DNA of 38,595 nt, taken from a virus. A model generated the notes under the pieces. That model was not told where the DNA came from. It searched no databases and saw nothing but the letters and a program-made list of their open reading frames with translations. The stretch spans positions 1 to 38,595 of the IMG/VR virus record IMGVR_UViG_3300048928_000623, one strand, 5' to 3'. Both the position numbers and the translations under genes were made by a program. Of this stretch, positions 1 through 38,595 are shown in pieces. The number at the start of each line of letters is the position of its first letter. Positions within the stretch are counted from its first letter, which is position 1.

Positions 1-171
1 ATGAAGATCAAGATATTTACCCACCACGACAGCAGGGCATTGGAAACGCAGGTGAATAAGTGGCTTTCCGAAAATTACAGCCTCAAGTTCCGTCTCCACT
101 CTGTCACCCAAAGCGAATCGGGCGGTAACGACGATTGGTCCCTGACCGTCACCATTGTCTACGAGGCTTGA
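1..171 (+). CDS. Cse60-like small protein (DUF2758-like)
   Basis: A 56-aa protein starting MKIKIF and ending in a TVTIVYEA strand. The pattern of a beta strand, a helix around ALETQVNKWL, then two strands with QSES near residue 37 resembles the Cse60/DUF2758 family of small alpha/beta proteins, whose molecular role is poorly known. The window opens on this ATG, so its ribosome binding site and any upstream operon partner are out of view. It may be the last gene of a block cut by the window edge. The family match is from memory of the fold pattern and is moderate. Confidence 0.6.
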   Translation: MKIKIFTHHDSRALETQVNKWLSENYSLKFRLHSVTQSESGGNDDWSLTVTIVYEA

Positions 172-242
172 ACCAGGACAGCATTTATCTCGTTGCATTG
201 ATCGTTGCAGTGATTCTCATCGCTGCGACCGTCCGATATTGA
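168..242 (+). CDS. Possible 24-aa membrane peptide
   Basis: A TTG codon overlaps the stop of the preceding gene in the pattern TTGA. It opens a 24-residue frame with a hydrophilic head (NQDSIY) followed by about 15 hydrophobic residues (LVALIVAVILIAAT) and a basic-aromatic tail. Coupling by stop-start overlap is the usual arrangement in this element. A single membrane span from such a short chance frame is suggestive but not proof. It could instead be non-coding leader between gene 1 and the terminase. Confidence 0.3.
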   Translation: MNQDSIYLVALIVAVILIAATVRY

Positions 243-262
243 TTCGATTCTCATGAGGGCAC

Positions 263-286
263 GCTGTTGCAAGCTATTGCAACAGC
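263..286. repeat. Perfect 9-bp inverted repeat
   Basis: GCTGTTGCA and TGCAACAGC flank a 6-nt spacer in the 197-bp gap upstream of the terminase small subunit. There is no T-run after it, so it is more likely a protein-binding or packaging-site element than a terminator. The rest of 243-439 holds no convincing gene. Confidence 0.5.
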
Positions 287-378
287 GGTACCCCCCGGTA
301 AGGAATCTCTTAGGGGTAGCCTCAAAATATCGCGGGTTTCCGCTGGGCGGATTTTCGTTATGCCTGGGGAAAATTTGG

Positions 379-392
379 GTTTTACACTTTAC
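379..392. repeat. Left arm of 14-bp inverted repeat around the terS start
   Basis: GTTTTACACTTTAC matches the reverse complement of 455-468 at 13 of 14 positions. The pair brackets the terS start at 440. In lambda-type phages the packaging site and terminase-binding sites lie just before or within terS, so this pair is a candidate terminase or repressor binding site. Confidence 0.4.
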
Positions 393-420
393 GGTCCCGC
401 CCTGCGACCTGTCGGCCTTG

Positions 421-426
421 TTGACA
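421..426 (+). promoter_or_regulatory. TTGACA start-linked element (terS)
   Basis: GTTGACA with 13 nt between the A and the GTG start of terS. It is the shortest spacing in the set of such elements. Confidence 0.55.
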
Positions 427-439
427 TCAGCTACCGTGC

Positions 440-973
440 GTGGCGAAGGCGACTGTAAAATGTAAAACAACGGCTCCTGTGGTAGAGCAGTGGGCGTCAT
501 CGATCGCGCATCTCGCAGCTGCGATCGGTGTCACGAGGCAAACGATTCACAACTGGCAGAAGAGAGAAGGGTGTCCGAGCCCGAGATCCAATGGGAAGTA
601 CCTCGTCAGCGAGTGGGCAAAGTTTGGGAAGGAAGTTTCCACGGCGGCGGCGATCACCGGTGAGGGCGAGGCCGACAAGTACAAGCTGGAATGCCGCAAG
701 CTGAAGGCCCATTGCGAGAAGGCGGAGCATGCCCTCGCCGTCCAGCGCGGCGAGTACACTCGCAATGATGAGATTGCCGAGGAGATCCGTCGTCTCATCC
801 ACGAGACGGAGACGGTCCTTCGAAACGAGCTCGAGACAAAGATGTCTCCAGACGTCCGGAAAAAGAATCGAGCTGCCCTCGATCGTGCGATGGAGCGCCT
901 GCACAAGGGCGGCGAACAGATCATCGCGAAACATCCCATGCCGCCCGCGGCCGAGGAAGATGACGGCGATTGA
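440..973 (+). CDS. terS: Terminase small subunit (Nu1-like)
   Basis: A 177-aa protein with an N-terminal helix-turn-helix (IGVTRQTIHNWQKREG, about residues 30-45). A long charged helix follows (about 70-160), as in Nu1-type small subunits that bind the packaging site through the HTH and contact the large subunit through the C-terminal helix. The large-subunit gene follows with a 14-nt overlap. The GTG start is preferred because it sits 13 nt after a TTGACA element. The gene carries one copy of the dispersed 14-bp palindrome at 847-860. The family call rests on fold pattern and position, not a search. Confidence 0.8.
   Translation: MAKATVKCKTTAPVVEQWASSIAHLAAAIGVTRQTIHNWQKREGCPSPRSNGKYLVSEWAKFGKEVSTAAAITGEGEADKYKLECRKLKAHCEKAEHALAVQRGEYTRNDEIAEEIRRLIHETETVLRNELETKMSPDVRKKNRAALDRAMERLHKGGEQIIAKHPMPPAAEEDDGD
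455..468. repeat. Right arm of 14-bp inverted repeat around the terS start
   Basis: GTAAAATGTAAAAC lies inside codons 6-10 of terS and pairs with 379-392 with one mismatch. Confidence 0.4.
847..860. repeat. Dispersed 14-bp palindrome, copy 1 (variant)
   Basis: TCCAGACGTCCGGA, one base from the perfect palindrome TCCAGACGTCTGGA. It lies inside terS. Copies at 21026 and 34167 carry the same variant, the first of them in inverted orientation. Confidence 0.7.
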
Positions 974-2948
974 GACCGCCTATCGGGAGTCGTGGCGGCC
1001 GCCCGATCGCCGCCCCATATACGAGTCGCTGAAGGACGACCTGGTCTTCGGCAACGAGTCCCCGTTCCCAGGAGGATTCGACATCAATAATTCGCCGTGG
1101 ATCAAGGAGCCGCTCGATAAAATCTCCGAGGACATTGTGAAGCGCGTGCTCGTCTCCGGAGGTGCGCAGCTCGCAAAGACGTTGCTGGGTCTGATCTTCG
1201 TCATCAGCTGCATCAAGCGGCGGCCGGGGTTGACGACCTGGAACGGACAGACCGACGACGCCATCAAGAAGATCTGCGAGGACAAGGCGTGGCCGCTCTT
1301 CCGGCGATCCAAAATGATCAACGAGCTGTTGCCTCGCGATGCCAATAAGCGGCGCATCAAGTCGATCGTCTTCCCGCATATGTCTCTGCGGTTTCAGTCG
1401 GCGAGCGAGAACAACGCCCACGGCGATACCGTGAAGAATCAGGTCAACGATGAGCGGCACCTTTGGCTGCCGGGAATGATTCACAAGTTCAAGAGCCGCG
1501 TGGGCAGTATGCCCGACCACAAGATCCTCGATCTCTCGACTGGCTCCGTGAAGCTGGCCGAGCAGTTCCTTGAGGACGGGACGCTGCTTGAGCTCGGCGA
1601 TGATTTCTTCAACGACTTCCACGCGGGTTCTCGGTCGATATGGTCTGTGCATTGTCCCAAGTGTGGAGATCAGCAGCCGCTGGTGATGACACACCGCGAT
1701 GCAAACAATCGCATCCTCCGCAATAAGAAGGGCGACCCGCAATATGGATTCGTGTGGGAGGACAACTCCACCACACGACCGGGCGGCCGATGGAACTATG
1801 CGGAGGTTGCCCGCACGGTCCGATGGCACTGTGTTCATTGTGGGCACGAGATCCCGGATTCGTATGACAACATCCTCGCGCTGAATTCTCTCGAGAATGG
1901 GGCGGGCTATGTTGTCACCAACACTCTCCACGATCCGGAGATCTGGAGCTACCGGTATCCCGCATGGGTATCGCCGATCGTAGGCTGGGGCACGATCGTG
2001 AAGGAATGGCTTCGCGCCCAAGAGGCCGCTCGCGCTGGCGATTATCTCGCGGTCAAGACCGTCATTCAAAATCGCTTCGCAGAGGCGTGGGACGAAAGCG
2101 TCACGCTTGGAGAGGACAGCAAGCCGACCGGCGATTACGATCTCGATAAGTGGAACGATGAGGAGGATCCGCGGTTCGCTGGCGGATGCCGAATCTTCAT
2201 GACCGTCGATCGCCAGAAAAAAGGCGGCACTCATTTTTGGATTCTTATCCGTGCGTGGAACGACGCCGGCGAGAGCCGTCTCATTGATTACCTGAAGGTC
2301 TTCTCCTGGGACGAGGTGGCCGCGAAGCAGGCCGAGTACAATATCCAAGGACACCGTGTCCTGGTCGACTCGGGAGACGAGACGGCCGAAGTGTACGGGC
2401 AGTGTGTGCTGCATGGATGGACAGCGCTGAAGGGCGAGGACGCCGAACATTTCAAGCATCCGAATCCACGCAACCCGAAGGAACCGATCCTGCGGTACTA
2501 CTCCCAGCCCACAAAGGGCGATCCTGTCCTGGGGAAGAGCGCGAGGAAGCTCGACCCCGCCGTGCGAAAGGCGATGTCAAAGCGACGGTACGCCAAGCTG
2601 TATCGCTGGGCGAGGGGACCGGTGCAGGATATCCTCGCGGCATTCATTTCCGGAGAGTCTCACTATTGGGGACGGGCGAAGATCGAACCTCAGCACTACG
2701 CGGATCACCTCGATTCGGAGGTGAAGAAGCACGTCCGGGATAAACGTGGCCGCGATCGTGCGATGTGGGTGCAGGTGAAACCGGACAATCATGCTCGAGA
2801 TCTGGAGGCCATGCAGGTCGCTGCGTTGTTGATGGCGCGGATCCTTCGCGGATCCATGGATGTCTCTGAGCAAGTTCCCAAATCGGGAACTCACGATATC
2901 GAGGAGAAGCTGCGTGCCGCCGTCAGAGCGTTGACACGGAAACAGTGA
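960..2948 (+). CDS. terL: Terminase large subunit (lambda GpA family)
   Basis: A 662-aa packaging ATPase-nuclease. A Walker-A-like loop is seen at about 66-74 (SGGAQLAKT) and a Walker B at about 162-165 (VNDE). A four-cysteine zinc-ribbon pair lies between them and the nuclease: CPKC near 232-235 and CVHC near 291-294. Acidic nuclease-type segments follow (TVDRQ and VDSGDET). The length matches lambda GpA (641 aa). The ATG at 960 is chosen because it overlaps the end of terS by 14 nt and precedes a natural N-terminus; the upstream in-frame stretch is a shadow of terS. The C-terminal region carries a GTTCCC-N5-GGGAAC palindrome at 2874-2890. Confidence 0.92.
   Translation: MTAIETAYRESWRPPDRRPIYESLKDDLVFGNESPFPGGFDINNSPWIKEPLDKISEDIVKRVLVSGGAQLAKTLLGLIFVISCIKRRPGLTTWNGQTDDAIKKICEDKAWPLFRRSKMINELLPRDANKRRIKSIVFPHMSLRFQSASENNAHGDTVKNQVNDERHLWLPGMIHKFKSRVGSMPDHKILDLSTGSVKLAEQFLEDGTLLELGDDFFNDFHAGSRSIWSVHCPKCGDQQPLVMTHRDANNRILRNKKGDPQYGFVWEDNSTTRPGGRWNYAEVARTVRWHCVHCGHEIPDSYDNILALNSLENGAGYVVTNTLHDPEIWSYRYPAWVSPIVGWGTIVKEWLRAQEAARAGDYLAVKTVIQNRFAEAWDESVTLGEDSKPTGDYDLDKWNDEEDPRFAGGCRIFMTVDRQKKGGTHFWILIRAWNDAGESRLIDYLKVFSWDEVAAKQAEYNIQGHRVLVDSGDETAEVYGQCVLHGWTALKGEDAEHFKHPNPRNPKEPILRYYSQPTKGDPVLGKSARKLDPAVRKAMSKRRYAKLYRWARGPVQDILAAFISGESHYWGRAKIEPQHYADHLDSEVKKHVRDKRGRDRAMWVQVKPDNHARDLEAMQVAALLMARILRGSMDVSEQVPKSGTHDIEEKLRAAVRALTRKQ
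2874..2890. repeat. GTTCCC-N5-GGGAAC palindrome, terL copy
   Basis: GTTCCCAAATCGGGAAC, with the dyad extending one base each side (A/T). It lies in the 3' part of terL, encoding QVPKSGT. The same 17-mer recurs exactly at 21202. Confidence 0.65.
2931..2936 (+). promoter_or_regulatory. TTGACA element at the end of terL
   Basis: GTTGACACGG in the last codons of terL, 11 nt before an ATG (2948) that overlaps the terL stop. It may belong to the start-linked set, but it is coding sequence and the ORF it would serve is only 32 codons. Confidence 0.3.
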
Positions 2949-3046
2949 TGTTACCGCTGGTGACGGGGAGCGTCGCAGGCCTGGTCGTTACACAGAAACA
3001 ACACCGTAGTGCCGCTGACGCTCCCCGTTCATTCCCAGTCTGTTGA
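2948..3046 (+). CDS. Possible 32-aa peptide
   Basis: The ATG overlaps the terL stop (TGATG). The frame runs 32 codons and its TGA stop lies inside the next TTGACA element. The product (MLPLVTGSVAGLVV then a polar tail) matches nothing I know. The gap between terL and the next confident gene is 114 bp, so this frame would explain it. It may equally be chance. Confidence 0.25.
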   Translation: MLPLVTGSVAGLVVTQKQHRSAADAPRSFPVC

Positions 3047-3062
3047 CACCGTGCGCACGGTG
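3043..3062 (+). promoter_or_regulatory. TTGACA element plus 16-bp palindrome
   Basis: TTGACA at 3043-3048 stands 14 nt before ATG 3063. The interval 3047-3062 is a perfect 16-bp palindrome, CACCGTGCGCACGGTG, ending directly at the start codon. In RNA it could form a hairpin over the initiation region. Confidence 0.55.
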
Positions 3063-3434
3063 ATGGACTCCATTCCCGTACTCGTCACCGAAGCCAATGA
3101 GATCAAGCGCCGCCAGAAGGAGGACGGCGATCGGCTGAAGGAAATCTCCGCCGCCCTGGTAAAGGCCGGGGCAGGGGAGCATACCGGATCCGACGGATCC
3201 ACCGCGCTTGTCATTTGTCCGAGTCCTACGGTGAAGTACATCGAGGACAATCACGCGCAGCTGCAGAAGCTCGCCGGCGACGAGTTCTATTCCCTCTTTG
3301 AGCGGAAGGTCACCTATGCGCCGGTGAAGGCGATGCGCGATGTTGCGAAGGCCCTCCTCACTCCCGCAAAAGCCCGCAAGCTCATCGCACTCTCGGAGGT
3401 ACCGTCCACGGCGTTCGTCAAATTTTCCGGCTAA
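3063..3434 (+). CDS. Hypothetical protein between terminase and connector
   Basis: A 123-aa protein, helical and charged in its first 40 residues (NEIKRRQKEDGDRLKEISAA), followed by an alpha/beta-looking half. I do not recognise it. The start at 3063 is chosen over an upstream in-frame GTG at 3009 because it lies 14 nt after a TTGACA element, in line with other genes here. Its stop overlaps the next ATG (TAATG). Position suggests a head-assembly or connector accessory. Confidence 0.65.
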   Translation: MDSIPVLVTEANEIKRRQKEDGDRLKEISAALVKAGAGEHTGSDGSTALVICPSPTVKYIEDNHAQLQKLAGDEFYSLFERKVTYAPVKAMRDVAKALLTPAKARKLIALSEVPSTAFVKFSG

Positions 3435-3688
3435 TGATCGAGAAGCTTTTCTTTGATCTCGAGGAAAGCCAGGTACTCGAGCTTCGCGACAATGCCGTCG
3501 CCTTGATCGGTGAGGGCAAGACCATCATGTCGGTGAGCGCTGGCGGAAAATCCGGAAGCAAGGTCTTCCCGATGAATCCGAAGGATGTACTCCTCGAGGC
3601 AAGGGCCGCGCTTCGGCACATCAATCCTGAGACCTACGGCAAGCGCGTCCGGAAGACGTACGCTTCGTTCCGCCGCTGCCACTTTTAA
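3434..3688 (+). CDS. Head-tail joining protein, gpW-like
   Basis: An 84-aa protein directly before the portal, where lambda has gpW. It has a helix, a two-strand middle (TIMSVSAGGKSGSKVF), a second helix (DVLLEARAALRHI) and a basic tail with GKRVRKTYASF. That helix-hairpin-helix order and size agree with gpW, the head-completion protein that docks tails. Similarity is structural and positional, not clear at residue level. It starts by overlapping the previous stop and ends 2 nt before the portal ATG. Confidence 0.55.
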   Translation: MIEKLFFDLEESQVLELRDNAVALIGEGKTIMSVSAGGKSGSKVFPMNPKDVLLEARAALRHINPETYGKRVRKTYASFRRCHF

Positions 3689-3690
3689 CC

Positions 3691-5172
3691 ATGGCCTCCT
3701 ACCAACAGTTTCGCAAAGGTGGCATCTTCGTGCCGCAGTCCTATTCGCACTACTACGAAGCCGCGCGGCCGAGCCGGAAGCGGAAGTGGATGCCGATCCT
3801 GCAGCAGGACTCCGATAAAGTTCTGACGCCGAGTGTCCTGAAAACGCTGCGTAGTGGAGCCCGGCAGCTCTATACGAAGAGCGGATTTGTGCGGGGGGCA
3901 TTCCGCGACGTTTCTCGTTACTTGGTCGGCAACGATGGTATCCGACCGCAGTCCATGGCAAAAGACCAAGGCTGGGCTCGAGAGATCGAGGCGCGGTGGC
4001 TTAACTGGCTGAAGATCTCCGACGTCTTCCGAAAACTGCATTTCAATCAGTTGTTGCGCGCCAGTTCGCACGAGATGGATATCGACGGCGACTGGGGCCT
4101 TGTTCTCACGGAAACCGGAGGCGGCAACGATGCACCAGGCATGGCACAGATTCAGGCGGTGCGCGGCCATCGGATCGATGACGACGGGAAGGACGCGAAT
4201 GTTTTCGCTGGCGTCGTCAAAGATCGCAACGGCCGTGTAGCTGCGTATCGGATTCGTGCAGGTGCCGACGACGGGAAGTTTCGCGACGTTCCCGTATCGA
4301 GCTTTATTCTTCTCGGAGATCCGGACCTCACCGATTACACGCGGTATCCCTCGGCGATCGCGCATGGAATCAATCTCGTGGTCGACGCGAGGGATATTCA
4401 TGATGCGGTGATCGTCGGACTCAAAGCTAGGACAGGTCGTGCGATGGTTATCAAGACCCCCGATGGTCTCGCCAGCGAGGATGACTACGACAAGGACGAG
4501 GCCGATGCCGCAGAGCTTGGAGATCTCACGCTCGAAGAAATCGAAAGTGGTGAGATCCTGCGCTTGGGGCCGGGTGAGGAGATTCAGGAATTGGACTCGG
4601 CGTTTCCCGGTAACCAAGTCGAGCCGATGATGGAATTCTCCTATCGCGATTTTGCCCTAGGATATGGTCCGCCGCTCGAGGTCATCTACGGCAAAAACGT
4701 GGGGGGTCCGGCTCAACGGTTCTTCATTTCCAAATTCCAGCGAATGGTGGACGAGCGCCGCGGCCTCATCTACGTGCCCCGCCTGTGTTTTCCGCTGTGG
4801 GGATACTTCGTCTCGAAGGAGATGAAGCGAGGCGCAATCCCGTATAATGAGGATTGGTGGAAGGTTCGTTTCGTAGCCACCTCTCCAAAGGCATCGATCG
4901 ACTACGGTCGCGAAGCTCGAGAGAACCGAGAGGATATCATCCTCGGGTCTCGCACGCTCGAGGAAGATGCCGGCGAGCGTGGCCTTGACTGGGAAGAGAT
5001 GCGCGACCAGGTCGAGCGCGAAGCGGCTGATTTGCTCGTCCGCGCAAAAAGGCTCGCTTTGGAATTCGATATCGACCTTCCGCTTGCGATGAGTCTCATC
5101 AGCCGTCGTACTCCGAATGGAAACCTACCGACCGGCCCGGTCGAAAAACAGTCGACGCGGCCGCTCGAGTAA
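3691..5172 (+). CDS. Portal protein (lambda gpB family)
   Basis: A 493-aa portal protein, near the usual family length (lambda gpB 533). The N-terminus (YEAARPSRKRKW), the segment VRGAFRDVSRYLVGNDGIRPQ and the aromatic pair GWAREIEARWLNWLK are typical of this family. A later segment PPLEVIYGKNVGGPAQRFFI corresponds to the conserved region before the wing and crown. The product forms the ring through which the terminase packages DNA. The gene stands between gpW-like and protease genes, as in lambda. Confidence 0.92.
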   Translation: MASYQQFRKGGIFVPQSYSHYYEAARPSRKRKWMPILQQDSDKVLTPSVLKTLRSGARQLYTKSGFVRGAFRDVSRYLVGNDGIRPQSMAKDQGWAREIEARWLNWLKISDVFRKLHFNQLLRASSHEMDIDGDWGLVLTETGGGNDAPGMAQIQAVRGHRIDDDGKDANVFAGVVKDRNGRVAAYRIRAGADDGKFRDVPVSSFILLGDPDLTDYTRYPSAIAHGINLVVDARDIHDAVIVGLKARTGRAMVIKTPDGLASEDDYDKDEADAAELGDLTLEEIESGEILRLGPGEEIQELDSAFPGNQVEPMMEFSYRDFALGYGPPLEVIYGKNVGGPAQRFFISKFQRMVDERRGLIYVPRLCFPLWGYFVSKEMKRGAIPYNEDWWKVRFVATSPKASIDYGREARENREDIILGSRTLEEDAGERGLDWEEMRDQVEREAADLLVRAKRLALEFDIDLPLAMSLISRRTPNGNLPTGPVEKQSTRPLE

Positions 5173-5193
5173 TTTGCATCACCTCCTCTGGAA

Positions 5194-5211
5194 GCGCCGT
5201 TGACACGGCGC
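5194..5211 (+). promoter_or_regulatory. TTGACA element in a perfect hairpin
   Basis: GCGCCGT-TGAC-ACGGCGC is a perfect 7-bp stem with a TGAC loop. The TTGACA core (5200-5205) is 16 nt before ATG 5222. It is the strongest hairpin of the set. Confidence 0.6.
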
Positions 5212-5221
5212 TTTCAGCAGG

Positions 5222-6088
5222 ATGCATCTTTCATCGCGTTTTTCTCAGCCCTGGTACATCGACAACTCGGCCATCGCCCCATTGATGGAGCGTCTTCGCC
5301 TCGGTTCGTCTGTGCATGTAGTACAGAATCAGCCGCAGGCTTTAACGATTGGCGACTTCATTCATCAGCGCCAGCCGATGATGATTACCCAGGAGGGGAT
5401 TGCCGTCATTGAAGTCTGTGGCACGCTCGGGAGGAATCTCTCGAACTACGAAAAGATCTGTGGAGACACCGATTACAATGACATCATGTCGGATGTTGGA
5501 GAGGCTGTCGCCGACGATCGCGTGAAGGGCATTATGATCCTCAACGATTCGGGCGGAGGCTCTGTGGTGGGAGCTGCTGAATGTCGGCAAGCGATCGTGA
5601 CAGCGACCCTCAAGAAGCCCGTGCTCACCTACACCGAATCGTGTGAAGGCTCCGCCTGCTATATGATCGGAGCGGGCGCAACGAAGAAGATTGCCGCCGC
5701 TTCCTCCATCGTCGGATCGATCGGTACCATCCTCGCTCGTCTCGATATCAGCGGGTACTACGAGCAGCTCGGCGTGAAGTTCAATGTCATGCCTGCTACG
5801 CAGAGCGATCTGAAAAGTACCTTCTGGGCACAGACGCCTCTGACCGACGCGCAGCGCGACAATCTTCAGCAATGGCTCGATCGGCTGAATGTCGACTTCA
5901 TGAGTTTTGTTAAGCTCCACCGCATGGATGTCGAAGATGACACCATGCGTGGCCAATGCTTCGACGGCTTGGAAGCAGCCACTCGCGGCCTCGTCGACGA
6001 GGTAGGTAACTTCGATGAAGCCTACGAGGAAATTGTAGCGCTTTCCCAGGATTACGTCGGACTCGATGATCTCGAGGACGAAGACTGA
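5222..6088 (+). CDS. Head maturation protease, S49 (lambda gpC-like)
   Basis: A 288-aa serine peptidase of the SppA/gpC clan. The core strand is followed by DSGGGSVVGAAE (about 109-120). The nucleophile is probably Ser144 in CEGSACYM. Lys198 in SDLKST is the likely general base of a Ser-Lys dyad. The enzyme would cleave portal, scaffold and itself during procapsid maturation. In lambda the scaffold Nu3 is nested in gpC; here a separate scaffold gene follows. The acidic C-terminus (DDLEDED) is consistent with a scaffold contact. Confidence 0.87.
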   Translation: MHLSSRFSQPWYIDNSAIAPLMERLRLGSSVHVVQNQPQALTIGDFIHQRQPMMITQEGIAVIEVCGTLGRNLSNYEKICGDTDYNDIMSDVGEAVADDRVKGIMILNDSGGGSVVGAAECRQAIVTATLKKPVLTYTESCEGSACYMIGAGATKKIAAASSIVGSIGTILARLDISGYYEQLGVKFNVMPATQSDLKSTFWAQTPLTDAQRDNLQQWLDRLNVDFMSFVKLHRMDVEDDTMRGQCFDGLEAATRGLVDEVGNFDEAYEEIVALSQDYVGLDDLEDED

Positions 6089-6097
6089 CGCCCCTCG

Positions 6098-6103
6098 TTG
6101 ACA
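6098..6103 (+). promoter_or_regulatory. TTGACA start-linked element (scaffold)
   Basis: GTTGACACC with 15 nt to ATG 6119. A GGGG run lies close to the start codon and could act as a weak ribosome binding site. The TTG of the motif is in frame with the gene, but the ATG gives the natural N-terminus. Confidence 0.6.
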
Positions 6104-6118
6104 CCAGTCGCGGGGTAT

Positions 6119-6556
6119 ATGTTCGTTTCGAAACGTATCCAAGCACTGGAGAAGCAGCTCGCTGGACTGCAATCTCAGGTATCCACCCTCACCACCGAGC
6201 GCGATTCTGCGCGAAACGATCTCGCCACCGCGCAGGAGCGAATCACCACGCTTGAGAATGCCGATCCGATCGTGCCCGAAGGCATGATCGCGGCCGAAGT
6301 TCACAACGCAGTCGTTGCGCAACGTGATCAACTCAGTACTCGGGTGACCGAACTTGAGGCGACCGCTCAGACGGCTGGCCAGCGCGCGGCCGACATCGTT
6401 TCCAGCGTGTCCGTTGCGCCGATCGCACCGGAGGTTCCGGGCGAGCAGCCCGCCGCCCAGACCGCTGCAGAGCTTCGTCAGAAGTTCGATGCGGAAACGG
6501 ATCCAAAGAAGAAGGCGGCGATCTGGAAGGATCTCTCCGCAGCCATGAACCGCTGA
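6119..6556 (+). CDS. Putative capsid scaffolding protein
   Basis: A 145-aa protein. Residues 6-50 form a heptad-rich coiled coil (IQALEKQLAGLQSQVSTL). A second helix and an Ala/Pro-rich linker follow, then a basic C-terminal helix (DPKKKAAIWKDLSAAMNR). A long coiled coil with a short basic capsid-binding tail, placed between protease and capsid genes, is the classical scaffold pattern. The sequence itself is low in identity to known scaffolds. Confidence 0.7.
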   Translation: MFVSKRIQALEKQLAGLQSQVSTLTTERDSARNDLATAQERITTLENADPIVPEGMIAAEVHNAVVAQRDQLSTRVTELEATAQTAGQRAADIVSSVSVAPIAPEVPGEQPAAQTAAELRQKFDAETDPKKKAAIWKDLSAAMNR

Positions 6557-6557
6557 A

Positions 6558-6569
6558 CCGTTGACACGG
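6558..6569 (+). promoter_or_regulatory. TTGACA element upstream of the capsid gene
   Basis: CCGT-TGAC-ACGG forms a 4-bp stem; the TTGACA core is at 6561-6566. The spacing to the capsid ATG (6603) is 36 nt, the one clear exception to the 13-16 nt rule. Confidence 0.5.
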
Positions 6570-6602
6570 ATCACGAGGCGTAACCGCACAACGCAATAAC
6601 TC

Positions 6603-7508
6603 ATGGCTAACTCTCTCGGCACACTCAGCTCCGGCGTCGTACTCGCACGCGCACTGGAGCTTGTCTTCACCAAGCGACCGATCCTCAATCAGATCTCGCT
6701 CGACCTCTCTACCGATGAGGCCAAGCTGAATTCGACGGTCAAGTCGCGCATTCACTCCGTTCCCGCCGTTGGCGACTTTCCGTCTGCCGCGACTGCAAAA
6801 ACTGATACCGACGTCGCAGTGACGATCGATAAGGCGAAGCAGGTACGACACACCTTTACCAACGCGGAGCTCAGCTCCACGGACCGCAACCTCGTCCAGG
6901 AAGCGGCCGAGCCCGTCGCGGTGGCGATCGCGAACCACATGGTGGACGCTCTCGCTGCTCTTTGGGTGAAGACCAACTTCCCCAACGAGCGTGTACAGGC
7001 TGTGGCCGATACAGACTACGAGACTCTCACGGGTCTTCGTGGTGACCTTACCGGTCGCGGCGCACCCGACGAGCGTTTCGTTGCGGTCAATGGTCCGGTC
7101 TACACCAACCTGCTCAACGACCCGCTGTGCAACCGCGCAGCGAAGCAGAACGGCGCGGATCCGATCGCGGACGGCCGCTTGCAGAACATCGCGGGCTTCC
7201 GCGAGATCTTCGAGTATCCTGCTCTCCCTGACGGTCCCAGCGACAATGTCATCGGCTTCGCCGGCAGCAAGGACAGCCTCGTCATCGCGACCCGCCTTCC
7301 CGCGGATCCGAGCAAGGTTCTTCCGAACGCCGCGGTCCCTGGCTCGATCGGCGTCATCACCGAACCTCGCACCGGTCTTTCGATCATGGTGGCGGAGTGG
7401 ATCAACATGGCCGACCTCTCTGCTGAGATCATGGCGGTGTGGCTCTACGGCGCCGCAAAGGGCAACCCGAACAACGGCCAGTTGCTCGTCAGCACGGCCT
7501 CGCCGTAG
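6603..7508 (+). CDS. Major capsid protein
   Basis: A 301-aa protein after protease and scaffold. An N-terminal helix is followed by a beta-hairpin arm (KSRIHSVPAVGDFPSAATAK), a long spine-type helix (EAAEPVAVAIANHMVDALAAL) and a beta-rich axial domain. This order resembles HK97-fold and P22-like coat proteins. The length is usual for the fold. I assign the role from position and secondary-structure order. The upstream gap is 46 bp, the longest in the head operon after 3063 and 5222. Confidence 0.8.
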   Translation: MANSLGTLSSGVVLARALELVFTKRPILNQISLDLSTDEAKLNSTVKSRIHSVPAVGDFPSAATAKTDTDVAVTIDKAKQVRHTFTNAELSSTDRNLVQEAAEPVAVAIANHMVDALAALWVKTNFPNERVQAVADTDYETLTGLRGDLTGRGAPDERFVAVNGPVYTNLLNDPLCNRAAKQNGADPIADGRLQNIAGFREIFEYPALPDGPSDNVIGFAGSKDSLVIATRLPADPSKVLPNAAVPGSIGVITEPRTGLSIMVAEWINMADLSAEIMAVWLYGAAKGNPNNGQLLVSTASP

Positions 7509-7513
7509 TCTCT

Positions 7514-7768
7514 ATGGCAAGCCGCATTCACCTTGTCGTTGGCTACCAGGCCGATGGCACCCCGAAACCCCTTTACCTCGGTGGCAGCGGAAGCGCTGCC
7601 GCCGAGGCCTTCGACGGTGCGTCGTCCGAGGAACTCGCAAGTGTCGAGATTTTCAGGCACCTCACCCCGTCCAAGCGCCGCCGTTTCCAGACGTCTGGAG
7701 ATGAGCCGAGCGCGAAGCCCGCGAAGGCCAAGAAGGGGAAACCCGCCAAGGCAGAATCCAAAGAATAA
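7514..7768 (+). CDS. Small Lys-rich hypothetical protein
   Basis: An 84-aa protein 5 nt after the capsid stop. The first half is compact (IHLVVGYQADGTPKPLYLGG) and ends in a helix. The last 25 residues are an alternating Lys/Ala/Pro tail (AKPAKAKKGKPAKAESK), which suggests a disordered nucleic-acid or acidic-surface contact. The position suits a decoration or head accessory protein, but I do not recognise a family. The palindrome at 7686-7699 lies within it and encodes FQTSG. Confidence 0.65.
   Translation: MASRIHLVVGYQADGTPKPLYLGGSGSAAAEAFDGASSEELASVEIFRHLTPSKRRRFQTSGDEPSAKPAKAKKGKPAKAESKE
7686..7699. repeat. Dispersed 14-bp palindrome, copy 2 (perfect)
   Basis: TCCAGACGTCTGGA inside the small gene after the capsid gene. 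Confidence 0.75.
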
Positions 7769-7769
7769 T

Positions 7770-8117
7770 ATGCGTTATCTTTTCATCGCGGCTGCGGCCG
7801 CACTCCTCTCCTGCTTCGTAATGGCCACACCGGCCGCCGCGCAGACCAAGTACTTCGAGATCACCAAGAAGTACGAGAAAACCTTCGGCACCACGGTTTC
7901 CCAGAAAATCGGTTTCCACGGTACCGCCCCGACCGCCCAGCGCTCCGGCGCAGCACAGGCTGCCGTCTCAGCCACAACGATCGCTGCAGCTGCCGGTGCC
8001 AATCCGACAAAGGCGGAGTACGACGCTGCTGTCGCCCGTATCAATGCGCTTACCACTCTCGTGAACGAGCTGAGGGCAGCATTGGTTGCGAAAGGCCTGA
8101 TCAAAGGCAGTTCCTGA
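7770..8117 (+). CDS. Head-fibre-like protein with a Sec signal peptide
   Basis: A 115-aa protein. Residues 1-24 form a clear signal peptide (MRYLFIAAAAALLSCFVMA, then PAAA as likely cleavage site). The mature part has the pattern of phage head-fibre or decoration proteins: a TKIGF-like strand (SQKIGFHGTAP), then Gly-Ala-Ala-Gln repeats. A final coiled helix follows, INALTTLVNELRAALVAKGL. The head-gene position agrees. A secretion signal on a virion-type protein is odd; it might serve in an exported decoy or adhesin role. The ATG follows the previous stop by one base. Confidence 0.65.
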   Translation: MRYLFIAAAAALLSCFVMATPAAAQTKYFEITKKYEKTFGTTVSQKIGFHGTAPTAQRSGAAQAAVSATTIAAAAGANPTKAEYDAAVARINALTTLVNELRAALVAKGLIKGSS

Positions 8118-8141
8118 TTTTTACATCTTCGTGCCATGGTG

Positions 8142-8158
8142 TGCAGGGAGATCCTGCA
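8142..8158 (+). terminator. Possible weak terminator or hairpin after the head genes
   Basis: TGCAGG-GAGAT-CCTGCA forms a 6-bp stem, followed within 5 nt by a T-run (GGGTTTTTG). It lies in the 117-bp gap 8118-8234, the longest gap in the late plus-strand genes and the only sizeable one without a TTGACA element. Confidence 0.35.
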
Positions 8159-8234
8159 ACGGGTTTTTGTACCGGGGATTTTTTGGCATTTGCCCTGGGA
8201 GATTCGACCCCATGAAACAGCGCGAAACCCTTCT

Positions 8235-8570
8235 ATGAGTTTTGAGGATGAGCTGAGCGATGTGACCGATGAGGCCATCGCTTTTTTTGGCACCGATAAC
8301 GGCCAGCTGCTGATCCTCAAGTACGAGGGCGCGGACGTGCGGTATTTCGAGGAAGATCAGGAGACCAGTCTCGATCTGATCCTTGGCGGCATCGCCGATG
8401 TTACCGACAAGGTTGTCCGTTGCCGGCGAGACTCTTTCCCGCCTGGTTCGCCACAGGATATGGAGTCCGTCCTCATCTCCGCTCGTCGCTGGAAAATTCA
8501 CGCGATCAAAGGCTCGGCCGGAGATCCCGAGCTCCGCCTCGTTCTTCGAGATCCCAACCGCCGCAGCTGA
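8235..8570 (+). CDS. Putative head-tail connector protein (gpFII position)
   Basis: A 111-aa alpha/beta protein that starts MSFEDELSDVTDEAIAFFG and has a strand-rich centre (GQLLILKYEGADVRYF). It occupies the place of lambda FI/FII between capsid and gpZ. The sequence is not diagnostic. An upstream in-frame ATG at 8136 would add 33 residues with an unusual Trp/Phe-rich composition, so I prefer 8235. The stop overlaps the next ATG (TGATG). Confidence 0.55.
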   Translation: MSFEDELSDVTDEAIAFFGTDNGQLLILKYEGADVRYFEEDQETSLDLILGGIADVTDKVVRCRRDSFPPGSPQDMESVLISARRWKIHAIKGSAGDPELRLVLRDPNRRS

Positions 8571-9223
8571 TGAAAGTCTCCGCCACTCTCGATCGAGCTC
8601 AGATCAAGAAGGCGATCGACGCTCTCAGACTTTACCAGCAGGCGACTGGAAAGGACGCCGAGAAAACGCTCAACCGCTTCATGCGGAACGTGGCGATTTA
8701 CTCGTCCGCGAAAACCCCCAAGGCCGACGCCGAGAAGATCAAAGCCGAACTCGCCACTGTTGTGGCGATGCGGTTTGCAACGAAGACCGGCAAGCGGCTG
8801 AAGAAGGCTCAGGAGATCCGCAAACCAACTACGCTCGCCCGCGCAATCGTCGTCGCACGCATGCGGAGGAAAGGCGAGAGTGTCACCTCTCAAGGCATTG
8901 ACGAGGCCGCCAAGAAACTCGTCAATGGACGCATCAAGTCGGTCGGCTACCACAAGGCCGGATACATTCCAGCGTTCCGAGAATTCGGGGCCCCACTTTC
9001 GCGCTCCGGCGCGAAACAATTCGGACCACCCGTCGGCACTGGAAGCAAGGCGACCGTCAGCAGATTGCGTGCGACACTCACGAATTTCGCCCCGGCGATC
9101 GACAAGGTCGGCCGCGCCGCGTTCGAGACTGCCGTCCGCGAGGCAACCGTTGACATGGAGACCTTCGCAAAGGCTCAGCTCGATAAACGATCTGCGGCCG
9201 CAACGAAGACGATCAATGCCTGA
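8570..9223 (+). CDS. Putative minor tail / tail-completion protein (gpZ-like)
   Basis: A 217-aa, basic, helical protein with AIDALRLYQQATGKDAEKTLNRF at the N-terminus. A mid region, IPAFREFGAPLSRSG, resembles the loop of HK97 gp10/gpZ tail-completion proteins. Length (lambda Z 192 aa) and order between FII- and U-position genes support the role. Its end overlaps the next start by 8 nt. Confidence 0.55.
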   Translation: MKVSATLDRAQIKKAIDALRLYQQATGKDAEKTLNRFMRNVAIYSSAKTPKADAEKIKAELATVVAMRFATKTGKRLKKAQEIRKPTTLARAIVVARMRRKGESVTSQGIDEAAKKLVNGRIKSVGYHKAGYIPAFREFGAPLSRSGAKQFGPPVGTGSKATVSRLRATLTNFAPAIDKVGRAAFETAVREATVDMETFAKAQLDKRSAAATKTINA

Positions 9224-9707
9224 TTTCCGCCCGCTGCCAAACAAGACCGAAAACGCTTTCCGGATTTACGTTCGATCTCAGAGCGAGACCGCTCTCGACG
9301 GATACGAACATCTCTCTGGAACGAGAGCCGCGCCATTTGCGGTGCCGTCGGTCATTTACGCGGCGACAGACGACGGACTGAAAGAACGCATCCCAGGGCG
9401 CGGAGTGTTTGAGGTGCCGCTCGATATCTACGTCGGTACCGAGGCCACGAAAGATGACCCCGATGGCGAGATCCACCAAGCGGCATGCGGAGCCGTTATC
9501 GCGGTGTTGAACCACAAGCCCACCGTGCTTGCCGCCATCAATAAGTCTTCAGGCGTCGACGCTCGAGCACAGAAGGACTTTCATGCTTACAGCTATTCGC
9601 TGCGTGGCAACCCAACCGCCGCGCTCGCCGATGGCAATTGGGAGACTGTGATCAAGCTGTTCGTGATTGCCCAGGGCATGGACATCGAGCCACCCGGGGC
9701 TCCCTGA
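9216..9707 (+). CDS. Putative tail terminator (gpU position)
   Basis: A 163-aa alpha/beta protein. It begins MPDFRPLPNKTENAFRIYV and contains a strand pattern (GVFEVPLDIYVGTEA) and a helix with HQAACGAVIAVLN, as expected for the tail-terminator fold. It is placed after the gpZ-like gene and before the presumptive tube gene. Identity with known gpU is not visible, so the role is from synteny. Confidence 0.5.
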   Translation: MPDFRPLPNKTENAFRIYVRSQSETALDGYEHLSGTRAAPFAVPSVIYAATDDGLKERIPGRGVFEVPLDIYVGTEATKDDPDGEIHQAACGAVIAVLNHKPTVLAAINKSSGVDARAQKDFHAYSYSLRGNPTAALADGNWETVIKLFVIAQGMDIEPPGAP

Positions 9708-9720
9708 CCGTTGACACGGT
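9707..9720 (+). promoter_or_regulatory. TTGACA element in a 5-bp hairpin
   Basis: ACCGT-TGAC-ACGGT, with the TTGACA core (9711-9716) exactly 16 nt before ATG 9733. GGGG lies near the start codon. Confidence 0.6.
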
Positions 9721-9732
9721 CGCCGGGGTATC

Positions 9733-10110
9733 ATGTCAGCTACTCTCATTGGCACCACCGGATCCTGGGGCATCACGTCCGACCAGACCGGCTTGTTACT
9801 CGAGTCGATCGACTTCGACTACAAGGACAAGGAAAAGGCCGTCCTCAACAAATCTGGAGAGACGATCGGCTATTCGTTCTACGATGAAATGGTGGAGACC
9901 TCGATTAAAGGTCTGGCCACGTCGACGTCGCCGTTCGCAGGAACTCTTGGCGCAAACCTCGCGATGTCGAATGCGATTCCAGACCATTTGCAGGGCACTG
10001 TCACGGGCGGTCAGAACCTCATTCGTTCCGTGAAGAAGAGTCTCGCGATCGAGGACTTTGTTCGGTTCGAGACGATGGCGCGGTATTGCCCGCTGATCAC
10101 CGGATCGTAG
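9733..10110 (+). CDS. Putative tail tube protein
   Basis: A 125-aa, Gly/Ser/Thr-rich, beta-type protein with a long polar strand (LLLESIDFDYKDKEKAVL). It contains NKSGETIGYSFYDEMVETSIKG split by turns, a composition like tail-tube subunits. It stands at the gpV position and has its own TTGACA element, consistent with a protein needed in high copy. It is shorter than lambda gpV (246 aa, including an Ig-like domain). Alternative: another tail structural protein. Confidence 0.45.
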   Translation: MSATLIGTTGSWGITSDQTGLLLESIDFDYKDKEKAVLNKSGETIGYSFYDEMVETSIKGLATSTSPFAGTLGANLAMSNAIPDHLQGTVTGGQNLIRSVKKSLAIEDFVRFETMARYCPLITGS

Positions 10111-10127
10111 GTCCGTTGACACGGATC
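10110..10127 (+). promoter_or_regulatory. TTGACA element in a 7-bp hairpin with one G-T pair
   Basis: GGTCCGT-TGAC-ACGGATC; the core (10116-10121) is exactly 16 nt before ATG 10138. Confidence 0.58.
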
Positions 10128-10137
10128 CCAGTTCGTT

Positions 10138-10566
10138 ATGATGATCACCGAACGCGGACAGGAGAGCAGCTTCGTCTCTGACGATGCTGGAACCACGAAC
10201 ACCCTGCTTGCTGCCGCGTTGTCGGCAGTTGGCATCCCCTTTCATCGCACCCGCGCATCCGCAATCGTCACTGGCGATGGGATCCGCGGGAATCACCGCA
10301 TCACGTGGTATTTCGAGGCGCGAAGCCTCTGCGGCAAGTACTCCACAAAAGAACTCATTGCCGCCTGGGATGATCGGGATTGGCACCAGCGCAATCCGGA
10401 GCATCCCTTCGCGTACATCAAGTGCGCCTCGCAGAATCACCAGCGCCTGATTGATCACCTCAAACAGGACACGCCCCTCGGGCTCGTCCGGAAGGGGGAC
10501 AAAGTCGCGCTCGTTTCCATGAACGCCTCCCAGCACGTCCAAGACGTCATTTTCTCAAAGCTATGA
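10138..10566 (+). CDS. Hypothetical tail-region protein
   Basis: A 142-aa alpha/beta protein, not recognised. It starts MMITERGQESSF and holds mixed strands and helices with HHIT-like and WYFEARSLCGKYS stretches. It lies between the putative tube gene and the tail chaperones, so it may be a tail assembly factor. It begins 16 nt after a TTGACA element and ends in an ATGA overlap with the next gene. Confidence 0.65.
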   Translation: MMITERGQESSFVSDDAGTTNTLLAAALSAVGIPFHRTRASAIVTGDGIRGNHRITWYFEARSLCGKYSTKELIAAWDDRDWHQRNPEHPFAYIKCASQNHQRLIDHLKQDTPLGLVRKGDKVALVSMNASQHVQDVIFSKL

Positions 10567-10790
10567 GTTCCAAGGCAACCACCACAACCACAACGCCGGA
10601 ACGTGTCGGCAACATCGAAATTGGCTCCGTAGTCCGACTTGAGGATGGCCGCATCGGTAAAGTTCTCGCGAAAGCGAAGAACACGACGGAGGACGCCGTA
10701 TATATCAAGGGCGTGCCAGGTCCTTTACCCGTGGCCGTTCTCGCGCTCGCCACTTCCGAGGAGGTCGCACAGGCGCCTATCGAAGAATGA
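10563..10790 (+). CDS. Small hypothetical protein, SH3-like
   Basis: A 75-aa protein. A Thr-rich leader is followed by a short beta-barrel-like segment (GSVVRLEDGRIGKVLAKAK) and an acidic tail. The strand-turn-strand pattern with EDGRIGKV resembles small SH3-like folds. It is joined by 4-nt ATGA overlaps to both neighbours, so it is expressed with them. Function unknown. Confidence 0.6.
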   Translation: MSSKATTTTTTPERVGNIEIGSVVRLEDGRIGKVLAKAKNTTEDAVYIKGVPGPLPVAVLALATSEEVAQAPIEE

Positions 10791-11239
10791 CGCCTGAAGA
10801 TCGTTCCAGACGTCTGGAAGACGCGCATCTCCTACCTCCACCCGTCGTGTGTGGGCTCGAACTTCGACCGCTGAGCCCAGCCAGTTTCGTGCTTTTGAAG
10901 CGGCTGAAGAATCCGCTGGTTATCGGCGGAATGGCCACCATCGAGAAGGATGGCGTAGCCACGGTGGACTTCACCGATCCGGAGAATCTCACGGCGATCC
11001 TTGAGTTCATCTACGTTCACTCGGCACCTCTGAACGAAGTGTTGGCGAACGCCCGCGACACTGACCTGATGGATTCGGCGGTATTGTACTTTGGTACAAC
11101 CCTGAAGCTTTCCGAAGTCGCCGAGTGCACGAATCACATCATCAGCACTCTCGATCTCTCGAGCGCGGCGATGGCTGAAGCGAAGTCCGCGAAAAAGTTG
11201 GAGGACCACGACCCAAACGGGCATGGCCCGCGTGGCTGA
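10787..11239 (+). CDS. Tail assembly chaperone, gpG-like (short form)
   Basis: A 150-aa protein just before the frameshifted extension and the tape measure, the standard place of lambda G. It has an alpha-helical core (NLTAILEFIYVHSAPLNEVL) and a charged, Lys-rich end where the slippery site lies. Tail chaperones coat the tape measure before tube assembly. The 5' end carries palindrome copy 3 at 10805-10818. Its normal stop is at 11237-11239. Confidence 0.68.
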   Translation: MTPEDRSRRLEDAHLLPPPVVCGLELRPLSPASFVLLKRLKNPLVIGGMATIEKDGVATVDFTDPENLTAILEFIYVHSAPLNEVLANARDTDLMDSAVLYFGTTLKLSEVAECTNHIISTLDLSSAAMAEAKSAKKLEDHDPNGHGPRG

Positions 11240-11523
11240 GCGCGGGCGTTTGGTTAATCGCAAGGGAAACAGGATGGAGCCAACACTACATCCGCTGGGA
11301 GCTCCAGTTAGCCGAGTTCTTCGCCTACCAGCACTGTCACCTCGTGGCCCTCGACCGGCCGTGTTTTTGGGTGTCAGGGGGCGAGGATCCGACAGCAGCG
11401 TTCGCCCGCATCAAAACGCAATGGACCGGCCTTCGATGGGGATTACCCGAAGAGGACGGAAGCCAGGGCGAGCAACAAACAGAGGCTCATCCAGAACAGA
11501 ACGACGACCCCGAGGCCGACTAG
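10787..11523 (+). CDS. Frameshifted tail chaperone, gpG-T-like fusion
   Basis: A -1 shift at 11191-11197 joins the first 137 codons of the short form to an open frame of 108 codons that ends at TAG 11521-11523, giving about 245 aa. The extension has no start codon of its own near the junction. It reads like a T domain: AWPAWLSAGVWLIARE, then WSQHYIRWELQLAEFFAYQH and a very acidic end (EQNDDPEAD). A -1 frameshift with a G-T fusion before the tape measure is the conserved rule in long-tailed phages. Confidence 0.72.
10805..10818. repeat. Dispersed 14-bp palindrome, copy 3 (perfect)
   Basis: TCCAGACGTCTGGA, extended to a 16-bp dyad by flanking T and A, in codons 7-11 of the tail chaperone. Confidence 0.75.
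11191..11197 (+). other. Programmed -1 frameshift site G AAA AAG
   Basis: In the zero frame the codons are GCG AAA AAG. The heptamer G AAA AAG is close to the classical A AAA AAG slip site. Reading on from 11197 in the -1 frame stays open to 11523. Confidence 0.6.
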
Positions 11524-11593
11524 CCACGCCTTGGCGAGCCCAAGGAAAAGGCGCGGCAAGGAATCTTTCACCTGCAGCTGAATTTCACCTTTC

Positions 11594-13321
11594 ATGATTA
11601 AGGCAGTTATAGACGGAGATGCGTCCGGACTCAATAGCGCGATCAACAGCGCTGTCTCTGGCCTCGCCAAGTTTTCCGGCCGTATAACGGCTGGTCTCGG
11701 TGACATGGTCAAAGGTGGAGTCGTGTTCGGCCTGGTCGAGCGTGGCATGGATGGGCTCATCAATCTCGCTCGTTCCGCTCCCGAGGGAATCAAGCATGCG
11801 TTCGACCTTGGCGGAGAACTCTCCGACCTGAACGCTCAGACGGGAATTCTCCAGGGGAACCTTCTCATTCTCCGCCGCGCCTTCGACGATGCCGGCGTCG
11901 GTGCCGATAAGGTTGGTCCGTCGGTCAACAAGATGCAGAAGCTTCTCGCCGGGGCGGCCGAGGGCGCATCCGAAGCGAACGCCACGCTGTACGGCCTCGG
12001 GATCTCGCTCGATGAAGTGGCCAAGCTGACGCCGGATCAGCAGTTTGAAGTTTTCCGGAAGGCCATCGCGTCGATCGAGGATCCCGCGTTGCGTGCAAAA
12101 TCGGCCATGGATGTCTTTGGGAAAAGTGGCGGGCAGATGCTCGCCCTGTTCTCGGACGATGGCGCGCTCGATGCCGCTGCCGAAACGTTGGGCAGCCAGG
12201 CAGAGGTACTCAATCGCCAAGCGGCGAACTTCGACAAGATTTCCGATTTGCTCGGTCACGCCGGAGACAAGATGCAGGGCTTCTGGGTAGGCCTCGCAGA
12301 CAAGTTCGCGCCGATGCTCCTGCCCATCCTCGAGAGATTGAACAAGCTCGACTTCACGGGGTGGGGACAACAGATCGGCAATGCGGTGCAGATCATTGCG
12401 CAGGCATTTTCTGACGGCCGTATTTCGGAGTTGCTGAGCCTCGCGCTGCGCGTGGGCTTTGGTGAAGGCCTCAATTATTTCACCGGCGCGATTTCCACGA
12501 TCGTTCGTATCTTCGGCGAGGAGCTGAAGACGGTATTCGGCGAAGGCTTCTGGGTCGGGGCACTTGCCTCGCTCGAGGGATTCGGCGCGAAAGTCGGACA
12601 GATCTTGCTCACGGCGTTTGCTGAGCCTATACGCAGCTTCCAAGCGGGGCTCCAATTCGCTGTCGAAAAGGTGATGGAGTATTTCGGGACCGCCATGGGT
12701 TCAAAGGTTTTGACGGTCCTCAAAACTTTGAGCCCCGTGCTTGGTATCGGCGACATGGCCCTGAAAGCGGCCGGCATTGATCTCCAGAATATGGGTTTCA
12801 AAGCCCGCTCTTATGATGACATCCGAGGAGAAACGAATCCTTCGCTGTTCGGTCGCGATGCAGAGAGCTTCGGTCAGCAGAGTGACGATGCGTTCCGCCG
12901 TGCAGGTGACGCGTTCAAACCAGTCATGGATGATTTGGGCAAGCGTGTCTTCGACGTCCTCAAGGACTTCAAGCCAGCGGACATCTCCGACACGGCCGAC
13001 GCGCAAGCTCAGCTCGGAACCTTGCTTACCAAGCTCCAGGCAGCTGTCGACCAAACTGTCGCGGCTGGTGATGCAAAGGCTCCCGGAAGCACCACGGCAC
13101 CAGATCTCTCGGACGCCAACGGCCTCGGAAAAGGCGGCCGCATCGTCGACAGCCTTGCGCGTGTAGGCGGCGGCGGTTCCGCAGTTGGCGCGGTCTCTCT
13201 TCAGCGAGAAGCCAATTCAATTCTGAAGCAGATTGCGAAAAGCACTGCTGAAGTTGCACGAAATGCCGCGAGCGGATTGGCCGGAAGCAGCTCGTCTTCG
13301 CAGGAAGGAGTCTACGCATAA
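11594..13321 (+). CDS. Tail tape measure protein
   Basis: A 575-aa protein after the chaperone pair. The N-terminus has typical tape-measure features: Ser/Gly/Ala-rich helices (SAINSAVSGLAKFSGRITAG) and the family signature around FDLGGELSDLNAQTG, followed by MDVFGKSGGQML. Hydrophobic helical stretches lie at about 265-400. The C-terminal part is low complexity. At about 0.15 nm per residue the tail would be roughly 85-90 nm, so a short siphovirus tail (inference). The 70-bp gap after the chaperone holds no gene on this strand. The stop overlaps the next ATG. Confidence 0.85.
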   Translation: MIKAVIDGDASGLNSAINSAVSGLAKFSGRITAGLGDMVKGGVVFGLVERGMDGLINLARSAPEGIKHAFDLGGELSDLNAQTGILQGNLLILRRAFDDAGVGADKVGPSVNKMQKLLAGAAEGASEANATLYGLGISLDEVAKLTPDQQFEVFRKAIASIEDPALRAKSAMDVFGKSGGQMLALFSDDGALDAAAETLGSQAEVLNRQAANFDKISDLLGHAGDKMQGFWVGLADKFAPMLLPILERLNKLDFTGWGQQIGNAVQIIAQAFSDGRISELLSLALRVGFGEGLNYFTGAISTIVRIFGEELKTVFGEGFWVGALASLEGFGAKVGQILLTAFAEPIRSFQAGLQFAVEKVMEYFGTAMGSKVLTVLKTLSPVLGIGDMALKAAGIDLQNMGFKARSYDDIRGETNPSLFGRDAESFGQQSDDAFRRAGDAFKPVMDDLGKRVFDVLKDFKPADISDTADAQAQLGTLLTKLQAAVDQTVAAGDAKAPGSTTAPDLSDANGLGKGGRIVDSLARVGGGGSAVGAVSLQREANSILKQIAKSTAEVARNAASGLAGSSSSSQEGVYA

Positions 13322-14049
13322 TGGCTATCGGGGCAGTCGAAGCTGGAAGCGGAGGAGCAAAGTTTGCTGGTGTCGGTTCCGGCCTGACTGAGCAGCCGGG
13401 CTGGAAGATCACAGTCACCCGCGACGGGATGACTACGATCACGACGCAGTTTGCTTGCCGTGCAGAGCTTCTCATTGATCTCCTTCCGCCTATCGGAGCG
13501 AAGCATAACCGCTTCAGCTTCGCCTCCCTTGATGAGATCACCGGCGTTCGTGAAGAGGGCGACCTTGCGAAAATTGACTGTGTTTATCGTGGCACACAGC
13601 CTGGCGTAGGGCAGGGGACGCAAGCCGCCACGTATCAGCTCATCGCCCAGACGAAAGAAGAGCCGATCGAAACGCACGAACGGTACAAGGATGTATCCCT
13701 CCAGGATCTGAAGAAGATCCGCTACTACATCGACAACGCTGAGGGAAATGCCGCACTTCCGACATTCTCAGATCCGAAGGCCACCGAGCTTCTGGAAAAA
13801 AAACTGCGGGGACAGGAGGTGTATCTCCAGCGCAATCTCGTCTGGCGCGAGACGATTACCTCGAGCGCGAGTATCGGCAGTATCGAAAATGTCGGAAAAA
13901 TCTCCGTTCCGGTAGGCGGAGCACCCGGCAACGGCACCGGCAATTGGCTGCTTTCAAGTAACGAGCAGGAGAAGCAAGGAAGCGCCTACCGCCGAGTGCG
14001 TGAGTGGATGGCGAGCGGCCACGAGGGCTGGGATACGGACATATACTGA
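13321..14049 (+). CDS. Hypothetical distal tail protein
   Basis: A 242-aa, mainly beta protein directly after the tape measure. It is preceded by a good ribosome binding site (GGAAGGAG), inside the end of the tape-measure gene. The sequence begins with a Gly-rich segment and has a conserved-looking centre (ERYKDVSLQDLKKIRYYID). The position corresponds to distal tail or baseplate hub genes (lambda M/L). I do not recognise the family. Confidence 0.65.
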   Translation: MAIGAVEAGSGGAKFAGVGSGLTEQPGWKITVTRDGMTTITTQFACRAELLIDLLPPIGAKHNRFSFASLDEITGVREEGDLAKIDCVYRGTQPGVGQGTQAATYQLIAQTKEEPIETHERYKDVSLQDLKKIRYYIDNAEGNAALPTFSDPKATELLEKKLRGQEVYLQRNLVWRETITSSASIGSIENVGKISVPVGGAPGNGTGNWLLSSNEQEKQGSAYRRVREWMASGHEGWDTDIY

Positions 14050-14696
14050 TGGCTGTTCGTATTCCTCGAGTAAGTCGCGGGGACAAGATCACCGCAGATC
14101 ACTTAAACCGGCTAGCCGACGCCATCCGCGAGAACACGGTTCTTTCCGCTCCCGGAGGCGTAAACCGCACTCCTCAGGGTGTGCACATTCGCGGTGCACG
14201 GAGAGGCGTGGGCAGCGCTGCGGAGGGCGATGTTGCTCCGTTTCACGTGTTCACGCGAACGAAGCCGGACAATCCCAACATTATCCAAGGCAAGGTCTAC
14301 TCACAATCGTCGCTGGTGAAGAGCATCAAATCCGACGACCGCATCACCATCACCGGTCTCGACGACGGCACGGACGCCGCCTGGTTCGACCTCATTGTGG
14401 AGGATCTCATCTGGCTCGAGGGCATCTATATCGACGGCGTTTTGGATTCCGTAGAGATCAACAACTCCGGCAGTGGCGACTCGTGGACGGACTGGCCTAA
14501 CCCCGTCACCTTCGCGCTCAACAAGCAATCACGCTTTCGCGAGCTCATCGCTTACTGCCACGAGGATCCGGATACCAATCTCCCGATCGTCCACCAGCGC
14601 ATCAGGACCGACCTGATTCTGCACTACTCGTGCGAGTACGGCGACTCCGCCCAGGTCCCTTTTCCCTATCACTCACCCTACATCGCCACCATATGA
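14049..14696 (+). CDS. Hypothetical tail protein
   Basis: A 215-aa protein with a short N-terminal helix (SRGDKITADHLNRLADAIREN), an arrangement common in phage and tail structural proteins of unknown role. Beta-rich sequence and an aromatic, Pro-rich C-terminus (FPYHSPY) follow. It starts at an ATG overlapping the previous stop and ends in an ATGA overlap. Confidence 0.62.
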   Translation: MAVRIPRVSRGDKITADHLNRLADAIRENTVLSAPGGVNRTPQGVHIRGARRGVGSAAEGDVAPFHVFTRTKPDNPNIIQGKVYSQSSLVKSIKSDDRITITGLDDGTDAAWFDLIVEDLIWLEGIYIDGVLDSVEINNSGSGDSWTDWPNPVTFALNKQSRFRELIAYCHEDPDTNLPIVHQRIRTDLILHYSCEYGDSAQVPFPYHSPYIATI

Positions 14697-15307
14697 CCAC
14701 CGACGAAAAACACAGCTTCTCCCTCTTCACCACGGCCGTCGCCACGCTCATCCAGGCCCGCACTCCGCGGGACGGTCGGGGGCCGATGCAATCCGTAACT
14801 CTCGACCTGCTCGAGGAGGATGTCCTCGCCTTCCACATCGAGAGCGGCCTGGCGAATGCCTGGCCCGAATCCCGAAAGAAAGCCCGGGAGCAAATTCGCG
14901 CTCACAGGCAGGCGATTGTCGAGCGGCACGCCAAACAACAGGAGCAGAAACAGGTGCCATCTCCTCAACCACCGGCATCTCCTCAGGCTTCCGGACGCCT
15001 CGCTCGCCAGCATGTCCTTTGGGCAAACATCCACAATCGCCCGCTTCGCTTCGATGGCGATATTGAGTCAGAGAGGATCTTCCTCTATGAGACCGTCGCG
15101 GCCGAGCTGCGCGCGATCGGAGGTTGCAAGGCGGAGCTCGGCGCATGCGTCGACCATTACCTCGAGTTCCTGCGCACCAATCCGCCGGCATTCACCGATC
15201 GGGACGTCTACTTCGCTTGGACCGTGGATCTCCACAACGCGGTAAACACGCGTCTGGGCAAGCCCACGCTGTCTCTCGAAATCGCACGCCGGGCCTGGGC
15301 TTTGTAG
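14693..15307 (+). CDS. Hypothetical helical tail-region protein
   Basis: A 204-aa protein with two helical parts joined by a Gln/Pro-rich linker (about 86-106, KQQEQKQVPSPQPPASPQ). The C-terminal half (LWANIHNRPLRFDGDIES and a helical segment with DVYFAWTVDLHN) is compact. No family recognised. Its stop (TAG) abuts the ATG of the cysteine-rich gene that follows, suggesting joint expression. Confidence 0.62.
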   Translation: MTTDEKHSFSLFTTAVATLIQARTPRDGRGPMQSVTLDLLEEDVLAFHIESGLANAWPESRKKAREQIRAHRQAIVERHAKQQEQKQVPSPQPPASPQASGRLARQHVLWANIHNRPLRFDGDIESERIFLYETVAAELRAIGGCKAELGACVDHYLEFLRTNPPAFTDRDVYFAWTVDLHNAVNTRLGKPTLSLEIARRAWAL

Positions 15308-17227
15308 ATGTGGCCGTTCGACAGCGTTAAATCTTGCGTCCCTCCGACGCTCGAGCCGCTGTGTGAGTGCCCGTCGGTCCTTCGAGCTTATCCGTGGGTT
15401 ATGGACGGCGGCCTCTGCACGGCCGCGCCTTCGGGTGCAGTCAAGACCGCGCTGGACACCTACAAGGAGTCTCTCGAGGGCGCCGTTGACGAATTCAAGG
15501 ACTGCGCTGCGGCAAATGGCACCGGAGAGTGTGAGGAAGTCCAGATCGAGGCGCAATACACAGCCGCTTATGAGGCGCTCAAGTCCATCCGCTCCGCCTT
15601 GCGCGGCGACTTCCAACTCACTTGGTTCTGGAACGCCTGCACGTCCCTCCGCGCGCGTATCTGCACGGAAAAGCGACAGCGTTGCGTCGACGAATGCCGT
15701 GGCGACGAGGCCTGCCTCACGGAATGCTCCTCCGATGATTTGGCCTGCCAGGACGATGCATCTCAGTGTGGCGCCGAGGCCCCGGACACCAACCTCTGCG
15801 CGTCCTCAAGCTCATCCTATATTACGGCGATCACCAACTGTGAGCAGGATAGGGATTGCATACTCGGGGTGCAGCAGACCTATGTGCCGATCTTTGCGGC
15901 GTGCTCGGGAAATACCAACGGCGAGATTGCTAGTTGCTATTCATCCGAATACGGGGCTGAGCTTGCTGGGAAATGTGAGGGCGACCTGGTCGACGAGCTT
16001 GAACGGCCCTCCAAAGAACGGACTGAATGTGAAGAAGACAATTCCGCTGCAGAATCGGCTTGCAGTCTCTCCTACAACCAGTGCTTCGATGCTTGCAATG
16101 ATGCGTACGAAGACTGCGATGGGCCCGACTGCGCAGACGTTCACGAAGACTGCATCGAAAGTTGCGGACGCAGCTATGGATCGTGCGTCAGCGCGAGCCT
16201 GACCGCCTATTGGTCTTGCCTCGACGGCATCGTACCGCCGGACATCGCCACTCTCGCTGCGACATTCAACTCCTGTAAATCAGCTAACATTGAAGCAATT
16301 CTCACATGTGAAGCCGAGGGGTGTGGGGATGCGATCGCCAGCGCCAGGCTTAATTGCTACACTGCTTACCGAGTCTCGGCGCTCCTGGAATCCTCCTACG
16401 GCGATAAAGTCTGCGTCTATCAGAATGGCGGAGTCGAGTACGAGTGCGACATCGAGCAGCCGCGCATCGTGGCCGCCCGGAAACGCGCGGCGCTCCAGAC
16501 GTACAACTCGTGCCTCGGGGGAATCGACTGCGCAACGGAAAATCGTGAGACGCTCCGACTCCCATCCAGCCGGTGCCATTGCGACCGCGATTGCTACAGC
16601 CAGTATGTCGCAGACTACTACCTCTGCCATGGCCGCCCATCGTGTCAGGCCGCCGCTCTCGATGGCTTCATCTCTTGCCGATGGAATTGTTGTGAGGGTA
16701 ATCTCGTCGATAGCGACCCGATCACCACGTGTTTCCGGCAGTGCAACTCCGACGCGCGGGATCAAGACGATTTCACCGGCCGCGACTGCCTCTTTGTCTG
16801 TGATGACACACACCTAGACGGCGTTATCGCCTGCATCACCGCGTACGAAACCGGAAGAATCGCGTGCGAGAGTAGCCACGAGAACTGTGTACGCACTTTG
16901 CTCCTCCAAGCGTGGGCGGCCTTTCCTGATCCTTTCGAGGGCGATGATTGTGAGACTCCATACGAAACCTGCCTCGGTTCTCTCTCGAGTTGTGGCAGCC
17001 AGCAGGACGCCTATGCCGCGTGCAAAACCGCCTGCGAGACTACGGAAGATTTTCCTAACACCTTCGATATGGACACCTGCAAACAGGCCTGCCGAGCGGT
17101 TGATCTCACGAAGGTTGGAGGCTGCTCGCCTTGCAATTCGATGGACAGCGCATTTGTCAGCCCCAATGAGCCGCTGAATCTCTACACCGACTATTCGAGT
17201 ATCCCTTGGTACACTGTGATTCGTTGA
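15308..17227 (+). CDS. Large cysteine-rich tail-region protein
   Basis: A 639-aa protein with 62 cysteines by my count (about one residue in ten). They are spread from residue 10 to near 600, in repeats such as CxxxC and CxxxCxxxxxxC set in Tyr/Asp-rich helical segments (for example CFDACNDAYEDC). There is no signal peptide or membrane span. The composition is rich in Asp/Glu and the C-terminal 30 residues lack cysteines. The gene sits inside the tail operon between unknown tail genes and a fibre gene. A disulfide-stabilised spike or fibre, or a metal-binding protein, are both possible; no known phage family comes to mind. Confidence 0.75.
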   Translation: MWPFDSVKSCVPPTLEPLCECPSVLRAYPWVMDGGLCTAAPSGAVKTALDTYKESLEGAVDEFKDCAAANGTGECEEVQIEAQYTAAYEALKSIRSALRGDFQLTWFWNACTSLRARICTEKRQRCVDECRGDEACLTECSSDDLACQDDASQCGAEAPDTNLCASSSSSYITAITNCEQDRDCILGVQQTYVPIFAACSGNTNGEIASCYSSEYGAELAGKCEGDLVDELERPSKERTECEEDNSAAESACSLSYNQCFDACNDAYEDCDGPDCADVHEDCIESCGRSYGSCVSASLTAYWSCLDGIVPPDIATLAATFNSCKSANIEAILTCEAEGCGDAIASARLNCYTAYRVSALLESSYGDKVCVYQNGGVEYECDIEQPRIVAARKRAALQTYNSCLGGIDCATENRETLRLPSSRCHCDRDCYSQYVADYYLCHGRPSCQAAALDGFISCRWNCCEGNLVDSDPITTCFRQCNSDARDQDDFTGRDCLFVCDDTHLDGVIACITAYETGRIACESSHENCVRTLLLQAWAAFPDPFEGDDCETPYETCLGSLSSCGSQQDAYAACKTACETTEDFPNTFDMDTCKQACRAVDLTKVGGCSPCNSMDSAFVSPNEPLNLYTDYSSIPWYTVIR

Positions 17228-17229
17228 CA
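17224..17229 (+). promoter_or_regulatory. TTGACA start-linked element (fibre gene)
   Basis: The element includes the TGA stop of the cysteine-rich gene and lies exactly 16 nt before ATG 17246, with GGGGG between. Confidence 0.58.
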
Positions 17230-17245
17230 TGGTGCGCGGGGGTGG

Positions 17246-17992
17246 ATGCGCATCTACATTGACCTGGTAACCCTTATTCCGACATCGGAGATCTACGAGC
17301 GATCACAGATCATCCAGAGTGCGGGAGCAAAGCGAGGCGATGGAGATCCGCTCGAGGTGCTTTTTCACCGGAGTGGCGTGCCAGAGCGGCTTCCGATCGG
17401 CACCGCGATCACGTTCTGCGGAAAGACGGCCGGAAAGCAGGATGAGGATCCTCCCCTCGTGATTTGTCAGACGTTCCTGCGCCCGCTCACGGACGAGGAA
17501 TTCTACTTCGCCGAGCCCGACTACAATGGCGAGGCGCTCTCCCAAGCCCTCAATAGTGGTGATGGGGATGATGGGAACGATATCTCGCCCCTTCTGGTCG
17601 ACGGCGAAATTTCGTGGCTCCTTCCAGGTTACGATCGTCCCAGGAGCACGAAGACGTTCACCGTCACGATCGAGAATGACGTGTATAAAGGCGACGAGGC
17701 TCTCCCGAGCCCGGCAGGGCCGACTTACCTCACACAGGCTCAGAGCGATGCCCGATATCTTCAGGGGCAGATCGTTTCCACCAACGTCACCAGCGGCCTA
17801 GACTACGTCGATTTCGTGATCGCTTCAGGGGCGAAGATCATGCCCGTGGCGATCGAGAAGCCATCACCGGCGTCCGACAACATTGTCGCAGTTTCTTTTT
17901 CCCGGCCGACATCCACGACGGCACGGCTCCACCTCAGCGCTCCGGCTCCGTCAGCCGGATACATCGCAACCATTCTCAAACAAGATGCGTAG
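17246..17992 (+). CDS. Tail fibre / baseplate-attachment protein
   Basis: A 248-aa protein. The N-terminal 150 residues are beta-rich with acidic loops (NSGDGDDGNDIS). At about 165-175 it carries the segment TYLTQAQSDARYLQ. This A(x)ARYL-type motif recurs in many phage fibre proteins as a short trimerising stretch before a receptor-binding or connecting domain. The last 70 residues form a small beta domain. It overlaps the next gene by 8 nt, so the two are probably translated together as fibre partners. Confidence 0.6.
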   Translation: MRIYIDLVTLIPTSEIYERSQIIQSAGAKRGDGDPLEVLFHRSGVPERLPIGTAITFCGKTAGKQDEDPPLVICQTFLRPLTDEEFYFAEPDYNGEALSQALNSGDGDDGNDISPLLVDGEISWLLPGYDRPRSTKTFTVTIENDVYKGDEALPSPAGPTYLTQAQSDARYLQGQIVSTNVTSGLDYVDFVIASGAKIMPVAIEKPSPASDNIVAVSFSRPTSTTARLHLSAPAPSAGYIATILKQDA

Positions 17993-19646
17993 ATTCCTCA
18001 TTTTCCTCGGAGCTGCGGCGCTCGCCGGCAGCGCATATTCCCAGACCGCGTTCGGCACCGCCAAGGTGAAGAAGCTTCAGGTGACTCGCACCACTGGTTC
18101 GCCGCTCGATGGCATTATAGACATCGACAACCCCTCAGGTGACTATCTCCGACTTTTTGCGGATGACGGAGGATCCGATGGCCTTCGATTCTTTAGCGCA
18201 GGAGGAATCTACGCGGCGGGTTTGGTGCAAGGTGGTGGCGTCGATTTTGGGGCTGCAAACTCCGTTTTCCTTCAATCTGGGGGTATCGGATTCGAGGGTG
18301 CCACTGCGAATGCCTTCGAGGGTTCACTCACCTCGGCCGACGTAACGGCAGATCGGACGTGGACGCTTCCGGACGCAAGCGGCACGATCTCGCTGCTCGG
18401 TGTGCCGCAGACTTGGACGGCAACTCAAACCTTCGCGTCTCGGGTCTACTCCACGGGAACCGGTGGACCTTCGGGATTCCTGGGCACCAGTGGCACTGGA
18501 CACGGAAACGATTCCTTCTTCTGGATCAATTCGGCCGCGGGCACTGACGCGAAAACCTGGGACATTGCCGTCTCTGGAAATCAGCAGCTTTTTCGCCTGG
18601 TGAACGACGCGAACTCCAGCGACACAAAGTGGCTTACAGTCACGCGCAGTGGGCTGTCCGTATCTTCCATTGCTTTCGGTTCGCCAGTAACGATTGCCAG
18701 CTCAAGCACGGCAGGACTGGCGTTTACGCCCGGGGATGGAACCGGGAATGTAATGTCTTTTTACAATCCCACAGGGGACGAGTTGCGGCTGAAGAACAGC
18801 AGCGCAGACGTTGCGATTTTCGGCGATGGCGGAACCCTCAGCGCTGTGAGGATTCAGGGTGGTAGCGTTTCGAGCGCTGCAAATACCGTAGCTCTTCGTT
18901 CGGGAGGTCTGGAGTTTGAGGGGCTGACTGACGACGCAAATGAGGGCCTCTTGGCAGCGGCCGACGTTACGGCCGATCGCACTTGGACGCTTCCAAATGT
19001 ATCCGGAACCATTCCCGTCATGGAGTCGACTGGCGTATGCCAGATCGCAAGTAGTAGTGAACCCATCTTGCAGATCGGAGGAGGGAATAATAACGCTATC
19101 CAACTCGTCAGGGATTCGGCGGGTGGGGGCAATGCAATCTCTTCAGGACATAGCGGATACAGTCTGACACTGATCGGTGGCGCGTACAACGCGGGTACAG
19201 ATGCTGGAGCCTCCATTGTCCTGACCGGCGGAACGAATGGCGTCGCCGCTGATGTGTTCATTTTCGGCAAGGACGCGTCGGAGAGTGCCTGGCCCGCTAC
19301 CGAATACGGGCGATGGACGTCATCGCTTTTTTCAGTCTCGACCTCCTTCAAACTGGGATCATCGGGCGCGAGCCTTTCGACCATCCTCAGCGCGACTGGC
19401 TCATTAGATTTCACGTCGATCGCAGCGAACTCTGAGCAGACCCAAACCCTCACGGTGACCGGTGCTGTGACGACGAATACCCCGAGCGTTTCGCTCGGCT
19501 GGTCGGCAGCGTTGCCGGACGGCGTGGTCGTTAAGGCGGTGTGGGTCAGTGCAGCAAACACGGTCTCCGTCCGTGTTGCCAATGTCACTGGATCCTCGAT
19601 CGATCCGAGTGCCATCACCGTCAGGGCCACGATCATTCAATTTTGA
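17985..19646 (+). CDS. Tail-fibre-like protein with signal peptide and internal duplication
   Basis: A 553-aa protein. Residues 1-20 look like a Sec signal (MRRFLIFLGAAALAGSAYSQ). The body is Gly/Ser/Thr/Ala-rich with few charges and two homologous modules of about 95 residues. Each module runs from NPxGDxLRL through an SGGxxFEG segment to ADRTWTLPxxSGTI, near residues 43-140 and 250-345. The C-terminal 100 residues (TLTVTGAVTTNTPSVSLGWSA and ANVTGSSIDPSAITVRA) match the beta domain common at phage fibre ends. The modules look like fibre repeats; export via Sec is unexpected for a virion part. Confidence 0.65.
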   Translation: MRRFLIFLGAAALAGSAYSQTAFGTAKVKKLQVTRTTGSPLDGIIDIDNPSGDYLRLFADDGGSDGLRFFSAGGIYAAGLVQGGGVDFGAANSVFLQSGGIGFEGATANAFEGSLTSADVTADRTWTLPDASGTISLLGVPQTWTATQTFASRVYSTGTGGPSGFLGTSGTGHGNDSFFWINSAAGTDAKTWDIAVSGNQQLFRLVNDANSSDTKWLTVTRSGLSVSSIAFGSPVTIASSSTAGLAFTPGDGTGNVMSFYNPTGDELRLKNSSADVAIFGDGGTLSAVRIQGGSVSSAANTVALRSGGLEFEGLTDDANEGLLAAADVTADRTWTLPNVSGTIPVMESTGVCQIASSSEPILQIGGGNNNAIQLVRDSAGGGNAISSGHSGYSLTLIGGAYNAGTDAGASIVLTGGTNGVAADVFIFGKDASESAWPATEYGRWTSSLFSVSTSFKLGSSGASLSTILSATGSLDFTSIAANSEQTQTLTVTGAVTTNTPSVSLGWSAALPDGVVVKAVWVSAANTVSVRVANVTGSSIDPSAITVRATIIQF

Positions 19647-19647
19647 T

Positions 19648-19917
19648 ATGAGAGCACTACTCGCACTCCTCGCCAGCGTGGCGATCGTCGCCGCGCAGAT
19701 CCCGGTCGAACCCGTACCGACTCCTACGCCTCCACCCGCATTGCCTGAGTTCCAGGCTACGCTCGACGCCTCGGCTGTCGCCACCTTGCTGTCCCTATTC
19801 AGCTTTCCTGACGGGCCACCAGAGATCGGGGATGTGTGGTACTTCGAGGGCCAGCGGCAGGGGGATGTCATAAAGGTGATCCTGCGGATCAAACTGCCGG
19901 AATCTGACCCGGACTAG
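19648..19917 (+). CDS. Small exported Pro-rich protein
   Basis: An 89-aa protein. A signal-type N-terminus (MRALLALLASVAIVAAQ) is followed by a Pro-rich spacer (PVEPVPTPTPPPALPEF) and a compact 55-residue domain. There is no lipobox cysteine. A secreted, Pro-rich small protein next to holin genes recalls outer spanins, but the missing lipobox argues against a classical Rz1. It starts 1 nt after the fibre stop. Confidence 0.55.
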   Translation: MRALLALLASVAIVAAQIPVEPVPTPTPPPALPEFQATLDASAVATLLSLFSFPDGPPEIGDVWYFEGQRQGDVIKVILRIKLPESDPD

Positions 19918-19923
19918 GCTCCG

Positions 19924-19929
19924 TTGACA
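19924..19929 (+). promoter_or_regulatory. TTGACA start-linked element (lysis cassette)
   Basis: Exactly 16 nt before ATG 19946, with GGGG close to the start. It opens the coupled block of lysis genes. Confidence 0.58.
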
Positions 19930-19945
19930 CCATTTGAGGGGTGTC

Positions 19946-20149
19946 ATGTGGTCACTCGCAAGCATCTATTTTGAACGGCACCCGCTGGCCACCGGGGCGC
20001 TGGGCACATCGGCCTCAGCAGCCGCAACCATGGTCACCTTCCTTCAGCAACTCGACGCCATTGTCCGAGTCGCTGGCGGCGTGCTGGGGCTCGCGATCGC
20101 GATCCTCACGCTCGCCATCCAGTGGCGCAACTTCCGCAACAAACGATGA
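19946..20149 (+). CDS. Putative holin
   Basis: A 67-aa protein. A polar N-terminus is followed by one weakly hydrophobic helix (SAAATMVTFLQQL) and one strong membrane helix (VAGGVLGLAIAILTLAIQW), then the basic end RNFRNKR. Size, hydrophobic helices, charged tail and position five genes before the endolysin fit a small holin that permeabilises the inner membrane. The ATG at 19946 is chosen over an upstream TTG because it lies 16 nt after the TTGACA element. Confidence 0.6.
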   Translation: MWSLASIYFERHPLATGALGTSASAAATMVTFLQQLDAIVRVAGGVLGLAIAILTLAIQWRNFRNKR

Positions 20150-20502
20150 ATACCATCACCGCATGGGCCCGCAATTTTGCGGCCTCTCTCCTCGGCATCT
20201 CCGGTGCCCTAAAAACCTTCTTCTTCGACACCATCCTGCCGCTCTTCGATAAGAATCGAGCGGCCATCCTCTCGGTCGCACTTCCGATTGCGGTGAAGCT
20301 TGTTCTCGCGGCCGAGCAGAAGTACCTCGGAAAATCTGGCTTCGGAAATCTCAAGATGGATGAGGTCGTCACGCAGCTCGGGGCCGCACTTGCGGACGAC
20401 GGTCGTTTGTGTGGGGAGGAGCTTGCTGAAATTTCCAGCGGCTTTCTCCGAACGATCGGCCAGCTCGCCTGGCAGAAGTTGTCTGACGAGGGGGTGCTCT
20501 GA
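20146..20502 (+). CDS. Lysis-cassette protein, possibly holin-like (LLH type)
   Basis: A 118-aa protein. An amphipathic N-terminus (WARNFAASLLGISGAL) and a hydrophobic stretch (AILSVALPIAVKLVLAAE) are followed by a soluble helical domain. The AAEQKYLGKSG segment after a membrane helix recalls LLH-family holins. It is coupled by ATGA overlap to the small holin and by TGATG to the next gene. It may be an antiholin or second holin; the assignment is tentative. Confidence 0.5.
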   Translation: MNTITAWARNFAASLLGISGALKTFFFDTILPLFDKNRAAILSVALPIAVKLVLAAEQKYLGKSGFGNLKMDEVVTQLGAALADDGRLCGEELAEISSGFLRTIGQLAWQKLSDEGVL

Positions 20503-20873
20503 TGAACCCCTTCACGGCGAAAATCCTCGGATTCGTTTCCGGTCGCATTGGGCGTTGGCTCACTCCTCTCTTCGTCGCGGCCGTTGCGGCTTGCGTCGTA
20601 CAAGTCGCGAAGGTCAGTCCCGATGCGGCAGCGAAGGTCGACCAGGCGAAAGTCGTCGACTTCCTTTCCGATCTCGCCACCGGCGCGGCCACCGCGGCGG
20701 TTGGTATCTGGACGGTTTCCAAGATGTCCAAAGGCGTCGAGACCATGCAGGAGGATCACAATGCAGTCGTTTCGCCGGAAGAGCATCTGAAGGTGGACGG
20801 AGTTCCCGGTCCCAAAACCATCGCAGCGAACCGCAAACGATGTTCACGCCAGGCTGTCGCATTCCGAAAGTGA
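20502..20873 (+). CDS. Small membrane protein of the lysis cassette
   Basis: A 123-aa protein with two hydrophobic stretches, about 20-38 (LTPLFVAAVAACVVQVA) and 57-70 (LATGAATAAVGIWTV), and a soluble C-terminus. The C-terminus contains KVDGVPGPKTIA, which resembles the repeat of peptidoglycan-binding domains (DGxxGPxT). If so, it would tether membrane to cell wall, as a spanin-type or endolysin-partner protein might. It overlaps both neighbours. Confidence 0.5.
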   Translation: MNPFTAKILGFVSGRIGRWLTPLFVAAVAACVVQVAKVSPDAAAKVDQAKVVDFLSDLATGAATAAVGIWTVSKMSKGVETMQEDHNAVVSPEEHLKVDGVPGPKTIAANRKRCSRQAVAFRK

Positions 20874-21076
20874 CGGAGGCCTGCACATATTTCGAGATCC
20901 CGAATGAGATCGTCGATTCGATCACTCGGGCCGAGGCGGGTACCAATCCGCCTCCTGAGGATCCGCGTCCTTTTCTCATTCGGCTCCTCAGCTCCATTCG
21001 CGTGATGCTGAAGCCGAAGCTGAAGTCCGGACGTCTGGAAATCGAGGGAGAAGTCACGGGAGGCACGGATTTCTGA
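20840..21076 (+). CDS. Small hypothetical protein before the endolysin
   Basis: A 78-aa protein overlapping the previous gene by 34 nt. It contains FEIPNEIVDSITRAEAG, a Pro-rich turn and a basic helix. The palindrome at 21026-21039 is in its last codons (SGRLE). Its stop overlaps the endolysin ATG (TGATG). No recognised domain. Confidence 0.5.
   Translation: MFTPGCRIPKVTEACTYFEIPNEIVDSITRAEAGTNPPPEDPRPFLIRLLSSIRVMLKPKLKSGRLEIEGEVTGGTDF
21026..21039. repeat. Dispersed 14-bp palindrome, copy 4 (variant, inverted)
   Basis: TCCGGACGTCTGGA, the reverse complement of the variant seen at 847 and 34167. Confidence 0.7.
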
Positions 21077-21789
21077 TGGCTCTCGACTCCACCATTGTGC
21101 GCCGGATTCAATCCCGCGTCGGCGTTTCCCAGGACGGCATTCTCGGGCCAATCACCCTCACGGCGATCGATCTCGCCCTGACGCCGGCGGCGTCCTCGGA
21201 AGTTCCCAAATCGGGAACCGCCGCGAATCTCGATATCGGCGACCGCATCGTCGCGGTGGCCATTCGTTACCTCAATCTGGTCGAGACCCAGAGCAATGCT
21301 CAGTGGGATGATCCGAAGACCCCGGGTGTCGATGCTCGTGCATTGCAGATTCGGGCGGCGCTCATCGCCTCGGGTCACACCGACGGCGCACCGTATTGCG
21401 CGGCGTTCGTCGAAGCCATCTGGCGTCTCGCCTATGCAGAGGCGGGTGCGAGAGCGACCACGATCGCGAGGCTGACGAGTCTTCTTTGCCCCAGCGTCAT
21501 GACTTCATTCATGAACTGGAAGCGCGAGGGCCTCATCACGCAAACGCCAGTGAAGGGCGCGATTTTTTTCATGCAGAAGGGCGAGTCCTGGACCGGCCAT
21601 GCGGGCATTGTCCGCGCCGTAAAGGACGGATACATCGAGACGATCGAGGGAAATACCTCCCCCATGGCGGGGACACCCGAGGCGGATCGAAACGGCGACG
21701 GCATCTACGCCAAGCAGCGCCGCCTGCAGTTCACCATGAACACATCCGGTCTATGGCTGCGAGGCTTCCTGAATCCGATCACCCCGTGA
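21076..21789 (+). CDS. Endolysin, CHAP/NlpC-P60-type peptidase
   Basis: A 237-aa protein. Residues 8-35 resemble a single peptidoglycan-binding repeat (VGVSQDGILGPITLTAID). A cysteine peptidase domain follows: Cys108 in APYCAAFVEAIW as nucleophile, His175 in WTGHAGIV as base, and Asn193 in EGNTS as third residue. The spacing matches CHAP-type amidases or endopeptidases that cleave cell-wall peptides. There is no signal peptide, so release depends on a holin. The linker between the two domains carries a GTTCCC palindrome. Confidence 0.82.
   Translation: MALDSTIVRRIQSRVGVSQDGILGPITLTAIDLALTPAASSEVPKSGTAANLDIGDRIVAVAIRYLNLVETQSNAQWDDPKTPGVDARALQIRAALIASGHTDGAPYCAAFVEAIWRLAYAEAGARATTIARLTSLLCPSVMTSFMNWKREGLITQTPVKGAIFFMQKGESWTGHAGIVRAVKDGYIETIEGNTSPMAGTPEADRNGDGIYAKQRRLQFTMNTSGLWLRGFLNPITP
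21202..21218. repeat. GTTCCC-N5-GGGAAC palindrome, endolysin copy
   Basis: GTTCCCAAATCGGGAAC, identical to the 17-mer in terL at 2874. It encodes the VPKSGT linker between the wall-binding and peptidase domains. Confidence 0.65.
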
Positions 21790-21941
21790 GTACAGAGCAG
21801 CTCCTCGAGTTGCTCTGCCCAAACCAGCTCACGGCCGCCGACTACAACTTCATCGTCGAGCAGCTCCGGCATGCTCCGCCCGCGATCTCTCGCGTGCTCA
21901 TCGTCATGATGCTTCTCGACCAGGCGCGCCCGAAGAGATGA
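21786..21941 (+). CDS. Small hypothetical protein (51 aa)
   Basis: A GTG start overlaps the endolysin stop (GTGA), and the stop overlaps the next gene's ATG. The product is helical: STEQLLELLCPNQLTA, then FIVEQLRHAPPAISRVLIVM and a basic tail. The double coupling supports translation. The compact two-helix pattern suggests a protein-interaction module, but no family is certain. Confidence 0.5.
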   Translation: MSTEQLLELLCPNQLTAADYNFIVEQLRHAPPAISRVLIVMMLLDQARPKR

Positions 21942-22657
21942 GATCATTTTTCGTAGCCCTCCTGCTACTGCCCGTTTTCGCGATTGCCGCTCCCGTTCGG
22001 GTGCAGTCTGCCAAAGCAAATTCGGGCGGCGTCACCATGACGTCGATCAATCTGACGTTCTCGTCGGCCCCGACAGCTGGAAACATTCTCGTCATCGCCG
22101 TTGCGACGAATTCAAACGCTCCAATCGTCGCGCCGAGCGGCTCGCTGTCGGTGATGTCGAACACGGTCGTCGCGGCGAATGCAACCTGGCTCACGACAAT
22201 TGTCTGCAAGGTCTTCTCTGGGGCGAGTTCCACGGTCACCATCACCATCCAGTCCTCCACAGCCATCGCAGCCGTGGGAGCGGAGTATAGTGGAGTTTCC
22301 GGGCTTGTGGATCGGCAGGCTGTCGCGATTGGAAGTTCGACGTCGCCGGCGAGTGGTGCGACTTCCACCACATCGAGCGCGAACCAACTCTGGATCGGGG
22401 CGATTGCCTTCCGAAGCGGGCTGACATTCTCACTGCCGACGGGCGGTTTCACGACGATCGACCAGGACAAGAGTACGCTTTCCACGGCAAACGACCGGGG
22501 AGTCGTGCTTGCCGAGCAAATTGTGACTTCGACGGGTACGCCTGCTTTTGGAGGAACACTTTCGGCCTCGAACAACTGGGCGGCGGGAGTCTCAGCGCTC
22601 GAGATCTCCAATCCAGGCAGCGGCGCCGGGCGACGCCCGCAAGTGAGGACGCCATAA
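21938..22657 (+). CDS. Exported beta-sandwich protein
   Basis: A 239-aa protein with a signal peptide (MRSFFVALLLLPVFAIAAP). The mature part is Ser/Thr/Ala-rich beta sequence, similar in style to secreted or virion-associated Ig-like proteins: a TAGNILVIAVATNSNAP strand, YSGVSG, ALEISN. The tail GRRPQVRTP is basic. It is coupled by overlap with the 51-aa gene. It may be a surface adhesin or lysogenic conversion product. Confidence 0.55.
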   Translation: MRSFFVALLLLPVFAIAAPVRVQSAKANSGGVTMTSINLTFSSAPTAGNILVIAVATNSNAPIVAPSGSLSVMSNTVVAANATWLTTIVCKVFSGASSTVTITIQSSTAIAAVGAEYSGVSGLVDRQAVAIGSSTSPASGATSTTSSANQLWIGAIAFRSGLTFSLPTGGFTTIDQDKSTLSTANDRGVVLAEQIVTSTGTPAFGGTLSASNNWAAGVSALEISNPGSGAGRRPQVRTP

Positions 22658-22658
22658 C

Positions 22659-23870
22659 ATGCAGAAAAACGTTTCCGGCCAGAAGGTCATCATTCACGTT
22701 TACGATTCTGCAGGCGCGCTCAAACCCGGAGACGCCGCGAATCTCACCGTCTATGTCGCAAAAGACGGCGGCACTCCGACTGCTCTCACCGACACTACGG
22801 CTACAGAGCTCAGTTCCGCGAACGCGCCCGGAGCCTACATCCTCGATTTGACCCAGTCCGAGACGAACGCGGACATGCTGCTTTTCACGGGGAAATCAAC
22901 GACGCCAGGCGTGAGCGTGGATCCCCAGCTCATCCGACCGTACCCGGCGAATTTCACCGCGCTTGGTATCTCGGCGGGCGGCGTTGTATCCGATCCGGCG
23001 GGAGTCACCAGTCTCCTCGGCCGACTGACGGCCACACGAGCAGGATATCTCGACAATCTTTCGGCTCTGCCATCGAGCAACGCCGATATGCAGACGCTCC
23101 TGGGGAGACTTACCGAGGCCCGGGCGGGATATCTCGATGTCCTTAACGGCATCGTGGCGTCGATCGCCGCGCAGGTTCAGGCCGGTATCATCAATGAGTC
23201 CGATGGCAACGCAGTGCTCGCTGCGATCGTCGCGAAGATCGCAGAGCTGAATCCCTCCCTCGACGAGCTGACCCCAGCGGTGATCGCGGCCGGAGTCCGC
23301 ATCGAGCTCGCTCCGGAACTTGCCCGGATCGATGCTACCATTTCCTCGAGGCTCGCTGCGGCGAGCTACACCGCACCGAACAATGGCGGCATTGTGGCAA
23401 TCAAGGAGCGCACCGACCGTCTGCCCGACGATCCTGCCGGAGTATCCGATCTGCCAGAGGGTGGGGGAGGCGGCGGAGATGGCCTGCCCAGCGATCTACG
23501 GATCAAGCTCGAGGCTGCCGCTGATCGCGTGCTCGCTGTCCCCGGAGACGATTCCCCGATCGACATCATTCCGGCCAGCGAGAACCCGCTGATTTCCCAC
23601 GTGGGTGTCAGCGTGTGGAATGCCGACGGCACGCCAGCTGCGAATTTCCCGCTTACGTTTTTCCCGATCGCTGCACCTCGAGGCCTATTCGTCATCCGAG
23701 ATAAAATTACTTTCCGGACGAATGAGAACGGCCGACTCGAACGCGATGGGAATGAATATATCAGCCTTGTTCGGGGCTGTGTGTTTCAGGTGACCTCGCA
23801 GGATCTCCGGCTCAGCAAGTCTTTCACGACGGATGAACCTGCTATCAACCTAGAGCTTCGACTTGGCTGA
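22659..23870 (+). CDS. Tail-fibre-like structural protein
   Basis: A 403-aa protein. The N-terminal 90 residues (NVSGQKVIIHVYDSAG; AANLTVYVAKDGGTPTALTD) match a beta domain frequent in phage tail-fibre or virion proteins. Two helical repeats follow (LLGRLTATRAGYLDNL and LLGRLTEARAGYLDVL, about residues 115-165). A Gly-rich hinge (GGGGGGDG) then leads to an Ig-like C-terminal domain. The last 26 nt overlap the convergent minus-strand gene. Confidence 0.62.
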   Translation: MQKNVSGQKVIIHVYDSAGALKPGDAANLTVYVAKDGGTPTALTDTTATELSSANAPGAYILDLTQSETNADMLLFTGKSTTPGVSVDPQLIRPYPANFTALGISAGGVVSDPAGVTSLLGRLTATRAGYLDNLSALPSSNADMQTLLGRLTEARAGYLDVLNGIVASIAAQVQAGIINESDGNAVLAAIVAKIAELNPSLDELTPAVIAAGVRIELAPELARIDATISSRLAAASYTAPNNGGIVAIKERTDRLPDDPAGVSDLPEGGGGGGDGLPSDLRIKLEAAADRVLAVPGDDSPIDIIPASENPLISHVGVSVWNADGTPAANFPLTFFPIAAPRGLFVIRDKITFRTNENGRLERDGNEYISLVRGCVFQVTSQDLRLSKSFTTDEPAINLELRLG

Positions 23871-24114
23871 TCGCCCCGACGAAAGGGTGACGACAGCAAA
23901 ATAATCTTTCGACGCGAGCACGTGTCTCGTTGTTGAAATAACCAGCGAAGTACCCGAGATTTGTCGGCTCGTTTTCGCGCGCCTGGCCACGGGTCATACC
24001 GCAGCGCTCCATCGTGTGCTCGATGCACTGGCCAAGATATCGATTGGCGTGGACGATGTCCTTGATCTCCATCGCGGGCCCGTACTTCTCCTGAATCGTG
24101 ATGTCTGGTCTCAT
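23845..24114 (-). CDS. Hypothetical protein, last gene of the minus operon
   Basis: An 89-aa protein. The start at 24114 overlaps the preceding gene's stop (ATGA) and gives a natural N-terminus, MRPDITIQEKYGPAMEI. The body is helical with three Cys (RYLGQCIEHTMERC, LFCC) and an aromatic turn (GYFAGYFNNETR). The segment from IVHANRYLG to NNETR looks conserved, but I do not know the family. Confidence 0.55.
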   Translation of the reverse strand: MRPDITIQEKYGPAMEIKDIVHANRYLGQCIEHTMERCGMTRGQARENEPTNLGYFAGYFNNETRARVERLFCCRHPFVGAISQVEALG

Positions 24115-24458
24115 AGCTCGAGATGAGATTGGATGGTTGGATCCTTTCCGGCTGCCTTCAGACACCAATGGCGCCACGCCACGATGCCGCGAACGTCCTC
24201 GTCTGCCGGCTGCGGATCCACAAAGCGGTAGGTACCGTTCATGTACCAACCGCCACGACCACCACCGAAGTATATGTGAGAGGGGGTGGGTTTCCCCTCG
24301 AGGCGATATACGAAAATTTCCTCATCCGCCTCCGGTTTGTCCACGAGTAGATCGAGGGCGTCCCACTCGCCTCCCTTGCGCACCACCCTTAGAAAGAGCG
24401 GTGCGCGTTGCAGGGCCATTTCTTGCCCAACTGCAGGGCCATCTAGGAATTGGGTCAT
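24111..24458 (-). CDS. Hypothetical protein
   Basis: A 115-aa beta-rich protein with many aromatics (IYFGGGRGGWYMNGTYRF; WRHWCLKAAG). The strand pattern LFLRVVRKGGEW and EEIFVYRLEGKP suggests a small beta-barrel or nucleic-acid-binding fold. It is joined by 4-nt overlaps to both neighbours in the ParB operon. Function unknown. Confidence 0.55.
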   Translation of the reverse strand: MTQFLDGPAVGQEMALQRAPLFLRVVRKGGEWDALDLLVDKPEADEEIFVYRLEGKPTPSHIYFGGGRGGWYMNGTYRFVDPQPADEDVRGIVAWRHWCLKAAGKDPTIQSHLEL

Positions 24459-24688
24459 GCGGGTCTCACGCGAGCGCAGTCGAAACCTCCGGACTTGCCT
24501 TGGACTTTAACGACCCACTGCCCGTGGCCGAGTTCCCAAGGCAAAGAGGTGAGCGTTGAAGCCAACTCCGAGCCATCGTCATTTCTGACGATGACCGGCT
24601 GGCCGATCTCGCGAAGCTTCTCGGCTGCCTCCTTTCCTTTGGCGATTTCCAATCGCATCCGCTGGCGCAAGCTGAAGGGTCGCCTCAT
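24455..24688 (-). CDS. Small basic hypothetical protein
   Basis: A 77-aa protein. A basic N-terminal helix (MRRPFSLRQRMRLEIAKGK) is followed by a small beta domain (PVIVRNDDGSELASTLTSLP). It starts inside the end of parB (ATGA) and is coupled to the next gene. The basic helix suggests nucleic-acid contact. A ParB-associated role is possible by position only. Confidence 0.5.
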   Translation of the reverse strand: MRRPFSLRQRMRLEIAKGKEAAEKLREIGQPVIVRNDDGSELASTLTSLPWELGHGQWVVKVQGKSGGFDCARVRPA

Positions 24689-26451
24689 TTGGCAGCGTCC
24701 TTTCCAGACGTCTGGACTTTCCAGGCGGGCGCTTTCACACCGAAGAATTTGCAGGCCTCGCCGAACCCATCACCCCAACCGCCTCCGTAGAGATTTGGCG
24801 AGTAGCGGGCAAACAACACCTCGAGGACAAATCCGCGGAGGATCTTTCCTGATGCGCTTTTCATCCGCTTCTCGATCTCGGTGTACATCACGTCGCGCTT
24901 GATGTCGGGAAACCGTCGCTTCGCTACCCTCCAGAGAGGATCCGCGACGCCCATCGACATAACCTCCCGGAAAAGAAACGACCAAACTTCAGGACTGTCA
25001 TTGCTCTCGCCCGCTTTCGCCGCAGTTACAAGTAGTCCGGCAAACACATTGCTCCGCTCTTTATGCTCCCGCTCCATCTTGACCTCGGATTCCGGGCGTG
25101 AGCTCTTCCGTTTCGTAACAGACTCTTTTGGTAGTGCAGCCCGTGCTTGTTCTTCGCGATACAAGATCACCGCGGTTCCGCGCTTTGGATGCTCCGCGAG
25201 GATTTCCGCAGGTGCTTTCTTGCCGAGTACTGCTTTCCAGGCACGCCATTGGCTGTCCGCCCTGCATGAACCGTCTACACGCACAAACCCCGACTTCTCA
25301 GTCAACTCGAGTGAGTGTTCGTCTCGGAATATTTTCCTGGCCTGTTCAATAGAAAGTACTTCGAGCCCCTTCTTCCGGAACTCATTGGCAAGTTCCTCGG
25401 TCTTCCTCCTCGTTTCGACGATGGCGATCGTTTCGTTAACCAGGTCTTTCGTGGAGCGATACGACATTAACGTCGCACGTTGAGCTAAGGTCAGGCCTGA
25501 GACGTCTTCCTCGTCTTCATCGATCCTGTCATATTGGTCCGCCTTCAAAACTTGTAGCGTCACCGCCTCAGCCGCAGCCAGGTCGGGAATCTTCGAGATC
25601 TGCGCGGCATGCGAAGCGGGGAGCCTTCCTTCCAGCGCGGCTTCACGTGCGATCTCCGGTAACTTCAGGAGCTTCATCCGTTCATAGATGAGCGACTTTG
25701 ATCGCTGCATCTTCTCCACAAGCAGTTCCATGGCGTCGGTATCGTTGAATCCTTCGCGGGTGTATTGCTCGAGCAACTGCTGATATTTCTCGGCTTCGTG
25801 GATCGGGTTCAGATCCTCGCGTTGGATATTCTCGACAGCCTGATCTTCGATAGCCTTCTTGTCGTCGGCCACGATGACAATTACTGGGCATTCGCGAAGC
25901 TTGCAGCCACTCGCCGCCCGCCACCGACGCTCGCCGGCTATGATCTCCCATTTCGGTTTGCAGTACTTCAACGCCAACTGCTCGGCATCGAATTTCGAGA
26001 GACCCTTTGCGACGACAGTCCCTCCGGACGAGCGGACCAGGAATGTGCCATCATTGCCCCAGCACGAGTACCCGGGGTTTTTGCGCACGATGAGAGGCTG
26101 GAGGATGCCGCGCTCGGCGACGTCCTCGGTCAGTTCCTTCAGCGCCTTCTGATCGAAGTGCTCGCGGTTGAACGGCGAGCGACCTATATCGATCGTCAGC
26201 ACGCGTTGAAAGCCCGCGCCAGATACGAGGTCCGATGCCTCCCTTTTCGAGAGGCTAGTGAGCTTATCCGGCGGCACACCAGCTCGCGCGGCGGCTTTCT
26301 TTTTGTAGTCCTCGAGATTCTCGAACGCCGCGCTAAGCGGCGATTGCTTTCCGCGATCTGGTGCGCTACTTGTTTTCGTGCTCTGCGAAGAGCTTGAGGC
26401 CGTTACCGTTGCTGGGGCGGCCTTCTTTTTTGGTGTGATTTTCATGTGCAT
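24685..26451 (-). CDS. parB: ParB/Spo0J-family protein
   Basis: A 588-aa protein. A disordered Lys/Ser/Thr-rich leader (1-40) precedes a ParB N-terminal domain (about 85-230). That domain has the CTP-binding-type motifs IAGERRWRAAS (171-181) and ENIQREDLNP (207-216), followed by an HTH (about 238-262, MQRSKSLIYERMKLLKL). The 300-residue C-terminal part is unique. A 40-residue insertion (about 126-168) splits the N-domain. I chose MHMKIT at 26451 rather than an upstream TTG inside the initiator gene. No parA lies in the window. The 3' end contains a perfect 14-bp palindrome. Confidence 0.82.
   Translation of the reverse strand: MHMKITPKKKAAPATVTASSSSQSTKTSSAPDRGKQSPLSAAFENLEDYKKKAAARAGVPPDKLTSLSKREASDLVSGAGFQRVLTIDIGRSPFNREHFDQKALKELTEDVAERGILQPLIVRKNPGYSCWGNDGTFLVRSSGGTVVAKGLSKFDAEQLALKYCKPKWEIIAGERRWRAASGCKLRECPVIVIVADDKKAIEDQAVENIQREDLNPIHEAEKYQQLLEQYTREGFNDTDAMELLVEKMQRSKSLIYERMKLLKLPEIAREAALEGRLPASHAAQISKIPDLAAAEAVTLQVLKADQYDRIDEDEEDVSGLTLAQRATLMSYRSTKDLVNETIAIVETRRKTEELANEFRKKGLEVLSIEQARKIFRDEHSLELTEKSGFVRVDGSCRADSQWRAWKAVLGKKAPAEILAEHPKRGTAVILYREEQARAALPKESVTKRKSSRPESEVKMEREHKERSNVFAGLLVTAAKAGESNDSPEVWSFLFREVMSMGVADPLWRVAKRRFPDIKRDVMYTEIEKRMKSASGKILRGFVLEVLFARYSPNLYGGGWGDGFGEACKFFGVKAPAWKVQTSGKDAAK
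24713..24726. repeat. Dispersed 14-bp palindrome, copy 5 (perfect, in parB)
   Basis: TCCAGACGTCTGGA inside the last codons of parB, encoding VQTSGK on the minus strand. Confidence 0.75.
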
Positions 26452-26465
26452 GGTTTGGTTGGAAA

Positions 26466-27506
26466 TTACGTGTTGGATGGTTTCTTCCCCGTGAGTCGGT
26501 CGTAACGATCGCGCAGCCAACTCCCGCGATTTCGGACCGCACGTTGATGCTGATCAGCGAGACGAAGACGCAGATCGGAGATGGCTTCCCTGACTTGAAC
26601 CGTGTTTGCACGGATCTGCTTGCGCCAGAATCCGCCCCAGTGGTCGACGCAGTCCTTCCCGCAGTACTGGGCGATGAGGGCGAGCAGCTCGCGCTCCGTT
26701 TCGGGTTTCGGCTTCAGCAGGGCAGTTCCCGAATTGGGAACCCGGCATTCAGTGACATTTATATGTGAAGCAATAGCTTCACATTTAGATGCATCTATAT
26801 GATGAGTTCCCGGAATGGGAACCGAGTTCCCGAATTGGGAACCGGAAATGGACCCCGCTCCCGTGAAGGGAACGGGGTTGCCCGAGGCCCTCGGATCCGA
26901 ATCACGGGGCGCATCCCACATTTCGGATTCTGCAAGGCTTTGGGCTATGCGCACGGATATGTCCGTGTGCGCGCTCCGGTCGCCGAGAGGGGTGAGCGCT
27001 GTGGATCCCTCTCTGGTGGTCCCGCTTTGAGCGGCAGGACTGGCGCTTCGTGAAAGCTCGACGCGGGCTTCACCAGCCATAATCGCGTCGAGATCAGGAG
27101 GCGGTTCTAACAAGTGCAACTGCTCAGGTTCGCAACGGGCTGCTTCCGCAAGCCACATTTCGATCCGATCAGCGGCGCGGGCGTGCGCTTCAGACGGAAA
27201 GATGGACCGGTAGGCCCACCTGGAGAAGTCCGGCTGGAAGATGTAACGCCCACCCCGACGATCGACGATGATCACGTTCCGCACCGCAAGTTCGGCAAGG
27301 ATCGTGGAGATGTTGCCTTTGCTGATACGCGTGATTTCTGCGATCACCTTGTCGCGTCCGAAGTAGGCGTGAGGCCGACCGAACGCGTAGCTGTAATCGA
27401 TGATGACGTCGCACACTCGGCGTTCGCGATCATTGAAGGCGAATCTCCGTAGTGCCCGACGGCATACCGCTGCGAGCTTTGGGTAGTCTGGTTCTTCTGT
27501 CGTCAT
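26466..27506 (-). CDS. Replication initiator, phage O-like
   Basis: A 346-aa protein. The N-terminal 100 residues form a winged-helix domain of the lambda O N-terminal type: RALRRFAFNDRERRVCDVII, then DKVIAEITRISKGNISTIL and a wing, GGRYIF. A long low-complexity linker (about 110-265) and a basic C-terminal domain (DHWGGFWRKQIRAN) follow. The gene's central part carries repeated palindromes and an AT-rich patch, as lambda O carries ori. It lies upstream of parB in the same operon. No helicase loader is recognised nearby. Confidence 0.72.
   Translation of the reverse strand: MTTEEPDYPKLAAVCRRALRRFAFNDRERRVCDVIIDYSYAFGRPHAYFGRDKVIAEITRISKGNISTILAELAVRNVIIVDRRGGRYIFQPDFSRWAYRSIFPSEAHARAADRIEMWLAEAARCEPEQLHLLEPPPDLDAIMAGEARVELSRSASPAAQSGTTREGSTALTPLGDRSAHTDISVRIAQSLAESEMWDAPRDSDPRASGNPVPFTGAGSISGSQFGNSVPIPGTHHIDASKCEAIASHINVTECRVPNSGTALLKPKPETERELLALIAQYCGKDCVDHWGGFWRKQIRANTVQVREAISDLRLRLADQHQRAVRNRGSWLRDRYDRLTGKKPSNT
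26725..26741. repeat. GTTCCC-N5-GGGAAC palindrome, origin copy 1
   Basis: GTTCCCGAATTGGGAAC, a perfect palindrome except for its centre base. Confidence 0.7.
26763..26784. repeat. 9-bp inverted repeat with AATA loop
   Basis: ATGTGAAGC-AATA-GCTTCACAT, in the AT-rich part of the candidate origin. Confidence 0.7.
26786..26797. repeat. 12-bp perfect palindrome
   Basis: TAGATGCATCTA, between the inverted repeat and the paired GTTCCC sites. Confidence 0.6.
26806..26822. repeat. GTTCCC-N5-GGGAAC palindrome, origin copy 2
   Basis: GTTCCCGGAATGGGAAC. It begins 20 bp before copy 3, about two helical turns. Confidence 0.7.
26826..26842. repeat. GTTCCC-N5-GGGAAC palindrome, origin copy 3
   Basis: GTTCCCGAATTGGGAAC, identical to copy 1. 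Confidence 0.7.
26857..26873. repeat. GTTCCC-type palindrome, imperfect origin copy 4
   Basis: GCTCCCGTGAAGGGAAC has one mismatch in the left half-site. It lies 31 bp after copy 3. Confidence 0.5.
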
Positions 27507-27516
27507 ATAAAATCGG

Positions 27517-27825
27517 TCAGAGCTGTTCGTTGTCCGCGAGGTAGGCGAGAGCGGCCCGTGCCGCCTCCGGGTATTTGTTGTATTTTTCGAACAGCCCGTT
27601 TCTGAGGGGTTGGGGGAGTCGGTAAAAGCAGATGCGGCAAACTGTGTGGCCCTCGCATTTGTAGAGCTTGCAGGCAGGGCATTGCTCCGATCCGAGCGAG
27701 AGAAACAACTCGCGATCGGTAAGTTCCACGCGACCGGACACGCCTGCCGTCTCTTCTCCCAGGGCTGGCTGACTAGCCTCGTTGTCGAAGTCAGGCGTGC
27801 CGGTCGGTGGAAATTCAGAATTCAT
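27517..27825 (-). CDS. Small zinc-finger-like hypothetical protein
   Basis: A 102-aa protein. A disordered acidic first half is followed by CPACKLYKCEGHTVCRICF (about 49-67), a cluster of Cys/His able to bind zinc, and a helix (PEAARAALAYLADNEQL). It is coupled to the HerA-like gene by ATGA overlap. It might be a partner of the initiator or ATPase. No specific family recognised. Confidence 0.55.
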   Translation of the reverse strand: MNSEFPPTGTPDFDNEASQPALGEETAGVSGRVELTDRELFLSLGSEQCPACKLYKCEGHTVCRICFYRLPQPLRNGLFEKYNKYPEAARAALAYLADNEQL

Positions 27826-29528
27826 TTAACGAGGTGAGGTGAGAGCGAGATGTGTGCTCCGCGATTGATCAACTCGAGCGTGCGCAGGCGAGAGAGCGCG
27901 TTCTTGAATCCGCCTCCGTCAGAAAGGTATCCCGTCGCGTGGCCTAGCTCTGGCTTTGTTGCTGCCTTCGGGAAAATCTCCGCGAGGTGCAGGATGATCG
28001 CTCGCTCACACTTCGGCATCTTCCCGGCCCAATACTCGATCAGCGCTCGGCCCGTTGGTAAGGGGTCGTATGGGCCGAGCGCGTCGAGTCCCTCGGTGGT
28101 GATGTCGAGCGGATCGCTGCCGGAGATCCAGCCCTTGGTCCGACACGAGGAAAGGCCATTCTTAAATCCACCACCGTTCACCGCATAGCCCGTCGTGGCT
28201 GCTAGACGTGGCTTGGAGCATCTCCCGAGCTGTGCCAGCGCTGTGAGGATGAGGCGATCGACTTTCGCCATATTGACGTTCTGAGAGGCAACGTCGCTGC
28301 GGCGGCGATCTTCGGCAGGACAGGCAAAGAACTTCCGGCTCACACGGGGATCGAAAGGATCTTCGGCCTTCTTCGGAGCGGGCTTTCCCTCCGCGTCGAA
28401 GATATCCACGTCCCGCTTGAGTGTATCCAAAACCCGAAGCGCCTCCGGTAAGTGTGCGCGGAAAACGTCAATCACGGACGTTGCGTGGCGGAGGCTTTCA
28501 TTCGCGTACTCGAGCTGGCCGCGCAGCTGCTCGACTTCGTCCGAGTCGATTTCTCTCCCAGCTCCAGATTCAAGCTCCTTGATCCGCTTGCGGAGGGCCT
28601 TAGGATCGTCCTCATCCATTCTCGCGGCGAGAGCTGCGAGATCTGCGCCGAGCGATTCCAGATCAATCGTCGCGAGGGCTTTCGGCGTCTTGATCTTTTC
28701 ACCTGGCTTCGGCGTCGACGAAGAATCGAAGGTCCGCCGCGCCTTCACTTTGACCAGCGAAAAGAAGTCTCCCCAGCCGGGCGACCAGAACCAGGCACTG
28801 CCCACAGGAAGGGCTGGGAGGCTCTTGATCATCTTCGCGGCTTCTTCGGGATCCGCGTGGACGTTCACCCATTCCTCGATAGCATCGAGATCACGAGGAT
28901 GAACGAGGCGAAGCGCGATCAACACTTCACACTGGGTGAGTACGTTCTTGTTCAACACGGACGGACGCTGAGTGATGAGTGTGCAGCCGATGCCCTTTTT
29001 CCGGCCGCGGCGGACGATGTCCTCCATCGCGCCCAGGGTCCGCGCTTCGTCTCCCATTGGCCGCTGCGGGGCGTAGGCGTCCGCTTCATCCACGATGAGC
29101 AGCATTGCCTCACGGTTAAGGCGATACAGCGTCTCGAGGAATTCTCCAATGAAGCGATTGGCCTCTCCCTTGCGAAGGTGAGAGACATCCAGCACGCAGG
29201 AAAAACGATGCTGAACGAGCGCATTTGCGATGAGCTCGCCAGCATCCTTTTCCAGGGGAAGGTCCGCGTGGTCACCACCGAAGACGACGACGGCATATCC
29301 GGCGTCTAGGCCCGACGCGCTGGATTTCAGCCCCCACCATGCGCCCGTCGGATCGATGACACATACGACCTGCCCGGCGGAAAGTGCCTCCTCAGCTCCG
29401 ACCGATGCAGTATAGGTCTTGCCCACACCGCGCTTCGCGAGGATTGCGGTTGTCTGCGTGACCCAGTCGAGCGGGAGAGAGAACCTCTTCCCTGTCTCGA
29501 TGTTCATTCCAAAGTGGATCGGACTCAT
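27822..29528 (-). CDS. HerA/FtsK-like ATPase with tandem winged helices
   Basis: A 568-aa protein. The HerA-type P-loop is AKRGVGKTY (31-39) and the Walker B is MLLIVDEAD (142-150). A likely arginine finger lies in DIVRRGRKKG (170-179), followed by TLITQRPS. A coiled-coil segment (about 305-375) and two similar winged-helix repeats at the C-terminus follow (TGYAVNGGGFKNGLSSCRTKG and TGYLSDGGGFKNALSRLRTLE, split here by single residues). HerA-type motors form hexameric DNA pumps in end resection, conjugation and defence. Here it sits in the initiator-parB operon. Confidence 0.78.
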   Translation of the reverse strand: MSPIHFGMNIETGKRFSLPLDWVTQTTAILAKRGVGKTYTASVGAEEALSAGQVVCVIDPTGAWWGLKSSASGLDAGYAVVVFGGDHADLPLEKDAGELIANALVQHRFSCVLDVSHLRKGEANRFIGEFLETLYRLNREAMLLIVDEADAYAPQRPMGDEARTLGAMEDIVRRGRKKGIGCTLITQRPSVLNKNVLTQCEVLIALRLVHPRDLDAIEEWVNVHADPEEAAKMIKSLPALPVGSAWFWSPGWGDFFSLVKVKARRTFDSSSTPKPGEKIKTPKALATIDLESLGADLAALAARMDEDDPKALRKRIKELESGAGREIDSDEVEQLRGQLEYANESLRHATSVIDVFRAHLPEALRVLDTLKRDVDIFDAEGKPAPKKAEDPFDPRVSRKFFACPAEDRRRSDVASQNVNMAKVDRLILTALAQLGRCSKPRLAATTGYAVNGGGFKNGLSSCRTKGWISGSDPLDITTEGLDALGPYDPLPTGRALIEYWAGKMPKCERAIILHLAEIFPKAATKPELGHATGYLSDGGGFKNALSRLRTLELINRGAHISLSPHLVK

Positions 29529-29869
29529 GCCGGCAGGAGATCTTCGAGGCCTGAGCCTCCGAGCGCCGGTCCGGTTTCTACCGTAAAGCCGTTGGGCGAT
29601 TTTAGGAGGTTGAATACCCGATTCTGATCGTCGCCAGGCTCATACGTCCGTGGTCCCTTTAGAATCACAAGACGGCCAAACGGTTGCGATTGCATTTTGG
29701 TAATGAATTTTGCAACTGCCCGTCGCCCCAATTCAAAACATGCACAGCTTTGATCGACGCAAAACCTCGCTGAAATTACGTTGTTGTGGTCGAATCCATC
29801 GATATCCGCGCCATCGAGAAGCTCACTCTTATGGACCAACCCGCTGATCTGGTAGTATGCCCGGCTCAT
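29525..29869 (-). CDS. Hypothetical protein
   Basis: A 114-aa protein. It starts MSRAYYQISGLVHKSELLDG and has a beta-rich centre with several Cys (VISARFCVDQSCACFELG) and a Gly-rich end. It is coupled by ATGA overlap to the ATPase downstream and the small gene upstream. The segment ISARFCVDQ and the following helix suggest a compact domain of unknown function. Confidence 0.55.
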   Translation of the reverse strand: MSRAYYQISGLVHKSELLDGADIDGFDHNNVISARFCVDQSCACFELGRRAVAKFITKMQSQPFGRLVILKGPRTYEPGDDQNRVFNLLKSPNGFTVETGPALGGSGLEDLLPA

Positions 29870-30042
29870 CCCTGTTCCTTGATGCGTGCGTCCGGATACC
29901 GCGTCTTCGCGAAATCGCGGAGGGACTTAGGTGTGCCTGTTTGGGTGGATTCAAGCTTGCCCTCGGCGTCGTAGACGTGAAGCACTCCGACGCCTTCGCG
30001 GCCGCGAGCGAGGACCAATGAGAAGGCTGGCTTGGTGCTCAT
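29866..30042 (-). CDS. Small hypothetical protein (58 aa)
   Basis: A short frame with ATGA overlaps at both ends. It reads MSTKPAFSLVLARGREGVGV, then a strand and a basic helix (SLRDFAKTRYPDARIKEQG). The double coupling strongly supports it as a gene. Function unknown. Confidence 0.6.
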   Translation of the reverse strand: MSTKPAFSLVLARGREGVGVLHVYDAEGKLESTQTGTPKSLRDFAKTRYPDARIKEQG

Positions 30043-30377
30043 TGCTCGGGCTGGCGTGCCATGGCTCGGAGCCTCTCAAGCATCGACTCCGCTTCGCGCT
30101 TGTTGGACGCGACAATCGTACGGAAGTCGGCGCTATGTTCCATCAAATGGCGATGGGCAAGTTCAGCTGCGTCGAGGAGGGCGAATCCTTCCTTCGCAAT
30201 TTCCGCTGAAGCAGGGCCTTCTTCGGCCATCTTTTGGAGGTATTTGCGGGCGGACGCGAAGCTTTCAGGTTGAATGGTGGAAAGCACAGGAAACGCCTTC
30301 GAGAGCTTTTCAATGAGGGAACTCGTGTGCATCCCTTCGAGGGCTTCCACGAGTTTCTGTTTTAATGCTTCATTCAT
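30039..30377 (-). CDS. Hypothetical helical protein
   Basis: A 112-aa, nearly all-helical protein (KQKLVEALEGMHTSSLIEKL; FALLDAAELAHRHLMEH). It is linked by ATGA overlaps on both sides. There are no cysteines or motifs I can name. It may be a small helical adaptor in the early operon. Confidence 0.6.
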   Translation of the reverse strand: MNEALKQKLVEALEGMHTSSLIEKLSKAFPVLSTIQPESFASARKYLQKMAEEGPASAEIAKEGFALLDAAELAHRHLMEHSADFRTIVASNKREAESMLERLRAMARQPEQ

Positions 30378-30727
30378 TGTTCGGGCTGCTGGATTTGGGG
30401 TTTGCTGGCTTTTTTCGCTTCGAGAAATTCGACGCGGGCTTTCGCGTGTAGGAGGTCGGTCTCTTCATCGGAAAGGCAGTGAGTGCGGTACTCGCTGCGG
30501 AAAAACATGGTGAGCCGCACAAGACGGTGCTTCTCGGCGTCGAGAGAGCGAGCGGCTTCGCCCGGTGCTGCCTCGGAATCGATCATCTTGTCGTAATGAA
30601 CGAGATCCTCCTCGGTCAGATCTTCGAGGACCGTGCGAACGATGGAGAGGCGGACTCCGATGGAGTTTGCCCGTTCCTTTGCATCGCCTTCCTTTGGAGG
30701 GAGGCCTATCTGGATGGTTGGTATCAT
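30374..30727 (-). CDS. Hypothetical helical protein
   Basis: A 117-aa protein. The start MIPTIQIGLPP at 30727 is chosen because it overlaps the upstream stop in an ATGA pattern; a longer frame begins inside the neighbour. The body is charged and helical (TVLEDLTEEDLVHYDKMI; RLVRLTMFFRSEYRTH). The tail is Gln/Pro-rich. Not recognised. Confidence 0.58.
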   Translation of the reverse strand: MIPTIQIGLPPKEGDAKERANSIGVRLSIVRTVLEDLTEEDLVHYDKMIDSEAAPGEAARSLDAEKHRLVRLTMFFRSEYRTHCLSDEETDLLHAKARVEFLEAKKASKPQIQQPEQ

Positions 30728-30984
30728 TGTTTGTTGCTGGGTTTGAAAATGCAGCACCGCTTGAACTTCTTGCGGCTACCGCACGGGCAAGGATCATTGC
30801 GGCCGATCTTGGTGCGGCCAGTGCGCTCGTATTCCTCCCGGTGCCCGGGAGAGAGGTTCTCGATATCGATGGGTTTGAAATAACGATCGAAGGCCTGGCG
30901 GGCTTGCGCGGCGTCCGGGTAATTGTCGGCGAGCGCCTTCAGAATCTCTGTCTGAGGCGCTATCAGTCCGGTGCGGGTGTCCAT
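30724..30984 (-). CDS. SEC-C motif protein
   Basis: An 86-aa protein with the zinc-binding SEC-C motif RNDPCPCGSRKKFKRCC (about 62-78). The motif is best known from the SecA C-terminus and found in many small accessory proteins. The N-terminal half is helical (EILKALADNYPDAAQARQAF). It is coupled to the next gene. It probably acts as a protein-interaction adaptor; targets are unknown. Confidence 0.72.
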   Translation of the reverse strand: MDTRTGLIAPQTEILKALADNYPDAAQARQAFDRYFKPIDIENLSPGHREEYERTGRTKIGRNDPCPCGSRKKFKRCCIFKPSNKQ

Positions 30985-30985
30985 G

Positions 30986-31213
30986 TCAGTTTTTTAGGTT
31001 GAGGGGGAGTCGGGGAAAGGAGACGAGTACCTGCGCAGCCTCAAGGCGGGCGACGAGCTGAGCCCGGGTGAGCGCCTTGTCGGGAAAGACGCACGGCCGG
31101 GGCAGCGGCGGGACACGCCGAGCGCCGAGCAGGTACTCGATGAAAGGACCGTCGCAGGGCCGGAAGACGGGGATCTCTCGAACCGAGTCGCCGAAATCGA
31201 TGTAGGCCTTCAC
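30986..31213 (-). CDS. Small hypothetical protein (GTG start)
   Basis: A 75-aa protein. The GTG at 31213 overlaps the upstream stop as GTGA and gives a natural N-terminus, VKAYIDFGDSVREIPVF. A longer upstream frame is a shadow of neighbours. A helix with DKALTRAQLVARLEAAQVLV fills the C-terminal half. Not recognised. Confidence 0.55.
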   Translation of the reverse strand: MKAYIDFGDSVREIPVFRPCDGPFIEYLLGARRVPPLPRPCVFPDKALTRAQLVARLEAAQVLVSFPRLPLNLKN

Positions 31214-31449
31214 AGGGCGAGCCCTCCACCTGTTTTCGCCGCACGGATCTGGAGATCCTCGATCTCTCGGACAGCCTTGCGGCAATGGTCCCGCGTGTAG
31301 TCGATGAGAGGCACTGCGATTCCGCCCCATTTGCCAGCCTTTGCGGCTTTTTCGAGCGAGATCTGCGCGGCCTGAAGGTGACCGTAGGCCTCCTTCAACG
31401 GCTCGAAGGCCTCGTGGCGCAATTCCGGAGGGAGGAAGTCTGCAGTCAT
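31210..31449 (-). CDS. Small hypothetical protein
   Basis: A 79-aa helical protein (ELRHEAFEPLKEAYGHLQAA; DYTRDHCRKAVREIEDLQI). It is linked by ATGA and GTGA overlaps to its neighbours. No motif recognised. Confidence 0.55.
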   Translation of the reverse strand: MTADFLPPELRHEAFEPLKEAYGHLQAAQISLEKAAKAGKWGGIAVPLIDYTRDHCRKAVREIEDLQIRAAKTGGGLAL

Positions 31450-31739
31450 ATGATTTCGGAGACCTGGACCCCAAGGGGTTTGCGGACGCGAAGAACGGGC
31501 GCCTCGCCATCGATGTAGCGACCGTCGTGGTTGCTATCCGTGATAAAACTCTGCGCGAAGCGGCACCGCAGGAGTTCCCATTCACCGCCGCGGTCGAGGA
31601 TATAGAAGTACGAAAGCGTCTCGCGTTCGAACGCCAATGCGAAGTCATCTTCGGCGGTCACGACCTCGTATCCGGGAACGGAAATTTCGACCTGGCCGAA
31701 AAGCAGTTTAGAACCGGTAATAGTCACAGCTTTGATCAT
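31446..31739 (-). CDS. Small hypothetical beta-rich protein
   Basis: A 97-aa beta-rich protein (VTITGSKLLFGQVEISVPGY; LSYFYILDRGGEWELLR). It is coupled by 4-nt overlaps on both sides. The run of aromatic and hydrophobic strands suggests a small barrel. Not recognised. Confidence 0.55.
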   Translation of the reverse strand: MIKAVTITGSKLLFGQVEISVPGYEVVTAEDDFALAFERETLSYFYILDRGGEWELLRCRFAQSFITDSNHDGRYIDGEAPVLRVRKPLGVQVSEII

Positions 31740-32080
31740 GCGGCTTTGCTTTTTCCAGACGTCTGGAAATGGGCGTCGTCTTTGCCCTTGAACGGAATGA
31801 GCAACCCTCGGGCATCGTAGAGACGCTCGATATCGGCGAGGCGGACGAAGGTGACTTCTCGCGTAATCTGGATGACCTTAATTTTGTGCTTCGCGAGTTT
31901 CTGGAGCACGGTGCGCCGATGGCATCCCCAAGATTGCTCGAGCCGCTCGATGCTCACCGTGCCGATGCGTTGCTGAATCGCAGCTTCGACTAGGGCGTCG
32001 ATGCGATCAGCCGGGATGAGGTCGGCGACCATGCGGTCGACGGCATCCTTAAGCATCTCGTCGGTGATCGTGAGGCTCAT
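31736..32080 (-). CDS. Putative DNA-binding protein (excisionase-like)
   Basis: A 114-aa protein. A helical N-terminus (ITDEMLKDAVDRMVADLIPA) is followed by an HTH-like segment (TVSIERLEQSWGCHRRTVLQ) and a strand-rich wing (VTFVRLADIERLYDARG), like MerR/excisionase-type folds. The C-terminal tail overlaps a perfect 14-bp palindrome, encoding HFQTSGK. As an early gene it may regulate lysogeny or replication. Confidence 0.58.
   Translation of the reverse strand: MSLTITDEMLKDAVDRMVADLIPADRIDALVEAAIQQRIGTVSIERLEQSWGCHRRTVLQKLAKHKIKVIQITREVTFVRLADIERLYDARGLLIPFKGKDDAHFQTSGKSKAA
31754..31767. repeat. Dispersed 14-bp palindrome, copy 6 (perfect)
   Basis: TCCAGACGTCTGGA, extended to an 18-bp dyad by flanking TT/AA, in the 3' end of the putative DNA-binding protein gene. 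Confidence 0.75.
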
Positions 32081-32098
32081 GCGGAGAGGGCGAGGGGA

Positions 32099-32314
32099 CT
32101 AGGGTTTCTCGACCGGGGGTTTCGTGGATTCGGCAACGGTGAGGCGAACCCACATTGCATCCCACCATGTGGTGTGGGCTCCCGTGAGCCGGTTGAATGT
32201 CGCGCTCTCGAGCGCGGCACCGCCCACTCGCCACCCGATGATCGGTGCGAATGCGAGCAACATCACCAGGGCAAAACAGCCGAGGGCCTGAGCTTCTGTC
32301 TTGGCGTCGCTCAC
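32099..32314 (-). CDS. Small membrane protein
   Basis: A 71-aa protein. The GTG at 32314 starts it 1 nt after the RHH gene's stop (VSDAKTEAQALGCFALVMLL). One hydrophobic helix spans about 11-27 (GCFALVMLLAFAPIIGW). A soluble end with Trp pairs (TTWWDAMWVRL) follows. It may be a membrane-anchored early protein such as a superinfection-exclusion factor; that is inference. Confidence 0.5.
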   Translation of the reverse strand: MSDAKTEAQALGCFALVMLLAFAPIIGWRVGGAALESATFNRLTGAHTTWWDAMWVRLTVAESTKPPVEKP

Positions 32315-32315
32315 C

Positions 32316-32510
32316 TCAGGCGGCTTTCTTTGAAACCTCAACTAGTCTGCCGTTAACGATCGCAGCCTTTCCGGAGAGAATGCGTTCGAGCATCTCGGTT
32401 AGACCGACGGCCGCGAGTTTCGTGATTGGAATGCCCGACTGTTTCGAAAAATCGCCGAGTCGGGCGTTAATGTCGTCAGGGATGACAACTACGGAGCGTT
32501 TACCTTTCAT
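32316..32510 (-). CDS. RHH (CopG/Arc-type) transcription regulator
   Basis: A 64-aa protein starting MKGKRSVVVIPDD. One strand (RSVVVI) and two helices (DINARLGDFSKQSG, TKLAAVGLTEMLERI) form a ribbon-helix-helix. The first gene of the minus operon, it sits next to a control region with repeated operators, so it probably autoregulates. Met at 32510 is preferred over an upstream Met seven codons earlier that lies within the operator repeats. Confidence 0.68.
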   Translation of the reverse strand: MKGKRSVVVIPDDINARLGDFSKQSGIPITKLAAVGLTEMLERILSGKAAIVNGRLVEVSKKAA

Positions 32511-32618
32511 TGTGCTGACGATGCACTGCAATGCACTGCAAAGTCAACGGGAAAAAGCAACACGCAGCAACATTGTGCTTTGCAGTGCGAACATTTGTGA
32601 GCTAAGGAGAAAGCCGTT
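32511..32618. promoter_or_regulatory. Divergent control region with repeated operators
   Basis: It lies between two divergent RHH genes. TGCACTGCA occurs twice in tandem with 10-bp phasing (32522-32530 and 32532-32540). GCACTGCAAAG (32533-32543) recurs in exact inverted form at 32578-32588. On the minus strand CCGTTGACTT, upstream of the RHH gene, could be a -35 box overlapped by the operators. An AAGGAG ribosome binding site precedes the plus-strand gene. Confidence 0.65.
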
Positions 32619-32981
32619 ATGACCGCGAAAAGAAAAAACAGTCAGGTGACATCTCGCTTGCCAGACGGACTGCTCGAACGACTTGATAAGGCCTGCGATG
32701 TCACAGGACTCGATACGAGCACCGTCGTGAAAGCATGCCTGACCGCCTTTGTCGAAGAAGTCGAAGCAACCGGAGAGATTCGCCTACCGTTGGCGATCGT
32801 TCCCAAAGTAAAAAAAAGCTCTATCCGGCCCGAGGGTTCGCCGACAGCTTCGGGGAGCAAAGGCTCTTCAGCCTCAACAGCAAGACACAAGTTCGAGGTT
32901 CACGAAGAGAATCAGGCACCGGGTCTCGGAGGCCTCGGCGCCGATCGTGGTCGAACGCATTTTCCGACTTCCTCAGAATAG
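32619..32981 (+). CDS. RHH-type regulator
   Basis: A 120-aa protein. Residues 8-45 form a ribbon-helix-helix (QVTSRLPDGLLERLDKACD, then TSTVVKACLTAFVEEVE). The C-terminal half is Ser/Gly-rich and probably disordered. A ribosome binding site (AAGGAG) precedes the ATG. With the divergent RHH gene and shared operators, it makes a candidate two-repressor switch for lysis-lysogeny control, a role usually held by CI/Cro-type proteins. Confidence 0.68.
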   Translation: MTAKRKNSQVTSRLPDGLLERLDKACDVTGLDTSTVVKACLTAFVEEVEATGEIRLPLAIVPKVKKSSIRPEGSPTASGSKGSSASTARHKFEVHEENQAPGLGGLGADRGRTHFPTSSE

Positions 32982-33019
32982 CGTTTCCGCTTAGACATCG
33001 AGTTACCCAGCAACGCAGC

Positions 33020-33493
33020 ATGAAACTGTCTCTTTTCCTCGCATTGTCCCTCCTCGTGTCCGCATTTTCAGCAGAGGCGCGGATCGGAGAAACTCTCGAA
33101 CAGTGCAAAGCCAGATACGGCCCCGTTTCCGCACATGAGCAAGGATCCGACCTCTACGTTTTCGAGAAGAATGGCTTCATGGTTGCGATCACATTTTTTC
33201 AAGGCAACGCAGATGGCCTGATTTTCAAGAAAGCCGAAACGACAGCCCTCGGAACTCCCAAGGAAATGTCGGAGAATGAGATTCAGAATTTTTGCGCGGC
33301 CAATGCCGGCAGCAGCGAGTGGAGGAAAAGCGAGACGTCCTCGATGAATAAAATGTGGGCGACGATTGATGGCACGCGATTCGCAATCTATCAGCCCTTC
33401 GACAATCGACTGATGATCGTGACGAAGGAGTTCCTCGCTCGGCAAGCAGCCGAGAATGCAGCCAAGGAAAACAAAGCTCAGGAAGGTTTCTGA
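33020..33493 (+). CDS. Exported hypothetical protein
   Basis: A 157-aa protein with a signal peptide (MKLSLFLALSLLVSAFSAEA). The mature domain starts RIGETLEQCKARYGPV. The GETxEQxxxRYG pattern is common in small secreted bacterial proteins of unknown function. A basic, Ala-rich tail ends QAAENAAKENKAQ. Its stop is 2 nt before the integrase start. It may be a cargo or lysogenic-conversion gene. Confidence 0.6.
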   Translation: MKLSLFLALSLLVSAFSAEARIGETLEQCKARYGPVSAHEQGSDLYVFEKNGFMVAITFFQGNADGLIFKKAETTALGTPKEMSENEIQNFCAANAGSSEWRKSETSSMNKMWATIDGTRFAIYQPFDNRLMIVTKEFLARQAAENAAKENKAQEGF

Positions 33494-33495
33494 TC

Positions 33496-34839
33496 GTGGA
33501 AGAGAAAGCCGAGAAAACCGAGCTGAAGCCCGTGAAGGTGCGGGGCATCGAAATCCCGATGTACCGATACAAGGATGGCCGCACAGCTTTCGCTGACACG
33601 TTCGGCGGAGAACGCAAGATGCGAGTCTTCAAGGATGCGGGGAAGGCCTACGACGAAGCCGAGGCGCTCGCCATCCGTTTGCTCAATGGAGAGGCACTTC
33701 GTAGCGAATTCAAGGCGACGGATCAGGCGATTTACAAACACGCGCTGCAATTGGTGGAGAAGGTGGGAATTCCACTCACCGCGGCGCTTGAGGAATACGT
33801 TGCAGCCAAGGAGCTGTGCAAGGGTCGACCATTGCTCGACGTCGTGCGAGCTGGTGCGACCCGTGCTAATCTCGAGCCGAAACTCGTGGCGGATGTCGTT
33901 CAAGAATTTCTCGCGGTCAAGACGGCCGATGAGATCGATGTCCACTACCACAAACAGATCACGCAGCTGCTCGGGCAGTTGGTGAAGCGATACCCCGATC
34001 TCACGATCCAGGAGATCACCGCGAAGCAGATCAAAGAACACTACATCGCGATCGCCGCGCCTCGCGCCAACGGCAAGAAGGGTGCAGGATACAAGCGCCG
34101 GAAAGCGGCGAGGGGAGCCATCGTATCTCTCTTCCGCTACGCGAGAGACATCGGCGGATATTTAATTCCAGACGTCCGGACGGAAGCGGAGAAGGTCGAC
34201 GTGCCAGGCAAGGAAATCAACACGATCGCAACACATACTCCAGACGAGCTGAGGTTCTGGCTCCGAGTGGTGCGCCTCGAGTACCTCCCGTGGATGGCCA
34301 TTACGAACTTCTCCGGCGTGCGCACGGAAGAGGTTTGCCCGAAACCCGACTCCCGCAAAGATCGCCTCCGCTGGGAGGACATCAATTTCACCAAGGATGT
34401 CATCATCATTCGGCCAGAGGTGTCGAAGACCGGCGTCAAACGGATCATTCCGCTCCTTCCCAATTTGAAGGCGTGGCTCATGCCGTGGGTCGGCCGCTCA
34501 GGGCCCGTGATGCCGTCGCCGATGAATATTCGCTACGAAACCAAGCTGATGAACAAGGCGAGCGCCAAGCTCGATATCGATCACGCGAAGGGGACGCGGA
34601 TTCACCCGCACCCGGGCTTGCGTTGGAAACAGAATGCGAATCGCCACAGCTACGGATCCCATCGAAATGCAATCATCCAAAATTCCGCGCAGCTTGCCGA
34701 GGAGATGGGAAACTCGGTGGGCGTGATCAAACGCGACTACGAAGATCCGAAGGAGCGCGAGGTGGCAGACGCATTTTTCGGCATCATGCCGACCAACGTA
34801 GGCGACAACGTGATCCAAGTCATGTTCGCGATGGGGTAG
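33496..34839 (+). CDS. int: Tyrosine-family integrase
   Basis: A 447-aa tyrosine recombinase. Catalytic residues visible: Arg276 in SGVRTEE, Lys311 in VSKTGVKR, Arg383-His384 in ANRHSYGSH (with Asn in place of the first His of HxxR) and Tyr415 in IKRDYEDP. An arm/core-binding region lies before residue 250. It starts at GTG 33496, 2 nt after the previous stop. No att site core was recognised nearby. A variant copy of the dispersed 14-bp palindrome lies at 34167-34180. Confidence 0.88.
   Translation: MEEKAEKTELKPVKVRGIEIPMYRYKDGRTAFADTFGGERKMRVFKDAGKAYDEAEALAIRLLNGEALRSEFKATDQAIYKHALQLVEKVGIPLTAALEEYVAAKELCKGRPLLDVVRAGATRANLEPKLVADVVQEFLAVKTADEIDVHYHKQITQLLGQLVKRYPDLTIQEITAKQIKEHYIAIAAPRANGKKGAGYKRRKAARGAIVSLFRYARDIGGYLIPDVRTEAEKVDVPGKEINTIATHTPDELRFWLRVVRLEYLPWMAITNFSGVRTEEVCPKPDSRKDRLRWEDINFTKDVIIIRPEVSKTGVKRIIPLLPNLKAWLMPWVGRSGPVMPSPMNIRYETKLMNKASAKLDIDHAKGTRIHPHPGLRWKQNANRHSYGSHRNAIIQNSAQLAEEMGNSVGVIKRDYEDPKEREVADAFFGIMPTNVGDNVIQVMFAMG
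34167..34180. repeat. Dispersed 14-bp palindrome, copy 7 (variant)
   Basis: TCCAGACGTCCGGA, same variant and orientation as copy 1, within the integrase gene. Confidence 0.7.
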
Positions 34840-34842
34840 GGC

Positions 34843-35064
34843 ATGAAGTGGAACGCCTCAATTCCCCCCGAAGTTCCATATCCCGGTTTATGGGTATGGG
34901 ACGCGGTTGAGCAACAGGCGATTCGCGCAGGGTGGGTTGATTCCTCCCATGACGAGCCCGTCGATATTGGCCATGTGATTGATGCCGACGGCGAGCCCCT
35001 CGGCAAAAAGTTCACGCACTGGATGCTCGCTACTTCCGACACCCCACCATGTGCTCCCGATTGA
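34843..35064 (+). CDS. Small hypothetical protein
   Basis: A 73-aa protein 3 nt after the integrase stop. It starts MKWNASIPPEVPYPGLWVWD and is Trp- and Pro-rich, with an acidic middle. The spacing suggests co-expression with the integrase. It could be a recombination directionality factor, but there is no clear HTH. Not recognised. Confidence 0.45.
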   Translation: MKWNASIPPEVPYPGLWVWDAVEQQAIRAGWVDSSHDEPVDIGHVIDADGEPLGKKFTHWMLATSDTPPCAPD

Positions 35065-35291
35065 CTCAGGATGGCCATGTCGTTGGCCCAGGCAAACGCG
35101 CTCGTGTGCGAATTGACCTCACTTCCGAAATATTTGAGGAGGCTGTATTCTCCGGGTGCGCTCGTCGCGAGAGCCTCGGATGGTGGAAAAGGCAGGGAGC
35201 AAATTCCGCCACAGTTCGCGCAGAGAATTTCGCGGAGAGGAGCCAGAAGACCGGAGAGCTCACGTGGGTGGATGTTCCCGTGGGGCAGGTG
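35065..35291. other. Gap with ambiguous coding, possible repeat element
   Basis: A 227-bp stretch open in more than one frame (one frame continues into the gene at 35292, another gives a 73-codon ORF at 35071-35292, a third is open on the minus strand). Phrases such as GCGCAGAGAATTTCGCGGAG are low-complexity-like and resemble dispersed intergenic repeats of GC-rich genomes. I cannot decide which frame, if any, is used. Confidence 0.35.
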
Positions 35292-35822
35292 ATGAAGGCC
35301 GTTCTTGCTGCTCAGCTTGAAGGCAAGACGTACCGATTGTTGAAAATTGTGACGCGGGACTCGACGCAGGAAGAACTCGAGCGCACCGGCAATCCGCGGA
35401 TGCCCGTACTCATTCCGGATCCCGACCGCCCAGTCGATAATTTCGGACACAAAAGGCCGATGATCAAAGTCGGCGATCGAGCGTGGACCTACAACAGGCA
35501 TACGATGAGACCGCTTCCTGCAGGTCTCGAAGATCTCACAGAATTGAAAGTGGTTAAGATCGATCCGCCCGAGGTGATCGTGCGCCGAAGCGATGGCGCT
35601 GAGTTCACGGTGGCGATACTTTCAATTGAGCCCGAGAATTTGATCGAGATCGGCGGTCGGTGGGTCTCGGAAACGCAGCCGGCTGCGCTCGAGAGAATCG
35701 CACAAAGGATCGAGGAGCTGAAGGCGACCGCGACGGAGAATCACGTACAGGAGGGCAGCATCGCCTCGCAGGTTGCTCACCTCGAGTTCATCCTGCGAAG
35801 GCAAACCTCAAGGAACCAATGA
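35292..35822 (+). CDS. Hypothetical protein
   Basis: A 176-aa protein. The start at ATG 35292 (MKAVLAAQLEGKTYRLLKIV) is chosen because the 81 codons upstream, open to 35049, have an unusual Arg/Gly-rich composition. The body is alpha/beta with PDPDRPVDNFGHKRPMI and ends in a helical segment (ALERIAQRIEELKATATE). Its stop overlaps the next ATG (ATGA). It may be a soluble partner of the following membrane protein. Not recognised. Confidence 0.5.
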   Translation: MKAVLAAQLEGKTYRLLKIVTRDSTQEELERTGNPRMPVLIPDPDRPVDNFGHKRPMIKVGDRAWTYNRHTMRPLPAGLEDLTELKVVKIDPPEVIVRRSDGAEFTVAILSIEPENLIEIGGRWVSETQPAALERIAQRIEELKATATENHVQEGSIASQVAHLEFILRRQTSRNQ

Positions 35823-36436
35823 AAAAAACCAGTACGCTGCGGTATAAAATCGCTGTATCGAACTCTCGCTTCAGAATGTTGCTCGTTCTCGGAGCTGTAT
35901 TCACCATCCTCTTCGCGATTGTTGCGGCGATGATTCTCCTGCCGATTCTACTGATCTGGGGAAGCTGGCCTCAGCTGATGGGCTGGATGCTTTCTAACGT
36001 CGGTCCTCATGACAACCTTGATCTCTATCTCTCGCGAATCGGTGTGTTGGGCGATTCCTTCGGCCCACTCAATGCTCTATTCACGTTGGGTTCCGTTATT
36101 TTGATTCTCATCTCACTCGCCATGCAGATGAGGCAGAACAACGAATCTGAGAGGGCGAGGCAGGAAGATACGGCGGAACAAGCCCGGATCGCTGACGCGA
36201 TGCGAGATGCAGCGCTTTTTTCGGCCGTTGCCGCTCGGCTGAAATACATCGCTGACGAGCACGAGTACTTCCACGTAAGGCCCAATCATGTGGATGAAGG
36301 CTTTTGGTATAGGATCGCCCAGGAATCAAAGCTGGTGGAGTTTCTCGACGCGAAGCTCGCTACGCATGATGTCGATGTCCGTTTGGAGACGATCAAGAGG
36401 GAAGCAAAGGAGAAAGCTGATTCAGAGAACGCCTGA
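35819..36436 (+). CDS. Membrane protein, putative abortive-infection type
   Basis: A 205-aa protein. Two membrane helices at about 19-47 (LLVLGAVFTILFAIVAAMIL) and 86-101 (ALFTLGSVILILISLAMQ) frame a loop with GDSFGPLNALF. A coiled coil (NNESERARQEDTAEQARIAD) and a charged C-terminal domain follow. A G(D)xFGxxNxxF motif before the second helix with a coiled coil after it resembles the putative AbiC-like family. Position at the end of the lysogeny side suggests superinfection immunity. It overlaps the convergent gene by 44 nt. Confidence 0.55.
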   Translation: MKKTSTLRYKIAVSNSRFRMLLVLGAVFTILFAIVAAMILLPILLIWGSWPQLMGWMLSNVGPHDNLDLYLSRIGVLGDSFGPLNALFTLGSVILILISLAMQMRQNNESERARQEDTAEQARIADAMRDAALFSAVAARLKYIADEHEYFHVRPNHVDEGFWYRIAQESKLVEFLDAKLATHDVDVRLETIKREAKEKADSENA

Positions 36437-37103
36437 GATTTTCGCGTTCCGCGTCTGACATGTCCGTGGGATCGAGAGATTTCAGAGCCCGGCAAAGTCG
36501 GCCGACGAGAGATTCGATTGTCGGTACTTTTACCTTTTTCGCCTCGGGTTCTTTCCGCACGGTCCCGTGGACGCGGTGAGCACGCTCAGCGTAGGCCTCG
36601 CTGGCGTCCTCGTCACGCATGCCACGGGACCGGGGAAGATCTAGGTCCAAACGGACGATCTTCGTCCACTTCTGCACGGTGGCTCGCTCGACGCCGTGGC
36701 GTGCAGCGATCTCGGTCTGGCTGAGCCCGCCCTGGAGGGCATGAAGTCCGGAGGAAAAAGCAATGCAGTCCGCGATGAAGGCGTGCTGGGGGTGGGTGTC
36801 GAGGATGTACGCGATCGTTGCGATGACCCCTTCTCGGTAGCTGGCGGCGATCTCCTCAGCGAGCAACGACTTGAGGCTGCCGACGGCAGCTGCCTGGAAA
36901 TCGGCTGCGGCCATCGAGATATTTCCCGGCCACCGCTTCAGAGCACCGGCAAAAGCAATCGCGATCACTTCTTCGACCTGATCGAAGTCGAGGGAAGCGA
37001 AGGGATCCACGGATGCTCGTGGGGACTCTGCGAGATCTCTATACGGTGCGGGCAATATCGGGATATTACACGATAAGCGCAATCGGGCAAGTCCCTGATT
37101 CAC
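36393..37103 (-). CDS. HTH protein
   Basis: A 236-aa protein with an HTH (LSQTEIAARHGVERATVQKW, about 128-147). An N-terminal helical domain of unknown type and a charged C-terminal helix follow. The GTG start at 37103 overlaps the upstream stop as GTGA. The HTH resembles phage regulators and small-terminase-type DNA binders. It is transcribed towards the Abi-like gene and overlaps it. Function: probable DNA-binding regulator. Confidence 0.6.
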   Translation of the reverse strand: MNQGLARLRLSCNIPILPAPYRDLAESPRASVDPFASLDFDQVEEVIAIAFAGALKRWPGNISMAAADFQAAAVGSLKSLLAEEIAASYREGVIATIAYILDTHPQHAFIADCIAFSSGLHALQGGLSQTEIAARHGVERATVQKWTKIVRLDLDLPRSRGMRDEDASEAYAERAHRVHGTVRKEPEAKKVKVPTIESLVGRLCRALKSLDPTDMSDAERENLRRSLNQLSPLLPS

Positions 37104-37495
37104 TCTCCGCTCTTTGGGGGCGTTGCGAGGATCAAAGCGGTTTTCGTCACCATATCGACGGAAAGAACCTGCTCTTCCGCCATCTGTGCATCAGACTTCG
37201 AAGCAAAAAGCGTCCAAAGCGCCGCGATCACGAACTTCGAGACCTGATTTTCAAAGTAGAGATTCTCGTATTTTTGATCTAGCAAATGCAGGTTGTTTTC
37301 GAGCCATGCAGCTGCCATCGCAAACCGCTCGTAGCGAAATTGTACATTGCCCGCATGCTGCGATTTGAAGTACTGGACGATAACCTGCAGTCGCTGCTGC
37401 CCAGATAGCGTGGGGTCGTTCAGTCTAGGATTCTCTTGGTACCAACGAAAATCGTTGGCCCAATCTTGAAGCGGATAAGAATCGGGCGTCGGCAT
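37100..37495 (-). CDS. Hypothetical helical protein
   Basis: A 131-aa helical, aromatic-rich protein (DWANDFRWYQENPRLND; RYERFAMAAAWLENNLHLLD). It is the first gene of a two-gene minus unit, divergent from dam. No domain recognised. A shared 46-bp intergenic region upstream holds an imperfect inverted repeat. Confidence 0.55.
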   Translation of the reverse strand: MPTPDSYPLQDWANDFRWYQENPRLNDPTLSGQQRLQVIVQYFKSQHAGNVQFRYERFAMAAAWLENNLHLLDQKYENLYFENQVSKFVIAALWTLFASKSDAQMAEEQVLSVDMVTKTALILATPPKSGE

Positions 37496-37516
37496 TGGCC
37501 GACGATAGCAGAATGT

Positions 37517-37541
37517 TTGTGCCCTAACAGGGGCAAAGCCG
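37517..37541. promoter_or_regulatory. Divergent intergenic region with imperfect inverted repeat
   Basis: TTTGTGCCCTAACAGGGGCAAAG shows an imperfect dyad centred on AAC, between the minus unit and dam. It is a plausible operator or early promoter region. Confidence 0.35.
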
Positions 37542-37547
37542 TTGACA
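37542..37547 (+). promoter_or_regulatory. TTGACA start-linked element (dam region)
   Basis: GTTGACA exactly 16 nt before ATG 37564. That ATG opens a 16-codon leader frame rather than dam itself. The TTG of the element is in the dam frame. Confidence 0.5.
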
Positions 37548-38405
37548 TCTTTTCGCGGTTTCTATGTCACATCGAAACCTTCAAGGCTTGGGAGAGCAGA
37601 ACGCTTCACGATAGCTACCACGAAACCCGCAATCCGATGGCCCGGCGGAAAATCCCGGCTTTTATCGAAACTCCTGCCACTGATACCCGAGCACACGTGC
37701 TACGCGGAACCATTCGCAGGCGGTCTGGCCTTCCTCTTGGCCAAGCCGAAAAGCAAGGTGGAGGTGGTTAACGATCTGAACGGTACCCTCGTGGGCCTCT
37801 ATCGTCACATCCAGTGGCACTTGCCGGCATTGTTGTCGGAGATCCGCTGGTCACTGCACTCGAGGCAGAACGTCATGGAATACCGACAGCAGCCGGGACT
37901 CACTGAGATCCAGCGTGTCTCACGATGGTTCGTACTGAATCGCATCAGCTTCAATGCTGACGGCACGAGCTACGCGGTGAGCAAGACGACCGGCGGCGGC
38001 TCGGCCGGATCCAAAAAAAGTGTAATCCGGAAGCTCCTAGCATTCCGGAAGCGGATGGAGAGCGTGCAGATCGAGAATATTGACTACCGTAGATTCCTAC
38101 GGTTGTACGATTCTCCGGCGACATTCTTCTTCCTCGATCCGCCCTATCTCGACGCAGCGCCGACGACCTACGACGGTTGGAACCGCGAGCAGATGACGGA
38201 ATTCCGCGACGCGGTTTTCCAACTGCAGGGGAAATGGCTAGTCACGATCGATGACAGTCCATTCAATCGCGAACTATTCGCAGGGTGTCAGATCGAGACG
38301 GCCGAGAGCGCAAATGGGTGCGTGAATACGCGGCTGAATCCGGGCGCAAAATTCCGCGAGATCATCATTCGTCCAATGCTGAGGGAGACCACGGAGGCTC
38401 AGTAA
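37542..38405 (+). CDS. dam: DNA adenine methylase (Dam family)
   Basis: A class D12 adenine-N6 methyltransferase: motif I-like WPGGKSRLL, then the AdoMet pocket FAGGLAFLL and catalytic motif DPPYLD (about residue 204 from this start). It methylates adenine in DNA, probably for regulation or protection. The start is uncertain: TTG 37542 gives 287 aa with a 23-residue leader that Dam enzymes usually lack. ATA 37611 would give the natural MATTKPAIRWPGG and overlaps the TAG of a 16-codon frame opened by ATG 37564. Its end overlaps the convergent last gene by 41 nt. Confidence 0.86.
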   Translation: MTSFRGFYVTSKPSRLGRAERFTIATTKPAIRWPGGKSRLLSKLLPLIPEHTCYAEPFAGGLAFLLAKPKSKVEVVNDLNGTLVGLYRHIQWHLPALLSEIRWSLHSRQNVMEYRQQPGLTEIQRVSRWFVLNRISFNADGTSYAVSKTTGGGSAGSKKSVIRKLLAFRKRMESVQIENIDYRRFLRLYDSPATFFFLDPPYLDAAPTTYDGWNREQMTEFRDAVFQLQGKWLVTIDDSPFNRELFAGCQIETAESANGCVNTRLNPGAKFREIIIRPMLRETTEAQ

Positions 38406-38595
38406 AATGAACATCGGCTCCGCGCTTCTCGAGCAAACGCTTGGCAGCGCGGAGCACGATCACGCGATAGTTTCCATCGATCTTCAGCGTGTCAGCGTGA
38501 TCATCGAGGTTGATGAATTTGCCCTTGAGCGGCTTCGGCAGGGAAAGGGTCTGAAGCCAATTGTCTGCATCCCTGAGAGCATTTTCCCAGCTCAT
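38365..38595 (-). CDS. Hypothetical protein at the window edge
   Basis: A 76-aa protein whose start codon is the last three bases of the window. It contains DADNWLQTLSLPKPLKGKF and a basic strand-helix segment (YRVIVLRAAKRLLEKRGADV). It is convergent with dam and overlaps its end. Upstream context is outside the window. Not recognised. Confidence 0.5.
   Translation of the reverse strand: MSWENALRDADNWLQTLSLPKPLKGKFINLDDHADTLKIDGNYRVIVLRAAKRLLEKRGADVHFTEPPWSPSALDE

Follow-up and report, generated by a model that had tools for sequence, protein, structure and literature searches.

Genomic Context of the Cys-Rich Gene

The window (the whole stretch of viral DNA that was analyzed, 38,595 nucleotides) carries genes of a tailed phage, which encode a lambda-type portal, a gpA-type terminase, an S49 protease, a tape measure protein and a CHAP endolysin. 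Two adjoining genes of its tail module are considered here, a Cys-rich gene encoding the protein P0001 and, directly upstream of it, an Erv1/ALR-fold gene (Table 1). The initial annotation had placed the Cys-rich gene in the virion region, and this setting was borne out by the tape measure gene located before it and the endolysin gene after it. The Erv-like gene that adjoins it was overlooked in that annotation and is the main result of the present analysis.

Comparison of the tail protein that follows the tape measure with its counterparts in two prophages, L053 and L054, gave E-values of 5e-14 and 4e-7 for the two comparisons, and the protein encoded by the next gene showed no match to the gene at the same place in L053. 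Among named phages, the terminase was best covered by that of Verrucomicrobia phage P8625, and the portal matched those of Wolbachia WO, Akkermansia, P8625, Faecalibacterium, and Nitratiruptor phages. Since all of these terminase and portal matches had just 19–28% identity, the assignment of the host to the Verrucomicrobiota is a guess. Elsewhere in the window, the minus strand between positions 24685 and 30984 encodes a ParB-like protein, a phage replication protein O, a weakly matching HerA-like ATPase and a SEC-C motif protein, and a weak integrase match is located on the plus strand at 33496–34839. The minus-strand genes and the integrase match possibly point to temperate or plasmid-like maintenance.

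Table 1. Features of the tail module and of P0001, with positions in the window.
Feature	Position	Strand	Description
Tail length tape measure protein	11594–13321	+	PHROG phrog_9483, 1.5e-18
Tail protein after tape measure	13321–14049	+	Related to the corresponding genes of prophages L053 and L054
Tail-module protein directly upstream of the Erv-like gene	14049–14696	+	By position
Erv1/ALR-fold protein	14693–15307	+	204 aa from ATG 14693; directly upstream of the P0001 gene
Erv-like domain	14990–15304	+	W131-x3-H135, C166-x6-C173, H202-N203-x-V205-N206, LGKP (residue numbers of P0002, the frame from 14630)
Cys-rich protein P0001	15308–17227	+	Orphan of 639 aa with 62 Cys, predicted to be a chain of disulfide-stapled alpha-hairpins
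P0001 residues 111–154, candidate hairpin	15638–15769	+	Pairs 130/136, 126/140, 119/147, 111/154
P0001 residues 241–304	16028–16219	+	Nested pairs 241/304, 252/293, 259/286, 263/282, 270/275
P0001 residues 293–380, candidate ladder	16184–16447	+	Pairs 334/339, 323/350, 304/369, 293/380
P0001 residues 423–462, candidate ladder	16574–16693	+	Pairs 440/446, 429/457, 425/461, 423/462
P0001 residues 562–606, candidate ladder	16991–17125	+	Pairs 576/591, 572/595, 562/606
Endolysin with CHAP domain	21076–21789

Cysteine Content and Geometry of P0001

The frame of P0001 is open, and the Cys count given in the initial annotation was confirmed, corresponding to 9.7% of the residues. This content is unique within the window, where the other 51 listed ORFs reach at most 5.6% Cys and the majority have 0–3%; the third-position GC of the gene (0.68) resembles that of neighboring genes. 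In keeping with the reported absence of a signal peptide, the N-terminus (MWPFDSVKSC...) has no hydrophobic stretch when judged by eye.

Comparison with shuffled sequences revealed that the CxxxC repeats described earlier are part of a more specific arrangement. Cys pairs at i+4 were indeed in excess (10 vs. 5.9 expected, p = 0.057), as were those at i+7 (10 vs. 5.9, p = 0.054), and the dominant spacing was i+11, with 18 pairs compared to 5.8 expected, a number reached in 0 of 2000 shuffles. Pairs at i+1, i+2, and i+3 (CC, CxC, and CxxC) were depleted, with 1, 2, and 1 occurrences vs. about 6 each. The distances between Cys up to 25 residues apart had a period of 3.6–3.7 residues (z = 4.9). 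When a period of 3.65 was applied, P0001 gave z = 5.1 and nine other Cys-rich partner proteins, used as controls, gave values from -2.0 to 2.3, suggesting that the Cys of P0001 are located on helix faces and that this trait is special to this protein.

The Cys of P0001 are also paired as mirror images. Five pairs are mirrored about residue 272.5, each summing to exactly 545, and seven mirror centers with at least three consecutive rungs were detected, some of which overlap and thus do not represent seven separate hairpins. The ladders at residues 241–304 and 293–380, which share Cys, cannot both be complete. The longest ladder, of seven rungs within one residue, was never equaled when Cys were placed at random 5000 times, and was equaled in 0.08% of 5000 gap-order shuffles, while the number of ladders was matched in 0.08 and 0.16% of controls (ladder p = 0.0008–0.0016, gap-order shuffles). 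A looser statistic based on all same-sum Cys quartets was weaker (p = 0.057 and 0.023).

The structure prediction that had been suggested as a check was informative for one part of the protein. In the single-sequence AF2 model, residues ~232–308 form a helical hairpin with a block pLDDT of up to 94, which coincides with the five-rung ladder, whereas the remaining model is poor and the overall pLDDT is 42.6. Residues 241–304 are thus the sole confidently predicted part. The geometry of P0001 fits antiparallel helices with nested Cys pairs, one such hairpin being modeled at a pLDDT of ~90.

The readings first offered for P0001 included a metal sponge and a disulfide-locked helical spike. Cys that hold zinc, iron or another metal, in a metallothionein-like sponge or in structural Zn sites and either in the tail or in the cytoplasm, would be compatible with so high a Cys content, since 9.7% is in keeping with a thiolate metal protein. 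Such metal binding is nevertheless very unlikely, considering the depletion of adjacent-Cys motifs of the metallothionein and Zn/Fe-S types, the helical and mirror-paired Cys spacing, and the presence of an Erv-fold neighbor, which would not be expected for a metal sponge. A metallothionein was rejected because its dense CC, CxC, and CxxC motifs are depleted in P0001 when compared to shuffles. From the second reading, the disulfide-locked helical part is favored by the period, the mirror pairs, the hairpin and the upstream Erv-fold gene, and a disulfide-linked helical protein appears to be the best of the readings in the initial annotation.

Search for Relatives of P0001

No relative of P0001 was found in viral contigs, in phage records, among PDB sequences or in 20 records reached via the first loci. 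There was no match to PHROG, and the one row obtained with Pfam had an E-value of 0.85, far below its cut-off. Likewise, Pfam, PHROG, and PDB sequences gave no match to a known twin-CX3C/CX9C family, and comparison by blastp and phmmer with the 101 neighboring Cys-rich proteins described below gave nothing significant. The search of 387 genomes belonging to the same phylum as an Opitutae MAG yielded just two weak local matches (E = 0.0016 and 0.007); one had internal stops, and both were rejected as chance matches between Cys-rich stretches. A DNA pattern of the exact eight-Cys hairpin of P0001, run on the viral contigs, revealed no P0001-like frame among the matches listed: of 128 places in 80 loci (L176–L255), 93 had internal stops and the other 35 were Cys-run or repeat frames unlike P0001. 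The homologue search thus left P0001 as an orphan, and its predicted fold is consequently based on the Cys geometry and on the single-sequence model described above. One of the loci with the eight-Cys pattern, on an IMG/VR contig (L178, 7993–8118, minus strand), belongs to a frame that encodes 2429 residues, 269 of them Cys (11%), including repeats such as CCGNQCC.

The Upstream Gene Encodes a Predicted Erv-Fold Protein

The likely start of the Erv-like gene overlaps the stop of the preceding gene as ATGA, and its TAG stop (15305–15307) abuts the ATG of the P0001 gene. The gene matched Pfam PF04777 at 35.9 bits (cut-off 27.6) and was retrieved at 4.1e-21 by a profile built from the other 39 phage Ervs described below, while a profile from all 40 matched human ALR in PDB at 6.7e-18. 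Direct searches showed no relatives of the window Erv gene in viral contigs, and five Erv queries had none among 50,697 phage records. The AF2 model of the protein had a pLDDT of 90. In a Foldseek comparison of this model with PDB, the best 24 rows were all Erv/ALR proteins, yet none had an E-value below 0.001. VIA-align placed the model closest to the viral sulfhydryl oxidase 3gwl (Z = 14.1, rmsd 1.7 over 95 residues), followed by 14 Erv/ALR entries with Z of 12.5–13.3; baculovirus P33 and QSOX, which are also sulfhydryl oxidases, had Z of 6.5 or less, and the top unrelated row had 5.5. The gene product is therefore predicted by modeling to have the Erv helical-bundle fold.

Alignment of the 40 phage Ervs, window included, revealed that W, H, C, C, W, H, V, N, and LGKP are invariant in 40 of 40 among the matches listed; the W, H, V, and N columns are presumably FAD contacts. 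The window Erv keeps the putative FAD-site residues (W-x3-H and HN-x-VN) and both catalytic Cys columns. Its active-site pair has CX6C spacing, unlike all of the other 39 representatives, among which, for the matches listed, 26 have CxC and 13 have CxxC. The window protein, having CX6C in place of the FAD-proximal CxxC of Erv/ALR oxidases, was thus filed as Erv-fold and not as a proven Erv oxidase. With this spacing, the window copy may have slowed down, changed or lost its activity, and the active site appears to be the weak link of the mechanism proposed below.

A dead Erv fold would act as a non-enzymatic structural or chaperone-like tail protein that assists assembly of the Cys-rich protein, as could be suggested by the CX6C site and by the presence of just two Cys in the entire 225-aa frame. 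Such a role is unlikely in view of the FAD-site W, H, and HN.VN residues and both catalytic Cys columns, which are kept in 40 of 40 representatives among the matches listed. Moreover, compact viral Ervs that lack shuttle Cys exist (PMC3509050). An enzymatically active Erv-type oxidase is the reading preferred here.

Recurrence of Erv-Like and Cys-Rich Genes in Other Phages

PF04777 was found in 2 of 387 genomes of the phylum of the Opitutae MAG, at loci L053 and L054, where both Erv copies follow tape-measure-like genes in tail operons. The tape measure of L054 was called by PHROG, and that of L053, which has no PHROG match, was judged by size and place. L054, a prophage from the Verrucomicrobiota side, encodes on the minus strand (10085–11800) a partner of 571 aa whose C-terminal Cys repeats are EGF/TIL-like by eye. 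There was no PF04777 match in 20 records of terminase relatives, and none in 392 genomes from the phylum to which a Planctomycetaceae MAG belongs, in which the controls gave no match either. Among the terminase relatives (46 loci, L002–L004 and L006–L048), 4 of 303 genes of at least 200 aa exceeded the Cys cut-off given below, none being P0001-like.

An Erv pattern that made no use of Cys content (W-x4-H-x2-VN-x2-LGKP) was run on IMG/VR and retrieved at least 119 stretches, which are not a random sample; a narrower pattern retrieved 21, one of which was new (L175). The window copies (L001, L005), shorter copies (L051, L052), a duplicate prophage (L062) and two 46-residue frames that were chance pattern matches (L057, L070) were left out before counting, and 118 loci were kept. 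Apart from these two, the frames inspected look like Erv domains, that of L130 being cut at its 5' end. The non-redundant set was restricted to domains with less than 65% identity, those under 85 residues being excluded. Among the matches listed, all 40 representatives (window included) matched PF04777 at E ≤ 0.01, and two matched a PHROG (E = 0.004 and 0.0086), in both cases one without description. Where tested, the phage nature of the contigs was supported by PHROG tape measures on L061, L072, and L077, the last of which also had a portal, and no PHROG match was obtained for the proteins tested from L076, L092, L139, and L145.

Genes were called as greedy longest ORFs, not by a gene finder, and were considered Cys-rich when Cys made up 4% or more of the product and numbered 8 or more. 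Among the matches listed, a Cys-rich gene was located directly upstream of the Erv gene, on the same strand, in 98 of the 111 loci having an upstream gene, and within two genes upstream in 101 of them, as compared to 0 of 83 directly downstream and 50 of 744 more distant genes of at least 100 aa. In the window, this order is reversed, the Erv gene being first, while 98 other loci have the Cys-rich gene first. In the non-redundant set, again among the matches listed, 28 of 38 Ervs had a Cys-rich gene directly upstream (29 within two genes), and by the cut-off 10 had none directly upstream. Among the nine that had none within two genes, L102 and L053 still carry a Cys cluster and L101 and L060 are near the cut-off; clear misses include L107, L139, and L162.

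That P0001 and the Erv-like gene are unconnected neighbors brought together by chance could be proposed from the lack of a P0001 relative and from a gene order that differs from other phages. The frequency of Cys-rich genes directly upstream of the non-redundant Ervs, when compared to that among other genes (28/38 vs. 8/256 among the matches listed), and the fact that the search that found these loci ignored Cys content make this so improbable that chance neighborhood was rejected.

The 102 Cys-rich proteins, P0001 included, formed 12 groups unlinked by blastp among the matches listed, with 78, 7, 4, 3, and 3 members and seven singletons, and many of these partners start with a CCC-type cluster. 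The recurrence of Erv with unrelated partners points to Cys content as the trait that the Erv-like gene accompanies. Judged from sequence, P0001 and its Erv are one variant of a two-gene module that consists of a Cys-rich tail-module protein and a phage Erv-like protein and recurs in many uncultured tailed phages.

Phage Erv-like genes without a Cys-rich gene were observed at L139, L152, and L167, which possibly represent a second context for phage Ervs; at L139 and L152 the neighbor is a 422-aa protein, ATP-grasp-like by eye. On the IMG/VR contig L162, which has no Cys-rich neighbor, the Erv-like domain ends a 470-aa protein (minus strand, frame containing 8240–8536), the N-terminal part of which, by eye, we take to resemble a GT29 sialyltransferase.

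Proposed Function of the Gene Pair and Comparison with Known Systems

Conditions in the bacterial cytoplasm are commonly regarded as too reducing for disulfides to be stable. Because P0001 would be made in this compartment, the phage would supply its own FAD-dependent Erv-type sulfhydryl oxidase. We consider it probable that P0001 is a disulfide-stapled hairpin tail protein that is oxidized in the cytoplasm by the Erv-type oxidase encoded upstream, and that the two form a recurrent phage module. This explanation builds on features established by computation, namely the Cys content and geometry of P0001, the Erv fold and FAD-site residues of its neighbor, and the adjacency of the genes, both here and in other phages. 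P0001 would be translated straight after the Erv-like protein and would be built of antiparallel alpha-helical hairpins, in which paired Cys on facing helices would reduce the Erv Cys pair, and FAD would relay the electrons from there to oxygen. Held together by nested disulfides, the hairpins would form a rigid, protease-resistant element of the tail, and P0001 is probably a tail-tip protein. From the sequences, we infer that the window Erv-like enzyme is active, that P0001 is its substrate, that disulfides form in P0001 and that the product is present in the virion.

According to PMC2946281, yeast Erv1p permits disulfides in the cytoplasm of E. coli with the reducing pathways intact, and thus no change of the host need be assumed. 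On balance, it seems rather likely that tailed phages have a natural cytoplasmic disulfide system, in which an Erv-type oxidase is dedicated to the Cys-rich tail-tip protein encoded with it. The substrates would have been recruited from several unrelated families and would be disulfide-laddered hairpins here, and the system would be a bacterial-virus counterpart of the mitochondrial Erv1 relay. If this is true, phages make tail parts with covalent locks inside the cytoplasm of their hosts, a function is assigned to many unannotated tail genes, small new catalysts become available for the production of disulfide proteins in bacteria, and the origin of eukaryotic and NCLDV Ervs is reopened.

No report of an Erv/Cys-rich pair was found in the open-access literature searched on phage sulfhydryl or thiol oxidases and Cys-rich phage tail proteins; a mention of "Evr1" for phage Lacusarx proved to be a journal DOI in a reference list and not a protein. 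PMC3509050 describes Erv catalysts as a universal feature of eukaryotes that is conserved also in the large DNA viruses infecting them, and the same source covers compact viral Ervs that lack a shuttle pair. The Ervs of NCLDV and baculoviruses (ASFV pB119L, mimivirus R596, baculovirus Ac92/P33) have the same fold as the window Erv and, like it, are virus-encoded and compact, keep the FAD-site residues and have no shuttle pair. Unlike them, the phage Ervs occur in tailed phages, in the tail operon and beside a presumed substrate, and their active site is mostly CxC, or CX6C in the window. CyDisCo-type production with Erv1p is another case of an Erv making disulfides in the bacterial cytoplasm (PMC2946281), but it is engineered with a eukaryotic enzyme, whereas the window would hold a natural phage gene.

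The mitochondrial Mia40-Erv1 relay acts on substrates that are twin-CX3C/CX9C helical hairpins. Unlike in this relay, no Mia40 homologue was noticed and the window Erv has no shuttle Cys, and P0001 differs from the relay substrates in repeating many predicted hairpins and in having no sequence match to known families. As in the relay, an Erv fold is nevertheless combined here with putative helical hairpins, the Cys of which are at CX3C/CX6C spacing, and the phage Erv of L054 has CPC as its Cys pair, a sequence given in the literature as the active-site motif of Mia40.
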